Shown here: one piece after another, positions 1 to 64,000 of the stretch
How the letters are laid out: every line of letters starts with the position of its first letter
How positions within the stretch are numbered: the first letter of the stretch is position 1
From: Trichothermofontia sichuanensis B231
GTDB lineage: Bacteria; Cyanobacteriota; Cyanobacteriia; B231
Assembly (NCBI RefSeq): GCF_026240635.1
Contig: NZ_CP110848.1
Span: 1,490,501 to 1,554,500 of the forward strand
Direction: 5' to 3'
Length of the DNA: 64,000 nt
Program-made: the position numbers and the translations under genes
Notes under the pieces: model-generated
What the model was told of the DNA's origin: nothing
Seen by the model: only the letters and a program-made list of their open reading frames with translations
Database searches by the model: none

Positions 1-3000
1 CGATGGTCTTTTGTTCAGAGATATTCGGTTGGGTGCGAGCATCCCGTAGTTCTGTTAACGCTGCCACCACCCGCGTCATCACCTCAGCCCAATCCCCCAG
101 GCGGGTTTGGCGGAACAGCCGTACCGTTGGGTACCAGGGACTATCTTCTCGCTCCAGTAACCAACGCCAATCGGGCAGGGCTGAGAGCAAAATCCAGGTT
201 GGCTTGCCCAGGGCACCGGCCAGATGGGCTACTGACGTATCCACAGTAATGACCAGATCCAGTTGTTCAATGACTGCTGCGGTATCAGCAAAATCCCTCA
301 GATGGGGACTGAGATCGGGGACGACCAGCCCATCGGGTAAATCGGCTAACTGGGCAACGGGACCACCGACCTGGAGGCTATAAAAACCAACGTTTTCAAC
401 TGATAAAACTGGCAGAAATGCTCTTAAGGGACACGATCGCTTTTGATCCGTCGGATTTTGGGGATTCCCTGCCCAGACAATGCCAACCTTGAGGCGAATC
501 TGGGCTGGGGCTTGCAGAATCAGGGGCGGAATGGCAGGTGCCTTGAGATAGGGAACGTGGGCCGGAACCGTATTGAGATCGGTTTGGAAAATAATGGGTA
601 AATCCATCAACGGTAGGAAGGTATCAAAGGCCACCTCATGGTGGGTGACGGCCTGATCAACCCCTTCAACCGAGGCAATTAACCGCTCCAGTCCTGCATA
701 ACAGGAGACAATCACCCGTCCGCCCCGTTGCGCCACCAAGGGGGCATAGCGGACAAATTGGATAATATCGCCATGACCCTGTTCCGGGTAGAGCAAAATC
801 GTTTTGCCGGTTAGATCATTGCCGTCCCATTGGGGTTGTGAAAAATTGGGTAAGCCTTCGTCTTCTACTTGCCAACGCCAACGATATTCAGCAAAGCCTC
901 GAACTAAATCCCCTAGGGTCAATAGGGATAGGCCAAGATTGCGATGAGCCGCACTCAGGCCAGGATCATGAGCGATCGCTTGTTCAAAATAGGCTATTGC
1001 TTCAGTAACTTTTCCACGTCGAAAATAGGCTGATCCAAGATTGTTATAGGCTGCTGCTTCCTGGGGGTAAACCTGTAGGAGTTGTTCATAACACGCTTTG
1101 ATCTCCTCAAAGGGGTCCTGAGGTGTAAAGAGTTTTTCCCAAGTGTCAGCCTGCGCCAGAATACTCCCCAGCCCATAGTACGGTTCTGGATAAGCAGGAT
1201 TGAGGGCAATCGCTTGTCGATAATGATCGCTAGCAGCTTGAAGATTTCCCTGTACTTGCAATGCCTTGCCCAAGTTGTGGTGGGCTTGGGGAAAATCTGG
1301 TTTTTGCCGGAGGGCTGCCCGATAGTAGGTGATGGCGGCATCAAGATCCCCAGCTTTGTGCAGAGCCACCCCCAAATTAGCCAGGGTATGGGGGAGGTTG
1401 GGGTTCAGGGCGATCGCTTGTTGATAGCAGGCGATCGCCGTTGGCCAATCCTGTTGCTCCAAAGCTTGGGTTCCTTCCTGGAGCAGTCGTTCCAAGGTTT
1501 GTCGTTGGGTAGCGGCTATGCGGGTCATATCCGGAGCGATCTGGCTCTGGGTATTGTTTGCCGTCGTGGCCGGTATGGTGTGGGAGGGTGAAGCTGTTAC
1601 AGGTTTTGCGATCGCTTGATCCTGGGAAATTGGGCGCGATTCTCCTGGGGAGACGCTACGCGAACGCGTCGCTTTGGATGTGCTTTTCGGCGTTATCTGG
1701 AAGCTTTTGGGGTTAGCAGTTGGCGTTGTTGATTGAGAACGGGATTTTTTCCCAGAAGTTGCCTGCTTTTTGGCTTTTGCTCTAGATTTTTTCGGTGTTG
1801 CCCGAACCTGCTGCCGTTTATCCTGCTGAGTTCCTGGATAGTCCTTAAGGGCTGCGATAACCTGGGTGATAACTGCCTCCCAATCCTGTCGTCGCGGTTG
1901 GCGGAAGAGGCGCAGGGTGGGGTACCAGGGGCTATCTTCGCGTCCCAACAACCAACGCCAATCGGGGATATAGGCCAGCAGCACCCAAGCGGGTTTCGCT
2001 AACGCACCGGCTAGGTGGGCCACGGCGGTGTCTACAGTAATCACTAAATCAAGTTGGGCAATGGCCGCAGCCGTTTCACCAAAATCCGTTAACTGGGGGC
2101 TGAGGTCCGTAATCCGGGCCTGCTCCGCCTCCGGCAAGGCCGCTAATTCCAAAGCTGGCGCTCCCACCTGCAAACTATAGAAGGCAATATCAGGCAGGGC
2201 CAACAGGGGCCGCAAGACCTCTAGGCCACAGGATCGTTGGGCATCATTGGGGTGCTCTGGACTGCCTGCCCAAACCAAGCCCACCTTCAGCCGCATCCCC
2301 ACGGGCGCAGTCAGTTGCACTTGGGTGTCGGCGGGGACTTGTAGGTAGGGAACCGTTGCCGGGATCGTATCGAGGGTCGTCCCCAACAGGCGCGGCAGGC
2401 TGAGCAGGGGCGCACAAATCTCAAAGTCTTGTTGTGAGACTGCCATGTTGAGCAGGCGATCGATTCCTGGTACCGATGCAAACAGCCGTTGCAAATTTTC
2501 TGGACAACAGACGATGACCCGCCCCCCCCGTGCCGCCACCAGGGGAGCGTAGCGAATGAACTGGATTAAGTCCCCATGTCCCTGTTCTGGGTGCAACAAA
2601 ATGGTGCGTCCGGCCAAGTCACTCCCATCCCACTGGGGTTGGGTGGGTGGGGTTTTTTCAAAATGTTTAGTACGCCACCGCCACTCGTATTCCGCAAATC
2701 CCCGTGGAAAGTCCCCCTGAAGTAACCAGGCCACCCCCAGATTGAAATGGGCATCCACATGGTTCGGGTCAAGCGCAAGTACCTGCTGGAAATGGGCGAT
2801 CGCGCCGACAACATCCCCTTGCTTCAACAAACAACTGCCCAGATTTTGGCAGGCCCCCAGATGCTGGGGATTGAGAGCCAAGACCTGCTGATATTCGGCG
2901 ATCGCCACCTCCAGATTCCCCTGCTTAACGTAGGCATTCCCCAGGTTGTAATGGGCGTCAACATAATTCGGGCGCTGACGCAGGGCATATTCATAGTGTG

Positions 3001-6000
3001 CGATCGCGACGGCCAACTGTCCCTGGTTAAACAAAGCCGTCCCCAGGTTGTTGTGAACATCGGCGTAATCGGGATTGAGGCTAAGGGCACGTTCGTAGTA
3101 GGCGATCGCCGTGTCCCATGCTTGCCGCGCCTGCATCAAATTGCCCAGATTACACAGCGCTTCGGGATAGTCAGGCCGCAATGACAGAGCACGTTGGTAC
3201 TGCTCCATCGCCTGGTTATGGTTTCCCATCTGGTGATAGGCATAGCCCAAGTGGAAGTGAATCTCTTCAGGTTGGGGATAGTGGGGGAGCGCTTGTTGAT
3301 AGCAGGCGATCGCCTGTTCCCATTCCTCCGATCGCAAATGCACTAATCCCTGTTGCGCTAGGGCTTGCCCATCATCTGTCATTGGTTGGGGGGCGGGTTT
3401 GAAACCCGCCCCTACCGAATCCGGTCCCCCCCCTTGGCACCACACGGATAATGCCGCCGCGACCCGGCTCACTACCTCATCCCAATCGCCCGCACGGGAT
3501 TGCCGGAAGATCCGCATCGTCGGATACCAGGGACTATCCTCCCGGTCCAACAACCACCGCCAATCCGCCACCTTTGACAAAAGCAACCACACGGGTTTGG
3601 CCATCGCCCCCGCCAGATGGGCCACCGACGTATCCACACTGATCACCAGATCCAACTGGTCAATTAATGCCGCCGTATCGGCAAAATCCCCCAAATAGGG
3701 ACTGAGATCCTGAATTGGCAGGGTGGCCAGCAAGGCCCGATCGGCCCCGGTAACCTCCTTTTGCAGGCTATAAATCGCCAAATTCGGGATGTGCCACAAC
3801 GGTTGTAACGCGGTCAGCGGACAGGTCCGTCGCCCATTATCGGGATGCTTCACATTGCCCGACCAAACTAAACCGATCTTCCGGTGCGGTGTTGCGGGTA
3901 GGTCAAGGGGAGGCGGTGTTACGGCCTGCAAATAGGGGACGGACGCTGGAATCGTCTCCAGCCGGGTGCCCAGGATATAGGGCAAGCTCATCAGGGGCGC
4001 GTGCACCTGGAACGAATGGTTAGCAAGCTGCTGAACGACCTGCCACCCAGTAGCGGCAGGTTTACCCCTATCCTGGCTATTGACCGATACCTCAGTAAAG
4101 GGGAGGGAGAAGGGAGAAGGGAGGAGGGAGGAGGAAGGTTCATTACTCTCCTCTCGTTTCTCGTTTCCCTCTTCTCGCTTTATGAGAATCGGTTGCTCAA
4201 GAACCTGCTCGACGCCCGGGATGGCCGCAAACAGCCGCATAAGGGGCGATCGACACTGGAGCAATACCCGCCCACCCTTTGCCACCACTAGGGCCACATA
4301 CCGCACAAACTGGATGGCATCCCCCAATCCCTGCTCCGCGTGCAACAGAATCGTTTGACCGTTCAGATCCGAGCCATCCCAACGCGGCTGGGCACAGCTC
4401 ATCCACCCCCTACGAATCTGCCACCGCCACTCATGCTCGACCCAACCTTCGGCGAAGTTGCCCTGGGCGAGTAGAGCGATCGCTAGGTTATAGTGGGCAC
4501 CCTCAAAGTCCGGCTTGAGGGCGATCGCTTGGCGAAAATGGGCGATTGCCTCATCCCATTGCGATCGCTGCATGAGGATATATCCCAAATTCGATAACGC
4601 TTCTGGATAGTCGGGTCGCAGCGCCAAAGCGGCTTGGTAATGCGAGACGGCGGCCTCTACCTGTCCGGAGCGTTGGTGGGCATACCCCAAATGGGAATGA
4701 ATTTCTGCGGGTTGGGGGTGGTGGGGCAAGACTTGTTGGTAACAGGCGATCGCGTCCGCCCAACGCTCCTCCCGCAAGGCTACCATTCCTGCTTCTGCCA
4801 AAGCTTGCCAATTAGTGGCCGCTGGTGGTGGAACGGGTTTACCCCTATCCTGGCCATTGACCAGTTGCTTTTCCGACCCCCAATCGGCCAACGCCCTCAT
4901 CACCCGTGCCATCACATCGTCCCAATCGCCTGCACGGGCCTGGCGGAAGATCCGCATCGTCGGATACCAGGGACTATCCTCCCGGTCCAACAACCACCGC
5001 CAATCCGCCACATCCGCCAGCAAGAGCCACACGGGTTTCGCCATTGCCCCCGCTAAGTGGACCACCGACGTATCCACACTGATCACCAGATCCAACTGGT
5101 CAATCAACGCTGCCGTATCGGCAAAGTCCCCCAGGTAAGGACCCAGATCCTGGATCGGCAGGGTGGCGATCGCTGCCCGATCCTCCGGGGGTAACTCCTT
5201 TTGCAAACTGTAGAACGCAATATCCGATCGTTGCCATAGGGGCGCTAAGGCCTTCAGCGGACAACTGCGCCGGAAATTTTGGCTATTCGCCGGATTCCCC
5301 GACCACACCAGACCCACCTTGAGGCGACAGTGAGCGGGAGCCGTCAAGGTTAACGGCGGCGGCGTACTTGCCCGGAGATAGGGAACCGTGGCCGGGATGG
5401 TGTCCACGGTCGTGCCCAGGAGGTAGGGCAAACTCATCAAGGCGGCATAGGTCTCAAACAGGTGATTCGGTACAAAGCGGTCAACGACCTGGCTCACCCC
5501 CGGCACCGTCGCGAACAACCGCTTCAGGGAATCGGAGCAACTGACTAAGACCTTGCCCCCCCGTTGGGCTACCAATGTCGCATAGCGCACAAACTGAATC
5601 ATATCGCCCAGCCCCTGCTCCGAATGCAGCAGGATCGAGCGTCCGTTGAGATCGCCCCCATCCCAGCGCGTATGGGCACTGAAAACCAGCCCCTCAAACT
5701 CCGGCACCTGCCAGCGCCATTCATACTCCCGCCAGCCGGTCTGAAAATCCCCCAGGGTCAGATAGGCGATCGCCCGATTCAGATGAGCATGGCCGTGATC
5801 GGGTTTACGGGCGATCACAGCCTGGTATTGGGCGAGCGCGGCCTCATAGCGCCCTTGGCTGTGGAGCACCACCGCCAGACAATGGAGGGTGTCAACCTTG
5901 TCAAAGCCTAAGGCGATCGCCTGCCGATAGTGATATTCGGCTTCGGCATAGGCATGACGCTGCTGGAGCCTATAACCCAGTTGGTTATGGGCGGCGGCAT

Positions 6001-6619
6001 AGTCGGGCTTGAGGGCGATCGCTTGGCGGTAATGACTTTCAGCCCCGCTATAGTCTCCCTGTTCTTCCAGGAGCCGTCCCCAGTTGTAGTGGGTTTCCGG
6101 ATAGTCTGCTCGCAGTTCCAGTGCCCGTTGATAGTGGGCGATCGCGGCCTCAAACTGTTTTTGGCGCTGGTGAGCCGTGCCCAGGTTGCTATGGGCTTCG
6201 GCATAGTCAGGTTTCAGTTCCAGCGCCCGTTGATAATAGGTGATCGCCAACTCGACCTGGTTCTGCATTTGTAGGGCATTGCCGAGGTTGCAGTGGGCTT
6301 CGGCATAGGTGGGATAGTGGGTAATAGCCTGTTGATAATGGGCGATCGCCCCCTCTAAATCCCCACGTGCCTGGAGGACAGCCCCCAGATTATTGTGGGC
6401 TTCGGCATAGTCGGGTTTGAGCGCGATCGCCTGCTGCCAACACGTGGCTGCCCGGTCATTTTCGCCCAACCCATGCCAGACACACCCCATCAACACCAAG
6501 GCTTCAATGTGTTCCGGTGCTTGTTCCAGGAGGCGCTGACAAGTGTGGTGTGCCGCAACTAGGTCGCGATCGCGGTATTGCTGATAGGCTAGGGCCAGCA
6601 GGGCGGGAAAGGATGCCAT
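1..6619 (-). CDS. Giant multi-module TPR-glycosyltransferase (partial, C-terminus beyond left edge)
   Basis: An uninterrupted minus-strand frame runs from ATG at 6619 to the window edge, at least 2206 codons. It reads as four TPR + glycosyltransferase modules. TPR blocks lie at about residues 1-300, 603-716, 1084-1307 and 1694-1917. Each ends in a WRW motif and is followed by a GT9/heptosyltransferase-like domain (residues about 304-573, 727-1060, 1314-1597, 1920-2194). Each GT domain carries ILLxxEQGxGDxIQFVRY, a later DLVIxVDTxxxHLAGA motif and a closing DWRWLLxREDSPWYPT motif. Such TPR-GT proteins are presumed to modify protein or surface glycans; the substrate is unknown. One module per protein is the arrangement I know, so a tandem array of four is unusual. 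The linkers contain in-frame copies of intergenic repeats. I see no signal peptide. The frame is seen directly; the catalytic role is family inference. Confidence 0.85.
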   Translation of the reverse strand, partial: MASFPALLALAYQQYRDRDLVAAHHTCQRLLEQAPEHIEALVLMGCVWHGLGENDRAATCWQQAIALKPDYAEAHNNLGAVLQARGDLEGAIAHYQQAITHYPTYAEAHCNLGNALQMQNQVELAITYYQRALELKPDYAEAHSNLGTAHQRQKQFEAAIAHYQRALELRADYPETHYNWGRLLEEQGDYSGAESHYRQAIALKPDYAAAHNQLGYRLQQRHAYAEAEYHYRQAIALGFDKVDTLHCLAVVLHSQGRYEAALAQYQAVIARKPDHGHAHLNRAIAYLTLGDFQTGWREYEWRWQVPEFEGLVFSAHTRWDGGDLNGRSILLHSEQGLGDMIQFVRYATLVAQRGGKVLVSCSDSLKRLFATVPGVSQVVDRFVPNHLFETYAALMSLPYLLGTTVDTIPATVPYLRASTPPPLTLTAPAHCRLKVGLVWSGNPANSQNFRRSCPLKALAPLWQRSDIAFYSLQKELPPEDRAAIATLPIQDLGPYLGDFADTAALIDQLDLVISVDTSVVHLAGAMAKPVWLLLADVADWRWLLDREDSPWYPTMRIFRQARAGDWDDVMARVMRALADWGSEKQLVNGQDRGKPVPPPAATNWQALAEAGMVALREERWADAIACYQQVLPHHPQPAEIHSHLGYAHQRSGQVEAAVSHYQAALALRPDYPEALSNLGYILMQRSQWDEAIAHFRQAIALKPDFEGAHYNLAIALLAQGNFAEGWVEHEWRWQIRRGWMSCAQPRWDGSDLNGQTILLHAEQGLGDAIQFVRYVALVVAKGGRVLLQCRSPLMRLFAAIPGVEQVLEQPILIKREEGNEKREESNEPSSSLLPSPFSLPFTEVSVNSQDRGKPAATGWQVVQQLANHSFQVHAPLMSLPYILGTRLETIPASVPYLQAVTPPPLDLPATPHRKIGLVWSGNVKHPDNGRRTCPLTALQPLWHIPNLAIYSLQKEVTGADRALLATLPIQDLSPYLGDFADTAALIDQLDLVISVDTSVAHLAGAMAKPVWLLLSKVADWRWLLDREDSPWYPTMRIFRQSRAGDWDEVVSRVAAALSVWCQGGGPDSVGAGFKPAPQPMTDDGQALAQQGLVHLRSEEWEQAIACYQQALPHYPQPEEIHFHLGYAYHQMGNHNQAMEQYQRALSLRPDYPEALCNLGNLMQARQAWDTAIAYYERALSLNPDYADVHNNLGTALFNQGQLAVAIAHYEYALRQRPNYVDAHYNLGNAYVKQGNLEVAIAEYQQVLALNPQHLGACQNLGSCLLKQGDVVGAIAHFQQVLALDPNHVDAHFNLGVAWLLQGDFPRGFAEYEWRWRTKHFEKTPPTQPQWDGSDLAGRTILLHPEQGHGDLIQFIRYAPLVAARGGRVIVCCPENLQRLFASVPGIDRLLNMAVSQQDFEICAPLLSLPRLLGTTLDTIPATVPYLQVPADTQVQLTAPVGMRLKVGLVWAGSPEHPNDAQRSCGLEVLRPLLALPDIAFYSLQVGAPALELAALPEAEQARITDLSPQLTDFGETAAAIAQLDLVITVDTAVAHLAGALAKPAWVLLAYIPDWRWLLGREDSPWYPTLRLFRQPRRQDWEAVITQVIAALKDYPGTQQDKRQQVRATPKKSRAKAKKQATSGKKSRSQSTTPTANPKSFQITPKSTSKATRSRSVSPGESRPISQDQAIAKPVTASPSHTIPATTANNTQSQIAPDMTRIAATQRQTLERLLQEGTQALEQQDWPTAIACYQQAIALNPNLPHTLANLGVALHKAGDLDAAITYYRAALRQKPDFPQAHHNLGKALQVQGNLQAASDHYRQAIALNPAYPEPYYGLGSILAQADTWEKLFTPQDPFEEIKACYEQLLQVYPQEAAAYNNLGSAYFRRGKVTEAIAYFEQAIAHDPGLSAAHRNLGLSLLTLGDLVRGFAEYRWRWQVEDEGLPNFSQPQWDGNDLTGKTILLYPEQGHGDIIQFVRYAPLVAQRGGRVIVSCYAGLERLIASVEGVDQAVTHHEVAFDTFLPLMDLPIIFQTDLNTVPAHVPYLKAPAIPPLILQAPAQIRLKVGIVWAGNPQNPTDQKRSCPLRAFLPVLSVENVGFYSLQVGGPVAQLADLPDGLVVPDLSPHLRDFADTAAVIEQLDLVITVDTSVAHLAGALGKPTWILLSALPDWRWLLEREDSPWYPTVRLFRQTRLGDWAEVMTRVVAALTELRDARTQPNISEQKTI
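1646..1672. repeat. Short interspersed repeat in the module 3-4 linker
   Basis: The segment holds GGAGACGCTACGCGAACG, a motif I know as a frequent cyanobacterial interspersed repeat. Here it is translated in frame within a K/R/S/T-rich linker (1560-1820) of the TPR-GT protein. Confidence 0.5.
3390..3412. repeat. Palindromic repeat inside the TPR-GT coding frame
   Basis: An 11-bp perfect inverted repeat (GGGGCGGGTTT, one spacer base, then its complement) lies in the linker between modules 2 and 3. It is read in frame as a short G/A/F/K/P-rich stretch. Palindromes of this type are common between cyanobacterial genes. Confidence 0.75.
4059..4085. repeat. 27-bp direct repeat, copy A (within a GT domain)
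   Basis: This 27-bp segment matches 4836-4862 with a single mismatch. It encodes VNSQDRGKP on the minus strand. Copy A sits inside the second GT domain; copy B is in the linker between modules 1 and 2. Confidence 0.8.
4097..4187. repeat. Low-complexity purine/pyrimidine imperfect inverted repeat, in frame
   Basis: The first half is G/A-rich (GGGAGGGAGAAGGG type) and the second half C/T-rich (CTCGTTTCTCG type), so the strand can fold back. It adds about 30 E/K/S/P-rich residues to the second GT domain that are absent from the other three. Similar sequence occurs between glyS and murD (54749-54830). Confidence 0.75.
4836..4862. repeat. 27-bp direct repeat, copy B (linker)
   Basis: Partner of 4059-4085 with one mismatch. 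It encodes VNGQDRGKP in the linker between TPR-GT modules 1 and 2. Confidence 0.8.
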
Positions 6620-6797
6620 AGATGCGCCGCGCAAGGGCAATGATCAACCATCTCCCTCAAAGTATGTCATGGATAGTTGTGGGATATACGGCTGCGAAAA
6701 TTGTAAAGTTCGCCCCAGTTGCGCGAGCGTCTGCAGGAGAGCGCATTCCCTACCACCTGTACTTCAAGAGGGACAAGCGGGGCAGGGAAGTTCCACG

Positions 6798-6838
6798 TCC
6801 CTCGCCCCTTTTAGGTAAGGGATTTAAGGGTGAAAGCC
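6798..6838. repeat. Family-4 hairpin-type repeat fragment
   Basis: A GTCCCT...AGGGATTTA...GGGTGA type unit lies in the 261-bp spacer between murE and the TPR-GT gene. Related units occur at 10811-10851, 14336-14380 and 48538-48580. Confidence 0.45.
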
Positions 6839-6880
6839 GATGCAACGCTGAGTAACGGTACGGTTTCTGTACTAGCCCGA

Positions 6881-8374
6881 TCAGCGGGCCGCTAACCCTG
6901 CCAAGGCTTGTTCGCGATCGTCAAAATGAATCTTCTCAGTGCCTAAAATCTGGTAATCTTCATGGCCCTTTCCCGCAATTAAGACCCCATCCCCCGGTTT
7001 CGCCTGAAGAATCGCCGTGCGGATCGCGGTGGCCCGATCGGCAATGACGATAGGTTGAACCGTATCTGGAATACCCGCCAAGATATCTTGCAAAATCCGT
7101 TCTGGATCTTCGGTGCGGGGATTATCAGACGTCACCACGACCTGATCGGCTAAAGTCGCAGCAATTCGACCCATTTGCGGACGCTTCGTGCGATCGCGAT
7201 CGCCCCCACAACCAAAGACACAGATCATCTGCCCCTGGATAAAGGGACGCGCCGCCTTCAGCAAATTCTCCAGACTATCGGGCGTATGAGCATAGTCCAC
7301 AATGACCGTAATCTCCTGATCGGGATCGGCTTGCACCCGTTGCATCCGACCGGGGACGCCAGGGAAATGCGGGAGTGCCTGTACCATTGCCTCCAGACTC
7401 AGACCTAACTGCAACCCGGCCCCGATCGCGGCTAATAAATTAGAAATATTGAACTGCCCCACTAGCGGTGACTGGAAGGCGATCGTGCCTTGGGGCGTAT
7501 GCAACTGCCCCGCTACCCCAGTAGCCCCATAGGTCAAATCGTGCGTCCACAGATCGGCACTGGCATCACTCACGCTGTAGCGCCACACCTGCTCCGGTGG
7601 GAGTTGGGCAATCAACTGCTGTCCGTAGAGGTCATCCTGGTTGATGATCGCCCGTCCTTTCAAATAATCCGGACTGAACAACCGCGCCTTAGCTGCAAAG
7701 TAGTCCGCCATCGACGGGTGGAAATCCAAGTGATCCTGGGTGAGGTTAGTGAACACCGCCACAGCAAACTCACACCCCAGGACCCGATCTTGGGCCAGAG
7801 CATGGGAACTCACCTCCATGACGCCAAACTTGCACCCTGCCGCCACTGCTGCTGCCAATTGACGCTGCAAGTCCACGGCAAAGGGGGTGGTATGGACCGC
7901 CGTTTGTTGAAATCCTGGCCAGCGGGTATAGAGCGTACCCAGTAAGGCGGTGGGATGCTGACTCGCGCTCAAAAAGAAATCAATCAGGTGGGTTGTCGTT
8001 GTTTTACCATTAGTACCCGTGACACCCACTAACTTGAGGGCTTGGGTCGGTTGTCCGAAAAACCGGGTAGCCAGTTGTGCGCAGGTAGTTACCACGTCTG
8101 GCACGGGAATGATGCACAGATCAGAGGCTTTCTTATGGGCCTTCAGCGTTGCTGCCGCTTGAGGAGAGACGATCGCAGCAATGGCCCCGGCGGCGATCGC
8201 ACTGGCAGCAAACTCACCGCCATCCACCCGGGTTCCTGGCATCCCGATGAAGAGATCGCCTGCCTGACAGGCAAGGGAATTAGTGCTCAAACCCTTGACC
8301 TCTAACGCGAGGGCTGGGTAATCGGGCAGGGTACCTGCCGGGACAAGATCCGTAAGTAAGTCGCGTAACTTCAT
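6881..8374 (-). CDS. murE: UDP-MurNAc-L-Ala-D-Glu:meso-diaminopimelate ligase MurE
   Basis: Adds meso-diaminopimelate to UDP-MurNAc-L-Ala-D-Glu in cytoplasmic peptidoglycan precursor synthesis, using ATP. The 497-residue protein has the usual length. It shows the Mur-ligase P-loop [12 protein letters not shown] (about residue 117), the central EVSSHAL and NLTQDHLDFH segments, and SDNPRTEDP near residue 415, where DNPR is the known specificity motif for meso-diaminopimelate over lysine. The C-terminal domain ends with AGKGHEDYQ. Start ATG at 8374 is the first in the frame and fits the family N-terminus. Spacers of 261 bp downstream and 150 bp upstream suggest it is not tightly coupled to its neighbours. 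Confidence 0.97.
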   Translation of the reverse strand: MKLRDLLTDLVPAGTLPDYPALALEVKGLSTNSLACQAGDLFIGMPGTRVDGGEFAASAIAAGAIAAIVSPQAAATLKAHKKASDLCIIPVPDVVTTCAQLATRFFGQPTQALKLVGVTGTNGKTTTTHLIDFFLSASQHPTALLGTLYTRWPGFQQTAVHTTPFAVDLQRQLAAAVAAGCKFGVMEVSSHALAQDRVLGCEFAVAVFTNLTQDHLDFHPSMADYFAAKARLFSPDYLKGRAIINQDDLYGQQLIAQLPPEQVWRYSVSDASADLWTHDLTYGATGVAGQLHTPQGTIAFQSPLVGQFNISNLLAAIGAGLQLGLSLEAMVQALPHFPGVPGRMQRVQADPDQEITVIVDYAHTPDSLENLLKAARPFIQGQMICVFGCGGDRDRTKRPQMGRIAATLADQVVVTSDNPRTEDPERILQDILAGIPDTVQPIVIADRATAIRTAILQAKPGDGVLIAGKGHEDYQILGTEKIHFDDREQALAGLAAR

Positions 8375-8524
8375 GCCCAGTCACCTCCAACACACAATAT
8401 GCAACACATCCGCTCCAACACATCTTGATCCGACCAGCAGCCCACATCCGCTAACCCCTGCTCCTAGTCCCCTAGTCCCCTGTTTGCAGGGAGATGCGGC
8501 GATTTGAGGATGGATTTTGATTAA

Positions 8525-8806
8525 TTAGGCATGGGCAGCAAACACTTTCTGTAACATTTGTGTCAACTGATCAACACTGGCACGGGGAGAGAGACGGGGA
8601 ATCGAGATAGCCCCCGCTTCGCCGATATTTTCATCTGGAATTAGATACAACACTGGGACTGACATCTCGTAGGTTTCCAACCAATCTTGTCGGGTGGTGA
8701 TGTCCCGCACCTCTAGCTCAAAGTCGAGGGTAGTGATCTGGGCCAGTTTTTCCTTGAGTCCGGCACAGATATGACAACCCGGTTTGGCGTACATAATTAA
8801 ACGCAT
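8525..8806 (-). CDS. Glutaredoxin-family protein
   Basis: A small 93-residue thioredoxin-fold protein. The start MRLIMYAKPGCHICAGL places a CHIC dithiol motif at residues 11-14, in the position of the CPYC site of glutaredoxins. The SVPVLYLIP segment supplies the conserved cis-proline. It probably acts as a cytoplasmic thiol-disulfide oxidoreductase, but CHIC is not the classical glutaredoxin motif, so partner and glutathione dependence are uncertain. A run of AGTTTAGA-like repeats lies just upstream (8855-8918). Confidence 0.85.
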   Translation of the reverse strand: MRLIMYAKPGCHICAGLKEKLAQITTLDFELEVRDITTRQDWLETYEMSVPVLYLIPDENIGEAGAISIPRLSPRASVDQLTQMLQKVFAAHA

Positions 8807-8854
8807 ACAATTGATCCTCGGCTGGCAGCGATGGTATGGCTGTGTGTGCTTGCA

Positions 8855-8918
8855 ACAAGTTTAGAAGTCTAGCAACAAGTTTAGAAGTTTAGATCGAAGT
8901 TTAGATCGTAAGTTTAGC
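8855..8918. repeat. Short direct repeats upstream of the glutaredoxin-like gene
   Basis: Several copies of AAGTTTAGA or near variants lie in tandem or near-tandem, including a doubled GCAACAAGTTTAGAAGT unit, 50-110 bp upstream of the ATG at 8806. They could be operator-like or replication slippage products. Confidence 0.6.
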
Positions 8919-9070
8919 TTGTAACTGAGCACCCCCAACACACGCTTGCGCAAATCCAGTATCTTGTGGTGGGTATCGTGTCTAGGCGTCCCCACGAAGG
9001 CAGCCTGTACACGAAGGGTACACTAGGGGAGGATAGCTATCCCCTGCTGTCTTAAGACGCTAATTTTGCC

Positions 9071-9928
9071 ATGCGCCTCTCCCAAGGACACCTCAAGCTT
9101 TTGGAAACCTGTCCCCGGCAATTCCAGTATGTGTATTTGGAGCAACTGGCAGCACCGATCGCGGCAGATCACGTTAAACAGATGATCTGGGGCAATCGCT
9201 TCCACCAGCTCCTGCAACAACGGGAATTGGATCTGCCGATCGCCCCCCTGGTGGCAACGGACCCGCAACTGGCCCAGGCATTTCACACCTTTACGACCAC
9301 GGTACCGGATATTGCCACACCGATCAGGCCGCAACCGGGGCTTCGGGAAAGTGAACATGAGCGTACGATCGAGGTCCAAGGGCATTCCCTGATCGTCATT
9401 TATGACCTCCTGATTGCGGATACCGAGCAGGCCCGTATTCTCGACTGGAAAACCTACCGTCGCCCCCTGAGTCAATACCGCCTCCAGCAAGATTGGCAAA
9501 CCCGCCTCTACCTTTGGGTCCTGGCAGAAACCAGTACCTATGCGCCTGAGCAATTGTCGATGACCTATTGGTTTACGCAGGGGGAGCCAGAAGGGAGGCC
9601 AGAGGAGCCAGAAGGGAGTGGTCAGGAAAAGGCGGTAAGCATGGAGGCGAGGGGTGGGCTACTGGCTGATGCCCAACGCCCGACGCCTACCTCGGTAACG
9701 ATCGCCTATAGTGCCGCCCAACATCACGCCACTACCCAGGTCCTGAGGCAACTCCTAGACCGTCTTTCCCATTGGCTCGATCGCTATCGGGCGGGAGAAG
9801 CGTTTCCCCAGGTGGCTGCAAGTCAAAACCGGTGTCACGATTGCCATTTTGTGACTCGCTGCCAACGGGAACACACAGGTCATCCGATTGTGCTGGATCT
9901 CGATGCGATCGCTGAAGTCCCCTTCTGA
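9071..9928 (+). CDS. PD-(D/E)XK nuclease with Fe-S cysteine signature
   Basis: A 285-residue RecB/AddB/Cas4-type nuclease (PDDEXK_1-like). It starts with LSQGHLKLLETCPRQF, carries a metal-binding core YDLL...DWKTYR around residues 117-137, and has four cysteines: C14, C255, C258 and C264. One N-terminal cysteine plus a C-terminal CxxCx5C trio is the known 4Fe-4S pattern of AddB/Cas4 nucleases. No helicase domain is fused. A UvrD-type helicase is encoded 1 kb away on the other strand (10953-13319), so the two may form a split helicase-nuclease for DNA end processing; this is inference. An acidic in-frame insertion with a 14-bp direct repeat lies at 9584-9618. No cas1 or cas2 is in the window, so Cas4 is unlikely. 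Confidence 0.85.
   Translation: MRLSQGHLKLLETCPRQFQYVYLEQLAAPIAADHVKQMIWGNRFHQLLQQRELDLPIAPLVATDPQLAQAFHTFTTTVPDIATPIRPQPGLRESEHERTIEVQGHSLIVIYDLLIADTEQARILDWKTYRRPLSQYRLQQDWQTRLYLWVLAETSTYAPEQLSMTYWFTQGEPEGRPEEPEGSGQEKAVSMEARGGLLADAQRPTPTSVTIAYSAAQHHATTQVLRQLLDRLSHWLDRYRAGEAFPQVAASQNRCHDCHFVTRCQREHTGHPIVLDLDAIAEVPF
9584..9618. repeat. In-frame 14-bp direct repeat in the nuclease gene
   Basis: GAGCCAGAAGGGAG occurs at 9584-9597 and 9605-9618, offset 21 bp (seven codons). It produces an EPEG...EEPEG stretch at residues about 172-183, between the nuclease core and the C-terminal cysteines. Confidence 0.85.
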
Positions 9929-9933
9929 AGCGA

Positions 9934-10566
9934 TCACCAGGGAAACAAGCGATCGAGATCCAACCCCGAAACTGCCTGAAGCTGCTTGTCGGTATCCGTG
10001 GGCACGGGCAGATAGGGGAAGGTCCCTAACACACGCACATTCGTCAGGGATTGTAGGAGGTCGATGGGGACCCAAGTCTCTATCTGGGCCGCTGCGTCTG
10101 GTGATAGACAGTTGAGAATCATGCCGCGTACATGGACCCGACACTGACGAGCCAGGGCTACCTGTGCTATGGCTTGCGCGATCGCCCCAGAAGCCACGGG
10201 TACGACCAATAGGGTGGGCAGTCGCCAATCCCACGCCAGATCCGCCAAGGTTGTCTCACCGGTTAAGGGGGTTCCCAGGCTGCCTACCCCATCCAGTAAT
10301 ACCCAGTCACAGACTTCGCCTAGCTGGCTCACCTGTGCCCACAGGCGATCGCACTCTAGCCCCACGGGCACGGCGGGCGCGACTGCTCCGGCAGCCTCTA
10401 CCCCTTGCGGACAATCGGAGTCTGCCCCCAATCCTCCCAATCCTATCGACACGGTTTCAATGCGGCGATCGGCATAATAGGTTTGCCCATAGTGGGCCAA
10501 CGCTCTTGACAGGAGTGTCTTTCCCACACCAGTATCGGTACCCGCAATTAGTAACGTTTTGTTCAA
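9934..10566 (-). CDS. bioD: Dethiobiotin synthetase BioD
   Basis: Forms dethiobiotin from 7,8-diaminopelargonate, CO2 and ATP in biotin synthesis (cytoplasm). The 210-residue protein begins with the P-loop AGTDTGVGKT (residues 8-17), followed by DWVLLDGVGS and TLLVVPVASGAI, matching the BioD fold. The region between the P-loop and residue 60 is shorter than in E. coli BioD, as in many cyanobacterial versions. No other bio gene is nearby. It converges on the nuclease gene with 5 bp between the stops. Confidence 0.88.
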   Translation of the reverse strand: MNKTLLIAGTDTGVGKTLLSRALAHYGQTYYADRRIETVSIGLGGLGADSDCPQGVEAAGAVAPAVPVGLECDRLWAQVSQLGEVCDWVLLDGVGSLGTPLTGETTLADLAWDWRLPTLLVVPVASGAIAQAIAQVALARQCRVHVRGMILNCLSPDAAAQIETWVPIDLLQSLTNVRVLGTFPYLPVPTDTDKQLQAVSGLDLDRLFPW

Positions 10567-10665
10567 AGTGCTATGCTCTTAACGCCCTACGTTCGCTAAC
10601 GATAAGCTAACGATAAATTGATTGGTAAGTGATCGACAACATCGACAACAACAATCCTTTGGATG

Positions 10666-10787
10666 TATGGTCAATCCAAATAAGAGCGATACAGTATAAG
10701 AGTGATACAGTTTTTCACTCCCCTCTCCCGCTCTGGGAGAGGGGCTGGGGGTGAGGGTGCGGTTTCAGCCTCAATTGCAATGACTAT
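10666..10787 (-). repeat. Family-1 MITE-like repeat, copy 1
   Basis: Begins TATGGTCAATCCAAATAAG and ends CAATTGCAATGACTAT. The ends are imperfect inverted repeats of each other, and the core holds a CTCTCCC...GGGAGAG hairpin. A ~15-bp internal duplication (two AGxGATACAG units) makes this copy longer than the usual 107 bp. Confidence 0.85.
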
Positions 10788-10810
10788 GATAGAGGAGCCG
10801 GATTTGTAAG

Positions 10811-10851
10811 TCCCTCTCCCGCTCTGGCAGAGGGATTCAGGGTGAGGGTAA
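10811..10851. repeat. Family-4 hairpin-type repeat fragment
   Basis: A GTCCCTCTCCC...AGAGGGATTCAGGGTGAGG unit follows family-1 copy 1. The remaining spacer (10567-10952) between bioD and the helicase gene shows no gene. Confidence 0.55.
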
Positions 10852-10952
10852 CGATAGTAGGAGGCACCCGGCGGTTTTGTTTTGCGGGTACTGATTTGGG
10901 TACTGATTAAGGATCCTGCTCGCCTAGATCCGTTCTAACAAGACATCTGATC

Positions 10953-13319
10953 TTAAAAACAAGACTGGGGGAACCGGCGACGGAGGGCGGGTAAGACTGG
11001 GCAGGGGGTGCGATCGCCTAGCTTACCTAACTGATTCCAGCTAAAGGGACCCTGCCGCGCGGCTGACATCCAAAGCAACCGTCGTGCCCGCGTCATGGCC
11101 ACGTAAAGCAAGCGATACTCTTCCGCTAACTTTAACTCGTTTGCCTGCTGCCATGCGATCGCGGGTGAGGCCAGGGGAGAAACGGCGCCTGCCACGGCGG
11201 CGGGATTGTCGACAGGGGTATCCAATTGGGCATGGAGATCGGCACGAATTTGGGCACGGGCCACTTCCGCCAGGGTGAACTCACCGAGGAATTGGGCTTG
11301 CAGCGGCACCCAGGGGTTACCGGGAATCACGGTATCGTGCAGGAAAGGCAAAAACACATAATCCCAATCCAGTCCCTTGGCTTTGTGCATTGTGATAATT
11401 GTCAGTCGACCGGCGCGGGCGTAGCGGGACTCAGCCTCATCGGTTTCGACGGGTTCAAAGCGCTCCGAGTTGGTAATCTCACTTAAGACAGTTATCATGG
11501 CGGCCAGGGAGCTATCCCCCTGGGTTTGTTGCAAGACGCGGCTGACCAGTTTATCAGCAGTGGCCAGTTCGGTCTGGTCGTAACCCAGGCTTAAAGCCAG
11601 GAAGGAAATTAATTGATAACTGGGCAGTTCTAAGCGTGCTCGCAGGAGGCTGACGCCATAGCGGCGTGCCCGTTGCACGGGTTCTGGTTGGGGCGGATCA
11701 AGGGGGGTGGGGTAGAGGAACTGTTCTGGCAGGCTGGCGAGGGCGTCGAGATCTTGGGCCGGGATGCGTTGACGGCTGACGAGGACGCTCAGGGCGGCCT
11801 TGAGGCGATCGGGCGAGTGGGGCCGATCGAGGAATTGCAATAAGGCCAGCATTTCACTGGGCACATGGGAATGGCGTTCCTGCTCCCCGACTTCGTAGAT
11901 CTCGATGCCTGCCTGCTTAAACCGATCTTGTAACCGTTGGGCCACAAACTGCCCCTGGCGATTTTCCCGCACGAGAACAGCGGCGCTGTGGTCGGGATGC
12001 TCGCGTAGCAGGGCGAGCGCGCGCTCGCCAATCCAGTCCACCGTTTGATAAATATCCTGGGGTTGATATAACTCTAAACCTTGGCCCGTGGGCGGCGGGT
12101 TCGGCTGGACATCGCCGGAAGGCACCGGGCGGATAGTTTGGGGCCGAAAGGGTAGGGCCATCGTCGTCAAGAGAGGGGCCATACCGGTAGCAGCGCTTGT
12201 TTGGCGCAAGCGTTGACGACACTGCTCATTCACCCAGTTCAGGGTAAAGTTAGCCGCCTCAATAATAATCGGCGTACTGCGACCCGCTTCATCCATTGTC
12301 ACCAGTTGCCCCGTTGCTGTGCAGCGATCGCAGAAGGTGCGGAAGAAAATTGGGTCGGCGGGCGTAAAGGTTGAGTTAATGGCCTGGTTTGGATCACCGA
12401 CGCGCACCAGGTTAGGAGGCTGCTCTGGGTGCTGCGGGTCTGTGGCCAGAATTTCCAGCAGGCAAGTTTGCAGGGGGGTCGAATCCTGAGCCTCATCCTC
12501 AAAGACAGCAAAGGTTTGCTCCTGCCAAGTTTGGCGGGCGGTCGCATCGGTCAACACCCGCAGGGCCGCCAGGATCATTTCGTCATAGTCAATAAAATTG
12601 CGGGCACGCAGGAGGGCCTGGTATTGCTCATACAGCCCCGCCGCGATCGCCAGGGTGGCATACTCATCGGGCACGGCTTCGCTCAGTTGCCGCAGGTCCT
12701 CCGGTTGCAGGCCAGAACTTTTTGCCTCGTGGATCACAGTCTTGGCCAGTTCGGGTAACACCTGGGTGCGCAGGACCGATTGTCGTCGTAAGCGTTCCGC
12801 CTCTTCGCTATCAAACTGCACCCCTTCCAACAGGCGTTGGTAGAGCCGGGGAGCCGTAGCAATCCACTGGTCAACGGCAATGCGGATCAGGCGGTGGCTC
12901 TGGTTCGGGCTGACGATCGCCACATTGTCCAAATCCAGGCCCGACAGTTCCGGATAGCGGGTGGCAATGTTTAATGCTAGCCCGTGGAGCGTGTGGACGC
13001 TAAACCCCAGGGGCGGTAACCCCAGTTCCTGCAAGGCCGATCGCACTTTGCTCTTGAGGCTGGCCGCCGCCGATCGCGTAAAGGTGACTAGCACAAGCTG
13101 GCGACGCAGGTGCAGTTGGTGACGGGCGATCGCGATCGCGGCTGCTCCGGCCATGCCCGTCGATTTCCCAGCTCCGGGTACAGCGGACACCGCCAACGGC
13201 CCCCCCTGCCAATCGGCCATTGCCTGTTGCCCCCGTCGGAGTTTTGCCCGGAGGGACTGAATGGCGTGTTCAGGGTGATTCGCTGCAGGGGTCGCGAAGC
13301 TATCAAGAGAAAGCATCAT
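10953..13319 (-). CDS. UvrD/Rep-type superfamily 1 ATP-dependent helicase
   Basis: A 788-residue SF1A helicase that would unwind DNA 3'-5'. Motifs in order: Walker A SAVPGAGKST (residues 45-54), motif Ia LVTFTRSAA, Walker B/motif II FEDEAQD (about 272-278), motif III VGDPNQAIN, motif V ITMHKAKGLDWDYVFLP and motif VI LLYVAMTRARR near the C-terminus. No RecB-like nuclease domain follows motif VI. A free PD-(D/E)XK Fe-S nuclease is encoded nearby (9071-9928), which suggests a functional pair. It is more diverged than canonical UvrD or PcrA, so I give no symbol. Start at ATG 13319; a second ATG follows at once. Confidence 0.92.
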   Translation of the reverse strand: MMLSLDSFATPAANHPEHAIQSLRAKLRRGQQAMADWQGGPLAVSAVPGAGKSTGMAGAAAIAIARHQLHLRRQLVLVTFTRSAAASLKSKVRSALQELGLPPLGFSVHTLHGLALNIATRYPELSGLDLDNVAIVSPNQSHRLIRIAVDQWIATAPRLYQRLLEGVQFDSEEAERLRRQSVLRTQVLPELAKTVIHEAKSSGLQPEDLRQLSEAVPDEYATLAIAAGLYEQYQALLRARNFIDYDEMILAALRVLTDATARQTWQEQTFAVFEDEAQDSTPLQTCLLEILATDPQHPEQPPNLVRVGDPNQAINSTFTPADPIFFRTFCDRCTATGQLVTMDEAGRSTPIIIEAANFTLNWVNEQCRQRLRQTSAATGMAPLLTTMALPFRPQTIRPVPSGDVQPNPPPTGQGLELYQPQDIYQTVDWIGERALALLREHPDHSAAVLVRENRQGQFVAQRLQDRFKQAGIEIYEVGEQERHSHVPSEMLALLQFLDRPHSPDRLKAALSVLVSRQRIPAQDLDALASLPEQFLYPTPLDPPQPEPVQRARRYGVSLLRARLELPSYQLISFLALSLGYDQTELATADKLVSRVLQQTQGDSSLAAMITVLSEITNSERFEPVETDEAESRYARAGRLTIITMHKAKGLDWDYVFLPFLHDTVIPGNPWVPLQAQFLGEFTLAEVARAQIRADLHAQLDTPVDNPAAVAGAVSPLASPAIAWQQANELKLAEEYRLLYVAMTRARRLLWMSAARQGPFSWNQLGKLGDRTPCPVLPALRRRFPQSCF

Positions 13320-13412
13320 GGCGCAATTGTACTGTATCCAGCAGTTGCAGTTGCGCCGGGGGGAACGATCGGGTTAGCGGGAGCACGCAGGTTAGCCGAA
13401 ACGCCGATCGGA

Positions 13413-14234
13413 ATGCTATGGTTAAGCCGATTTCCGGCTACATCATCTAGCCGTGCCTGTTATCACAACACCACCATGCGATCGTGTAGCGTCTCCTGCC
13501 GAGAATCGTCTTCCGTCCCGTTTGCGCCCTCTCACTCCTGGTTAGGGTCCCGATTTTGGGCGGGGGTGAGCTTGGCGCTTCGCATTACGATCCCAGTGGG
13601 CCTGGGGATGGCAACGGCCTGGGGCGGTCCCGTCTCGCCGGTTGTGGCTCAAGCCCCCAGTTCTCTAGCGGCCTGCCAGCCGCCCGCCCCGAACGAGTAT
13701 CTGGTGCTGATTATTACGGCCACCGATCGCCAGCAGGCCCAGGTACGACGCCTTTTGCCTAGTAGTGTCAACACCGTTGCTTGCCGTTACCTGAATGACT
13801 CGGTGGTGCGGGTGGGGGGCTTCTCTCACCTGGAAGCAGCCAATGCCTGGGCCAAGGCAGTACATGATTCAACGGGGTTGGCCACCTTTGTCGCCCGTCC
13901 CCCCCAAGCAGTTGCCCAGCCCCCAACGGGCTTCCCGACCGTCGGTACGGCCCCGTCACCCGTGATTGCTTTCAACCCCCAAGCCCTCGGTGAGGGCTAT
14001 GCGGTGGTGGTTCATTATTTCAATCGCCCTGAAGTTGCCGCTCGCTTAGCCCAAAGTTTGGGTCGTCAGGTGGGGCTAGTGGTGTATGGGCAACGGCCCT
14101 ATCTGTTAGCGATTCACACAACGGACCCAGCGGCAGCGGCAGCTACCCTGCGATCGCTCAATAGTCAGGGGTATTTAGCCTCCCTGGTGGATAGTCGTAA
14201 TGTGATTCTCCTGCGTGATGCTGTTAATCCGTAG
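13413..14234 (+). CDS. Secreted SPOR-like repeat protein of unknown function
   Basis: From ATG 13413 it has 273 residues; ATG 13476 (252 residues) is also possible. Longer starts would overlap the divergent helicase gene. A hydrophobic segment of about 20 residues (WAGVSLALRITIPVGLGMA) followed by VVAQA looks like a signal peptide. The mature part has two related alpha/beta units of about 75 residues, EYLVLIITATDRQQAQVRRL...VVRVGGFSHLEAANAWAKAV and GYAVVVHYFNRPEVAARLAQSL, resembling SPOR-type or sporulation-related folds. SPOR domains bind denuded peptidoglycan glycans, but I cannot establish that here. No close named family is recognised. Confidence 0.75.
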   Translation: MLWLSRFPATSSSRACYHNTTMRSCSVSCRESSSVPFAPSHSWLGSRFWAGVSLALRITIPVGLGMATAWGGPVSPVVAQAPSSLAACQPPAPNEYLVLIITATDRQQAQVRRLLPSSVNTVACRYLNDSVVRVGGFSHLEAANAWAKAVHDSTGLATFVARPPQAVAQPPTGFPTVGTAPSPVIAFNPQALGEGYAVVVHYFNRPEVAARLAQSLGRQVGLVVYGQRPYLLAIHTTDPAAAAATLRSLNSQGYLASLVDSRNVILLRDAVNP

Positions 14235-14247
14235 GCGTTACCCTACT

Positions 14248-14335
14248 TATAGTCATGGCAATTTCATGGCAATTTAGGCTGAAACAGCACCCTCACCCCC
14301 AGCCCCTCTCCCAGAGCCGGCGAGGTTTTGCAGTG
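14248..14335 (+). repeat. Family-1 MITE-like repeat, copy 2 (decayed)
   Basis: Starts with TATAGTCATGGCAATTT directly after the SPOR-like gene, with a small GGCAATTT duplication. The core CCTCACCCCCAGCCCCTCTCCC is present, but the right inverted terminus is lost. Confidence 0.7.
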
Positions 14336-14482
14336 CAAGTCCCTTCGCCCCTAGTGGGAGAGGGAATTTAGGAGTGAGGATAGAGCAGTGAGAAGCGAGG
14401 GCAACTGAGCGACTATCTCCGTCCTCTGTTCTCTGTCCTCGTGAAAGGGGAACAGATTCGTCAGTCAACCAAGGTTTAACTT
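14336..14482 (+). repeat. Family-5 dispersed repeat, copy A
   Basis: About 130 bp nearly identical to 48538-48670, sharing TTTAGGAGTGAGGATAGAGC, CAGTGAGAAGCGAGGG and ACTGAGCGACTAT. Copy A has a longer CCCTTCGCCCCTAGTGGGAG start. Nothing coding is seen in it. Confidence 0.8.
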
Positions 14483-14625
14483 GGTGGGAGAAGGGATTTA
14501 GGGATGAGGGGCAAAGATTGGTCAGCTCACCAGGATCAACAGCTTAATTAACTAACTGTTCATAAGCTATTGACAGCACACGCTGTCCCTGTGTCAAGCT
14601 AGCTGTCGGACTTTTGCGTGTGTGT

Positions 14626-16320
14626 ATGAGTAATTTATTTTTTCCGCTGCTGTCAGCCGTTGCCCTCGCTGTTAAAGCTAATTTTGTGCGCAAAACACGG
14701 CAAACTGAGCGTGTACAAGCTGAGTTTTTACGATCGCTCCTGAAGGCTCATCAACACACGGAATTCGGACAACAGTACCAGTTAGGCGAGATTCGTACGA
14801 TCGACGATTTCCGGCAGCGGGTACCTATTCAGCCCTACAGTGGCTTTGCGGCCTACACCGAGCGCATTGCTAACGGGGAACCGAATATTCTGGTGGCTGA
14901 TCCAGTGATCCACATGAACCTCTCTAGTGGGTCAACGGGCAATCGGAAGTTAATTCCTGTCACCCGGCGATCGCGCCAAATCCTGACTTGGGCATACCTG
15001 GTGGCGGCTGGGTTTGCCTGTGAGGCTGCCAGAAAGCGGGGGGTGCCCCTAGGGAAAATGCTCTTTGTCAGTTCTGCCCGTAGCCAGGGCAAGACAGCGG
15101 GGGGAATTAGTTACAACTTCATCAGCAACAGCGATGTCCAGCTATTGGGGTCTCTCTATCGACAAGTCGTGGCCTATCCCTACGAGGTGTTCCAGATTGC
15201 CGATACTACGGCCCGAACCTATGTCTGTTTGCTTTTTGCCCTACGCCAGCCTAACCTGCGGGTGATTGCCGCCACCTTCCCGGTCTTGGCGATTCAACTG
15301 GCGAATTTCCTGGCGCAATATGCTGAGCCGATGATTGAGGATCTGGCCCAGGGCACGATCGCGCCCTGGTTAACGATCGATCCGCCGATCCGGCAGCAGC
15401 TTGAACGGCAATGGTCAGCGGCTCCCGATCGGGCGGCGGCTCTGCGATCACACCTGCACACCCCTGGCTCCCTCATCCCCGCCCAGGCGTGGCCCACTCT
15501 CTCATTTATCATCACGGCTAGGGGGGGGAGTTCCGATTTCTACTTCCAGCGGTTTCCTACCCTATTTGGTGAAACGCCTGTTTTTGGCGGCATTTATTCT
15601 TGCGCCGAGGCCATTTTTGGGATGCACCGGGCCTTTAATACTGACAGCGTGGCCTTGGCGATCGCCAGTGGATTTTATGAATTTATTCCTGAGGATCAGT
15701 GGCACTTAGAGCAACCGCAAACGCTTTTACCGTGGGAAGTGAAACCGGGGGAACACTACCGAATTGTGTTTACTAATTACAGTGGTTTCTATCGCTATGA
15801 CATCGGCGATGTAGTGGAAGTCGATGGTTTTATGGGTACGACGCCGTTGATTATCTTTCGCCATCGGCAGGGTGGGGTCTTGTCCTCGACTACGGAAAAG
15901 ACGAATGAACACCATCTGGTGCAGGTGATGCAATCCCTCCAACGGGCGTTCCAAATTACGCTGGAAAATTTCTGTATTACCCTATCCGACGATCGCATTC
16001 CGGCCCATTATTTAGTCAATATCGAACTCGCCTCAGGTTCCACCCTGGCTGATCCAGAACAATTCCTGCTGGCCTTCGATCGTACCCTTAAGGAAGTCAG
16101 CGTGCTCTATCAGGTTAAACGCATCGATCAGGTGCCCGCCCCCCGGTTACGCATCCTGGCCCCTGGGAGTTTTGCCCAGTTGCAGCAACGGTTGTGCGAT
16201 CGTGGGGTGGGGGCGGCCCAGTTCAAGTTCCCCCACCTAAGCGAAGATCGGCAATTTTTAGCCGGATTAGAAGTCCTCCAGGAGGTGCGGTTGGCGGAGG
16301 AGTATGCTGCTAAAGGCTAG
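14626..16320 (+). CDS. GH3-family (auxin-responsive promoter family) protein
   Basis: A 564-residue member of the GH3 family, acyl-adenylate-forming enzymes. Plant members join amino acids to jasmonate, auxin or benzoates; bacterial substrates are unknown. The phosphate-binding motif LSSGSTGNRKLIPVT is at about residues 102-116, a YSCAE adenine-binding-type motif lies near residue 325, and YRYDIGDVVEV is near residue 390. The C-terminal domain follows. The track of possible starts includes TTG 14614; ATG 14626 is preferred. The gene stands alone between repeat-rich spacers, with no pathway context. No signal peptide beyond a short hydrophobic start. Confidence 0.88.
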   Translation: MSNLFFPLLSAVALAVKANFVRKTRQTERVQAEFLRSLLKAHQHTEFGQQYQLGEIRTIDDFRQRVPIQPYSGFAAYTERIANGEPNILVADPVIHMNLSSGSTGNRKLIPVTRRSRQILTWAYLVAAGFACEAARKRGVPLGKMLFVSSARSQGKTAGGISYNFISNSDVQLLGSLYRQVVAYPYEVFQIADTTARTYVCLLFALRQPNLRVIAATFPVLAIQLANFLAQYAEPMIEDLAQGTIAPWLTIDPPIRQQLERQWSAAPDRAAALRSHLHTPGSLIPAQAWPTLSFIITARGGSSDFYFQRFPTLFGETPVFGGIYSCAEAIFGMHRAFNTDSVALAIASGFYEFIPEDQWHLEQPQTLLPWEVKPGEHYRIVFTNYSGFYRYDIGDVVEVDGFMGTTPLIIFRHRQGGVLSSTTEKTNEHHLVQVMQSLQRAFQITLENFCITLSDDRIPAHYLVNIELASGSTLADPEQFLLAFDRTLKEVSVLYQVKRIDQVPAPRLRILAPGSFAQLQQRLCDRGVGAAQFKFPHLSEDRQFLAGLEVLQEVRLAEEYAAKG

Positions 16321-16406
16321 ACCCCTCACAGCTTAGCCCCGCTGGTTGACTGATCAGACGGTGCTCCCGATTAGGAGCAAGGTCTAAACCTTAACTTTTC
16401 ACGATG

Positions 16407-16512
16407 TATAGTCATGGCAATTTAGGCTCAAACAACACCCTCACCCCCAGCCCCTCTCCCGCTCTGGGAGAGGGAAGTGAAAACTGTATTGTTGTTATTT
16501 GGATTGACCATA
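16407..16512 (+). repeat. Family-1 MITE-like repeat, copy 3
   Basis: A full-length copy of 106 bp from TATAGTCATGGCAATTTAGG to TTATTTGGATTGACCATA. Its final TA is also the first TA of the family-2 element at 16511. Confidence 0.88.
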
Positions 16513-16648
16513 CAGCCTTTACCTCAATCATAAAGCACAATTTTACCGGGGTAGGATGAGGGCTGCCGGTTGGCTCGAGTCCAAACCTTAACGGTGTACT
16601 GAGCAAATTAGGTAAAGGCTGTACTAGGTAAATTAGGTAAAGGCTGTA
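16511..16648 (+). repeat. Family-2 MITE-like repeat, copy A
   Basis: Starts TACAGCCTTTACCT and ends AGGTAAAGGCTGTA at 16623, a perfect 14-bp terminal inverted repeat. The right end is then repeated in tandem (16624-16648). It directly abuts family-1 copy 3. Confidence 0.88.
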
Positions 16649-16657
16649 AGTTTTGGA

Positions 16658-17074
16658 TTATAAGGGCACTGTTTCGATCAGCGGACAAATATGGCTATTG
16701 GGGGAATAGGGGACACCAACTTGCCAGCGATCGCGATAGTCTTCTAATACCGCCTTAAAGGCCAGCATTTCCTGAATCTGGGCATCGATTTTTTCAATCT
16801 TACTTTGCAAGAGTGACTGTACCAGGTCACAGGGGGTATGACCCTGCTGATGCACCGTTAATATTTCACCAATCTCTTCCAGGGAAAAGCCCAGGGCCTG
16901 TGCACGCTTAATAAACTGTACCTGCTGCACGGCTGCCAAGGAATAATAGCGATAGCCATTGTCTCCCCGCTCAGACTGGAGTAGCCCCAAGCTTTCGTAA
17001 TAGCGCAGGGCACCTACCCCTACCCCTGTCTGTTTAGCCACTTCACCAATTTTCAAACCTGCTGCGATCGTCAT
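16658..17074 (-). CDS. MerR-family transcriptional regulator, probably metal-responsive
   Basis: A 138-residue MerR protein. The N-terminal winged helix-turn-helix KIGEVAKQTGVGVGALRYYESLGLL (residues 8-32 region) is typical, followed by the second wing RGDNGYRYY and a dimerisation coiled coil (about 80-118). Cys82 at the coil start and Cys130 in the C-terminal loop resemble the metal-binding cysteines of ZntR/CueR-type sensors; the CC pair of ZntR is absent. An adjacent metal transporter would support this, but none is present, so the inducer is unknown. It is flanked on both sides by family-2 elements. Confidence 0.9.
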   Translation of the reverse strand: MTIAAGLKIGEVAKQTGVGVGALRYYESLGLLQSERGDNGYRYYSLAAVQQVQFIKRAQALGFSLEEIGEILTVHQQGHTPCDLVQSLLQSKIEKIDAQIQEMLAFKAVLEDYRDRWQVGVPYSPNSHICPLIETVPL

Positions 17075-17198
17075 TGACTTTTTCCATCAGATCTACTTCC
17101 ATCAGATCCACCCCTACTCTAAATTCCTCGCTTCTCTCTTCTCATATAAGTGGAAAAGATTTATCGGGCAGCTAGCGGGCGATCCCTCGGCGATCGTA

Positions 17199-17385
17199 TA
17201 CAGCCTTTACCTCAACCATAAAGTACGGATTTACCTGGGTAGGATGGGGGTATCCCCCTGATACAGCCCTCACCCTTTTGGGGAGAAGGAGTTGGGGGAT
17301 GCGGGCTGCTGGTCGGATCCAGATCCCAACCTTAACGGTGTTCCCAACCTTAACGGCGTACTGAGTCAATTAGGTAAAGGCTGTA
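17199..17385 (+). repeat. Family-2 MITE-like repeat, copy B
   Basis: 187 bp bounded by the perfect 14-bp inverted repeat TACAGCCTTTACCT / AGGTAAAGGCTGTA. It is longer than copy A because of an inner CCCTCACCC...GGGGAGAAGG segment and a doubled CCCAACCTTAACGG. It ends 1 bp from the stop codon of the MIF-like gene and fills most of the spacer 17075-17386. Confidence 0.88.
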
Positions 17386-17386
17386 T

Positions 17387-17740
17387 TTACCCAAAGGTGG
17401 AGCCGTTCCAGCCCCACATCGCCCCGGTAGCATTAGTAAATTCGATGTAGATACGATTTTGGGGGACACCTAAAGCTGCCTCAATTTGTTGACAAAAATC
17501 CTGGCTCATGGCCTTGGTAAGGCTAGGGGAAAAGGTACCGATATTTTTGATCTCGATATAGCAGACCGGCTCAGTTGTACCGCCAAAGGTCATCGCCATC
17601 CCCGGTTCTAGGGCTGTCATCACGTAGGCTTCGGGCTTGCCCACATGCTTCGCTAGGCTGGCCGACAGTTGCTTTAAGAGGGTGGTGACTTGGGCTGGCT
17701 CTGGTGCCGCGATCGAGGTTTGAACTTTAATCAATGGCAT
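17387..17740 (-). CDS. MIF/phenylpyruvate tautomerase-like protein
   Basis: A 117-residue tautomerase-superfamily protein of the MIF type. It begins MPLIKVQTS, giving the N-terminal Pro expected as catalytic base after Met removal. Conserved segments are GKPEAYVMTAL (MIF Lys32 region), MAMTFGGTTEPVCYIEIKNIG (substrate pocket) and NRIYIEFTNATGAMWGWNGSTFG at the C-terminus. It would form a trimer. The physiological substrate in bacteria is unknown. It lies 9 bp downstream of the flavin reductase gene, so the two are very likely cotranscribed. Confidence 0.93.
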   Translation of the reverse strand: MPLIKVQTSIAAPEPAQVTTLLKQLSASLAKHVGKPEAYVMTALEPGMAMTFGGTTEPVCYIEIKNIGTFSPSLTKAMSQDFCQQIEAALGVPQNRIYIEFTNATGAMWGWNGSTFG

Positions 17741-17749
17741 AACCGATAG

Positions 17750-18229
17750 CTATCCTCCATAATTCCAACCTGTACTTTCTAGCAGCAGCGGTTCGCCGTC
17801 TCGATGGACTCCCGCAGCGATCACTTCACCGACAAAAACCGTATGATCGCCCTGTTCAATCGCACCCACAACCTGACACTCCACATAGCCCAGTGTATCT
17901 TTAATAATCGGGCACCCCGTTTCACCCAGGTAGAATTCCACATCCTCAAACTTGTCGCCGACTCGGCGCTGGGGTTTAAAGAATTTCTCTGCCAGGTCTT
18001 TTTGTCCTGCTTCCAGCACACTCAAGCTAAAGACACGGGATGCCTTGATCATGGCGTGCGATCGGCTATCCTGCTTGACACAATTGACCACCAAGGGTGG
18101 CTTAAACGAGGCTTGCATGACCCAACTGGCCGTAAAGCCATTGACCTCATCCCCCTCCTTCACGCCACAGATATACAACCCGTGGGGAATTTTGCGTAGC
18201 ATCGTCCGTTTGGCTTGTTCGTCTAACAA
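17750..18229 (-). CDS. Flavin reductase-like FMN-binding protein
   Basis: A 159-residue protein with the flavin reductase-like split beta-barrel fold. MLRKIPHGLYICGVKEGDEVNGFTASWVMQASFKPPLV (residues 10-47, quoted to show the N(G)FTASW signature and the loop for FMN phosphate) is diagnostic. A VFVGEVIAAGV motif lies near the C-terminus. It may supply reduced flavin or act as a diaphorase-like electron carrier. It forms a two-gene unit with the MIF-like tautomerase 9 bp downstream; whether they share a substrate is unknown. Confidence 0.9.
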   Translation of the reverse strand: MLDEQAKRTMLRKIPHGLYICGVKEGDEVNGFTASWVMQASFKPPLVVNCVKQDSRSHAMIKASRVFSLSVLEAGQKDLAEKFFKPQRRVGDKFEDVEFYLGETGCPIIKDTLGYVECQVVGAIEQGDHTVFVGEVIAAGVHRDGEPLLLESTGWNYGG

Positions 18230-18337
18230 GTGCTTCTACCCCCTTCATTTGCTGCATGGATCTGTCAATACTCGCACTGTACAGGCTAGTACATCCCCGA
18301 CTCAACTCCCCGATCAGTGTTTGGCTGCGCCGATTGC

Positions 18338-19648
18338 CTAACCTCGCCCCGGTACTAAGGCATAATTGCGACCTAAGGCCCCCAGCATTTGATCATCGGG
18401 ATTGCGCCAGATATGGGGGGTGAGGGTTGCGGGCGGGATGGGGGCAACTCCCCACTGGCGGGCCAAGCTTTGTACCAGTTGATCCTGCTGTGCCCGTAGC
18501 AGGTCAATATCCGTGCCGCGATTGATGATCGTAAACCAGATGAGGCCATGTTTTTCCGTGGGGAAAACCCCGGTTAAGGCACTCACATCCCACAAAGTGC
18601 CCGTCTTGATGGCAGTATGGGTAGGTAACTTGCGCCCTTCGGCGGTGCCTACATCACGGCCAATCACAGGCATCAGGTCGGCGATCGTTAAGCTATACGG
18701 TTGGAGCGATCGCTGCAAGGCCATCATCATGGCTGCCGCAGCCCGTGGGGAAATCTGATTTTCTTGCCCCAGTCCTGAACCATTGATAAGCCGAATTTCA
18801 GTCACAGGGACCCCTGCAGCCTGGGCTGCTAAGGGAGCCACCACCGTTGCCCCACCTCCCAAGATCTGGGCCAGCATCTCGGCGATCGCATTATTGCTGT
18901 AGACATTCATCAACTTGAGGATTTGAGCTAGGGGCAAAGACTCATGGCGTAACAGGGGGACGCCAGTGGGTTCAGCCGTGACCAATCGTACCGTACCGGT
19001 AATAGCCACCCGCGATCGCGGTGTTCCCGGTGGCATGGCCTCATGCTGGGCAGTAATTTCCCAATCCCACAGGCGATCGTCCAGCGCCCGTCGTAGAAAA
19101 TTCCCGGCTACCAGAGGATTGGTTTCATAGTTCATCCAGAAGTCCCCCGCGATGACCAAATCCCCCTGAACTTGGCGAATCCCCAGGCGATTGAGGCTAT
19201 GCCCCAAGGCGATCGCTTCCTCCCAAACAAATAGGGGATCGCCATTGCCCTGAACCACTAAATTTCCCCGCAGTACCCCATTGGTGATCGGTCCAGTAGC
19301 GCTGACGATCGTAGTAAAGCGATGTTGAGGTTCCCAGGTTTCCAGGGCTGCCAGCGAGGTAGCCACCTTCGTTAAAGAAGCAGCCGGCAGGGGCCTTGTC
19401 CCTTGATGATTCATGAGCAAGGTTGATCCACTCTGTAACCAGATCCCTTGCTGGGTGGGAGCCATCCCCTTATTATTGAGTCCCTGGAGATATTGCGCGA
19501 TCGTGCGTTCTAGTTGCGGATTCACCTCATTCGTGAGCACCCACCCTGGGGTATCCTGCCAAGTTTGCCAATCAAACGATCGGGTGGGTACTCCTGCCTG
19601 CTGAAGCCACAAGGACATGAGTCCAGAACTAAACAGTTGCAGCATCAT
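18338..19648 (-). CDS. D-alanyl-D-alanine carboxypeptidase/endopeptidase, PBP4 (S13) type
   Basis: A 436-residue penicillin-binding protein of the DacB/S13 class, which trims peptide stems or cross-links of peptidoglycan in the periplasm. The active-site triads are visible: SLTK in PAASLTKVATS (about residue 90), SNN in VYSNNAIAEM (about 250), and KTG in AIKTGTLWDV (about 345). The start MMLQLFSSGLMSLWLQQAG gives only a short hydrophobic segment, so the export signal is weak. Length is near the family's 450-480. It is followed by a 195-bp spacer and ffh on the same strand. Confidence 0.93.
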   Translation of the reverse strand: MMLQLFSSGLMSLWLQQAGVPTRSFDWQTWQDTPGWVLTNEVNPQLERTIAQYLQGLNNKGMAPTQQGIWLQSGSTLLMNHQGTRPLPAASLTKVATSLAALETWEPQHRFTTIVSATGPITNGVLRGNLVVQGNGDPLFVWEEAIALGHSLNRLGIRQVQGDLVIAGDFWMNYETNPLVAGNFLRRALDDRLWDWEITAQHEAMPPGTPRSRVAITGTVRLVTAEPTGVPLLRHESLPLAQILKLMNVYSNNAIAEMLAQILGGGATVVAPLAAQAAGVPVTEIRLINGSGLGQENQISPRAAAAMMMALQRSLQPYSLTIADLMPVIGRDVGTAEGRKLPTHTAIKTGTLWDVSALTGVFPTEKHGLIWFTIINRGTDIDLLRAQQDQLVQSLARQWGVAPIPPATLTPHIWRNPDDQMLGALGRNYALVPGRG

Positions 19649-19843
19649 CCCCTCACTTTGGGTGCAACATCATTCATGATTAGGTCATCAACAGTAATCA
19701 GCCTGATCAACGTCTGGTCAAAACATCTGATCAACCGATGATCAACGGTGAATACCGTACAGTCGCCCTTATCCTGTCCTAAAGTTGTCAGTTTAGCAAC
19801 CGGGTGAGTCAGGCTTAGGTGGGAACCACGGTTCCCTGGCCAC

Positions 19844-21277
19844 CTACAAATCGCCAAACCCTTTTTTCTTCTTAAGTTTCTTTTTCTTCTTCATGCTGCC
19901 ACCCGGATGCCCCCGCCAACCCTGGGGTGGCGGGCCGCCAAAGGGAGTCGGCAGTCCCATGCCTGGCATTCCAGGGAAGCCGCCTTGGCCCATTTGTTGC
20001 ATCATGGTGCGCATCTTCTGAAACTCGGTGACCAGCTTACTCACATCGGTTTCACGGTGGCCCGATCCCTGGGCAATGCGGCGACGGCGACTGGGGGAGG
20101 CGGCCAACAGTTCCGGGTTGCGCCGCTCTTCGGCGGTCATGGAGTTAATCATGGATTCCGCCAGCTTCAGCTTGACTTCAGCCTCCTCCAGTTGATTACT
20201 AGAAAGCTTCGGCATTCCCGGCACCAGCTTGAGGAAGCCTGCAAAGGACCCCATATTTTTCAGGAGCCGCATTTGCTTGAGGAAGTCGTTGAAGTCGAAC
20301 TGGGCCGAGAGGATTTTCGCTTGCATCTTCTCGGCGTCGGCAATATCGACTGCTTCCTGGGCCTTTTCCACCAGGGTCAGGACATCCCCCATGCCCAAAA
20401 TCCGCGAGGCCATGCGATCGGGGTAAAAGGGTTGTAGCGCTTCGACTTTTTCGCCCACCCCAATGAACTTAATCGGTTGACCAGAAATTTGCCGCACTGA
20501 GAGGGCCGCCCCACCCCGGGTATCCCCGTCCATTTTGGTGAGGATAGCCCCCGTGATGCCAATCTGCTCATGGAAGGTGCGCGTCAGGTTTGCCGCTTCC
20601 TGGCCCGTCATGGCATCCACGACCAAGAGAACCTCATGGGGTTGGGCGATCGCTTTAATTTCCGCTAACTCTGCCATCATGACCGGGTCAATCTGCAAGC
20701 GGCCTGCCGTATCGATCAGGACCGTATCAAACCCCGCTTCCCTGGCCCTGGCAATTCCCTGGCGGGCAATCTCCACTGGATTCACCTCCGTGCCTAGCTC
20801 AAACACAGGCACGTCAATCTGGTGGCCCAGGGTCACCAACTGGTCGATCGCGGCGGGGCGATACACATCAGTAGCGACCATCAGGGCCGATCGCCCCTGT
20901 TTACGCAGGTGCAGGGCCAACTTTGCCGTGGCGGTCGTCTTCCCCGTCCCCTGCAACCCGGCCATCAGGACGATCGTTGGCGGTGGCTCTGCTTGGGCAA
21001 GGGGCACATTGCTTTCCCCCATGACCCGCACCAGTTCGTCGTAAACAATCTTGATAAACTGCTGATCAGGCCGGACACCGCTGATCACCGCTGCGCCCAA
21101 GGCGGCTTGCTGCACCTCGGCGACAAAGTCTTTCACCACTTGGAAGTTCACATCAGCTTCCAGCAGGGCACGACGCACTTCCCGCAGCGCTTCCTGGATA
21201 TTACTTTCGGTGATTTTGTCCTGACCCCGGAGGGACTTCCAGGCAGACTCTAGGCGCTCGGCGAGGGCATCAAACAT
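19844..21277 (-). CDS. ffh: Signal recognition particle protein Ffh (SRP54)
   Basis: The SRP GTPase that, with SRP RNA and FtsY, targets nascent membrane proteins to the translocon. Start ATG 21277 (MFDALAERLESAWKSLRG) fits the conserved N-terminus; an upstream ATG at 21349 would add 24 unrelated residues. 477 residues. G motifs: GLQGTGKTTATAKLA (about 105-119), DTAGRLQ (about 190), TKMDGDTRGGAALS (about 245-258) and GVGEK. The C-terminal M domain is Met-rich (MRTMMQQMGQGG...) and ends in a Lys-rich KKKKKLKKKKG tail. The SRP RNA gene was not recognised in this window. Confidence 0.97.
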   Translation of the reverse strand: MFDALAERLESAWKSLRGQDKITESNIQEALREVRRALLEADVNFQVVKDFVAEVQQAALGAAVISGVRPDQQFIKIVYDELVRVMGESNVPLAQAEPPPTIVLMAGLQGTGKTTATAKLALHLRKQGRSALMVATDVYRPAAIDQLVTLGHQIDVPVFELGTEVNPVEIARQGIARAREAGFDTVLIDTAGRLQIDPVMMAELAEIKAIAQPHEVLLVVDAMTGQEAANLTRTFHEQIGITGAILTKMDGDTRGGAALSVRQISGQPIKFIGVGEKVEALQPFYPDRMASRILGMGDVLTLVEKAQEAVDIADAEKMQAKILSAQFDFNDFLKQMRLLKNMGSFAGFLKLVPGMPKLSSNQLEEAEVKLKLAESMINSMTAEERRNPELLAASPSRRRRIAQGSGHRETDVSKLVTEFQKMRTMMQQMGQGGFPGMPGMGLPTPFGGPPPQGWRGHPGGSMKKKKKLKKKKGFGDL

Positions 21278-21730
21278 AGGGCGATCGGGGCAATGCTGCG
21301 AATAACAATAGGCCAATGAGCTATTGTGGCTCATTTTTTGATTGTACAAACCTGATTGTACAAACCTGTGGGGTCTCCTTAACGCCGGACGGGTCGCTCT
21401 GCCAGCGTCACTCTCTCAGAGCCGACGACAATCAGGTGCCCCGGAAATGACCGATCGCCGCTCGTTCACCGTGCCTTGAACCGATGGGGTGTGGGATTTG
21501 CAACGATCGGGCTAACCTTGACACTTCTTTTTTCGCTTGATTTCTGCTCAAACTTTATTCCTTCTTAAACATGTTGATAAAAATTTCGGACTGCAAGCTT
21601 GGCTAACCCGCTCACTGAGGTTCCCAGGTCAACAAATCCTGGAAAAGTGCTGCGATCGCACTACCAACGATTAGGGAGAATGCCCGTACAATAATTGGGA
21701 CTTAAACCGCCTTGTTTCTGGAGCGAACCT
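21278..21730. other. Divergent ffh/carB promoter region with small hairpin and 14-bp tandem repeat
   Basis: 453 bp without a gene. ATTGTACAAACCTG is repeated in tandem at 21341-21354 and 21355-21368. A 7-bp stem (AATGAGC/GCTCATT) followed by T's lies at 21315-21339. A TTGACA box at 21518-21523 has no convincing -10 partner. No riboswitch is recognised. Confidence 0.6.
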
Positions 21731-24700
21731 ATGCCCCGTCGTACCGATCTTCGCAAAATCATGCTCCTGGGGTCTGGCCCGATCATCATCGGCCAGGCGT
21801 GCGAGTTTGACTACTCCGGTACCCAAGCCTGTAAGGCCCTGCGAGAAGAGGGCTACGAGGTGATCCTGGTGAACTCCAACCCAGCGACGATCATGACCGA
21901 CCCGGAAATGGCCGATCGCACCTATATCGAACCGTTGCGCTGGGAACTGGTGGAGAAAATTATTGCCCAGGAGCGGCCCGACGCGCTCCTACCGACGATG
22001 GGGGGGCAAACGGCCCTGAATCTGGCAGTGGACCTGTCGGAAAACGGGGTTCTGGAACGCTATGGCGTTGAGTTAATTGGTGCGAAACTGCCCGCCATCA
22101 AGATGGCTGAGGATCGACAACTCTTTAAAGATGCAATGGCCCGGATTGGGGTAGCCGTGTGTCCATCGGGAACCGCTTCCAATATGACTGAGGCGCGGGC
22201 GGTGGCCCAGCAAATCGGCAGCTATCCCCTGATCATTCGTCCGGCCTTTACCCTGGGGGGGACGGGCGGTGGCATTGCCTACAACCAGGAAGAGTTTGAG
22301 GAAATCGCCCAGTTGGGGTTGGATGCTAGCCCCATGTCCCAAATCCTGATCGAGCAGTCACTGCTGGGCTGGAAGGAGTATGAACTGGAGGTGATGCGCG
22401 ATCTGGCCGATAACGTCGTGATCATCTGCTCGATCGAAAACCTGGACCCGATGGGCATTCACACCGGCGACTCGATCACGGTGGCCCCGGCCCAAACCCT
22501 GACTGATAAAGAATACCAAGTGTTGCGGGATGCCTCCATTCGCATTATTCGCGAGATTGGCGTGGAAACGGGGGGATCGAATATCCAGTTTGCCGTCAAT
22601 CCAGAAAATGGCGATGTCATCGTGATTGAAATGAACCCACGGGTGTCGCGCAGTTCGGCCCTAGCCTCGAAGGCAACGGGGTTCCCGATCGCCAAATTTG
22701 CTGCCAAGTTAGCCGTGGGCTACACCCTAGATGAAATCCCCAACGACATTACTAAGAAAACCCCGGCTTCGTTTGAACCCACCATCGACTATGTGGTGAC
22801 CAAGATCCCCCGCTTCACCTTCGAGAAATTCCCCAACACCCAGCCCTACTTGACGACGCAAATGAAATCCGTCGGCGAGGCCATGGCGATCGGGCGCACC
22901 TTCCAAGAATCGTTCCAAAAAGCCCTGCGATCGCTCGAAACGGGGCGGGCTGGTTGGGGCTGCGATCGGGCCGAAACCCTGCCCAGTTTAGAACAAGTGC
23001 GGGCGGGCCTGCGAACCCCCAACCCAGAGCGGATCTTTACCGTGCGTCATGCCTTGCTGTTGGGGATGACCGTGGAAGAAATTTACGAACTAACGGGGAT
23101 TGATCCCTGGTTCCTGGATAAATTGGCAGACTTACTGGTGACGGAAAAGCAACTGAAACGGACGACATTGACCGCCCTGACCCGGCAGCAGTTGTTCCAC
23201 GCCAAGCGCCAGGGCTTTAGCGATCGCCAGATTGCCTTTGCGACCAAGACCAGCGAAGACGAGGTACGCCGCTACCGCCAGCAGTTGGGGATTGTGCCGG
23301 TCTACAAAACTGTGGATACCTGTGCTGCCGAATTTGAAGCCCTCACCCCCTACTACTACTCCACCTATGAATCGGGCAGTTACCAAATTAGTCCTGATGC
23401 CAGCGAGACTCCGCCGCAACCCGTGGTTGAATCGGAGGTATTGCCCTCCACCAAGCGCAAAGTGATGATCCTGGGGGGTGGCCCCAACCGGATTGGCCAG
23501 GGGATTGAGTTTGACTACTGTTGTTGTCATGCTTCCTTTGCCCTGCGGGCGGATGGGTTTGAAACCATCATGGTCAACTCCAACCCGGAAACCGTTTCCA
23601 CCGACTACGACACCAGCGATCGCCTCTATTTTGAACCCCTCACGCGCGAAGACGTGCTGAATATCATTGAAGTCGAGCAACCGGAGGGAGTCATTATCCA
23701 GTTTGGCGGCCAGACGCCCCTGAAATTAGCCCTCCCCCTCCAGCAAGCGTTGGAGGCCAAAGGACCGGATTTCCCGACCCGGATTTGGGGCACTTCGCCG
23801 GATTCGATCGACATTGCCGAAGATCGGGAGCGGTTCGAGCACATCCTACGCCAGTTGCACATTCAACAACCCCCCAATGGCATCGCCCGCAGTTTTGAAG
23901 AAGCCTTGAGTGTGGCCCGAAGGATTGGGTATCCCGTGGTCGTGCGACCGAGCTATGTTCTGGGCGGTCGGGCCATGGAAATTGTCTATTCCGACGCAGA
24001 ACTGGAACGCTACATGACGTTTGCGGTGCAGGTAGAACCGGATCACCCGATTCTGATTGATAAATTCTTGGAAAATGCCACGGAAGTCGATGTGGATGCG
24101 ATCGCCGATCAAACGGGACGAGTGGTCATTGGCGGCATCATGGAGCACATTGAACAGGCAGGGATTCACTCCGGTGATTCGGCCTGTTCGATTCCTTCGA
24201 TCCTATTAACGCCGAATGTGTTAAATACCATTCGAGCCTGGACCGTCCAATTGGCCAAAGCCCTCAAGGTTGTCGGACTGATGAACATCCAGTTTGCCGT
24301 GGTTGGCCTAGGTTCGCTAACACCCCAGGTGTATATTCTGGAAGCCAATCCCCGCGCTTCGCGGACGGTGCCCTTTGTTTCTAAGGCTATTGGTAAACCC
24401 CTGGCGAAACTCGCTTCGCGGATTATGGCCGGTCAAACCCTGGAAAAATTGGGTTTTACCGAGGAAATTATTCCCCCCCATGTTGCGGTTAAGGAAGCCG
24501 TATTACCCTTCGATCGCTTCCCAGGTAGTGATGTCATCCTGGGGCCGGAAATGCGATCAACCGGAGAAGTGATGGGTATCGATGTTGATTTTGGTAAAGC
24601 CTTTGCCAAGGCGGAACTGGCGGCTGGCCAGCGCCTACCCTTATCAGGAACCGTATTTGTCTCCATGAACGATCGGGATAAGGCCGCGATCGTCCCGGTG

Positions 24701-25054
24701 GTTAAGGATTTAATTAATCTGGGTTTCAAGATCGTGGCCACCGAGGGCACCCGGCAAGCCTTAAAGGAACAGGGCATCCAGGTTGAGCTAATGCTCAAAC
24801 TCCACGAGGGCCGTCCCAACATTATTGATGCGATTAAGAACCACACGATTCAGTTGATTATCAATACCCCCATTGGGGCCACCGCCCAGGAAGACGATCG
24901 CGAAATTCGGCGATCGGCGCTGGCCTATAAAATCCCCATGATTACCACGATCGCTGGAGCCAAGGCAACCGCAGCCGCAATCCAGTCCCTACAATCCCAT
25001 CCCCTCACAGTGAAGGCATTACAGGACTATATTGCAGACTATATTGCCGGTTAA
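21731..25054 (+). CDS. carB: Carbamoyl-phosphate synthase large subunit CarB
   Basis: Makes carbamoyl phosphate from bicarbonate, ammonia delivered by CarA, and two ATP, for pyrimidine and arginine synthesis. 1107 residues from ATG 21731 ([21 protein letters not shown]); upstream TTG 21695 is less likely. Two homologous ATP-grasp halves are plain: [19 protein letters not shown] near residue 14 and [19 protein letters not shown] near residue 585. Each is followed by FTLGGTGGG / YVLGGRAME phosphate loops and [10 protein letters not shown] / EANPRASRT metal sites. The C-terminal allosteric MGS-like domain starts near residue 970 ([12 protein letters not shown]). carA is not in the window. A palindromic hairpin lies 12 bp after the stop. 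Confidence 0.98.
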
Positions 25055-25065
25055 GTAGCTTTCCT

Positions 25066-25106
25066 GAGTTTAGGGTGGGGGTGCTACGCGCTCCTACCCT
25101 AAACTC
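25066..25106. repeat. Family-3 long palindrome after carB
   Basis: An 11-bp perfect outer stem GAGTTTAGGGT/ACCCTAAACTC continues with partial pairing to a loop around CTACGCG. A closely related perfect palindrome lies after psaC (44164-44208) and a decayed one after the HNH gene. It may protect or terminate the carB transcript; there is no U-run. Confidence 0.8.
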
Positions 25107-25128
25107 GGCGCTTTAGATCATTGATTGG

Positions 25129-25235
25129 TATAGTCATTACAATTTAGGCTGAAACAGCCCCCTCACCCCCAGCCCCTCTCCCAGAGCGGGAGAGGCGAGC
25201 GAAGGACTGTATCGTTCTTATTTGGATTGACTATA
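25129..25235 (+). repeat. Family-1 MITE-like repeat, copy 4
   Basis: Full-length copy of 107 bp from TATAGTCATTACAATTTAGG to TTTGGATTGACTATA, with the internal CTCTCCCAGAGCGGGAGAG hairpin. Confidence 0.88.
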
Positions 25236-25354
25236 GCTGCTTATACTGTTTACACGAAAATCTGATTACACTAAACGCTCAGAAGTGTCGGTTAAGTTGA
25301 GATGCCTAATTCAAATTTATTTATTCCGAAAAATGCCTAGGCTCTCAATCAATG

Positions 25355-25392
25355 CCTTAACTGTGTACTGAGTAAATTAGGTAAAGGCTGTA
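25355..25392 (+). repeat. Family-2 MITE-like repeat, right-end fragment
   Basis: CCTTAACTGTGTACTGAGTA...AGGTAAAGGCTGTA matches the right end of copies A and B. The left end is not recognisable upstream. Confidence 0.7.
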
Positions 25393-25419
25393 AGCGAGTG
25401 CTCTTGCCACGATCTAACC

Positions 25420-25450
25420 TGAAAAAAGACCCGGTGTTAACCGGGTGTCT
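25420..25450 (-). terminator. Rho-independent terminator on the minus strand
   Basis: Read on the minus strand, an ACCCGG/CCGGGT stem with loop TTAACA (extended by flanking bases) is followed by six T's. It implies a minus-strand transcript from the right, i.e. from the small gene at 25657-25866 or from an RNA gene in 25450-25656. Confidence 0.75.
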
Positions 25451-25656
25451 CTGTTCTCTCCTGACTCACTGACTGACAGGAGAAAATCGGTTAGGACGTG
25501 GAGGAAGCCAGGGGTGTAGGGTTCTGTTCCCCGTTCGCATTGCGTCGCCGCTGGAGAGCCGTCCTATTATGGGATGGGTGGATTCCGACCTGAGTTGGCG
25601 GCCCCGCAGCCCCTAGGTGAAGGTGTATAGCGTTTGCGTATACCTAGCGCGATCGT

Positions 25657-25866
25657 TCAAAATAAAGGCAGGACAACCACTATCGGTTCATTTGTTGGTT
25701 GGGCTTCAGGGATCACAACCGGCGCAGGAGTAGGGATAGATTTGCCAGGGGCGGGCAGGCGGGGAGTCTCTTTCTGCTGCGCTGGGTTCGGTTGAGGATT
25801 TGGGTTAGCAGAGAGGGATTGGCACGGAGATGTGCTCACAAAATAACCAAAAACGAGGGTTTCCAT
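25657..25866 (-). CDS. Small unknown protein, Pro-rich, 69 residues
   Basis: I do not recognise the family. The ATG at 25866 is preceded six bases upstream by AGGAG, a strong Shine-Dalgarno site, and a rho-independent terminator on the same strand lies about 210 bp downstream. Both support a real gene. The peptide starts METLVFGYFVSTSP, has a Pro/Asn/Gln-rich middle, and ends in a hydrophobic IVVVLPLF tail. There is no membrane helix. It is divergent from pbpC. The untranslated stretch 25450-25656 has hairpins (for example GGTGTATAGCG/CGTATACC near 25621-25644) and might be a structured 3' region or a separate RNA. Confidence 0.55.
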   Translation of the reverse strand: METLVFGYFVSTSPCQSLSANPNPQPNPAQQKETPRLPAPGKSIPTPAPVVIPEAQPTNEPIVVVLPLF

Positions 25867-25927
25867 AGAGTCTCCTGGGGTAGCTGCACTTGATGTTTTC
25901 AGTATTGCTGACGGCCATCCGGATCAG

Positions 25928-28588
25928 TTGCCGGGTGGGTTCACTTTCGTAAGAGTCCTGATCGATCGCACCCCAATCGGTAGTTTTCAGAGGTTTCGCA
26001 GGGTTCCCCTAGGGACAGTTGCACAAGTGGCTAGATGGTTTCTTCCTGCTTTGAAGGCGATCATCACCGATCGCAGCTTTCAATTTACCCAATGGGTCAA
26101 ATCCTGGCCACGTTGGGTAGGGTTTGGCCTAGGGGGCATCGTGCTGAGCGGGGTGGGGGTGCGCTATACCCCGTACCTGATGCCGATCCGGGCTAGCGAT
26201 ATCGTCCAAGAGCACTCGGCATGGGTCTTGAGCGATCGCAATGGTCTACCCCTGGGAACGATCCTCAGTCGCGATCAGGAGCACACGATGGGGGTTGCCC
26301 TCGATCAGGTTTCGCCCCAGTTTATTCAGGCAATTCTGGCCGCCGAAGATAGTCGTTTTTACCAGCACGGGCCGGTGGATCTGGCTGCTTTGGCACGGGC
26401 GATCGTACAGGCGATTCAGGCACGGCGGATTGTCAGTGGGGCCTCAACCGTTACGATGCAACTGGCCCGTATGATCTACCCGACGCCGCGTACGCCCGTG
26501 GGTAAACTCCAGGAGATCTGGATTGCGTGGCGCCTGGCGGCGGGGATGAGCCGGGATGAAATTTTGCACGCCTACATCAACCGGCTGCCAATGGGGGGCA
26601 ATGTATATGGTGTGGAAGCGGCTGCCCGTTTGTACCTGGATTTACCGGCTGCCCATCTGAACTTGGCCCAGGCCAGTTTGTTGGCGGCTCTGCCCAATGA
26701 TCCCACTGCCCTGAATCCCTACGTTTATTGGGCGCAACTGAAGCAACGGCAACGCTATGTCCTCGATCGCCTGGTGGCCACGGGGAGAATTACCGCCACT
26801 GAGGCTGATCACGCTTACGCCGAAACCATCCATCTTCAGGATCGGCAACAGGGCATCCTGGCCGCCCCCCATTTCCTCTTTTGGGTTGCCAATCAGGTGG
26901 AGCAGAGTCCCGGACAGGCAACCGGGGTGATTCGCACGACGCTCGATCGCCCCTTGCAAGAATTTGTGGAAACTCAGGTTCGTCAATTGGTCCAGGGGTT
27001 AGCACTCCAGAATGTGCGCCATGCGGCGGCGATCGTGGTCGATAACCACACGGGGGATATCCTGGCCTATGTGGGGTCACCGAACTATTTTGATACGGAT
27101 GATCTGGGACGCAATGATGGGGTGCAGGCGCTACGGCAACCGGGATCAACGCTGAAGCCGTTTTTATATCAACTGGCGCTGGCACGGGGTGTCATTAGCC
27201 CCAATACTGTCCTGGCGGATGTTCCTACCCATTACGCCATTCCCGGTGCCCAACTCTATAGTCCGACTGACTACAGTGAAACGTTTCAAGGACCGGTGCG
27301 GGTGCGATCGGCGTTGGCGAATTCCCTTAATATTCCGGCGGTGCGGGTATTGGAGCGGGTGGGAGTGGCGGCTTTTCGCGATCGCTTGCGGGAGTTGGGG
27401 TTTGAGCATTTGACGCGATCGCCGGAGTATTACGGGCTGGGGTTGGCCCTGGGGGCGGGGGAGGTGAGTCTGTGGGAGTTGGCGCGGGCCTATGTCACGC
27501 TGGCGCGGGGGGGGGAGGCGATCGCGCTGCGGGGGTGGCTGGGGGAGGCGCCGTTGAAAATGGGCTTCACCACCAAGGCACCAAGGCACGAAGGGGCACG
27601 AAGGGAGGAGGGGGCCTGGGAATTGGTGCGGGATATGTTGGGCGATCGCTATGCGCGGGCGGGGGCGTTTGGGGTAGCGTCGGTGTTGGATTTGCCGTTT
27701 GCGGCGGCGGTCAAGACGGGGACTTCCTCGGATTTTCGGGATACGTGGACGGTGGGATTCAGCCGGGATTACACTGTGGCGACCTGGGTGGGGAATTTTG
27801 ATGGGTCGGCCATGCGGACGGTATCGGGGGTGACGGGAGCTGCGCCCCTCTGGCAGCGGATTATGTTGCACTTGCATGAGCACCAGGAACCGGCTGGCTT
27901 TGCACCACCTACAGGGTTAGTGCCGCGACCTATTTGTGCCATTTCTGGGGCACGACCAACACCTGCTTGCCCGATCGTGGTCAGGGAATATCTTTTCCCC
28001 ACTGATTTAGCCGCCTATGAGCATCAACCCGATCCTTTCCTGAAACCGATTCCTGGTCAGCCCGATCGCTATCACTGGGTCCTTTCCCCCGAATACCACG
28101 AATGGCTGGCCCAACGGGAAGTCCCCGCTTGGCTCCAGACAACCGTCACCATCGCTCATGAAAACCGCCGGGTAGACATCCCACCGGCCAATCCTAACCC
28201 TATCGATCTGAGCCAAACTACCCAAACCCGCCAGTCAGCGATTGGGGTCCCCAAAATTGCTTTTCCCCAGACGGGCGATCGCTTTATCCTGCATCCCGCT
28301 GAAAACGATTCCCCAGCAGCAATGCAACACGGCCCCAGCCAACGCTTGGAATTTACCCTCACCACCCAGCCAGATACCGAGGTGGAATGGTGGCTCAATG
28401 GGCAAAAATTGGCCACCCAACCGGGACGCTCGTACTTTTGGACGGTGCAACCGGGCCACTGGACACTAACCGTAAAATCTGCCGCTCCCCCCCATAGCCG
28501 CGCTCCCTGGGAAGACACCGTTACCTTTCAAGTCGATGTTGCAAATATACAACATCAGAAACGAGGTTTTACAATTCGCGATCGTTAG
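25928..28588 (+). CDS. pbpC: Penicillin-binding protein 1C (bifunctional glycosyltransferase/transpeptidase)
   Basis: Polymerises and cross-links peptidoglycan at the outer face of the membrane. 886 residues from TTG 25928; GTG 26027 is an alternative start, so the N-terminus is uncertain. A membrane anchor lies near residues 58-76. GT51 domain: AAEDSRFYQHGPVD and SGASTVTMQLARM. Transpeptidase: STLK in RQPGSTLKPF (about residue 407), SLN in ALANSLNIP, and KTG in AVKTGTSSDF (about 596). A BiPBP_C-type domain closes the protein (PKIAFPQTGDRF...). Between SLN and KTG, 27566-27612 encodes a repeat-derived insertion (FTTKAPRHEGARREEG). The BiPBP_C domain and overall order favour PBP1C over PBP1A. 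Confidence 0.93.
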   Translation: MPGGFTFVRVLIDRTPIGSFQRFRRVPLGTVAQVARWFLPALKAIITDRSFQFTQWVKSWPRWVGFGLGGIVLSGVGVRYTPYLMPIRASDIVQEHSAWVLSDRNGLPLGTILSRDQEHTMGVALDQVSPQFIQAILAAEDSRFYQHGPVDLAALARAIVQAIQARRIVSGASTVTMQLARMIYPTPRTPVGKLQEIWIAWRLAAGMSRDEILHAYINRLPMGGNVYGVEAAARLYLDLPAAHLNLAQASLLAALPNDPTALNPYVYWAQLKQRQRYVLDRLVATGRITATEADHAYAETIHLQDRQQGILAAPHFLFWVANQVEQSPGQATGVIRTTLDRPLQEFVETQVRQLVQGLALQNVRHAAAIVVDNHTGDILAYVGSPNYFDTDDLGRNDGVQALRQPGSTLKPFLYQLALARGVISPNTVLADVPTHYAIPGAQLYSPTDYSETFQGPVRVRSALANSLNIPAVRVLERVGVAAFRDRLRELGFEHLTRSPEYYGLGLALGAGEVSLWELARAYVTLARGGEAIALRGWLGEAPLKMGFTTKAPRHEGARREEGAWELVRDMLGDRYARAGAFGVASVLDLPFAAAVKTGTSSDFRDTWTVGFSRDYTVATWVGNFDGSAMRTVSGVTGAAPLWQRIMLHLHEHQEPAGFAPPTGLVPRPICAISGARPTPACPIVVREYLFPTDLAAYEHQPDPFLKPIPGQPDRYHWVLSPEYHEWLAQREVPAWLQTTVTIAHENRRVDIPPANPNPIDLSQTTQTRQSAIGVPKIAFPQTGDRFILHPAENDSPAAMQHGPSQRLEFTLTTQPDTEVEWWLNGQKLATQPGRSYFWTVQPGHWTLTVKSAAPPHSRAPWEDTVTFQVDVANIQHQKRGFTIRDR
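27566..27612. repeat. In-frame interspersed repeat in pbpC
   Basis: TTCACCACCAAGGCACCAAG and GCACGAAGGGGCACGAAG are degenerate units of the CACGAAGG-type short repeat often seen between cyanobacterial genes. Here they code for about 16 basic residues between the SLN and KTG motifs. Confidence 0.7.
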
Positions 28589-28770
28589 AATGGAATTCCC
28601 TGGCTTAGAATAAGCACAATAGCACTGCGATCGCGTCGGTTTTTAAGTTCCAGGTGCTACATCTTCATAGCACTTTTGCAGGAATAATTTGTTAATAAAT
28701 CCTTAAGTTTATAGAACTTATTCAGTTAAATTTTTAGTCGCTTCAGCCTTAGTTTAATCAGGTAGTATCT

Positions 28771-30840
28771 ATGGATAAGTCTATCTTACCTGGCCGCAGT
28801 TTTCCCTTGGGTGCCACAGTGACCCCTATGGGGGTCAATTTCAGCATTTTTGCCAAAGGAGCCACGGGAGTTTCCTTATTGTTATTTGATGATCCGGATG
28901 CGCCCCGTGCCGATCGGGTGATTCATCTTGACCCCAAAATTCATCGTACCTTTTATTACTGGCATGTTTTTGTGCGGGGATTGCGATCGGGCCAGGTCTA
29001 TGCCTACCGTGTCGAGGGACCCTACGCCCCCGAAAAAGGGTTGCGCTTCGATAGCGAGAAAGTGCTGCTCGATCCCTACGCCCGGGCCGTGGTAGGCTGG
29101 CGGAACTATAGTCGAGAAGCAGCCATTCACCCTGGCAATAACAACATTGCCCAAGCCCTACGCAGCGTTGTCGTCGACTCCAGTGCCTATAACTGGGAAG
29201 GGGATATGCCGCTCCATCTTCCCTATTCTTCAACCATTATCTATGAAGTCCATGTGGGGGGCTTTACCCGCCACCCCAGTTGTGGCCTACCGCCAGCGCT
29301 CCGGGGGACCTATGCCGGCTTACAGGCCAAAATTCCTTACCTGAAGCAGTTGGGCATTACCGCCGTTGAACTGTTACCTATCCACCAGTTTGATCACCAG
29401 GATGCCCAGCCTGGGCTGCAAAACTACTGGGGCTATAGCACAATGGCCTTTTTTGCTCCCCATCGCGGCTACAGTTCCCATCTTGACCCCCTTGGCCCAT
29501 TGAATGAATTTCGGGATATGGTCAAGGCGCTGCACCGAGCCGGCATTGAAGTAATTCTGGACGTGGTGTTTAACCACACGGCAGAGGGGAATGAAAATGG
29601 CCCCACCCTTTCCTTCCGGGGCCTTGCCAACTCTACTTATTACATGCTGGATCCCAAGAATCCGGCCCACTACCTCAACTACAGCGGTTGTGGTAATACC
29701 TTCAAAGCTAATCACTCAGTTCCGGGCCACCTGATCCTGGACTGCTTGCGTTATTGGGTGGCCGAGATGCACGTGGATGGCTTCCGCTTTGATCTGGCCT
29801 CGGCCCTCTCCCGTGCCGCGGATGGCACTCCCCTTGAAGATCCGCCGATCCTTTGGTCGATCGAATCCGATCCCGTCTTGGCGGGTACCAAGATTATTGC
29901 TGAAGCCTGGGATGCGGGCGGACTATACCAGGTGGGATCATTTATCGGCGATCGCTTTGCCGAGTGGAATGGTCCTTATCGGGATGATGTGCGGCAGTTT
30001 GTGCGGGGGGATGCCAATATGGTCGGTAAGTTGGCGGCACGGGTATTAGGCAGCCCTGATATTTATAAAGACCCCGATCGCGAACCCAATCGTAGTATCA
30101 ACTTTATTACCTGCCATGATGGTTTTACCCTGCGGGATCTGGTTTCCTATAACCAAAAACACAACGAAGCTAATCGGGAAAATAACCGCGATGGCGCTAA
30201 TGAGAACTATAGCTGGAATTGTGGGGTTGAAGGCCCCACCAGTGATCCCAACATTCTCAAACTGCGTCTACAACAAAGCAAGAACTTTCTAACGATTTTG
30301 CTAACCTCCCAGGGGACACCCATGCTGCTGATGGGTGACGAAGTTGGCCGTAGCCAACAGGGAAATAATAACGCCTACTGTCAGGACAATGAGCTAAGTT
30401 GGTTTGACTGGCGACGGGTTACCGAAGAGGCAGAATTGCTGCGCTTTACCCAGGGACTGATTCACTTTGTCCAATCTCTTAACATTTTCCAACAGGAACG
30501 ATTACTGGCAGTTACCCATCCCAATGCGAATCCTCATATTATCTGGCACGGGACCGAGCTTTTTAAGCCGGATTGGACACCGGAGGCCCGCTCCTTGGCC
30601 TTTAGCCTTCACCATCCTGCGGCTAATGAGCATTTGCATTTGATTTTTAATGCCAATAAAGAGGGTAAAAATTTTGCCCTACCCACCCCACCGGATGACC
30701 ACCGCTGGTGCCGCATTGTTGATACGTCTCTGCCCCCACCGGCGGATTTTTCGCCACCCGCCGAAGCCATGCCCCTGAGTGACAGCCACTATTGGCTCAA
30801 TGCCCGATCGTCGCTGGTACTCATAGCCTACCCAAGATAG
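28771..30840 (+). CDS. glgX: Glycogen debranching enzyme GlgX (isoamylase type)
   Basis: Hydrolyses alpha-1,6 branches of glycogen in the cytoplasm during glycogen breakdown. 689 residues. An N-terminal CBM48-like domain ([20 protein letters not shown], residues 12-31) precedes a GH13 barrel: [12 protein letters not shown] (region I), [11 protein letters not shown] with the nucleophile Asp (region II), [10 protein letters not shown] with the acid Glu (region III) and [11 protein letters not shown] (region IV). Length fits bacterial GlgX/TreX. An antiporter gene follows 51 bp downstream on the same strand and may be cotranscribed. Confidence 0.96.
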
Positions 30841-30891
30841 ACCCCTAACTCCGTTACAATCATTGGGTATGACTTGAACAGGCCAAAGGCC

Positions 30892-31989
30892 ATGCCAATC
30901 ACCGCCATTGTCTACATTGTGTTAGGTCTTGTGCTGCTGGTCGGGGGTGCAGAATTGCTAGTGCGCGGGGCGGCCCGGATTGCGATCGCCTGGGGAATGC
31001 CCCCCCTGATTATTGGCCTCACGATCGTCGCCTATGGCACCAGTGCGCCAGAGGCCGCTGTCAGTATCCAGTCCAGTTGGGCAGGACAGGCGGATATTGC
31101 CCTAGGGAACGTGGTTGGCAGCAATATTTGCAATGTTCTCCTGATTTTGGGGGCTTCTGCCCTGATTGCCCCGATGATGGTCCCCAGCCAACTCATCCGG
31201 TTGGATGTCCCGATTATGATCGGCGTCTCTGTGCTGGTCTTTGTCTTTGGTCTGGATGGCAATATCGATCGGGTTGAAGGGCTGGTTTTGTTTATCGGCG
31301 CGATCGCCTATACAGGATTCCTCATCCTCAGTGGCCGGGAGGATCAAGCGGAACTACCGGATGAGCTACTGACAGAAGCCGCAGCCGCGTGTGCTCGATC
31401 GCGGCGGGCCAGTCTTAAAAATCTGGGGTTGGTAGCCATCAGTCTAGGGTTATTAGTGTGGGGATCACGGTGGTTGGTGCAGGGGGCCGTTACCGTGGCT
31501 GAAGCCATCGGTGTTGATCAGCTGGTGATTGGCCTGACGATCGTTGCGGTAGGAACTTCTCTACCGGAATTAGCCAGTTCCATTGTGGCCAGTATTCGTG
31601 GTGAACAGGATATTGCCGTGGGGAATGTGGTCGGCAGCAATATTTTTAACATCCTAGCCGTGTTGGGCCTTGCCGCCGCCGTCGCACCCAATGGGATGCG
31701 GGTGTCGCCCGCCGCCATTAACTTCGATATTCCCGTCATGATTGCCGTGGCGGTTGCCTGTTTGCCGATCTTTATCACCGGCAAAACGATTTCCCGTTGG
31801 GAAGGCTTGCTGTTCCTGGGTTACTACATTGCCTATACGGCCTATCTCATTTTCAATTCCGCCCACCACGCCCTACTCCCTCTGTTCAGCCAGGTCCTCA
31901 CCCTCTGGGTGATACCGCTGACAATCATTATGCTGGCGATCGCCTTATTGCGTCATTATCAGCAGAAACGCCGCCCCCACGGGCACTAG
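30892..31989 (+). CDS. Calcium/sodium or calcium/cation antiporter (CaCA family, YrbG-like)
   Basis: A 365-residue membrane protein with about ten hydrophobic segments. The two inverted alpha-repeats that define CaCA exchangers are clear: GTSAPEAAVSIQSS...GNVVGSNICNVLLILG and GTSLPELASSIVAS...GNVVGSNIFNILAVLG. These form the cation-binding site. The family exports Ca2+ in exchange for Na+ or H+; which ion is used here is not visible. ATG 30892 is preferred over TTG 30874. An internal loop of about 35 residues is charged (GREDQAELPDELLTEA). Confidence 0.94.
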   Translation: MPITAIVYIVLGLVLLVGGAELLVRGAARIAIAWGMPPLIIGLTIVAYGTSAPEAAVSIQSSWAGQADIALGNVVGSNICNVLLILGASALIAPMMVPSQLIRLDVPIMIGVSVLVFVFGLDGNIDRVEGLVLFIGAIAYTGFLILSGREDQAELPDELLTEAAAACARSRRASLKNLGLVAISLGLLVWGSRWLVQGAVTVAEAIGVDQLVIGLTIVAVGTSLPELASSIVASIRGEQDIAVGNVVGSNIFNILAVLGLAAAVAPNGMRVSPAAINFDIPVMIAVAVACLPIFITGKTISRWEGLLFLGYYIAYTAYLIFNSAHHALLPLFSQVLTLWVIPLTIIMLAIALLRHYQQKRRPHGH

Positions 31990-32013
31990 GAGGCACGAGA
32001 GCAGGGCGGTATT

Positions 32014-32120
32014 TATGGTCAATCCAAATAAGAACGATACAGTTTTTCACTCCCCTCTCCCGCTCTGGGAGAGGGGCTGGGGGTGAGGGGGCTGTTTCAG
32101 CCTCAATTGCAATGACTATA
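32014..32120 (-). repeat. Family-1 MITE-like repeat, copy 5
   Basis: Full-length 107-bp copy from TATGGTCAATCCAAATAAG to TTGCAATGACTATA, in the spacer between the convergent antiporter and rnj genes. Confidence 0.9.
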
Positions 32121-32159
32121 AGGACGCGACGCAGAGCCAACCCAGCGTTAGTCTCACCG

Positions 32160-33965
32160 TTAGGAAGCAATACTAGCCGTCCGTTTACGGGTCCTGACCC
32201 CGACAATTGTCTGCTCCGCCGGGGAAGACTCTGGAGCAAGGGGCAGGGGCTTGGCCGCCGTTGGCGGCAGCGTTTGCATCATAAACAACAGTAGCGGATT
32301 ACTTTGCAACTCGCGGCGTAACAACCGTTGCAGATCCCGTTCAATCTGCACCTGCAGGCCAGCCCAGTCAACTTCCCACTCGCCCTCAAACTGACGGGCC
32401 AAGTTAGACCAGTGTTCACTCAGGGTATTGCGAATCGTCTCATCGATCCATTGGCGCAAGGTGGGCTGTTCGATCGACATCACCACGCCCTTGAAGTGAA
32501 CTTCCGGTGCCTTCACCAGCGCGCCATTGGCATCAATAATCGCAGCAATCGTGACAATACCATCTTCCGCCAGTTGTTGCCGCTCCTTGAGGACGCGATC
32601 GTGAACAATGCCCGATCGGGAGGTATCCACCAGCTCAATCCCAGCAGGAACACGACCTGCAACCCGAATCCCATCCGCACTGATTTCAACAATATCGCCA
32701 TTATCCACAATCACGATATTCTCAGGCGGGATACCCATCGCTTGCGCCGTTTGGGCATGTTGCACCAGCATCCGGTGCTCCCCGTGGACGGGCATGAACA
32801 GCTTAGGCTTGGTTAGGGCCAGCATGAGTTTCTGGTCCTCCTGGCAGCCGTGACCAGATACATGAATCCCCTTATCCCGCCCGTAGATGACCTTGGCCCC
32901 CTTCATCATTAGCTTATCGATCGTGTTCACCACCGCAATCGTATTCCCCGGAATCGGGTTAGCCGAGAATACGACTGTATCCCCTTGGTGAATCTGGATC
33001 TGGCGATGCTCACCATTGGCAATGCGGGTCAGGGCCGAAAGCGGTTCTCCCTGAGAGCCAGTGGTCAGGATCAGAACCTGCTCATCTTTGAGTTGCCGAA
33101 TTACGTTCAGGGGTTGCAACAGATTATCAGGACATTGGATGTAGCCGAGCTTACGAGCCTGGGCAATGACATTGAGCATCGATCGCCCCTGCACCGAGAC
33201 CACCCGTCCATGTTTCTGGGCCAATTGCAAAATGATATTGACCCGATGCACCGACGAGGCAAACGTGGTCACTAACAGACGACCCGGTGCTTCCCGGAAA
33301 ATGCGATCGAGATTGGGATACACTGACTGTTCCGAAGGGGTAAAACCAGGCACTTCCGCATTGGTCGAATCGCTAATCAGGCACAAAACCCCTTTCTCGC
33401 CGTAGTCTGCCAACCGTTGCAGATCAAACCGTTCGCCATCAACCGGCGTATGGTCAATCTTAAAATCCCCCGTGTGGATAATCACGCCAACCGGGGTATG
33501 GATGGCAACTGTAAAACTATCCGCGATCGAGTGGGTATTGCGAATAAATTCCACAAAGAAGGACTCACCCAACCGGACTACATCCCGTGGGCCGACCGCG
33601 CGCAATTCCGTGCGATCGGCAACCCCCGCTTCTTCTAACTTACCCTGTAACAAGGCCATCGCCAGCCGAGGGCCATAGATGACCGGAATTTCAAACTGAC
33701 GCAGGTGGAAAGCGATCCCACCAATATGGTCTTCGTGACCGTGGGTGACGATCATCCCCTTAATCCGATGGCGATTTTCCACCAAATAGGTCATGTCCGG
33801 GAGGACGATATTCACCCCGTGCATCCCATCAGTGGGGAACGCCAGCCCCGCATCTAACAAAATAATTTCGTCGTTATATTCAAAAACACAGGTGTTTTTG
33901 CCAATCTCATGCAACCCACCAAGGGGAATGACTTTAACAACAGAAGTGGATCTGTTTTTACTCAT
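32160..33965 (-). CDS. rnj: Ribonuclease J
   Basis: A metallo-beta-lactamase/beta-CASP exo- and endoribonuclease for RNA decay and processing. 601 residues. The zinc motif VTHGHEDHIGG is near residue 78, a second metal motif VIIHTGDFKID is near 163, and beta-CASP segments include SDSTNAE, TTFASSVHRV and LILTTGSQGEPLSALTRIA. A late MPVHGEHRML supplies another metal ligand. The C-terminal domain follows from residue about 450, with a tail rich in Pro and Ala. ATG 33965 gives MSKNRSTSVVKVIPLGGLHEIG, the usual N-terminus. It lies downstream of asd and dapA on the same strand, a familiar cyanobacterial order, but a 514-bp leader separates it from dapA. Confidence 0.95.
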   Translation of the reverse strand: MSKNRSTSVVKVIPLGGLHEIGKNTCVFEYNDEIILLDAGLAFPTDGMHGVNIVLPDMTYLVENRHRIKGMIVTHGHEDHIGGIAFHLRQFEIPVIYGPRLAMALLQGKLEEAGVADRTELRAVGPRDVVRLGESFFVEFIRNTHSIADSFTVAIHTPVGVIIHTGDFKIDHTPVDGERFDLQRLADYGEKGVLCLISDSTNAEVPGFTPSEQSVYPNLDRIFREAPGRLLVTTFASSVHRVNIILQLAQKHGRVVSVQGRSMLNVIAQARKLGYIQCPDNLLQPLNVIRQLKDEQVLILTTGSQGEPLSALTRIANGEHRQIQIHQGDTVVFSANPIPGNTIAVVNTIDKLMMKGAKVIYGRDKGIHVSGHGCQEDQKLMLALTKPKLFMPVHGEHRMLVQHAQTAQAMGIPPENIVIVDNGDIVEISADGIRVAGRVPAGIELVDTSRSGIVHDRVLKERQQLAEDGIVTIAAIIDANGALVKAPEVHFKGVVMSIEQPTLRQWIDETIRNTLSEHWSNLARQFEGEWEVDWAGLQVQIERDLQRLLRRELQSNPLLLFMMQTLPPTAAKPLPLAPESSPAEQTIVGVRTRKRTASIAS

Positions 33966-34479
33966 GGGTGTCCTTAGAAACAGTAAAGATCAATTAAACC
34001 GCGTTCAAATCTAACAAATCAGGTGGGGCGACTATTGGGAAAGGGCGCACCCTGGTCTGCCCACGTTGGCACCAGACGGGTTAGCTCAGGTCAAGTTAAT
34101 CCAGGGTTTAAGCCGTTCATCAGAGGTCTAATCTGCCCATGTCTACCAATGCCTCTCCATTTGAATATCAAAGAATAAATGTCAATAAATTCAGACTGGG
34201 TGCCTCCAGGGGGGATCGAGTTTGGGTAAGACTGATATCGTTTGCACAAGGCTTGTCGGAGCAGCCAAGCGGGCATCTGTGCCCGTCGCAACTGAAGTAG
34301 AGTCTCGCCAGCCGCTCAGCAGGCCCCTAGATTCAACACCGATTTCGGCAGTAAGGTTCGGGCAAGTGGACGTCTGTCATCCGTAGGCACAAGCTGTCCC
34401 CCTCGCTGGGCCGGGAAGCACGGGTCTTGATCAATCCACCCCTCTCTAGGCCGTCGGTTCTGATCCAGCCAGATGAGCA
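33966..34479 (-). other. Long rnj leader or RNA-gene region, unidentified
   Basis: 514 bp between dapA and rnj with no convincing gene. On the minus strand it holds compact hairpins such as CGGGCA-CAGA-TGCCCG (near 34275-34290) and CCGAAATCGG (near 34343). It could be a regulated 5' leader of rnj, or a separate small RNA (6S RNA was considered but could not be matched by eye). Confidence 0.4.
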
Positions 34480-35364
34480 TCATAACAGGGCAAGGTCAGA
34501 TAGCGCCGCTTTCACGATCGCTTCCGCCTCCGGGGTAATGTCACACAAAGGTAATCGCGGTGCCCCGACCGCCCATCCCCGCAGCCGTAGGGCTGCCTTC
34601 ACCGGAATCGGGTTAGTCATCGTAAACAACGCCTTAAATAAGGGGAACAGACGCAGGTGTAGCTCACTGGCTACCTGCACTTGTCCCGATTGAAAAGCCT
34701 GTACCATTTGCTGAATCAACGGTCCTGCGACATGGCTGGCAACACTGATCACCCCTTGGCCTCCCACCGCTAGCAAGGGCAAGGTAAGGGCATCATCCCC
34801 AGAGTAGAGGGCAAAGGCCGGGGGTGTTAAACGCCGGATCTGGCTCACCTGCTCCAGATTACCGCTGGCCTCTTTAATCGCCACAATGTTGTCAATTTCC
34901 GCCAAGCGCACCACCGTTTCCGGCTGGAGGTTTTGTCCCGTCCGACCAGGAATGTTGTAAAGAATCAGGGGAAAGTCGGGGTTAGCGGCTGCGATCGCCC
35001 GAAAGTGTTGATACAACCCTTCCTGGGGGGGCTTGTTGTAGTAGGGCACCACTTGCAGGGAACCAGCCAGCCCTAGCTGGGCGGCTTTTTGGGTGTGGGT
35101 GACCGCCTCCGCCGTTGAGTTAGATCCCGTACCAGCAATGATGGGGACGCGATCGCCCACCGCTTGCTTCACCACTCGGAAGAGTTCATATTCCTCCTCC
35201 CAGGTAAGAACTGGGGATTCACCAGTTGTCCCGCAAACCACCAGCGCATCACTGCCGTGATTGACGAGATAGTCGGCCAGCTTTTCCGCCACGGCATAGT
35301 TGACCCGCCCCTCCGTATCGAAGGGCGTAATCATCGCCGTCATCACCCGCCCAAAATTCACCAC
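34480..35364 (-). CDS. dapA: 4-hydroxy-tetrahydrodipicolinate synthase DapA
   Basis: Condenses pyruvate with aspartate semialdehyde, the first step of the lysine and diaminopimelate branch. 294 residues. [14 protein letters not shown] carries the substrate-binding Thr pair, [14 protein letters not shown] and [10 protein letters not shown] (Tyr near residue 136) follow, and VAIKEASGN holds the Schiff-base lysine (about 164). Start ATG 35364 ([15 protein letters not shown]). Its substrate is made by asd immediately upstream on the same strand (163-bp gap), so the pair is a pathway unit. Confidence 0.96.
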
Positions 35365-35527
35365 CCGTTTGTCCTCAACCTATCGTGATCAATTGCACGC
35401 TACCCCCTGCTCAAACCCCCAAGCCAGCAATGGCTGCGCGATCGCCACCTTTGTAGATCCCGCGGTCTTGAAGCCGCAAAGCGCCGGGTTGCTCCGTCTG
35501 TCCCAGGCGCCACCGCCCCAGCTCGAC

Positions 35528-36568
35528 CTACCCAACTGCCTGGGGTTGGGGTGAGAGCCACTGACGGGCCACCAATAACTCGGCAATCTGCACCGCATTT
35601 AGCGCTGCCCCCTTGCGAATTTGATCGCCACTCAGCCACAGTTCTAACCCACAGGGGTGGGAAAGGTCTTGGCGAATCCGGCCCACCAGCACATCATCCT
35701 GACCACTGGCATCCAGCGGCATGGGGAAGGCATTAGCCTGCCAATCTTCTACCAGCTTCACCCCCGGTGCTTGGGCAAGGGCCGCACGGGCCTGCTCCAC
35801 CGGGAAGGGCTGGCTGAATTCCAGGTTAACTGCTTCCGAATGGGCACGCAAGACGGGAACCCGCACACAGGTGGCCGTAATTTGTAACTCAGGGGCGGCA
35901 AAAATTTTGCGCGTTTCCTGAATCATTTTGACTTCTTCTTCGCAGTACCCCTGCTCATTCAGGCTGGAATTGTGGGGAAAAAGGTTAAAGGCGATCGGAT
36001 GGGGGAAAATCTTGGGTGTGGGGGTTTCCCCGTTCAGCACGGCCCGGGTCTGTTCCCTGAGTTCCTGCATGGCCTGGGCACCCGCCCCACTCACTGACTG
36101 GTAGGTGGCCACAATAATGCGGCGGACAGGCTGGAGCTGGTGCAGGGGCCAGACGGCCATATTCATGAGAATTGTTGAACAGTTGGGATTAGCAATAATA
36201 CCGTGGTGCTGAGCAGCCGCATCAGGGTTAATTTCAGGAATCACCAAGGGCACATCTGGGTCCATCCGGAACGCACTGGAATTGTCCACCATGACAGCCC
36301 CCGCCGCGACGATCGTCTTGGCCCATTGTTTCGAGGTCTGACTCCCCGCCGAGGCCAACACCAGATCGACTCCCTCAAAGGCTGACGCGTCGACTGGCTG
36401 GACAGGGAGTGCCTCCCCTTTGAAGGGCAAGGTTTTCCCCGCCGATCGCGCTGATGCCAACAGCTTCAGGTCTGCCACGGGGAAGTTACGACTGTCGAGC
36501 AGGTCCAGTAACTCGGTACCCACAGCGCCGGTGGCACCCAAAATGGCAACTCGGTAGGACCGTTGCAA
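35528..36568 (-). CDS. asd: Aspartate-semialdehyde dehydrogenase
   Basis: Reduces aspartyl phosphate to aspartate semialdehyde with NADPH, feeding lysine/diaminopimelate, threonine and methionine synthesis. The family start is best met by TTG 36568: it is preceded by GGAGGGAG and reads into QRSYRVAILGATGAVGTE. An ATG at 36715 would add 49 residues with no family match. 346 residues from TTG. NADP site GATGAVG, active-site Cys in NPNCSTILMN (about residue 130), and substrate loop SVSGAGAQAM. dapA follows on the same strand. Confidence 0.95.
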   Translation of the reverse strand: MQRSYRVAILGATGAVGTELLDLLDSRNFPVADLKLLASARSAGKTLPFKGEALPVQPVDASAFEGVDLVLASAGSQTSKQWAKTIVAAGAVMVDNSSAFRMDPDVPLVIPEINPDAAAQHHGIIANPNCSTILMNMAVWPLHQLQPVRRIIVATYQSVSGAGAQAMQELREQTRAVLNGETPTPKIFPHPIAFNLFPHNSSLNEQGYCEEEVKMIQETRKIFAAPELQITATCVRVPVLRAHSEAVNLEFSQPFPVEQARAALAQAPGVKLVEDWQANAFPMPLDASGQDDVLVGRIRQDLSHPCGLELWLSGDQIRKGAALNAVQIAELLVARQWLSPQPQAVG

Positions 36569-37104
36569 GCGTTCTCCCTCCTTAAAATTTCCTAAAAGTG
36601 ATAGCCTGAAATTTTTCAGTAATCTAAGACTAATAATGATCTTCCGTAATGATCTTCCGTAGACAGGGGAAGAATCACCTGAAGCCCGCCCATTCGTTTC
36701 CTGACCCACGGCCAAATGCCCAAATGAGCCTGTTTCTCAGCTTATCGCATCCGAGGCGTTCCGCCTACCACTGCTTATAACCGGACTCAGCAGGGGAATC
36801 GCGATCGCGGACGGATGTCGACATGAGACAATAGAACGATCGTGATATCCTGAATCCTCCTTAAACGTTCTCCCTGGCCGGGTAACGTTTGCGCAGGGCA
36901 CCCAGCGTGGGTGTGACGCTGTACCCTGGGGAGATGGCTCCCCGTGCCTTGGTAGGGAGTCCGCCGCCGAGGTGGCAAGGTGGCGAACGCAAGCGCTAAG
37001 TTAAATGGCTGCGGTGTTCGGGAGTAACGATCGACACAGGGTTGTGTTGTTTTAGATTTTTTAGAGTTAGATTTTTTAGAGTGCGACAGTTGACAGGAGT
37101 ATTA
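36569..37104. other. Divergent asd/tig intergenic region
   Basis: 536 bp. Near tig it holds a 15-bp tandem repeat, TTAGATTTTTTAGAG, at 37052-37066 and 37067-37081, then AGGAG before ATG 37105. A G/C-rich stretch at 36873-36985 has a CTGGGGAGATGGCTCCCCG hairpin and may be a tig leader. Short frames here have no coding support. Confidence 0.6.
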
Positions 37105-38592
37105 ATGAAAGTTACCCAGGAAAAGTTACCTGCTAGTCGTCTTGAACTGGAAGTAGAAGTCCCGCCCGAAACCTCTCAGCAGGCGTATGAGCGGGTACTC
37201 CAAAAGTTCATGCGCACCGCAGAAATTCCCGGCTTCCGCAAGGGCAAAATCCCCCGCTCGATTCTCCTGCAACGCGTCGGGACCCAACGCATCAATGCGG
37301 CTGTTCTGGAGGAAGTGATTGAAGCCAGTCTCCGGGAGGCGATCAAACAGGAAGCGATCCCCGCCATCGGTGAGTTTGACCTGCGCTCGGATTTCCAGAC
37401 CTTGGTTAATGGGTTTACACCGGGAGAGCCGATCACCTTCCGTGCCGTTGTGGATGTAGTACCGGAGGTGAAAATCAAGCAATACACGGGTCTCTCGGTG
37501 CAAGCTGAGGAAGTCAAATACGACCCCCAGCGGGTTGAAGAAACGCTGGAAAATTATCGATCGCAACTGGCTACCCTGGTGCCTGTGGAAGGTCGCCCTG
37601 CCCAGATGGGAGATACGGTGGTCATTGACTACGAGGGCAGACTCACCGACGAGAGTTTGGCCCAGCTCCGCGAGGAAGCAAAGTTAGACGAAGGGGAGCT
37701 GGAGATTCCCGGCCTCAGTCAAACCGACTTCCAATTGGAACTCAAGGAAGGACGATTTCTGGAAGATTTCCTCAAGGGCATTGTGGGGATGAACCTGGGT
37801 GAGCAGAAAGCAGTCACGGTGGCTTTCCCAGAGGGCTATGTTAATGAAAAACTAGCGGGGCGATCGGTGATCTTCAACATCACGCTGAAGGAACTCAAGG
37901 AGAAGGAACTGCCCGATTTGGACGATGAGTTTGCCCAGGATGTGAGTGACTTTGAAACCCTGGCCGAACTGCGCGCATCCCTGGAGAAGCGCTTCCAGGA
38001 AGAAGCGGAACAAGCCCGCAAGGCTAACGCTGAAGATGCCCTGTTGAACGGTCTGCTAGAGCAAATTGAGACAGAACTGCCCGAAACCTTGATCCGTCAG
38101 GAAATCCAGACCCTCTTTGCTACCCAGGCCCTCCGTCTGAGTGAACAGGGCATCGATATCAAGCGCCTCGTCACCCGGGAAACGGCTCCGGCCATCCAGC
38201 GGGAATTCCGGCCCCAGGCCATTGAGCGCCTCAAGCTGTTTACCGCCCTAGAGGAGATTGCCAAGCGGGAGCAACTCCAGATCGATCCGGAAAAGCTTCA
38301 GGAACAAATCGCTAACCTGAAAAAGCAGCTAGGGAATCAACCCTACGATCCCGATCGCCTTAAGGAAATTGTCGAGAAGGATCTGCTGCGGGAACAAGCG
38401 CTCGCCTGGCTGGCTGAGCACAATACGATCGAGTGGGTTCCAGAAGGCACCCTTAGCAAAGACGCTGAGGAGGATACGTCGGAAGCAGACCCGACCGCCG
38501 AGGGGAATGCCTGCGAGCCGGAAGCGGCGGACACCGATGCCAGGGGGACGGACACGGAGGTAACCACAGCTACGCCTAGCACCGATAGCTAG
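37105..38592 (+). CDS. tig: Trigger factor
   Basis: Ribosome-associated chaperone and prolyl isomerase for nascent chains. ATG 37105 with AGGAG upstream gives MKVTQEKLPASRLELEVEVP; the longer frame start at 37042 is rejected. 495 residues. The ribosome-docking signature GFRKGKIPRSIL is at about residues 43-54. The FKBP-like PPIase domain (MGDTVVIDYEGRL) is near 170, and the C-terminal helical arms follow. An acidic, low-complexity tail of about 45 residues (EEDTSEADPTAEG...) extends beyond the core. It heads the tig-clpP-clpX cluster. Confidence 0.96.
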   Translation: MKVTQEKLPASRLELEVEVPPETSQQAYERVLQKFMRTAEIPGFRKGKIPRSILLQRVGTQRINAAVLEEVIEASLREAIKQEAIPAIGEFDLRSDFQTLVNGFTPGEPITFRAVVDVVPEVKIKQYTGLSVQAEEVKYDPQRVEETLENYRSQLATLVPVEGRPAQMGDTVVIDYEGRLTDESLAQLREEAKLDEGELEIPGLSQTDFQLELKEGRFLEDFLKGIVGMNLGEQKAVTVAFPEGYVNEKLAGRSVIFNITLKELKEKELPDLDDEFAQDVSDFETLAELRASLEKRFQEEAEQARKANAEDALLNGLLEQIETELPETLIRQEIQTLFATQALRLSEQGIDIKRLVTRETAPAIQREFRPQAIERLKLFTALEEIAKREQLQIDPEKLQEQIANLKKQLGNQPYDPDRLKEIVEKDLLREQALAWLAEHNTIEWVPEGTLSKDAEEDTSEADPTAEGNACEPEAADTDARGTDTEVTTATPSTDS

Positions 38593-38832
38593 GGGTTTGT
38601 GTAAAAAGGTTGAGGGTTGCCTGTTAGTCCCTAGAGAGTTAGGGCATAATGAGGACAGAGAGCCTCAATTTAGCAATTGTGCTCACCCGTCCCAATCCCC
38701 AGCGACTTCTCTGCCTCCCTCGGTCTGCATCCGTATAAAGGGGATATAGCAGCCTGAGTGAATGGGCTGATTGGTGAAGGGAGCGGTTAACTTGTTTCGC
38801 CAACACGTGTTGTTTCGCCAACTAGGTGGTTG

Positions 38833-39522
38833 ATGTCTGAGTTCAAGTATTTGCTACACAGTCGTTCGCGATTGCCAGAAATCTTTGCCACCGCCAAGGC
38901 CAATGTGGTGCCAATGGTGGTAGAGCAGTCCGGGCGGGGTGAACGGGCTTTTGATATTTACTCACGCCTGTTACGGGAACGGATTGTCTTCTTGGGGATG
39001 CCCATTGATGATGCGGTTGCGGATTCGATCGTGGCCCAACTGCTTTACCTGGAAGCCGAAGACCCGGAAAAGGATGTTCAGCTTTACATCAACTCTCCCG
39101 GTGGTTCTGTGACGGCTGGTATGGCGATTTATGACACCATGCAACAGATCCGTCCAGATGTTGTTACGATCTGCTTTGGGTTAGCCGCTAGTATGGGAGC
39201 TTTTTTACTCGCCGCTGGGGCACCGGGTAAGCGCTTGTCACTGCCTAGCTCCCGCATTATGATCCACCAGCCCTTAGGCGGTGCTCAAGGTCAAGCCGTG
39301 GATATTGAAATTCAGGCGAAGGAAATCCTTTACCACAAAAACCAGCTAAATCGCCTGCTGGCTCTGCATACCAGGCAACCCTTGGAGCGGATTGAACAGG
39401 ATACTGAACGTGACTTTTTCATGTCCGCCGAGGAAGCCAGGGATTACGGTCTGATTGATCGAGTGATTACCCGCAGTGCTCCAGCCGCCTCCACCCTATC
39501 CCCTGTTACAGCAGTCAACTGA
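38833..39522 (+). CDS. clpP: ATP-dependent Clp protease proteolytic subunit
   Basis: Serine protease subunit that degrades substrates unfolded by ClpX. 229 residues from ATG 38833. The catalytic triad is visible: Ser in [10 protein letters not shown] (about residue 119), His in IMIHQPLGG (about 144) and Asp in ARDYGLID (about 197, region). SPGGSVTAG forms the oxyanion loop. An N-terminal stretch of about 30 residues before [20 protein letters not shown] could be a propeptide, or a later start could be used. clpX begins 9 bp after the stop, so they are cotranscribed; this order corresponds to the clpP that partners ClpX in other cyanobacteria. Confidence 0.96.
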
Positions 39523-39531
39523 GAGGCAGAT

Positions 39532-40881
39532 ATGTCTAAGTACGACTCCCATCTCAAGTGCTCCTTCTGCGGTAAGTCGCAGGAACAAGTTCGTAAGCTG
39601 ATTGCTGGACCGGGAGTCTACATCTGCGACGAATGCGTCGATCTCTGCAATGAGATCCTGGATGAAGAACTGTTTGATGCCGCAGGGAGTGCAGCCCCCC
39701 AACAAACGGTTTCGCGCAAGGAACAAGCGGCAGAGAAGCAGCGGACCCGTTCTACCCCCCTCAGCCTCAGCCAGATTCCCAAGCCCAGGGAGATTAAAAA
39801 GCACCTGGATGAGTACGTCATCGGCCAAGATGAGGCCAAGAAGATTCTCTCGGTGGCGGTTTACAACCATTACAAGCGGTTGAGCTTTGCTCAAGCCCAG
39901 GGGTCGGGGAAAATGGGGCCAGAGGACGGGGTAGAGTTACAGAAATCCAATATCCTGCTGATTGGTCCGACGGGGAGTGGGAAGACGCTGTTAGCCCAAA
40001 CCCTGGCCCAGATTTTGGATGTGCCCTTTGCGGTGGCGGATGCAACGACGCTGACGGAAGCGGGGTACGTGGGTGAGGATGTGGAAAACATTCTGCTGCG
40101 GTTGTTGCAGGTAGCGGATCTGGATATTGAGGAGGCGCAGCGGGGCATCATCTACATTGATGAGATTGACAAGATTGCCCGCAAGAGCGAAAACCCTTCG
40201 ATCACCCGGGATGTGTCGGGTGAGGGGGTCCAGCAGGCATTGCTCAAAATGTTGGAGGGGACGATCGCCAATGTGCCACCGCAGGGAGGGCGAAAGCATC
40301 CCTATCAGGATTGTATTCAGATCGACACCAGTAACATTTTGTTTATTTGTGGCGGGGCCTTTGTGGGGTTGGATAAGGTGGTTGAGCAGCGGATCGGCAA
40401 GAAGTCGATGGGGTTTATCCAACCGGGGGATACCCAATCACGGGAAAAGCGCATGGCTGATACCCTCAAGCAGGTGGAGCCAGAGGATCTGGTGAAATAT
40501 GGCATGATTCCGGAGTTTATTGGCCGGATTCCGATGACGGCTGTCCTCGACCCGCTGGATGAAGAGGCCCTAGTGGCGATTCTGACCCAACCGCGTAATG
40601 CGCTGGTCAAGCAGTTCCAGAAGCTGATGAAGATGGACAGTGTCCACTTGGAGTTTAAGCAAGATGCGATACGGGCGATCGCGCGGGAGGCCTATCGCCG
40701 CAAGACGGGGGCGCGGGCACTGCGAGGGATTGTTGAGGAATTGATGCTAGACGTGATGTACGAACTGCCTTCGCGTAAGGATGTGACGCGCTGTACCATT
40801 ACCCGCGAGATGGTTGAAAAGCGCTCGACGGCGGATCTCCTGCTTCACCCTTCTTCCCTCCCTAAGCCTGAGTCGGCATAG
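39532..40881 (+). CDS. clpX: ATP-dependent Clp protease ATP-binding subunit ClpX
   Basis: AAA+ unfoldase feeding ClpP. 449 residues. An N-terminal four-cysteine zinc domain ([11 protein letters not shown]...CDECVDLC, residues 10-37) precedes the AAA+ core. Walker A GPTGSGKT is near residue 145, Walker [11 protein letters not shown] near 207, the pore-loop GYVGED just before it, and sensor 2 [11 protein letters not shown] in the C-terminal part. Length is typical (420-450). It follows clpP by 9 bp and is itself followed, 17 bp on, by an alpha/beta hydrolase gene. Confidence 0.98.
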
Positions 40882-40898
40882 GTACGCTAGAGAGAGAA

Positions 40899-41792
40899 AT
40901 GGCATACCTTGCGATTGGGGGGGTCAACCACTATTACGAGTGGGTGACGACGGCTAGGGCCAATGGCCGTACTGGGAAACCGGTTATGGTCTTTCTGCAC
41001 GGCTGGGGTGGCTCCTGTCGCTATTGGCGGAGCACGGCGCAAGCCTTGGCAGACCAGTTTGATGCTTTGCTCTATGATTTGCGTGGGTTTGGTCAGAGTG
41101 GTCTACCGCCTGAGCAGATACCAGCGGGGAGGGGCGATCGCGCTACTCTGGTGAACCGCTATGCGCTGGCAACCTATGCTGAGGATTTGCTGACGCTTCT
41201 GGAGCAGTTAGACCTGGATCGCGTTTATCTCCATGCCCATTCCACTGGAGCCTCAATCGCGCTGTTATTTTTAAACCGGTACGGCGATCGGGTTGAGCAG
41301 GCCATTCTCACCTGTAGCGGTATTTTTGAATATGATGCCCCAGCCTTTGCCGCCTTTCATCGCTTTGGGGGGTATGTGGTCCAGTTTCGGCCTCGTTGGC
41401 TGGTGAAAATTCCTGGTATTGAGCGGCTCTTTATGGCCCGTTTCCTCCACCGTCCCCTGGCAAAGTCACTCCAGGTTGCGTTCCTAGAGGATTTTTTGAG
41501 GGCGGACTACGACGCAGCCCTGGGTGTGATGTTGGCCGCGGTCAGTGAACAGGCAGCCCTGACCATGCCTCAGGAATTTGCCCAGTTACAGGTCCCCACC
41601 CTATTGATAGCTGGGGAGTACGATCAGATTATTCCTGCTGAGATGGGGCGCAAGGCAGCGGCCTTAAGCGATCGCATTACCTTTGCTGTGGTGCCCCAAA
41701 CGGCTCATTTCCCGATGCTCGAAGATCCGATGACTTATCTGCATCAGGTGCAGGCCTTTCTGCAGGGACAACCGGCTAAAAGTCCCTTTTAA
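40899..41792 (+). CDS. Alpha/beta hydrolase of unknown substrate
   Basis: 297 residues with an alpha/beta-hydrolase fold. HGWGGSCRYW (about residue 29) is the oxyanion region, HAHSTGAS places the nucleophile Ser near 110, GEYDQIIPAE an acid Asp near 246, and TAHFP the catalytic His near 273. The lid region is hydrophobic. Only 17 bp separate it from clpX, so it probably shares the tig-clp transcript, though its function there is unknown. Family-1 copy 6 begins six bases after its stop. Confidence 0.9.
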   Translation: MAYLAIGGVNHYYEWVTTARANGRTGKPVMVFLHGWGGSCRYWRSTAQALADQFDALLYDLRGFGQSGLPPEQIPAGRGDRATLVNRYALATYAEDLLTLLEQLDLDRVYLHAHSTGASIALLFLNRYGDRVEQAILTCSGIFEYDAPAFAAFHRFGGYVVQFRPRWLVKIPGIERLFMARFLHRPLAKSLQVAFLEDFLRADYDAALGVMLAAVSEQAALTMPQEFAQLQVPTLLIAGEYDQIIPAEMGRKAAALSDRITFAVVPQTAHFPMLEDPMTYLHQVQAFLQGQPAKSPF

Positions 41793-41797
41793 GTCTT

Positions 41798-41905
41798 TAT
41801 AGTCATTGCAATTTAGGCTGAGACAGCCTCCTCATCCCCAGTCTCTCTCCCGCTCTGGGAGAGGGGAGTGAAAAACTGTATCGTTCTTATTTGGATTGAC
41901 CACTA
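41798..41905 (+). repeat. Family-1 MITE-like repeat, copy 6
   Basis: Near full-length, from TATAGTCATTGCAATTTAGG to TTTGGATTGACCACTA. It begins directly after the hydrolase stop codon. The rest of the spacer to 42050 shows no other feature. Confidence 0.86.
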
Positions 41906-42050
41906 GGTCAGCAAAAGGGAACAATTATGATCAAGCGTGATCAAGCGGGATCAATTGCAATAATTTTTGTTGCATTAAGGGCTACTTTGGCTAGACTGGG
42001 GTAGCAAAGGACAGGAAACGATCGGTCTTCCCTGAAACAGTTACTTAGCC

Positions 42051-43250
42051 ATGTCACAGCCAAATCTTGTAGCGCTTGCACAACAGGGTGATCCACGCGC
42101 GATCGCGGCTTTAGTTAATCGGCACTTCCAGCCTCAGGGGATTCAGGGGCGGGTAACGGTGAAGGCCGGAAATCTGCACCTGTTATTAGAGTCCGACGCC
42201 GTACCTGATCGCACGACTCAATTGGCAGAAATTGCCCGCCTGTTTCGAGAACACGGGATCCACGCCTTTGAGACGGTCATGGTATATGGGCGTCAGCAGG
42301 GCGCGAAGCAACCAGCATGGCAAGACACGGTGGATCTGTCAGCCGATCTCGATTCAGCCGATTTATATACGGTCTTTGACGCTGAGGAACCCGATCTTTC
42401 CTCAACCTCTCCCGCTGCTGAGGCAACTTCTCCCGCGTGGTCTGAGCCAGACACCTTGCTTCAGCATGACGTCGCCGCACCGGCATCGGAGGTATCGAAT
42501 GTATCGGACGCGGCAGAAGCGCTGCCGGTGGATCGGAGTAATCGGAGTGTGAGTGAGTCGTTGGATGAACCGTTTGGCACAGGATGGCGTGAAGGGAGTG
42601 ATACCAATGGGAGTGGGACAGACCGCAGTTCTACCGAGATCCCAGCCGACTTTGCGGCGTTTGGGTTAAGTCCAGAAAACCAGCAGGACGATGCCTTGGG
42701 AGATCTGGAGGATTACTACACCGGTGATAGTGAAGGGTCGGAGGAAACGGACGAAGACGCCGCGATCGCGGACGAGACCGAAGACCAGGAGGCAGAAGCA
42801 ACCGGTCAACCCTGGTACCGGCGTAAGCTAGGGCTAATGATTGGGGGGCTAGTCCTCGTTCTGGCTGGTCTGGGGATTTGGGGATGGTTAAATCAACGAT
42901 CGGTACCTGGGGATAGCCCCTTACCCGTCGAGTCTCCCCCGCAGTCACCCGTGGCTTCGCCAGCGACGGGGGAAGCGCCTGCCTCACCCGCCCAGACTCC
43001 AGCAGCCTCCCCTGGGGCTGATCCCTTCCGGGAGGCAGTTAACCGGGCCACCAAGGCTGCCCAACTGACCCAGACGGCCAAAACGCGGCAGGAGTGGGAA
43101 ACCGTAGCAAGCCAGTGGCGCGAGGCGATCGCCCTGATGCAGGCTGTGCCCGCGGATAGCCCCAATTATGCGACGGCACAGGATCGGGCTGTCGCCTACC
43201 AGAAAAATCTGGCCTATGCTGAGCAAGCTGCCGCTAGCCGCTCCGAGTAG
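42051..43250 (+). CDS. Single-pass membrane protein of unknown function
   Basis: 399 residues. An N-terminal folded part (residues 1-90) begins SQPNLVALAQQGDPRAIAALVN, a form seen in several uncharacterised cyanobacterial proteins. A long acidic, Ser/Thr/Asp-rich disordered stretch (about 95-250) follows. A transmembrane helix KLGLMIGGLVLVLAGLGIWG (about 260-280) is preceded by YRRK, then a Pro/Ala/Ser-rich linker and a C-terminal helical part with AKTRQEWETVASQWREAIAL. I cannot assign a function. It is followed 51 bp on by a LapA-like gene on the same strand. Confidence 0.85.
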   Translation: MSQPNLVALAQQGDPRAIAALVNRHFQPQGIQGRVTVKAGNLHLLLESDAVPDRTTQLAEIARLFREHGIHAFETVMVYGRQQGAKQPAWQDTVDLSADLDSADLYTVFDAEEPDLSSTSPAAEATSPAWSEPDTLLQHDVAAPASEVSNVSDAAEALPVDRSNRSVSESLDEPFGTGWREGSDTNGSGTDRSSTEIPADFAAFGLSPENQQDDALGDLEDYYTGDSEGSEETDEDAAIADETEDQEAEATGQPWYRRKLGLMIGGLVLVLAGLGIWGWLNQRSVPGDSPLPVESPPQSPVASPATGEAPASPAQTPAASPGADPFREAVNRATKAAQLTQTAKTRQEWETVASQWREAIALMQAVPADSPNYATAQDRAVAYQKNLAYAEQAAASRSE

Positions 43251-43301
43251 ACTGATCCCAAAACAGCCGGAAACGCGAGCCGGAACACGTAAGCAGGACC
43301 T

Positions 43302-43595
43302 ATGATCCCGTTTTTGGCCGTAGTGATCGTTGCCAGTTGGGTGAGCGCGATCGCCATCATCTCGGTGCAAAATGCGACCCCCGTGACGTTACACTTTTTA
43401 GTCTGGCGATCGATCCCAATTCCTTTTGGAGTGACGCTAGCGTTTAGTGTGACGGGGGGAGCAGTCGCAATGGCCCTCCTTCAGGGCTTCTGGGGATGGC
43501 TTACCCCCAGCGATCGTGCTGAACCTCCCTGGGAATCGCCCGACCCCACCCAAGACTACCCGTGGGACGAAGATGCGCTTGACGATCGCCGCTAA
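43302..43595 (+). CDS. LapA-domain (DUF1049-like) small membrane protein
   Basis: 97 residues with two hydrophobic helices: FLAVVIVASWVSAIAIISVQ (about 4-23) and LAFSVTGGAVAMALLQGFWG (about 46-65), separated by QNATPVTLHFLVWRSIPIPF. The ISVQNATPVTLHFLVW motif is typical of the lipopolysaccharide-assembly LapA/DUF1049 family. The tail is acidic and Trp/Pro-rich. It is likely in the plasma membrane; its role in cyanobacteria is unclear. Confidence 0.88.
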   Translation: MIPFLAVVIVASWVSAIAIISVQNATPVTLHFLVWRSIPIPFGVTLAFSVTGGAVAMALLQGFWGWLTPSDRAEPPWESPDPTQDYPWDEDALDDRR

Positions 43596-43762
43596 AGTAT
43601 GAGGAGAGAGGACAAAGAAGAGAGAACAGAGATAGTCGCCCAATTTCCCTCACAAATTCTCAATGGGTGGGCGGCTCTGCTGCCCACCCCAACCCTTTAT
43701 GATTGGGTATGATTGGGTGAGCACGGCTGCGAAAATTTGAATTTTTCGAGGTGCCCATAAAT

Positions 43763-43920
43763 CCCAGCCTTTACCTAATTGACTCAGTACACAATTATGG
43801 CCAATTCAAATAAGAACGATACAGTTGTTCACCCCCCGCTCCCGATCTGGGAGAAGGGCTGGGGGTGAGGGTGTTGTTTCAGCCTCAATTGCAATGACTA
43901 TAATTAAGGTAAAGGCTATA
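43763..43920 (-). repeat. Family-2 element, copy D, interrupted by a family-1 copy
   Basis: The left flank CAGCCTTTACCTAATTGACT and GTACAC is the inverted right end of family 2. The right flank AAGGTAAAGGCTATA is its other end. Family-1 copy 7 (43796-43902) lies between them, so family 1 inserted into a pre-existing family-2 element. Confidence 0.8.
43796..43902 (-). repeat. Family-1 MITE-like repeat, copy 7 (nested)
   Basis: Full-length 107 bp from TATGGCCAATTCAAATAAG to TTGCAATGACTATA, nested in a family-2 element. Confidence 0.88.
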
Positions 43921-44010
43921 ATAAATTAATAAAAATCAACAAAACATTTAATTGGGCAATTGGGCACCCGCCTCATTTATTTTTATTTCAGATTAGAAAG
44001 AGATGTCTAA

Positions 44011-44080
44011 GCCCCTCTCCCACAGGGGGAGAGGGGTTGGGGGTGAGGGTGTTGTTTCAGCCTCAATTGCAATGACTATA
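44011..44080 (-). repeat. Family-1 MITE-like repeat, copy 8 (half element)
   Basis: Core hairpin CCCCTCTCCC...GGGGAGAGGGG and the TTGCAATGACTATA end are present; the TATGGTCAATCC end is missing. The rest of 43596-44306 carries a family-5 fragment (about 43601-43645), the palindrome at 44164 and the psaC terminator, but no gene. Confidence 0.8.
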
Positions 44081-44163
44081 TTTATCCCTGACAAGGATAA
44101 ATAGGTTCTTCTGGGATTTTGGGGTAAGCAGTATCAGCAGCTACAAATAAACGATCGCAAATG

Positions 44164-44208
44164 CTGAGTTTATGGTGGGGGCGCGTAGCGCCCCCACCAT
44201 AAACTCAG
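44164..44208. repeat. Family-3 perfect 45-bp palindrome
   Basis: A 21-bp arm starting CTGAGTTTATGGTGGGGGCG, a three-base GTA loop and the exact complement. It lies 99 bp downstream of the psaC stop, beyond the psaC terminator. Relatives follow carB (25066-25106) and the HNH gene (48471-48508). Confidence 0.9.
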
Positions 44209-44240
44209 AAGAGCCGATAAATAAAAGCCTATAAAAGCAC

Positions 44241-44263
44241 AAAAAAGGAGGCCACTGACCTCC
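44241..44263 (-). terminator. Rho-independent terminator of psaC
   Basis: On the minus strand, GGAGGTC-AGT-GGCCTCC (7-bp stem, 3-base loop) is followed by six T's, 44 bp after the psaC stop codon. A textbook intrinsic terminator. Confidence 0.88.
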
Positions 44264-44306
44264 GCATTCACAAGCAAATTGAGAGTAACTGGAAGAACAA
44301 TAAGGC

Positions 44307-44624
<318 letters not shown>

Positions 44625-44720
44625 TTATGATTGCAGCTTCAAAATTAAGACTTAGTCTACCGCAGTGCCTTAATCCCCATGCGTAGACGTTACCAAAACT
44701 TCAAGGAACTTAACACAAGC

Positions 44721-45458
44721 CTAGGCACCGGCTCCCCGTTGGGCCAGTACCCGTGCCAAGACCTGCTGGTAGGCGGCTTCCACGTCCCCCAAATCATGAC
44801 GGAAGCGATCCTTATCCAGGACGCGCCGGTTGGGGTCTGACTCGGCCCGATTCCAGAGCCGACAGGTATCGGGACTGATCTCGTCCGCCAATAGCAACTG
44901 ACCGGTTGCATCAAGGCCAAATTCCAGCTTGAAGTCCACCAGTGTAATGTCACACTGCCCAAAAAAGTCTTGCAGGATGCTGTTAATCCGTAAGGCTAGG
45001 GTCCGCATTTGCTCGACCTGCTCGGCAGTTGCTAACTGCATAATGGCAAGGCGATCGGGCGTCAGCAGCGGATCACCCAAGTCATCCCGTTTGTAGTAAA
45101 ACTCGACGAGGGGCTGGGGCAACACCATCCCGACGGGTAACCCCGTTTCCCGACAGAGGCTTCCCGCTGCGATATTGCGCACGACCACCTCCAAAGGGAT
45201 AATTTGCACTGCTCGTACCCGCATTTGCCCTGCTTCGGGCATATCAATAAAGTGGGTAGGAATCCCTTGTTGCTCAAGCAGTTGGAAGAGGTGGGTGGCG
45301 ATCGTACAGTTAATTACCCCCTTGCCTTGGATGCTGCCCCGTTTTTGGGCATTAAAAGCCGTGGCATCGTCCTTGTAAACCGTTAACAGGACGGCAGGAT
45401 CGTCGGTAGCATAGAGGATTTTGGCTTTGCCTTCGTAGCGTTTTTCAAGTTGGCTCAT
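44721..45458 (-). CDS. purC: Phosphoribosylaminoimidazole-succinocarboxamide synthase PurC
   Basis: Joins aspartate to CAIR with ATP in purine synthesis. 245 residues, the normal bacterial length. Recognisable segments: MSQLEKRYEGKAKILYATDDP at the start, QIIPLEVVVRNIAAGSLCRETGLP (about 85-108), LVDFKLEFGLDATGQLLLADEISPDT (about 178-203) and SDPNRRVLDKDRFRHDLG. No other pur gene is nearby. Upstream is pheA on the same strand with a 118-bp gap. Confidence 0.97.
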   Translation of the reverse strand: MSQLEKRYEGKAKILYATDDPAVLLTVYKDDATAFNAQKRGSIQGKGVINCTIATHLFQLLEQQGIPTHFIDMPEAGQMRVRAVQIIPLEVVVRNIAAGSLCRETGLPVGMVLPQPLVEFYYKRDDLGDPLLTPDRLAIMQLATAEQVEQMRTLALRINSILQDFFGQCDITLVDFKLEFGLDATGQLLLADEISPDTCRLWNRAESDPNRRVLDKDRFRHDLGDVEAAYQQVLARVLAQRGAGA

Positions 45459-45576
45459 GGTTTAAGGTTATGGGTTCGGAAGCATTAGGTCAATGGTGAG
45501 CTAGGCGCAAGTGATAGGGTGCTCAAGATAGCCTCTCTCACTCTCCGGCAAGATCTCAGGCAAGACTGCCCCTTGA

Positions 45577-46458
45577 TCATGGCATGGTTGCGAGGTCTAG
45601 GGCGAGGGCTTCGGATTCTGCCGACGTGATCACCTGGATCTCATAACTGCCAAAGAGTTTCAGGGTTTCCGTATCCTGGGCTAATTGCTTCAGGAGGGGG
45701 CCGGCTGCCGGGGTCAGTAGATTCGCCTCCAGATCCAGGAAAAACAGGTAATCTCCCAGGGAGCGTTTCGTCGGACGGGACTCAATCCGGCTGAGGTTAA
45801 TCCCCTGCTGGGCAAAGATTTGTAGGGGTTGCACCAGCGCACCGGGAATATTCTGGCGCATACTGAAGGCCAGGGAGGAATGGCTTCCCCCCGGTGAGCG
45901 AGCTAGACCCACGATCCAGAAGCGTGTGCAGTTGTCGGGATAGTCATTGATAGGGAACGCCAGGATCGGACGCTGGTACAGTTGGGCTGCCCGCTGGGAG
46001 GCGATCGCCGCCGTATGATTATCCAGGCGTTGCAGGGCTTCGGCAGTGGAACTGGTCGGAATCGGCTTGGCCTGGGGGAGATGGGTCTCCAGCCAGATTT
46101 GACACTGGGCTAGCGCCTGGGGATGGGAATAGACATGGGTGATCGCAGCGAGATCCGTTGCTGACGAAATCAGGGCATGGGCGATCGGCAACACGAGGGC
46201 CTGCTGAATTTGCAATTGGTCCAATTGCCACAGGGCATCCAGTGTTACGGCCACACTGCCCTCCACCGAGTTCTCCACAGGGGCGACCGCCCAGGCCACC
46301 TCCCCCTGCGCAGCGGCGCGTAGGGTTTGGGCAATGCTGGGGTAGGGATGGAGTTCAACCGCCTCCCCGGTTGAACCCTGAAGTCGATGGGCATAGTGGA
46401 GGGCTGCCCATTCAGCATGGGTGCCCGGTGGCCCTAAATAGGCGATCGTAGTTGTCAT
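45577..46458 (-). CDS. pheA: Prephenate dehydratase
   Basis: Converts prephenate to phenylpyruvate for phenylalanine synthesis. 293 residues, without a fused chorismate mutase. The catalytic domain begins IAYLGPPGTHAEWAALHYA (residues 5-23); VAPVENSVEGSVA is near 58 and NCTRFWIVG, with the essential Thr-Arg-Phe, near 175. A C-terminal ACT domain (GINLSRIESRPTKRSLGDY, about 215-233) would confer feedback control by phenylalanine. The start ATG is at 46458. Confidence 0.96.
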   Translation of the reverse strand: MTTTIAYLGPPGTHAEWAALHYAHRLQGSTGEAVELHPYPSIAQTLRAAAQGEVAWAVAPVENSVEGSVAVTLDALWQLDQLQIQQALVLPIAHALISSATDLAAITHVYSHPQALAQCQIWLETHLPQAKPIPTSSTAEALQRLDNHTAAIASQRAAQLYQRPILAFPINDYPDNCTRFWIVGLARSPGGSHSSLAFSMRQNIPGALVQPLQIFAQQGINLSRIESRPTKRSLGDYLFFLDLEANLLTPAAGPLLKQLAQDTETLKLFGSYEIQVITSAESEALALDLATMP

Positions 46459-46734
46459 ATTTCTTAACGATTAGCAGCGGCAATCAATCATCACAGTGGA
46501 GGCAAGGCTGGGTAAATTTACCGACCGTTCCGAGACACTGGTCGAGCCATGCATCGGGGGCCTTAGGGGTTATCACCCTGGTTTTCTGGGGATTAGCCAA
46601 GCATGGCTGTGCACACGTGGTTCATTACCAAGTTCAGCCAGCGCCAATGTTCGGCGAAATCCCCTAAACCAAACGGCCAGTTTGACTGAGAAAGCTGTAA
46701 AATTCCTTAACAGAAGCTCTTCCATCACTAACGT

Positions 46735-47349
46735 ATGCAAATGCAGTTTGCGGCTGCTCAGACTGTTCAACTCACTGTACCAGAGCAACCCATCCCCATC
46801 GAGCATTACCTACGCCAACCCCAGCGCCTCGTCCATGCCCTGACTGATCCCACGCGGGTGCAGAGCTTAGGGGAGGGTAAATTTCGTCTCAAAATGCGGC
46901 CCCTGCGATTTTTAGCCTTTAGTATCCAGCCTACGGTCGATCTACAGGTGTGGTCTGACGCTAGGGGGGTGATCCGCCTCCAGTCGATCGGGAGTCAAAT
47001 TCGGGGCATTGAGTATATCAATCAACGTTTCTCTCTGGATCTAAGGGGTATTCTCCAACCCGAGCGCGTTGGCGATCGCACCTACCTCAATGGTCGAGCT
47101 AATCTCAAGGTTGCGGTGGATGTACCGCCGCCTCTCCGCTTAACCCCACTGCCTCTGCTGGAAGCGACAGGCAATAGTTTGCTCAAAAGTGTCTTACTCA
47201 CTATTAAGCAACGCCTGATACACCAACTATTGAGTGATTATCAACACTGGGTGGTGGCGGAGACAGAACTCTCCCAGCGGGCAAATTATGACCTGCCCCT
47301 GGCTAAGGTGAAGTTGGGTCAAGCGTCCCTGCCTGCGCAAGCTGGCTAA
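46735..47349 (+). CDS. DUF1997-family protein
   Basis: 204 residues from ATG 46735. The segments VQLTVPEQPIPIEHYLRQPQ and KFRLKMRPLRFLAFSIQPTVDLQ followed by DVPPPLRLTPLPLLEATGNS place it in the DUF1997 family found in cyanobacteria and plastids. Function is not established. It has no signal peptide or membrane helix and is probably cytosolic. It is divergent from pheA across a 276-bp spacer without recognised sites. Confidence 0.85.
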   Translation: MQMQFAAAQTVQLTVPEQPIPIEHYLRQPQRLVHALTDPTRVQSLGEGKFRLKMRPLRFLAFSIQPTVDLQVWSDARGVIRLQSIGSQIRGIEYINQRFSLDLRGILQPERVGDRTYLNGRANLKVAVDVPPPLRLTPLPLLEATGNSLLKSVLLTIKQRLIHQLLSDYQHWVVAETELSQRANYDLPLAKVKLGQASLPAQAG

Positions 47350-47430
47350 AACTGTGTTAGGCGTCTTAGTCTCTTAGTTGGGACAGTGCTTTCAAGTTGT
47401 CTTTGAGTAGCAGAATGTTAGGACTGAAGA

Positions 47431-48453
47431 ATGCCAACCATAGCTTCATCCAATCCTCCAGGATTTCAGGAATATGTAGCTGCATTTCAAGCAATAGATA
47501 ACTTGCAAGATTATCATCGTCAAATACTTCAGATTCATTACCAGGCACATGAACAAACGATCACTGCGAAGCAACTAGCTCAGGCTATGGGTTATAGTCA
47601 CTATGGAGTGGCAAACATGAGGTATGGGCGTTTAGCTCATCTAGTTGGTGAAAAGTTGGCTTACCACCCAGGACCATGTAAGTTAAACACGCTGGTCACG
47701 ATTGAACACCGCAAGGGGGAGTGGCACTGGATTTTAAGACCTGAAGTTTCCAAAGCTCTCGAAGCATTGGGATGGGTTGTAAACGAATCACAAAAGTTGC
47801 CCAACGAAGCTATATACGAAAAGATTTTTAACGAATTAGTTTATAACAAAGATGAGCGTAGCCCTCCTGATAATCGAAGACGGGCACAATTTAAAATCGG
47901 ATGGGAAAATGCAGCTTTCAAGCGGAGAACCTATACCAGTAAGACATTGAGTGAAATTCTCACATGGAATAATTTAGGTTATCGTTTTGGAGCAAAGCTA
48001 GGGCAGCGGTCTGAGTCAGAGATCAGTGAAGCTTACGATTTCCTTGCCCAACGATACTCAATTCGAGGTGCCGACGAGTTGGGTTTTGTAAATGCTGCTC
48101 GTGTTTTCCCAGACGAAGTAGATTCGGCACAGACCTTTCGTGAAGGGGCAGTACGCCAAGTAACCGTCAATGCCTATGAGCGAGATCCCAAAGCACGGCA
48201 GCAATGCATTGATTACTACGGATTGAATTGCTCAGTGTGTAATTTTAACTTTGGTAAAGTTTATGGACAGTTAGGCGAAGGCTTTATTCATGTGCATCAT
48301 TTACGCGCGCTTTCAGAAATTGCAGAGGAATACGAAGTTGACCCGGTGAAAGATCTACGCCCTATCTGCCCAAACTGCCATGCGATGATTCATCGAACTC
48401 CCCACCTATACAGTATTGAAGAGCTGAAGAAGATAATCGAGGGACAATCCTAG
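47431..48453 (+). CDS. Orphan HNH endonuclease
   Basis: 340 residues. A C-terminal McrA-type HNH domain is clear: CSVCNFNF (about 266-273), the catalytic FIHVHHLRAL (about 286-295) and CPNCHAMIHR (about 315-324) give the two CxxC zinc pairs and the HH...H core. The N-terminal part (15-90) resembles a small DNA-binding helical domain, and the middle (150-210) may recognise DNA. A closely fitting family is HNH proteins of modification-dependent restriction; no methyltransferase is adjacent. The gene is visibly richer in A+T than neighbours and lacks GCGATCGC sites, which suggests recent transfer. Start ATG 47431. Confidence 0.9.
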   Translation: MPTIASSNPPGFQEYVAAFQAIDNLQDYHRQILQIHYQAHEQTITAKQLAQAMGYSHYGVANMRYGRLAHLVGEKLAYHPGPCKLNTLVTIEHRKGEWHWILRPEVSKALEALGWVVNESQKLPNEAIYEKIFNELVYNKDERSPPDNRRRAQFKIGWENAAFKRRTYTSKTLSEILTWNNLGYRFGAKLGQRSESEISEAYDFLAQRYSIRGADELGFVNAARVFPDEVDSAQTFREGAVRQVTVNAYERDPKARQQCIDYYGLNCSVCNFNFGKVYGQLGEGFIHVHHLRALSEIAEEYEVDPVKDLRPICPNCHAMIHRTPHLYSIEELKKIIEGQS

Positions 48454-48470
48454 GATTTAAGACTCTCCTA

Positions 48471-48508
48471 AGTTTAGGGTGAGCTACGCGCCCTCACTAT
48501 CATCTAAG
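48471..48508. repeat. Family-3 palindrome, decayed
   Basis: AAGTTTAGGGTGAGCTACGC then GCCCTCACTATCATCTAAG: a degraded relative of the palindromes after carB and psaC, 18 bp after the HNH stop codon. Confidence 0.6.
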
Positions 48509-48537
48509 GTTTTCACCAAAATGTCAGAAGAGCGGTT

Positions 48538-48670
48538 CAAGTCCCTTAGTGGGGGAAGGCATTTAGGAGTGAGGATAGAGCAGTGAGAAGCGAGGGTAAC
48601 TGAGCGACTATTTCCGTTCTCTTTTCTCTCTACTCTCTCCTCGTGAAATCAGTCAACCAGGGTAAACTCC
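48538..48670 (+). repeat. Family-5 dispersed repeat, copy B
   Basis: Matches 14336-14482 along most of its length, including GAGTGAGGATAGAGCAGTGA and the CAGTCAACCAGGGTAAAC tail. Together with 48683-48745 it fills the spacer 48454-48755. Confidence 0.8.
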
Positions 48671-48682
48671 TATCGATGAAGG

Positions 48683-48745
48683 TATAGTCATTGCAATTGA
48701 GGCTGAAACAGCACCCTCACTCTCCCAGAGGGGGAGAAGGATTTA
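48683..48745 (+). repeat. Family-1 MITE-like repeat, copy 9 (truncated)
   Basis: Starts TATAGTCATTGCAATTGAGG with the AAACAGCACCCTCAC core, then is cut short before the distal terminus, 11 bp from the rnhB stop. Confidence 0.8.
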
Positions 48746-48755
48746 AGCCGTGACC

Positions 48756-49424
48756 TTACCCCTCAGGATGAATCTGGCAGGGGCCAAACGATCGCCGATG
48801 TAAGGGCGTTACACCCCAGGTTTGCAGGGCTGCGCGATGACGCTGGGAGCCATAGCCCTTATTGGCTATCAGATCATAGTGGGGATAGGTCTGGGCTAGT
48901 CGGGCTATGAGGTTATCGCGCCAGACCTTGGCAATAATGCTGGCACAGGCGATCGCCAACACCCGTTGATCGCCCTTAACCACCGTTTGTTGGGGTAGTC
49001 CTAGGTGGGGGATGGGTTGGTTACCATCGACCAAGCAAAGATCCGGTTGGGGGGAGAGTTTCTGCACGGCCCGTCGCATGGCCAGGAGGGCAGCTTGCAA
49101 GATATTGTGGCGATCGATTTCCGCCACGGAGGCCACCCCGATCTGACAATCTACTGCCAGTGCCTGGATGGTGGGGACCAATTGTTGCCGCTGTCGGGCA
49201 GAGAGGCGTTTGCTGTCGGTGACCCCAGCCGCAGCCAAGGGGGAGAGGGCAGGGGGGGAAAGGAGAACCGCCGCCGCCACGACTGGGCCAAAGAGTGCCC
49301 CCCGTCCCACCTCATCCACGCCCGCCACCCAGCACGGGTCTGGGACTGGCGCCCACCCGTCAATCTCGCCGGGATCCAACAACTGAAGTTGCCCGGCCAC
49401 CGACAGGGAACGCTTGTTAGACAT
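48756..49424 (-). CDS. rnhB: Ribonuclease HII
   Basis: Cleaves RNA in RNA-DNA hybrids and at single ribonucleotides in DNA. From ATG 49424 (MSNKRSLSVAGQLQLL) it has 222 residues; a frame start at 49535 lies inside rne and would add a Gly-rich stretch, so it is rejected. Catalytic acidic residues are in VAGVDEVGRGALFGPV (Asp-Glu, near residue 32), DSKRLSARQR and CLVDGNQ. Its start overlaps the end of rne by 8 bp, so translation is probably coupled. The rne-rnhB order is well conserved in cyanobacteria. Confidence 0.94.
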   Translation of the reverse strand: MSNKRSLSVAGQLQLLDPGEIDGWAPVPDPCWVAGVDEVGRGALFGPVVAAAVLLSPPALSPLAAAGVTDSKRLSARQRQQLVPTIQALAVDCQIGVASVAEIDRHNILQAALLAMRRAVQKLSPQPDLCLVDGNQPIPHLGLPQQTVVKGDQRVLAIACASIIAKVWRDNLIARLAQTYPHYDLIANKGYGSQRHRAALQTWGVTPLHRRSFGPCQIHPEG

Positions 49425-51690
49425 CCTGGGCCGCTGATCGCCGCCGCCGCCGCCGCCGCTCCCCTTCTGGGGCCTCACCCTCACCCACAGGCACTTCAGG
49501 GCTGACTCCAGGGCTGGCTGATGCCAGTAAGTCACGCTCCGCTATTGATCCGCCTGTAACAGTTGAGACTGCTTCTGAGCGGGTTTCCCCGTCGTCCTGC
49601 CCAGCTAGGGAGGCTCCAGAGGGAGACCCCACCACCGCAGGGACAGGGGGAGGGGTTTCATCAGGGGAGGGGGGCACGGCGGCCAGCGATCGCCGACGCC
49701 GCACGCGGGGAGTCGGGGTCTCTAGGGAAAACTCATCCGTCCCGCTAGCAACGGGCGAACCCGCCAGGACTGATCCAGCCGTAGTCTCTGGATTGAGGCT
49801 CTCTTCAGCCTCCAGAGAAAGGGGAGCATCCCCCCCTTCGATCGTCCCCTCGCCGCCGCTGGTGACTGGTTTTTCACCCGGTAGTACCACCGAAACCATT
49901 GTCGATCGGGCCGGTGGCCCCTCCCGTGATTGGAGGGTGAGGGGAGAAATGCCCATAAAGGCATACACTTCTTGCTCCTCTGGGGTCATCTCCACCGTGA
50001 CAACGGCGGCGGGTTCCGGTTTGGGTAACTCCCGGCGACGGCTCCCCCGCTCTGGTTTATCCGGTAGGGTACCCCGCGTGGCACGTTCAACAGGTGTCCC
50101 AGTGGTGGTCACCGTTGGCATTTCTGGCGGCAGATCGGTGCGGCTGGGGGAACGGCTGGCACTGGCGGCTTCATCGCGCCGACGGCGCCGACGGCGGCTA
50201 CTCCCGTTCCCCGTCCCTCGTTCCTGATAACTGGGATGGTCGAGCAGATCTAAGGCTTGCAGATCTCCCTCGACATCTACCCCCGCCCGCAGGGCCACAT
50301 CGCGGGTTGCACCTTCCCAGGCCCCTGCCTCGGGGGATGGGGCTGTGTCTGCTGCTGGCAGACCCCGCGATCGCGCGCGGGGGTCTGAACTGCGATTGAC
50401 CGGAGGCGCCGCATCCCGCAGCGCCACCAGTTTAGGTTCCTCGGTGTCCGGGGTTTCATCCGGCAGGTGCGCCAAATGTCCCAGGCCGCCGCAGGTAGGA
50501 CAGGGGCGACTAAATAACTCATACACATTTTGGCCTTGGCGTTTGCGCGTGAGTTCCACTAACCCCAACTCACTTAACTGGGCAATTTGAGGACGAGCTT
50601 TATCCGCCTTCAGTGCCTTATTAAATTGCTCCAGTACCTGCAGCTGGTCGCGACGGGAGTCCATGTCAATGAAGTCCACAATGATCACGCCCGCAATGTT
50701 GCGCAAGCGTAACTGACGGGCAATCTCCGTAGCCGCCTCACAGTTGGTCCACAGCACCGTTTCCCGTGCCGTTGCCGACCGCGTGAAGGAACCGGAGTTC
50801 ACATCAATCACGGTCAGCGCTTCCGTTGGCTCAATAATGATGTAGCCCCCGGAGGGCAAATCCACCCGCGGGCGCAGGGCTTCGCGGATCGCAGCATTGA
50901 CCCGAAAGAAATCCAAGATTGGGATGCGTTCGCGGTGGTGATCCACTAGAACACCTTGGGTGGCTTTGCCACTGCTCCAGGCGCTAATTTGCTGCTTTAC
51001 ACGCCGCATTCCTGACGCCGTGTCCACAACAATCCGGTTGACCTCTGCCGTATAGGTGTCGCGCAGGACCCGTTGCACAAAGTCGTCATCCCGATTCAAC
51101 AGGGCCGGTGCCCGGGTGGAACTTGCCTCTTGTTGAATCGCTTCCCACTGCCGTTGGAGACTCTCCAGATCCTCGATGACGGCTTCCTCGGGCACCCCTT
51201 CGGCTTCGGTTCGCACTAGCAGACCCATCCCCGACGGTTTAATGAGAATGGCCAGCGCCCGCAGGCGGTTCCGCTCATTTTCGTTGCGGATACGCCGCGA
51301 TAGGTTGACGCCACGGCCAAAGGGCATTAGGACCAGATAACGACCGGGCAGGGTAATCTTGCCCGTCAGGCGAGGACCTTTACTGCCCGTGGGTTCCTTC
51401 ATGACCTGGACAAGGACCTTTTGTTGGGGAGCTAATAGTTCGGTAATCGCTCCAGCCGTGCGTTTTAGCCGTAATGGTCCGAGATCTGTCACATGGATAA
51501 AGCCGTTGCGCTCGGCGTCACCAATATTGACAAACGCTGCGTCAATCCCAGGGAGCACGTTTTCCACAATCCCCAGATAGATGTCACCGATTTGATGCGT
51601 TCCCTTGGCAACAACAAGCTCTTCGATCTGGTCTTCCGAAAAGACGGCAGCGATTCGATACTGTTCAGCAATAATGATCTGTTTTGGCAT
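49417..51690 (-). CDS. rne: Ribonuclease E/G family endoribonuclease (RNase E)
   Basis: Main single-strand endoribonuclease for mRNA decay and rRNA processing. 757 residues. MPKQIIIAEQYRIAAVFSE opens an S1-containing catalytic half (VFVNIGDAERNGFIHVTDLGP, about 50-75). VIDVNSGSFTRS and GVIIVDFIDMDSRRDQ hold the metal-binding acids (about 300-350), and CPTCGGLGH is the zinc-link. The C-terminal half is long, disordered and Pro/Glu-rich. It ends GERRRRRRRSAAQDV, which fits the C-terminal Arg-rich peptide known in cyanobacterial RNase E to bind PNPase. SD-like GAGGAAAC precedes ATG 51690. A very long upstream gap suggests an autoregulatory leader. Confidence 0.96.
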   Translation of the reverse strand: MPKQIIIAEQYRIAAVFSEDQIEELVVAKGTHQIGDIYLGIVENVLPGIDAAFVNIGDAERNGFIHVTDLGPLRLKRTAGAITELLAPQQKVLVQVMKEPTGSKGPRLTGKITLPGRYLVLMPFGRGVNLSRRIRNENERNRLRALAILIKPSGMGLLVRTEAEGVPEEAVIEDLESLQRQWEAIQQEASSTRAPALLNRDDDFVQRVLRDTYTAEVNRIVVDTASGMRRVKQQISAWSSGKATQGVLVDHHRERIPILDFFRVNAAIREALRPRVDLPSGGYIIIEPTEALTVIDVNSGSFTRSATARETVLWTNCEAATEIARQLRLRNIAGVIIVDFIDMDSRRDQLQVLEQFNKALKADKARPQIAQLSELGLVELTRKRQGQNVYELFSRPCPTCGGLGHLAHLPDETPDTEEPKLVALRDAAPPVNRSSDPRARSRGLPAADTAPSPEAGAWEGATRDVALRAGVDVEGDLQALDLLDHPSYQERGTGNGSSRRRRRRRDEAASASRSPSRTDLPPEMPTVTTTGTPVERATRGTLPDKPERGSRRRELPKPEPAAVVTVEMTPEEQEVYAFMGISPLTLQSREGPPARSTMVSVVLPGEKPVTSGGEGTIEGGDAPLSLEAEESLNPETTAGSVLAGSPVASGTDEFSLETPTPRVRRRRSLAAVPPSPDETPPPVPAVVGSPSGASLAGQDDGETRSEAVSTVTGGSIAERDLLASASPGVSPEVPVGEGEAPEGERRRRRRRSAAQDV

Positions 51691-52568
51691 TCAGTTTCCT
51701 CAACAATCTGAGAGCGCTTAGCACTACGATCGCGTGACGCTCGCAATGGCTAGTCTCAGGGAGGGGACGTAGGGAAGGGAGTAACAGCGGCCAGTCCCCC
51801 AAAAGGCACTGACATCAACCTCGACATCAACACTGGCATCGCACCCGTGGTGCTTCCATACTCCCTTACGGTTCCACCAGAAAAATCCAGATGACTCACC
51901 AGTCATGGGGTGGTCCGTCCCTGGGGTTAACCCCATTGGCTCTCGCCCCTAGCCGCGATCACCCTCTCACGCTTCAAGCAGTGACGATCGCGCAAACACG
52001 GTCGCCAACATAGCGAAGGAATCAACGGAAATCTACCATCGATGCCAATTGCAACATCCCGGCGCTATCCCACAAGGGCACTTGGGGGAGAACTTTTCGC
52101 TGGAAGCTAGCCACTCTCCTGTGGAGATGCTAGGCGATCGCCCAACTTAACACGCTCAACTCAATCAAAGGCAGAAAGGGTCTCTGCAGGGAGTGGGGCG
52201 GAAGTTGGTCAGCGATAACTGCCTTCCAAAAGACCAACCAAAAGACCAAGCAGATTGGCGCTTAGAAAAGTTTAGGACGAACCAAGTCTCTCTCTGACTC
52301 AGGGTCTAGGTTTCGCTCTCCTGAAGCCCGCGCTATCACTGTGAGTTTAGGTGAGTGAGTTAGCTCAGAGTTTGGTCTAGCCGTCGGGAATCTAAGTGCT
52401 TTTGGATACGATAGCCCCAACTTTAGCACATCTGCATCAACGCAGTGTACTGTTGGCGTGAAAATTTATATTTGCAGTGTACACGGTAAACTGGGTGGGG
52501 GTTAATGGCCTGTTACGGTCCCCCGGCGGGACCGATGATTGCTTGCAAGCTGGGACGAAGAAACGACT
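51691..52568. other. Divergent rne/glyS region with probable long rne leader
   Basis: 878 bp with no convincing gene. rne in other bacteria, including cyanobacteria, has a long 5' leader used for autoregulation; a leader of several hundred bases would fit here. Nothing specific such as a promoter pair is identified by eye. Confidence 0.5.
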
Positions 52569-54752
52569 ATGGGGACATTGTTATTGGAGGTTGGGACGGA
52601 GGAGCTACCGGCCAGTTTTGTGGATGAGGCACTGGCCCAGTGGCAGGAGCGGATTCCCGCTAGCCTTAAGGAGCAGCGATTACTGGCTGAGCAGATTGCG
52701 CTCTATGGAACGCCACGCCGTTTAGCCGTGTTAGTGAGGGGTCTTCCCGATCGCCAACCGGATCAAACTGAAGCGATTAAGGGTCCCCCGGCCCAGGCAG
52801 CTTTTGACGCCCAAGGTCAACCCACTCCGGCGGCGATCGGCTTTGCCCGCAAGCAGCAAGTAGCAGTGACTGATCTGGAAGTTCGCCCGACGGAGAAGGG
52901 GGAGTTTGTCTTTGTCAATCGGACGATCGCGGGACAGTCCAGTCCGGAGGTTTTGACGCGTCTAATTCCGGAATGGATTTTCAGCCTGGAGGGCAAGCGG
53001 TTTATGCGCTGGGGGGATGGGGATTTGCGGTTTCCCCGTCCGATCCGCTGGCTGGTGACCCTTTGGGATGAGACGGTGTTGCCCGTAACCCTGGTGAATG
53101 GTTCGGAAACGATTCGGGGCGATCGGCGCTCCTACGGCCATCGGGTTTTGCATCCCCAGGCCATTGAGATTACCCATGCGCAGGATTATGTGGCGGCACT
53201 GCGGGCGGCGGCAGTGAATGTCGATCTGGCCGATCGTCGCCAGGAGATTACCCAACAGGTCCAGGCAGCCGCACGCACCGTGGGGGGAGTCGCCACCTTA
53301 CCCCCGGCGTTGTTAACCGAAGTGGTGAACTTGGTGGAATGGCCTACGGCAGTGCTGGGCAAGTTTGAGTCGGCCTTTCTGGAACTGCCCCCGGCAGTGA
53401 TTACCACGGTTATGGTGACCCACCAACGGTACTTTCCGGTCTATGCTCCTTCAGAAACCGGTACAGCCGACGCAACTGTCCTCTTGCCCTACTTCATTAC
53501 CGTTGCTAATGGGGATCCGGATCAGGCTGCGACGATCGCGGCGGGGAATGAGCGGGTGATCCGGGCACGACTTGCCGATGGTCAGTTTTTCTATAAAACT
53601 GATTGTGCAAAACCGCTGGAAAGCTACCTGCCCCAACTGGCTGCGGTGACTTTTCAGGAACAGTTAGGGTCCATGCAGGCCAAGGTAGCCCGCCTGGAGC
53701 GGGTGACAGAGCGGTTGCTGGCCCAGTTATCCCTGGCAGCGGCGGACGCAGCGATCGTCCGCCGGGCTGCTCACCTATGCAAGGCGGATCTGGTTACCCA
53801 GATGGTCTATGAATTCCCCGAACTTCAGGGGGTGATGGGGGAAACCTATGCGCGAGTGAGTGGGGAACCGGAGACCGTGGCGATCGCCATTCGCGAGCAT
53901 TATCTGCCCCGCGGGGCCAACGATCACCTGCCCCAAACCTTGGCAGGGCAGGTGGTAGGGCTAGCCGATCGCCTGGATACGCTGATCAGTATTTTTGGCC
54001 TCGGTCTTCTACCCAGTGGTTCCTCCGATCCCTTTGCCCTGCGGCGGGCAGCGAATGCGATGATCAATATCCTCTGGGCGGCCCAGCTCCCGATCAATTT
54101 ACAGCAGGTGTTGCAGCAGGCGATCGCCGACTTTACGGCCAGTACCGCCGTGAACCTCACCGACACAGCGACCCTAACCCAACAACTGCAAGACTTTTTC
54201 CGACAACGGTTACGGACTCAACTTCAGGAAGAGCGCCAGATTGACTACGATCTAGTCAATGCTGTGCTGGGGGAAACGGATCCCGAATATCTCGACCGTG
54301 CCCTGAGCGATGTCCTGGATCTCTTAGTCCGGGCGGAATTTCTCCAGCAGATGCGTCGCGACGGCAGTCTGGATGCTATTTACGAAACGGTAAATCGTTC
54401 AACGCGCCTAGCAGCCCAGGGAACGTTACCCACGTCCCTACTGGATCCGACCACTGTGGTCAATCCTGAACGCTTTGAAAAGTCCTCGGAATCTGCCCTC
54501 TACGAGGCCCTCGTGCAACTACTGCCCCAAACCACAGCCGCCCAAGCCAACCGCGATTATCAACAACTGCTAGCAGGACTGCAAGCGATCGCCCCAACCG
54601 TGGCTCAATTTTTTGATGGTCCCGACAGCGTGTTGGTCATGGACCCAAACCCCGATATTCGCCAAAACCGGCTTAATCTATTGGGATTGGTGCGTAATCA
54701 TGCCCGGATTCTTGCGGACTTTGGCGCGATCGTTAGGAGGAGGGAGGAGTGA
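52569..54752 (+). CDS. glyS: Glycyl-tRNA synthetase beta subunit
   Basis: The beta chain of the alpha2beta2 (bacterial-type) glycyl-tRNA synthetase. From ATG 52569 ([22 protein letters not shown]) it has 727 residues; the upstream TTG 52539 adds ten unlikely residues. [15 protein letters not shown] and [13 protein letters not shown] (about 145-160) are hallmarks of the family, as is HQRYFPVY (about 288) and the C-terminal anticodon-binding DALR-like part ([20 protein letters not shown]). The alpha-subunit gene glyQ is not in the window, as usual for cyanobacteria where the two are unlinked. murD follows on the same strand. Confidence 0.96.
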
Positions 54753-54830
54753 GGAGTGAGGAGTGAGAATTGAGGGGGAAAAGCTCATTCTTACTCACTT
54801 CTCATTTCTCGTTTCTCGTTTCTCATAACA
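54749..54830. repeat. Low-complexity repeat between glyS and murD
   Basis: GAGGAGTGAGGAGTGAGGAG on the left and ACTTCTCATTTCTCGTTTCT on the right form an imperfect inverted repeat. It resembles the in-frame insert at 4097-4187. It overlaps the glyS stop region. Confidence 0.75.
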
Positions 54831-54865
54831 AGTGTGTTCAAAATTCGGAATCTAAAATCCCCAAT

Positions 54866-56260
54866 ATGCCCATTGCTTTTGTCATTGGTTTAGGAAAATC
54901 AGGTGTTGCGGCTGCGCGCCTGCTCCAGCAGCAGGGTTGGCAGGTCACTGTGAGCGATCGCCAGAGCGACGATCGCCTGCGTGCCCAGGAACAAGCCCTC
55001 ACTCAGGCTGGGATTACTGTGAAATTAGGGGATCCCTTCAACCCGGCTGATCTCCCCGTAACCGAACGGCCTGAACTCATTGTCGTCAGCCCTGGTGTAC
55101 CTTGGGATCATCCGGGTTTAGTCACCGCACGGGAATGGGGTATTGAGACGATCGGGGAAATGGAGTTAGCTTGGCGACACCTGCAAACCTGCCCCTGGGT
55201 CGGGATTACGGGTACCAATGGCAAAACCACAACTACGGCCCTAACCGCTGCCATTTTTCAGGCGGCGGGTCTGAATGCACCTGCGTGTGGCAACATTGGC
55301 CTCGCTGCGTGTGAACTGGCCCTGAGTCCAGGGAAGGTTGCGCCTGACAAGCCGGCGGCAAATGCTTCGTTAGATTGGATCATTGCGGAAGTCAGCAGCT
55401 ACCAGATTGAGGCGGCGTCCTCCCTGGCCCCCCACATTGGGGTGTGGACGACCTTCACCCCTGATCACCTGAGTCGGCATGGCACGTTGGCCAATTACTA
55501 CCGGATCAAGGCCCAGTTACTCCAGCGTGCCCACCATCAGATCTTCAATGGGGATGATCCCTATCTCGCCCAGCAGGCCAGCCAGTGGCCGAATGCCTGG
55601 TGGACCAGTACCCAGGGTCCGAATCCCAGCAGTGGCCTGGAACCCCAGGTCTATATTGATCAAGGTTGGGTGTTGGCCCAGGGAACCCCGATCGTGCCCG
55701 TCAATGCTCTGCGGATGCCCGGTGCCCATAACCAGCAGAATTTACTCATGGCGGTGGCGGTGGCGGTGTTGGCGGGGCTGGATAAGGCGGCGATCGCGGA
55801 CGCGGTGGCCCAATTCCCAGGGGTTCCCCATCGCCTGGAGTGGATCTGCACTTGGCAGGGGATTGACTTTATTAACGACAGTAAGGCGACTAACTACGAT
55901 GCCGCCCTTGTAGGGCTAACGGCAGTCCCGGCGCCGGTGATTTTGATCGCGGGGGGAGAACCCAAGGAGGGGGATGATACGGGTTGGCTAGCCGCGATTC
56001 GAGCGCGGGCGGCGCAGGTGCTCCTCATTGGCGAAGCTGCCGTGCCTTTTGCCCAACGGCTGGATCAGGTGGGCTATCGTGAGTATGAAATTGTTGAAAC
56101 CCTGACCCAGGCGGTGCCCCGTGCGGCTGAATTAGCCCAGACACTCAAGGTCAGCAAAGTTTTACTTTCCCCCGCCTGCGCTAGCTTTGACCAATACCAA
56201 AACTTTGAGCAACGGGGGGATCATTTTCGGCAACTCTGCCAAGCGCTACTGGCGGGATGA
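54866..56260 (+). CDS. murD: UDP-MurNAc-L-alanine:D-glutamate ligase MurD
   Basis: Adds D-glutamate to UDP-MurNAc-L-Ala in the cytoplasmic stage of peptidoglycan synthesis. ATG 54866 gives [20 protein letters not shown], matching the family; the longer frame from 54770 runs through the repeat and is rejected. 464 residues. N-terminal dinucleotide-like domain, P-loop [13 protein letters not shown] (about 113-125), [23 protein letters not shown] and [13 protein letters not shown] near residue 335. The end [14 protein letters not shown] is typical. The last 15 bp overlap the convergent DUF928 gene. Confidence 0.97.
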
Positions 56261-57175
56261 TCGCGGGTCAGAGATTATACGTCTTCCGGGTAGTTTGGCA
56301 GGGGATGGAACAACTCGTTGGCTCGCGCCATCCGTTGACGGCATTTGGCGGGTTGGCTCAGCGGCAGTGCAGCAGTCGAGGATGGGTTGCGCTGCGATCG
56401 CGGCCAGATCAACCGCATCTAAGAGCGATCGCCAATCCGCCGCTAAGTTGGGCTGTTGGCGATAGCGGGCCGCTAAGCTACTGACGGCATCGTACCAGAT
56501 GCCTGCCGCTGCATAGTGTTGGGGTGCATCGGCTGGGGTAATGGGCGTATGGGGGACTGTTGGGAGCGATGCCACCCGTTGAATCCAACCCATGCCGATC
56601 GGGGGCAAGCGTTGGGTGATGTCAGATGGATTACACCCAGCCGTGATGATCCATTGATAGGGCGTGCCCGCCACCAAGGCAGGAGTTGAGTCGGGGAGGG
56701 GTAAACTCACGATCCCCGGTTGGGGGGGTAACGGAAAGGTCGATCGTGACAGGACTTGCTGTTTTTCATCTTTGAGCAACACTTCTAACCAGATGAAGTG
56801 GCTGGGTTGATGACCGTCTACAGTGGTTTCCAGGGCATTGGGGACAGCCACCATAAGGGTCGGATGGGCCGCTGTGGTTAACCCAATCTGGGAGGGCGGC
56901 ACCAAGGCATGGAACGCTTCGCCCTTGGGCACAAGGCAGCCTCCCCGCACGGCTGCCCCTCCCAGGTTGCCCGGTGCCTTCAGATTCGGTAATTGCAGAC
57001 GTAGACGGTTGGGCGTATTGCTGGGGCGCTCAGGCGCAGACGATTGGCCGGGAGAGACGCTGGGTAAACGCGATTGGGCCAGTCCCGGTAGCCCCATTCC
57101 CCACAGTAGCCCGATACTGAGGAATACCCCAAACCCACGACGATAATGGACCCATCCAGTTTTGGAACATTGCAT
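56246..57175 (-). CDS. DUF928-family secreted protein 1
   Basis: From ATG 57175 it has 309 residues; a longer frame from 57316 runs through a tandem repeat and is unlikely. A signal peptide is plain: [21 protein letters not shown] (about residues 14-34). The DUF928 core includes [29 protein letters not shown] and a C-terminal PILDCC pair, probably disulfide-bonded. Function is unknown; DUF928 proteins often occur beside CHASE2 or CHAT proteins in cyanobacteria. Unlike its paralogue (57428-58225) it runs on for about 40 residues after the CC pair and overlaps murD by 15 bp. Confidence 0.88.
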
Positions 57176-57286
57176 GACCGCTCTCACCTCTGAAACACAA
57201 GCAGATAACGAATGCACCCTGCCAGCATCCCACCCAAACGCCAAAATTTGGCAGCGCTGAATCAAGCCTAAGAGTCGGTAGACCGT

Positions 57287-57342
57287 GCTCATTAAACCGC
57301 ACTCATTAAACCGCACTCATTAAACCGCACTCATTAAACTGA
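57287..57342. repeat. 14-bp tandem repeat, four units
   Basis: ACTCATTAAACCGC recurs at 57287, 57301, 57315 and 57329; the first unit differs at its first base and the last at its end. It lies between the two DUF928 genes, about 110 bp upstream of DUF928 gene 1. Confidence 0.9.
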
Positions 57343-57427
57343 AGTACCCCCCCACCGTCTGCCCCACGCTCTGAACGATCGAGGCACTAGCGACTGGGTT
57401 TGTCAGCACTGCCTCAAGCAGCCGTGG

Positions 57428-58225
57428 CTAGGGAGGACTACAACAGGAGACGATCGGTTTCTGGGCAATCGGATCGAGTCCTACTTCCTGAAGCAAGGTG
57501 ACCCACTGGCTAGTCGCGAGGCTTGGATCGCTATGGCGTAGCTCGACGATACTTTGCAACGCCTCATACCAAATCCCCGCCTGGTCAAATAGCAGAGGCT
57601 TACGGGTCGGTGGAGCAGTTGCAAGTTGCTGGGAGAGGATGGGACTCGGTTCTACCCGTTGGACAACGCCCGTGACCGTTAAATCCCGTTCGCGATCGTT
57701 GGGATCACAGATCAGGCGAAACTGCCACTGGTACAGACGATCTGTCTCCAGGGGAGCTTGCGCAGTGGGCAAGGGAACGGCCACAACCCCCGGCGTTTGC
57801 GCCACCGTCACCGTATGGCGATAGAGAGATTGTCCACTGGCCATGTCCCGGAGGATGAGTTCCGCCTTGTGCTCCGCATGGGTAGGGATATAAAAATAAA
57901 GGGTTGGGTAGGCTGAGATCGTCCGGCCACTACTCCCCTCTGGCATGAGGGCCGTTAGCCGTTGGGTTCCCTCCGTGGGACAACTGCCCCGGGTTGCGCC
58001 TCCTTCGCGATTACCGGGTGCCTGGAGGTTGGCGATCGGAAACCGACTTTTATTTGTGTTGCTAGTTGTGCTGCGGTTGCTGGTCACCGGAGTTAGGGGA
58101 GGTTGGCGTATTGGCGTTGGGTGGGATTGGGCATGAACCGCCGCCAGACTGCCTAGCCAGAGGGCAAGATCCAGGATGACAAAAGCGGCTACCCGCGTTG
58201 GGCTAGAGAATACGAACTGTTTCAT
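57428..58225 (-). CDS. DUF928-family secreted protein 2
   Basis: From ATG 58225 it has 265 residues with a signal peptide (VAAFVILDLALWLGSLAAVHAQS, about residues 11-33; quoted to show the hydrophobic run and AxA-type site). It shares LQAPGNREGGATRGSCP, LYQWQFRLICDPND and the C-terminal PIVSCCSPP with DUF928 protein 1. It is a diverged tandem paralogue separated by 250 bp. It is divergent from the CHASE2 gene. Periplasmic location is likely. Confidence 0.88.
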   Translation of the reverse strand: MKQFVFSSPTRVAAFVILDLALWLGSLAAVHAQSHPTPIRQPPLTPVTSNRSTTSNTNKSRFPIANLQAPGNREGGATRGSCPTEGTQRLTALMPEGSSGRTISAYPTLYFYIPTHAEHKAELILRDMASGQSLYRHTVTVAQTPGVVAVPLPTAQAPLETDRLYQWQFRLICDPNDRERDLTVTGVVQRVEPSPILSQQLATAPPTRKPLLFDQAGIWYEALQSIVELRHSDPSLATSQWVTLLQEVGLDPIAQKPIVSCCSPP

Positions 58226-58746
58226 AGGGGTTGACCCATAAGACAAGTTGACACATCCGATCAAAATCCGATCAAAATAGGGCAGTATGTAACGAAAGCC
58301 TGAGCCAGCCTCCTGGTAAGCCGGAAAGTGCCCGCTGATTACCCCTGCTGCCTTCAAAAAACCTTCAAGAAACGATCCATGATAGGGAAGTACTTTCCGG
58401 ATTCGTTGGAATCTCTCGCGATCGGGGGCATGGCGATGCCCCGATTCTCATGTTCTAGTGGGACAAGGACTCAGGATCGGTCATGCAGGTTCCCTGAACC
58501 GAGATTACCGTCAGTCAAGCCCCCTGGTCAGCCATTCCTAAGAGGATAAAAGCTAGTCGCTGAAAGAGAGTCAAAGATAGCCCGAATAGATTTTAGTCCT
58601 CTATTCTGCATCTATACCATCGTTACCATCGTCGTCTATATCATCGTCTGTTCTCTCGATAGTCTTGACACTTCAGTGTAAGGACCCCGTCCGGGCAGCA
58701 CATCCTTCTCCTGGACGAAGCGCTTATCCACCAACGGGTTAGACCC
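58226..58746. other. Divergent DUF928/CHASE2 intergenic region
   Basis: 521 bp without a gene. It has a degenerate ACCATCGT/ATCATCGT repeat run at about 58616-58650. A TTGACA box at 58665-58670 has no clear -10 match at the expected distance. No riboswitch seen. Confidence 0.5.
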
Positions 58747-60432
58747 ATGCGTTCTTCTTTGCTTGCTAAACTTCGCCACCGTTGGCCCTGGTTATCCGGG
58801 GGCACCGACGGTTGGGGCCAACATCTGCAAAGCTTGTTCTTGACGGCGTTGGTGGTGACGGCGCTGGTGGTGGGTTTACGCCAGGTAGGCTGGTTACAGT
58901 TTTTTGAATTGTGGGGCTACGATACCCTGGTGCGACTGCGACCGGATGAAGGCCCCGACGATCGCCTGTTGGTGGTAGGTGTTGAGGAGGCTGATCTCCA
59001 GGGGCTGCGGCAATTTCCCCTGCATGACGGCACGATCGCGAAACTCCTGTCGATCCTGGCCAGCTACAGGCCGAGTGCGATCGGGTTAGACATCTACCGC
59101 GATCTGCCCCAAGGGACGGGGAGCGCAGAGCTAGGCCAGCAGTTTCAACGGCATGACAATATTTATGCCGTCTGCAAACTCAGTGATGTGACCAATCCTG
59201 GGGTACCCCCCCACCCCCAGTTGCCACCGGAACAGATTGGTTTTGCGGATATCCCCGTAGACCCCGGTGGCATTTTACGACGGGGCCTGTTGATTGCTAT
59301 CCCACCAAAGCCGCAAATGCGTTTGCAGACGACCCGTCTCGATCATGTCTGCAATGATCCGGAGGCACAACTGGTTTCCCTGGCGATGCAGTTAACCCGG
59401 CATTATCTGGGCGATCGGGGCCTTGAACTCAGCGTCACGCCAACGGAGCAGCTTCAGTTTGGCAACACGGTCATTAATCGCCTCAAACCGAATACAGGGG
59501 GATACCGTAACCTGGAAGCCAGCGGCTATCAGGTATTGATTAATTATCGATCGGCGAGACAAGCCACGCGCCAGATTACCCTATCTGAGGTGCTCCACGG
59601 CCAATTGCCGCCGGAGTGGGTGCGCGATCGGGTGGTTCTGATTGGCTATACCGCCAGCAGTGCCAAGGATGATTTTTATACTCCTTTCAGTGCCGGTTTA
59701 CACGAGAGTCAAAAAATGCCAGGGGTAGTCATCCATGCCCAATTGGTGAGTAGCCTGTTGAGTGCAGTGCTGGATGGGCGACCCCTGATCTGGGTATGGC
59801 CGCTGTGGGGTGAGTGGATGTGGATCGGCAGTTGGGCCATTCTGGGCGGATTAGTGGGCTGGCGAGTGCGCCATCCCCTGGGCTATACGCTGCTGTCTAT
59901 TCTGGCAATGGGGATTCTGGCAGGGACCTGTCTGGGCCTGTTGATCCTGGGGGGCTGGATACCGCTGATTCCGCCTGCGCTCTCGTTTCTGGGAACAGCG
60001 GGGAGTATGGTTTTAGTCGATCGCTATGGGAAGGCGGTGAGCAAGCAGGTGAAGAAGCTGCTCAAGATTGACATCCAGATCGATCAGGAGAAAAAAGCCA
60101 AGGAGGTAGAAACGATTCTCCAATCAGAGACGTTCCAAAAGCTCCAACAACACAAGCAGAAATTTCGCCAGCGTCAAGATAACAGCCCTCCCAACCACGC
60201 GGTTGTTCCGCCGGTACCAGGGGTAACGCCTCCGGCGAACACCCCAGAGACCTCAACCACGGACACGGCGTCTACACCCAGCCATGAGCCACCTGTGCCT
60301 GCCCCAGATACCGCCTCTGGCACTCCCCATAAGCCGACGACTCCTGATACGGCAGCCGGGGAAGACTACTTTAGCCAACTGGCTCAACGCGGCAAGCGCC
60401 TGAAAAAGTCGGATTCAAATCTTGACACCTGA
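58747..60432 (+). CDS. CHASE2-domain transmembrane sensor without output domain
   Basis: 561 residues. An N-terminal helix (residues 27-45) is followed by an extracellular CHASE2 sensory domain (about 50-335): DTLVRLRPDEGPDDRLLVVG, PSAIGLDIYRDLP and VVLIGYTASSAKDDFYTPFS are characteristic. Three transmembrane helices follow (about 355-425). The C-terminal part is a charged coiled segment (KKLLKIDIQIDQEKKAKEVE) and a Pro/Thr-rich tail. No kinase, cyclase or other output domain is fused, so signalling would need a partner. DUF928 genes lie just upstream on the other strand. Confidence 0.92.
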   Translation: MRSSLLAKLRHRWPWLSGGTDGWGQHLQSLFLTALVVTALVVGLRQVGWLQFFELWGYDTLVRLRPDEGPDDRLLVVGVEEADLQGLRQFPLHDGTIAKLLSILASYRPSAIGLDIYRDLPQGTGSAELGQQFQRHDNIYAVCKLSDVTNPGVPPHPQLPPEQIGFADIPVDPGGILRRGLLIAIPPKPQMRLQTTRLDHVCNDPEAQLVSLAMQLTRHYLGDRGLELSVTPTEQLQFGNTVINRLKPNTGGYRNLEASGYQVLINYRSARQATRQITLSEVLHGQLPPEWVRDRVVLIGYTASSAKDDFYTPFSAGLHESQKMPGVVIHAQLVSSLLSAVLDGRPLIWVWPLWGEWMWIGSWAILGGLVGWRVRHPLGYTLLSILAMGILAGTCLGLLILGGWIPLIPPALSFLGTAGSMVLVDRYGKAVSKQVKKLLKIDIQIDQEKKAKEVETILQSETFQKLQQHKQKFRQRQDNSPPNHAVVPPVPGVTPPANTPETSTTDTASTPSHEPPVPAPDTASGTPHKPTTPDTAAGEDYFSQLAQRGKRLKKSDSNLDT

Positions 60433-60442
60433 TCGCGCCTGT

Positions 60443-61276
60443 CTAAGCCGCTGCAACCCGCTGTTCAATGACATGGGTGGCACTGATCCATTCGCCTTTG
60501 TCGTTATAGCTCCGAATCAACCGCTGGCGTTCTGTGGGTGAGACCAGCCAGCCGACTTCGACAAAAAATGCCTGTCGAAGCTGGAGCTGGGGTGGAAAAT
60601 GGCTGGAGGTTCCGTCGGGCAGGAGCAGGATGTGCCGACCAGAGTCAAACACCAGTCGGTGCCCCTCAATGCGGGCGGTTGTCGTGAGGGTGTGATTGCC
60701 AAAGGTCAACTGCTGGTGTAATTGGTCATCTGCGATCGGTTTAATCACCAGGTGGGTGGCGGTGGTCTCTGTGGGTTGCCAGTCGGCGTAGGCTGTTGTG
60801 GCGACACCCTGCCATTCCCCCAGGAGTTGATCCACAGTCAGGGGAGGACGTTCGATCGCAGCAGTTCCCTGGCGAAATTCCCGGATTAAGACCTGGCTGC
60901 TGAGTTGCCCTTGGCGATCGAAGAGTTGGACAAAGCGCAGGCGGCGATCGTCGGTCACAAACCCGTACTCGGCCCCAAATTCTGCATAGGGGGCAAACTG
61001 GAGGGACCCCTTCGAGAAGGCCCCCGTCTCGAAGAACACGGCTTGTTTACCCAGCGTCTGGTATGTCTGGGCATGGTCAGCAATGGGTGAGCCGCCATAC
61101 CCCTCTGGCCCAAACCGCTGTAGCCGGAAGTGAACAATCTGGTTATCGTTTTCCCCGCGTAGGGTCAGCAGCGAGGGGGTGGATTCCCCCAGTTCACCCG
61201 TTGGTGAAACCTGGGTAAATGATCCCTGCCACTCGCCGAGATTTTTGAGGAAGTTTTCCCAGTTGTGTTCCATCAT
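60443..61276 (-). CDS. DUF3598-family protein
   Basis: 277 residues from ATG 61276 (second ATG at 61273). MEHNWENFLKNLGEWQGSFTQ matches the start of DUF3598 proteins, which are cyanobacterial and plant proteins of lipocalin-like predicted fold. DQLLGEWQGVATTAYADW in the middle shows the repeated second half. Possible earlier ATG is at 61300. Function is unknown. It is convergent with the CHASE2 gene, 10 bp apart. Confidence 0.85.
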   Translation of the reverse strand: MMEHNWENFLKNLGEWQGSFTQVSPTGELGESTPSLLTLRGENDNQIVHFRLQRFGPEGYGGSPIADHAQTYQTLGKQAVFFETGAFSKGSLQFAPYAEFGAEYGFVTDDRRLRFVQLFDRQGQLSSQVLIREFRQGTAAIERPPLTVDQLLGEWQGVATTAYADWQPTETTATHLVIKPIADDQLHQQLTFGNHTLTTTARIEGHRLVFDSGRHILLLPDGTSSHFPPQLQLRQAFFVEVGWLVSPTERQRLIRSYNDKGEWISATHVIEQRVAAA

Positions 61277-61300
61277 GGCCTGTGCCGACCCCAATTTCAT

Positions 61301-61330
61301 TGATTGCAGATTATTGCAGATTATTGCAGA
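61301..61330. repeat. 10-bp tandem repeat upstream of the DUF3598 gene
   Basis: TTATTGCAGA is present three times in tandem (first unit TGATTGCAGA) immediately upstream of the possible ATG at 61300. Confidence 0.85.
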
Positions 61331-61484
61331 CCATCTTTAACCCAATGGTTTCTGGACGATTTCTGGCTGAAACAGGCCGATCGCTAGGCGATCGGCTGAT
61401 CCCATTTTCGCACTGGATGGGTAGTCAATTCTGACGGAAGGTCATAGGATAAGTCCCTAGCGCTCACTCAACACCCTAGCTCCT

Positions 61485-62696
61485 ATGGATGTTCCCCTCA
61501 CGCTTCCTGGCAGGCGGTCCCTGGTCCATTGGCGACGGACGCTCGGACGTGCTTGCCGCCGCCGCCTGTTGTCGTTGCTCTTTGTCCTGTCCTTCTGCAC
61601 CACCTTCCTGGTTACCACCCCCACGCCAGCGATTACCCAACTGCCGCGCCCGGAGATTCGGGGCGTGTGGATCACAACTAATGATGCCCCCGTGGTGCGC
61701 GATCGCCTCAGGCTGCAAGCAGCTATCCAGCAACTTAAGCAATTAAACCTCAACACCATTTATCCGGTTGTGTGGAATGCAGGCTATGCCATGTATCCCA
61801 GCCAAGTCGTTCAGGATCGGGGGATTCAGTCCTTCACCTATCTGGGTGTTGATGGCCAGGATACGCTGGCGGATCTGGTGGAGCAGGGACATCAGCACGG
61901 GATGCTGGTCATCCCCTGGTTTGAATTTGGCTTTATGACGCCTCCCAGTTCTGAGCTAGCCACAAAATACGCCCAATGGTTAACGCAAAAGGTTGATGGG
62001 GGTTATACCTCGATGAGTGCTGCTGGGGAAGTCATGTGGCTGAACCCCTTCCGGCCTGAGGTACAGCAATTCATCACCGATCTCGTGTTGGAAATTGTCA
62101 CCAAGTACGACGTGGACGGCATCCAATTTGACGACCACACTTGCCTGCCCCATGAGTTTGGGTACGATTCCTATACCCTTGCGCTCTATCAACGGGAAAC
62201 GGGCAATGCCGCCCCGCCGCCCAATAATCCCGCCTGGGTGAAATGGCGAGCAGATAAGATCACAGCTTTTATGGTGAAGTTACATGCGGCGGTGAAGGCG
62301 AATAAGCCCAACGTGATTTTCTCGGTTTCGCCCAACTATTACGATTTTGCTTACAAATTCCATCTCCAGGATTGGCTGGCCTGGATTCGGCAGGGAGCAG
62401 TTGATGAACTGGTGATGCAGGTTTACCGTCCTGATCTCGCCAGTTTTGTCGAGCAGATCAGTCGTCCAGAGGTTCAGGAAGCCCGCCAAAAAATCCCTAC
62501 TGGCATCGGCATTCTCACGGGAACGCGTAATAATCCTATTCCCCTATCCCAAATTCAGGCGCAAGTCCGGGCGGTGCAGGAGCGCAATTTGGGGGTAGCT
62601 TTCTTTTACTACGAAAGTTTGCTCAACTATGCACCGGAGTCAGTCGCCGATCGCCATTCGGGACTTCAGGCCCTTTTCCTAGGCTCGACGCAGTAG
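61485..62696 (+). CDS. Secreted glycoside hydrolase, GHL10 (DUF187)-like
   Basis: 403 residues. An Arg-rich N-terminus is followed by a hydrophobic signal stretch (LLSLLFVLSFCTTFLVTTP, about 27-45). EIRGVWITTNDAPVVRDR (about 57-74), LNTIYPVVWNAGYAMYPSQV and YDVDGIQFDDHTCLP (about 208-222, acidic catalytic-type residues) are typical of the GHL10 family (PF02638). PNVIFSVSPNYY follows. Substrate unknown; the family is thought to act on cell-wall-related glycans. It could be a lipoprotein (Cys near residue 38). Confidence 0.9.
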   Translation: MDVPLTLPGRRSLVHWRRTLGRACRRRLLSLLFVLSFCTTFLVTTPTPAITQLPRPEIRGVWITTNDAPVVRDRLRLQAAIQQLKQLNLNTIYPVVWNAGYAMYPSQVVQDRGIQSFTYLGVDGQDTLADLVEQGHQHGMLVIPWFEFGFMTPPSSELATKYAQWLTQKVDGGYTSMSAAGEVMWLNPFRPEVQQFITDLVLEIVTKYDVDGIQFDDHTCLPHEFGYDSYTLALYQRETGNAAPPPNNPAWVKWRADKITAFMVKLHAAVKANKPNVIFSVSPNYYDFAYKFHLQDWLAWIRQGAVDELVMQVYRPDLASFVEQISRPEVQEARQKIPTGIGILTGTRNNPIPLSQIQAQVRAVQERNLGVAFFYYESLLNYAPESVADRHSGLQALFLGSTQ

Positions 62697-62718
62697 GTGC
62701 GATCGCTGGCTTGAGCAT

Positions 62719-63678
62719 TCAGGGCCGACCTGCGGGTTTGAGTAACAGGGCCAGTAGAGTACGCCAATAGGCCCACCGCCAGGGATTCAGGCGTAAACAG
62801 CGCCAACCTGCCTTTAAGGCTGTCCACTTTTGTCCTGACTGATGGTCTCGCCATGCCTGCCCGATCAGTTGCCCTTGAATATGGGCGATCGCGCTGGGTT
62901 GACCTTGGGCTGGAATGGCAGGGGGAATGGGAAGGGGCTTGCCGAGTTGGAGATCGTCCTGGCCTCTGGCTAGTCGTTGTTGTTGCAGTTGGCGGGCGAT
63001 CGCTTCGTAACAGTTGCGTTCATAAGCTGATTTTGTATGGGTTACTGAGGTAGGGTGCAACCGATAGTAATACCAATTTTCGGGCTGGTACCAAACCCGG
63101 CACACTTCCCCTAGGCGTAGTTGTAAATCAATATCTTCGCCCGTGATAAAAAAGGACCGACACCCCTTGAGCGATCGCACAATCTCCGTACGCACCGCAA
63201 ACGTACAAAAATGAGTGCGAACCTGCCCTTGTCGGAGTTCAGCAGTAATTTCTGTCGCTGGGTCTTCCGTCGCCAGGGTACTGACCAGGATACCGCGATC
63301 GTCGACGGTACTGAAACCGCCACAGATAGCCCCAAATTCTGGATGGTTCACTAACCAAGCGACCTGCCGTTGGATGCGTTGGGGAGGATAGAAATCATCG
63401 GCATCACAACGCATCAGGATATCTCCCTGAGCTGCCGCCAAACCAACGTTAAAGGTTATGGCAATGTTGCGGGCTTCACTGGTTAAGATCTGAATTCTAG
63501 GATCATTGAGGGCCTGGACTCTGGCAAGTGACTGATCCTCGGACCCATCATCAATGACGATAATTTCCCGATCAATACCCCTGTTCTGACGATCGTCATC
63601 CTCAAGGAGTGAAAGTAATGCCTGCGTGATAAAGCCTTCGGCATTGCGCATGGGGACAAGAATACTAACTAGAGGCAT
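62719..63678 (-). CDS. Family 2 glycosyltransferase
   Basis: 319 residues with a GT-A fold. PLVSILVPMRNAEGFITQAL (residues 2-21) and REIIVIDDGSEDQS (about 37-50) are the nucleotide-sugar site. ILMRCDADDFYPPQRIQRQV carries the DxD metal motif (about 92-96). Acceptor-side segment FFITGEDIDLQLRLGEV is near 178-194. It probably makes extracellular or O-antigen-like glycan. Start ATG 63678 overlaps the end of the upstream gene by 14 bp, so the two are translationally coupled and probably form a sugar-polymer gene cluster extending past the right edge. Confidence 0.92.
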   Translation of the reverse strand: MPLVSILVPMRNAEGFITQALLSLLEDDDRQNRGIDREIIVIDDGSEDQSLARVQALNDPRIQILTSEARNIAITFNVGLAAAQGDILMRCDADDFYPPQRIQRQVAWLVNHPEFGAICGGFSTVDDRGILVSTLATEDPATEITAELRQGQVRTHFCTFAVRTEIVRSLKGCRSFFITGEDIDLQLRLGEVCRVWYQPENWYYYRLHPTSVTHTKSAYERNCYEAIARQLQQQRLARGQDDLQLGKPLPIPPAIPAQGQPSAIAHIQGQLIGQAWRDHQSGQKWTALKAGWRCLRLNPWRWAYWRTLLALLLKPAGRP

Positions 63679-64000
63679 CAGGATCAGGGCCTTGCTGGAC
63701 AGGGGGTAACGGCTTAATCAAGGCGACCACCAGCAGTTTCCAACCGGCGATCGCCCAGGGTAATTTCTGAATAGCTTTCAGACCATAGATAATGGCCGTT
63801 CGGCGCTGGCGACTGTTAAAAGCCCACCAGCCATACTGCAACATAAAGTGATGCTGGGAAGCGCGATCGGGTCCCGGTCGCCACGGATCACTCGCCTCAA
63901 AGTGTCCCTCAATCCCCCGTCGTTGCCAAGCTCGTTCACAAGCGATGCGACTACTTTGACGTTGTTGCTCACGGCACTGACCACTGACGGACTGGGTATG
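63665..64000 (-). CDS. Glycosyltransferase C-terminus (partial, N-terminus beyond right edge)
   Basis: A minus-strand frame open at the right edge ends with TAG at 63665-63667, giving 111 visible codons. Its visible residues include SSRIACERAWQRRGIEGHFE, DRASQHHFMLQYGWWAFNSR and AIIYGLKAIQKLPWAIAGWK. These resemble the tail of cyanobacterial GT2 glycosyltransferases. The catalytic part is outside the window, so assignment is moderate. It overlaps the next gene's start by 14 bp. Confidence 0.65.
   Translation of the reverse strand, partial: HTQSVSGQCREQQRQSSRIACERAWQRRGIEGHFEASDPWRPGPDRASQHHFMLQYGWWAFNSRQRRTAIIYGLKAIQKLPWAIAGWKLLVVALIKPLPPVQQGPDPDASS

What the first reader, a model, noticed from the sequence alone, without database searches (positions are those of the whole stretch)
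25420..25925. Small minus-strand gene or RNA between carB and pbpC
A 69-residue frame has AGGAG six bases before its ATG (25866), and a strong intrinsic terminator on the same strand at 25420-25450. The 200-bp tail between them folds well and may itself be a regulatory RNA. I recognise no family.
Basis: partly seen in the sequence, partly recalled or inferred. Interest (0 to 1): 0.55.

Follow-up and report, generated by a model that had tools for sequence, protein, structure and literature searches.

The report
Candidate small gene with real terminator
Between two ordinary genes of a hot-spring cyanobacterium lies a likely short transcript on the opposite strand, ended by a genuine-looking stop signal, but neither its possible 69-residue peptide nor its RNA has any detectable relative, so it is an unproven and fairly ordinary small-gene candidate.

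Summary
The window is from Trichothermofontia sichuanensis B231 (genome length identical to the published 4,436,989 bp). The observation mostly holds. A 69-aa ATG frame (25866-25657, minus) follows AGGAG, and a strong intrinsic terminator (25446-25429, minus) lies 211 nt beyond its stop codon. The terminator is the best-supported part: 7 of its class occur in 464 kb of this genome, against 0, 2, 0 and 1 in shuffles. Of the four outside long ORFs, the other three lie 44-69 nt after ORFs, psaC among them. The 200-nt tail does not fold better than shuffles (z about -1.2); only the last 69 nt do (z -3.7).
The frame is weakly supported. Such a length arises in 24% of shuffles, coding score is ambiguous (psaC scores as low), and no relative was found in 387 other same-class genomes, GTDB contigs, viral contigs, Pfam, NCBIfam, PHROGs or PADLOC. 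No same-order genome was offered and the nearest scored carB is only 75% identical, so absence of conservation is a weak test.
Best reading: a lineage-restricted minus-strand transcription unit. Whether it is an mRNA for a proline-rich small protein or a non-coding sRNA is close to even. Ordinary kind, low interest; RNA-seq would decide.

The parts
25657..25866 (-). 69-codon ATG open reading frame, proline-rich (15 P of 69), no known family
   Evidence: coding score -0.063 per codon, 1.5th percentile of gene segments but level with psaC at -0.076
25872..25876 (-). AGGAG, Shine-Dalgarno-like, 5 bases before the ATG
   Evidence: sequence; frequency in genes and in controls
25429..25446 (-). intrinsic terminator hairpin, 7 pairs, followed by CTTTTTT (to about 25422)
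25452..25486 (-). hairpin just before the terminator (TTCTCCTG...CAGGAGAGAA), the first of the tandem pair; end coordinates approximate
   Evidence: fold of 25422-25490, z -3.65
25447..25656 (-). region between stop codon and terminator; 3' untranslated region or body of an sRNA; holds a 24-codon frame (25540-25466) and a -10-like CATAAT at 25571

Best explanation
A short minus-strand transcription unit, known only from this lineage, lies between carB and pbpC. RNA polymerase would start in the spacer it shares divergently with pbpC (about 25870-26010), and the ribosome would use AGGAG to translate a 69-residue proline-rich peptide. Transcription would stop at the tandem hairpins and U-run at 25486-25422, giving an mRNA of about 450-550 nt with a long 3' untranslated region. 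Shown: frame, AGGAG, terminator above chance, no known family. Inferred: transcription, start site, translation. The peptide's action is unknown; a composition of about one fifth proline, with no signal peptide or membrane span evident by eye, would suit a flexible partner-binding peptide, but that is a guess.
For: Terminator class: 7 observed against a shuffle mean of 0.75 in 464 kb. Of the 4 such terminators not inside ORFs >=100 aa, the other 3 follow same-strand ORFs by 44, 67 and 69 nt, the first being PsaC. AGGAG is about 8 times commoner before long genes than before shadow ORFs. Proline count in frame exceeds stop-free shuffles (15 against mean 10.9, 2.4% reach it). It is 9th of 37 intergenic ATG ORFs of 60-80 aa by coding score; of the top five in that list, four have a Pfam family (NdhL, gas vesicle protein, DUF2949, S21) and the fifth was not scanned.
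Against: No relative of the peptide: 1 of 58 other genomes at E 0.006 and 11 of 387 others at E 0.0015-0.0095, all short matches of 30-43% identity, 6 of these 11 running across stop codons. None in genome contigs or viral contigs. Coding score lies at the 1.5th percentile of gene segments, and 20% of 395 intergenic ORFs score as high. Such a frame arises in 24% of shuffles. Its terminator is 211 nt away, against 44-69 nt for the three controls. No sigma-70-type promoter was found upstream.
Confidence: 0.38

Rival explanations
1. A non-coding small RNA that starts inside the tail (for example just after the -10-like CATAAT at 25571) and ends at the same terminator, about 130-140 nt long, acting by base pairing with mRNAs as other cyanobacterial sRNAs do. 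The 69-codon frame upstream is then chance.
For: The terminator is real by the shuffle test but lies 211 nt from the frame. The last 69 nt fold as tandem hairpins, z -3.65. CATAAT matches the -10 consensus in 5 of 6. The frame's length is expected by chance.
Against: No -35 element (best 2 of 6). 25422-25560 as a whole folds no better than shuffles, z -0.42. No Rfam match and no DNA relative. It leaves AGGAG before the ATG unexplained.
Confidence: 0.37
2. No gene: a chance frame and a chance or relict terminator in a long spacer that also carries dispersed repeats.
For: Frame length (24% of shuffles), no conservation, weak coding score, no promoter by consensus scan; the carB side of the spacer holds two kinds of dispersed repeat.
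Against: Terminators of this class are rare, and the three other intergenic ones follow ORFs at 44-69 nt.
Confidence: 0.2
3. Remnant of a larger decayed gene, or a terminator serving carB from the other side.
For: The spacer is long (873 bases from the carB stop to the TTG of the pbpC ORF). The hairpin is symmetrical and also appears in the plus-strand scan.
Against: No Pfam match in three frames of the spacer. On the plus strand the hairpin is followed by GTCTCTGTTC, not a T run. A 41-bp palindrome at 25066-25106 lies closer behind carB.
Confidence: 0.05

Closest known systems
Cyanobacterial micro-proteins (short proteins under 80 aa, PMC5126843, passages read)
   Same: Length under 80 aa, own short unit in an intergenic spacer, easily missed by annotation
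   Different: Those were backed by transcript maps and for many by a second species; here neither exists
Cyanobacterial intergenic sRNAs ending in a Rho-independent terminator, such as Yfr1 (PMC2190773, passages read)
   Same: Two stem-loops, the second a G+C-rich terminator with a U tail
   Different: No ACUCCUCACAC; the hairpins are separated by a few bases, not 16-20; not conserved

Membership tests
Yfr1 sRNA | ultraconserved ACUCCUCACAC between two stem-loops | tested here: not met
   Three exact copies in the genome, all outside the window span 1490501-1554500; feature taken from PMC2190773
Any Rfam release 15 family | match at gathering score | tested here: not met
   0 matches in the window; only one chance-level match (E 3.8, at 26046-26070, inside the pbpC ORF) at E <= 5 in 25055-26100
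Known protein families (Pfam, NCBIfam, PHROGs, PADLOC) | profile match of the 69-aa peptide | tested here: not met
   0 families at E <= 1 in each
Cyanobacterial micro-protein (general class) | under 80 aa | tested here: met
   69 codons; definition in PMC5126843
Cyanobacterial micro-protein (general class) | lies in an expressed transcriptional unit | not testable with these tools
   no RNA-seq at hand; the one paper found was seen as a listing only
Intrinsically terminated transcription unit | G+C-rich hairpin directly followed by a T run, above chance | tested here: met
Structured regulatory RNA | fold energy below shuffles | tested here: not met
   z -1.21 for the tail and +0.25 for the region; only the last 69 nt pass
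Structured regulatory RNA | covariation of paired bases in relatives | not testable with these tools
   no relative found

The most novel reading that the evidence does not exclude
A dual-function RNA restricted to this cyanobacterial lineage: the 5' half is translated into a new proline-rich small protein and the 3' half, protected by tandem hairpins, is released as a separate regulatory RNA.
Probability: 0.06. Interest if true: 0.4.

Novelty: new member of a known kind. Interest (0 to 1): 0.17.

Why it matters
If real, it is one more lineage-specific small gene or sRNA in a thermophilic cyanobacterium with no order-mate among the genomes offered. That would be useful for annotation but is not surprising. 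The terminator census suggests a practical rule: strong U-tailed hairpins are rare in this genome, so those not behind a known gene are worth checking by RNA-seq.

Tried and rejected
Tested and dropped: Yfr1; Rfam families; a repeated element as origin of the tail (25380-25960 occurs once in the genome; at E <= 10 the only other place listed is a 30-nt match); conservation with pbpC synteny (six loci, L004-L007, L009 and L010, of the eight found: no related peptide or DNA match in the 2.5 kb upstream, only one tblastn match of 20 residues at E 0.35); conservation downstream of carB (nine loci L056-L064, the best carB matches; in six the downstream DNA was read and holds no match by tblastn at E <= 1 or blastn at E <= 0.1; L059, L062 and L064 come from minus-strand matches, were not turned round by my script, and say nothing). 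The 29-nt matches to query 288-316 in one family contain a GCGATCGC-like motif and lie just outside a long frame in a different gene context in the four loci inspected (L020-L022, L027); taken as chance. The coding-score test was inconclusive: psaC, a certain gene, scores lower than the frame. The 24-codon frame 25540-25466 had three weak matches in 58 other genomes (E 0.0025-0.0037), taken as noise. A structured plus-strand leader of pbpC opposite the frame: three overlapping 100-nt plus-strand windows at 25716-25865 gave z -2.3 to -3.2, but the 150 nt as a whole give z -1.72 (10 of 200 shuffles as good) and 25700-26010 gives z +1.00; not pursued. One search left 110 of 388 genomes unscored.

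Full report
Source. The window lies in a genome of 4,436,989 bases in one contig. That is the length published for Trichothermofontia sichuanensis B231 (PMC10172474, passages read). The identification rests on that length alone, but an equal length by chance is very unlikely. No genome of the same order appeared among the relatives offered: all 58 others are 'same class'. In one search the nearest scored carB is only 75% identical in DNA over its full length, with 110 of 388 genomes left unscored.

What is there. carB ends at 25054 on the plus strand (NF003671). A penicillin-binding protein 1C ORF starts at TTG 25928 on the plus strand (TIGR02073); homologues begin further in, so the true start is probably somewhat downstream (inference). 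On the minus strand between them lie AGGAG, a five-base spacer, ATG at 25866, 69 codons to 25657, and a terminator hairpin at 25446-25429 followed by CTTTTTT.

Terminator. With stem >=7 pairs, >=5 G-C pairs and >=6 T of 7, there are 7 such sites in 464,000 bases (window plus 20 stretches of the same genome), against 0, 2, 0 and 1 in four dinucleotide shuffles. With three laxer settings observed and shuffled numbers do not clearly differ (9 against 8, 4, 7, 8; 56 against 62, 49, 58, 52; 19 against 14, 18, 7, 14). Of the 7, three lie inside ORFs of at least 100 aa. The other four include this one, and the remaining three lie 44, 67 and 69 nt downstream of same-strand ORFs of 81, 953 and 529 aa. 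The 81-aa one is PsaC (TIGR03048). The site in the finding is thus very probably a working terminator, but its distance of 211 nt from the frame's stop codon is out of line with those three.

Frame. In shuffles of the 591-nt region, an ATG ORF of at least 69 codons appears on that strand in 23.9% and on either strand in 39.5%. A phase-specific Markov score (231 training genes, 100,605 codons) gives -0.063 per codon in frame, against -0.26 to -0.43 in the other five frames. That is at the 1.5th percentile of 739 gene segments; 20% of 395 intergenic ORFs and 28% of 1062 shadow ORFs score as high. PsaC scores -0.076, so the test cannot decide. AGGAG 4-12 bases before ATG is found in 12 of 138 long genes, 5 of 452 shadow ORFs and 5 of 120 intergenic ORFs, this one included. 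Proline is enriched over stop-free shuffles (15 against 10.9, 2.4% reach it; 1312 shuffles).

Relatives. Peptide: own genome plus 1 of 58 others at E 0.006; own plus 11 of 387 others at E 0.0015-0.0095. All are short matches of 30-43% identity, and 6 of the 11 run across stop codons; I read them as low-complexity noise. None in genome contigs or viral contigs. No profile match. DNA 25380-25960: no match at E <= 0.001 in 58 other genomes, none in plasmids. At E <= 10 in 376 genomes, the best outside matches are 26-29 nt at E 0.002-0.005. With 75% identity in carB as the nearest scored neighbour, a small fast-evolving gene or sRNA would be missed, so these negatives do not refute the gene.

RNA structure. 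Tail 25656-25415: z -1.21, 23 of 200 shuffles as good. Region 25960-25415: z +0.25. Sliding 100-nt windows on the minus strand range from z -1.95 to +1.44. The last 69 nt (25490-25422) give z -3.65, from two tandem hairpins. On the plus strand, three overlapping windows opposite the frame reach z -2.3 to -3.2, but longer stretches do not keep that up (z -1.72; z +1.00). No Rfam family.

Promoter. No sigma-70-type match on the minus strand upstream of the frame. The best loose -10 is CATAAT at 25571, inside the tail, with no -35.

Judgement. A minus-strand transcription unit: about 0.75. mRNA for the 69-aa peptide 0.38, sRNA only 0.37, no product 0.20, other 0.05. These are judgements, not computed values. 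The finding is a reasonable but unproven candidate of an ordinary kind.

Literature. Passages were read in PMC10172474, PMC2190773, PMC5126843 and PMC2662882. All other papers were seen only in search listings. One paper holding both the species name and 'transcriptome' was listed (PMC10775510); I did not open it.

Noticed in passing
window 25128-25234: A 107-bp MITE-like dispersed repeat with imperfect terminal inverted repeats (TATAGTCA...). 51 hits in 464 kb of this genome (partial copies included; 9 in the window) and 40 scored places at E < 1e-37, the query included, of 749 candidates in the whole genome, so perhaps several hundred copies.
   Followed up: partly
window 25066-25106 and 44166-44206: A nearly perfect 41-bp palindrome (GAGTTTATGGTGGGGGCGC...) whose pattern is present 122 times in the genome, control pattern 0. 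Here one copy follows carB and another follows psaC; its role (attenuator, repeat element) is unknown.
   Followed up: partly
window 44307-44552 and 44247-44263: psaC (TIGR03048) with a strong intrinsic terminator 44 nt downstream, used here as a positive control; its coding score is as low as that of the candidate.
   Followed up: yes
window 25716-25865, plus strand: A long imperfect hairpin (stem of about 14 pairs with G-U pairs) on the plus strand opposite the frame, which could lie in a pbpC leader; only weakly above shuffles (z -1.72).
   Followed up: partly
L030 7618-7878: An 86-aa ORF with a high coding score (0.223), AGGAG and no Pfam match: a better unknown small-gene candidate than the one in the finding.
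   Followed up: no
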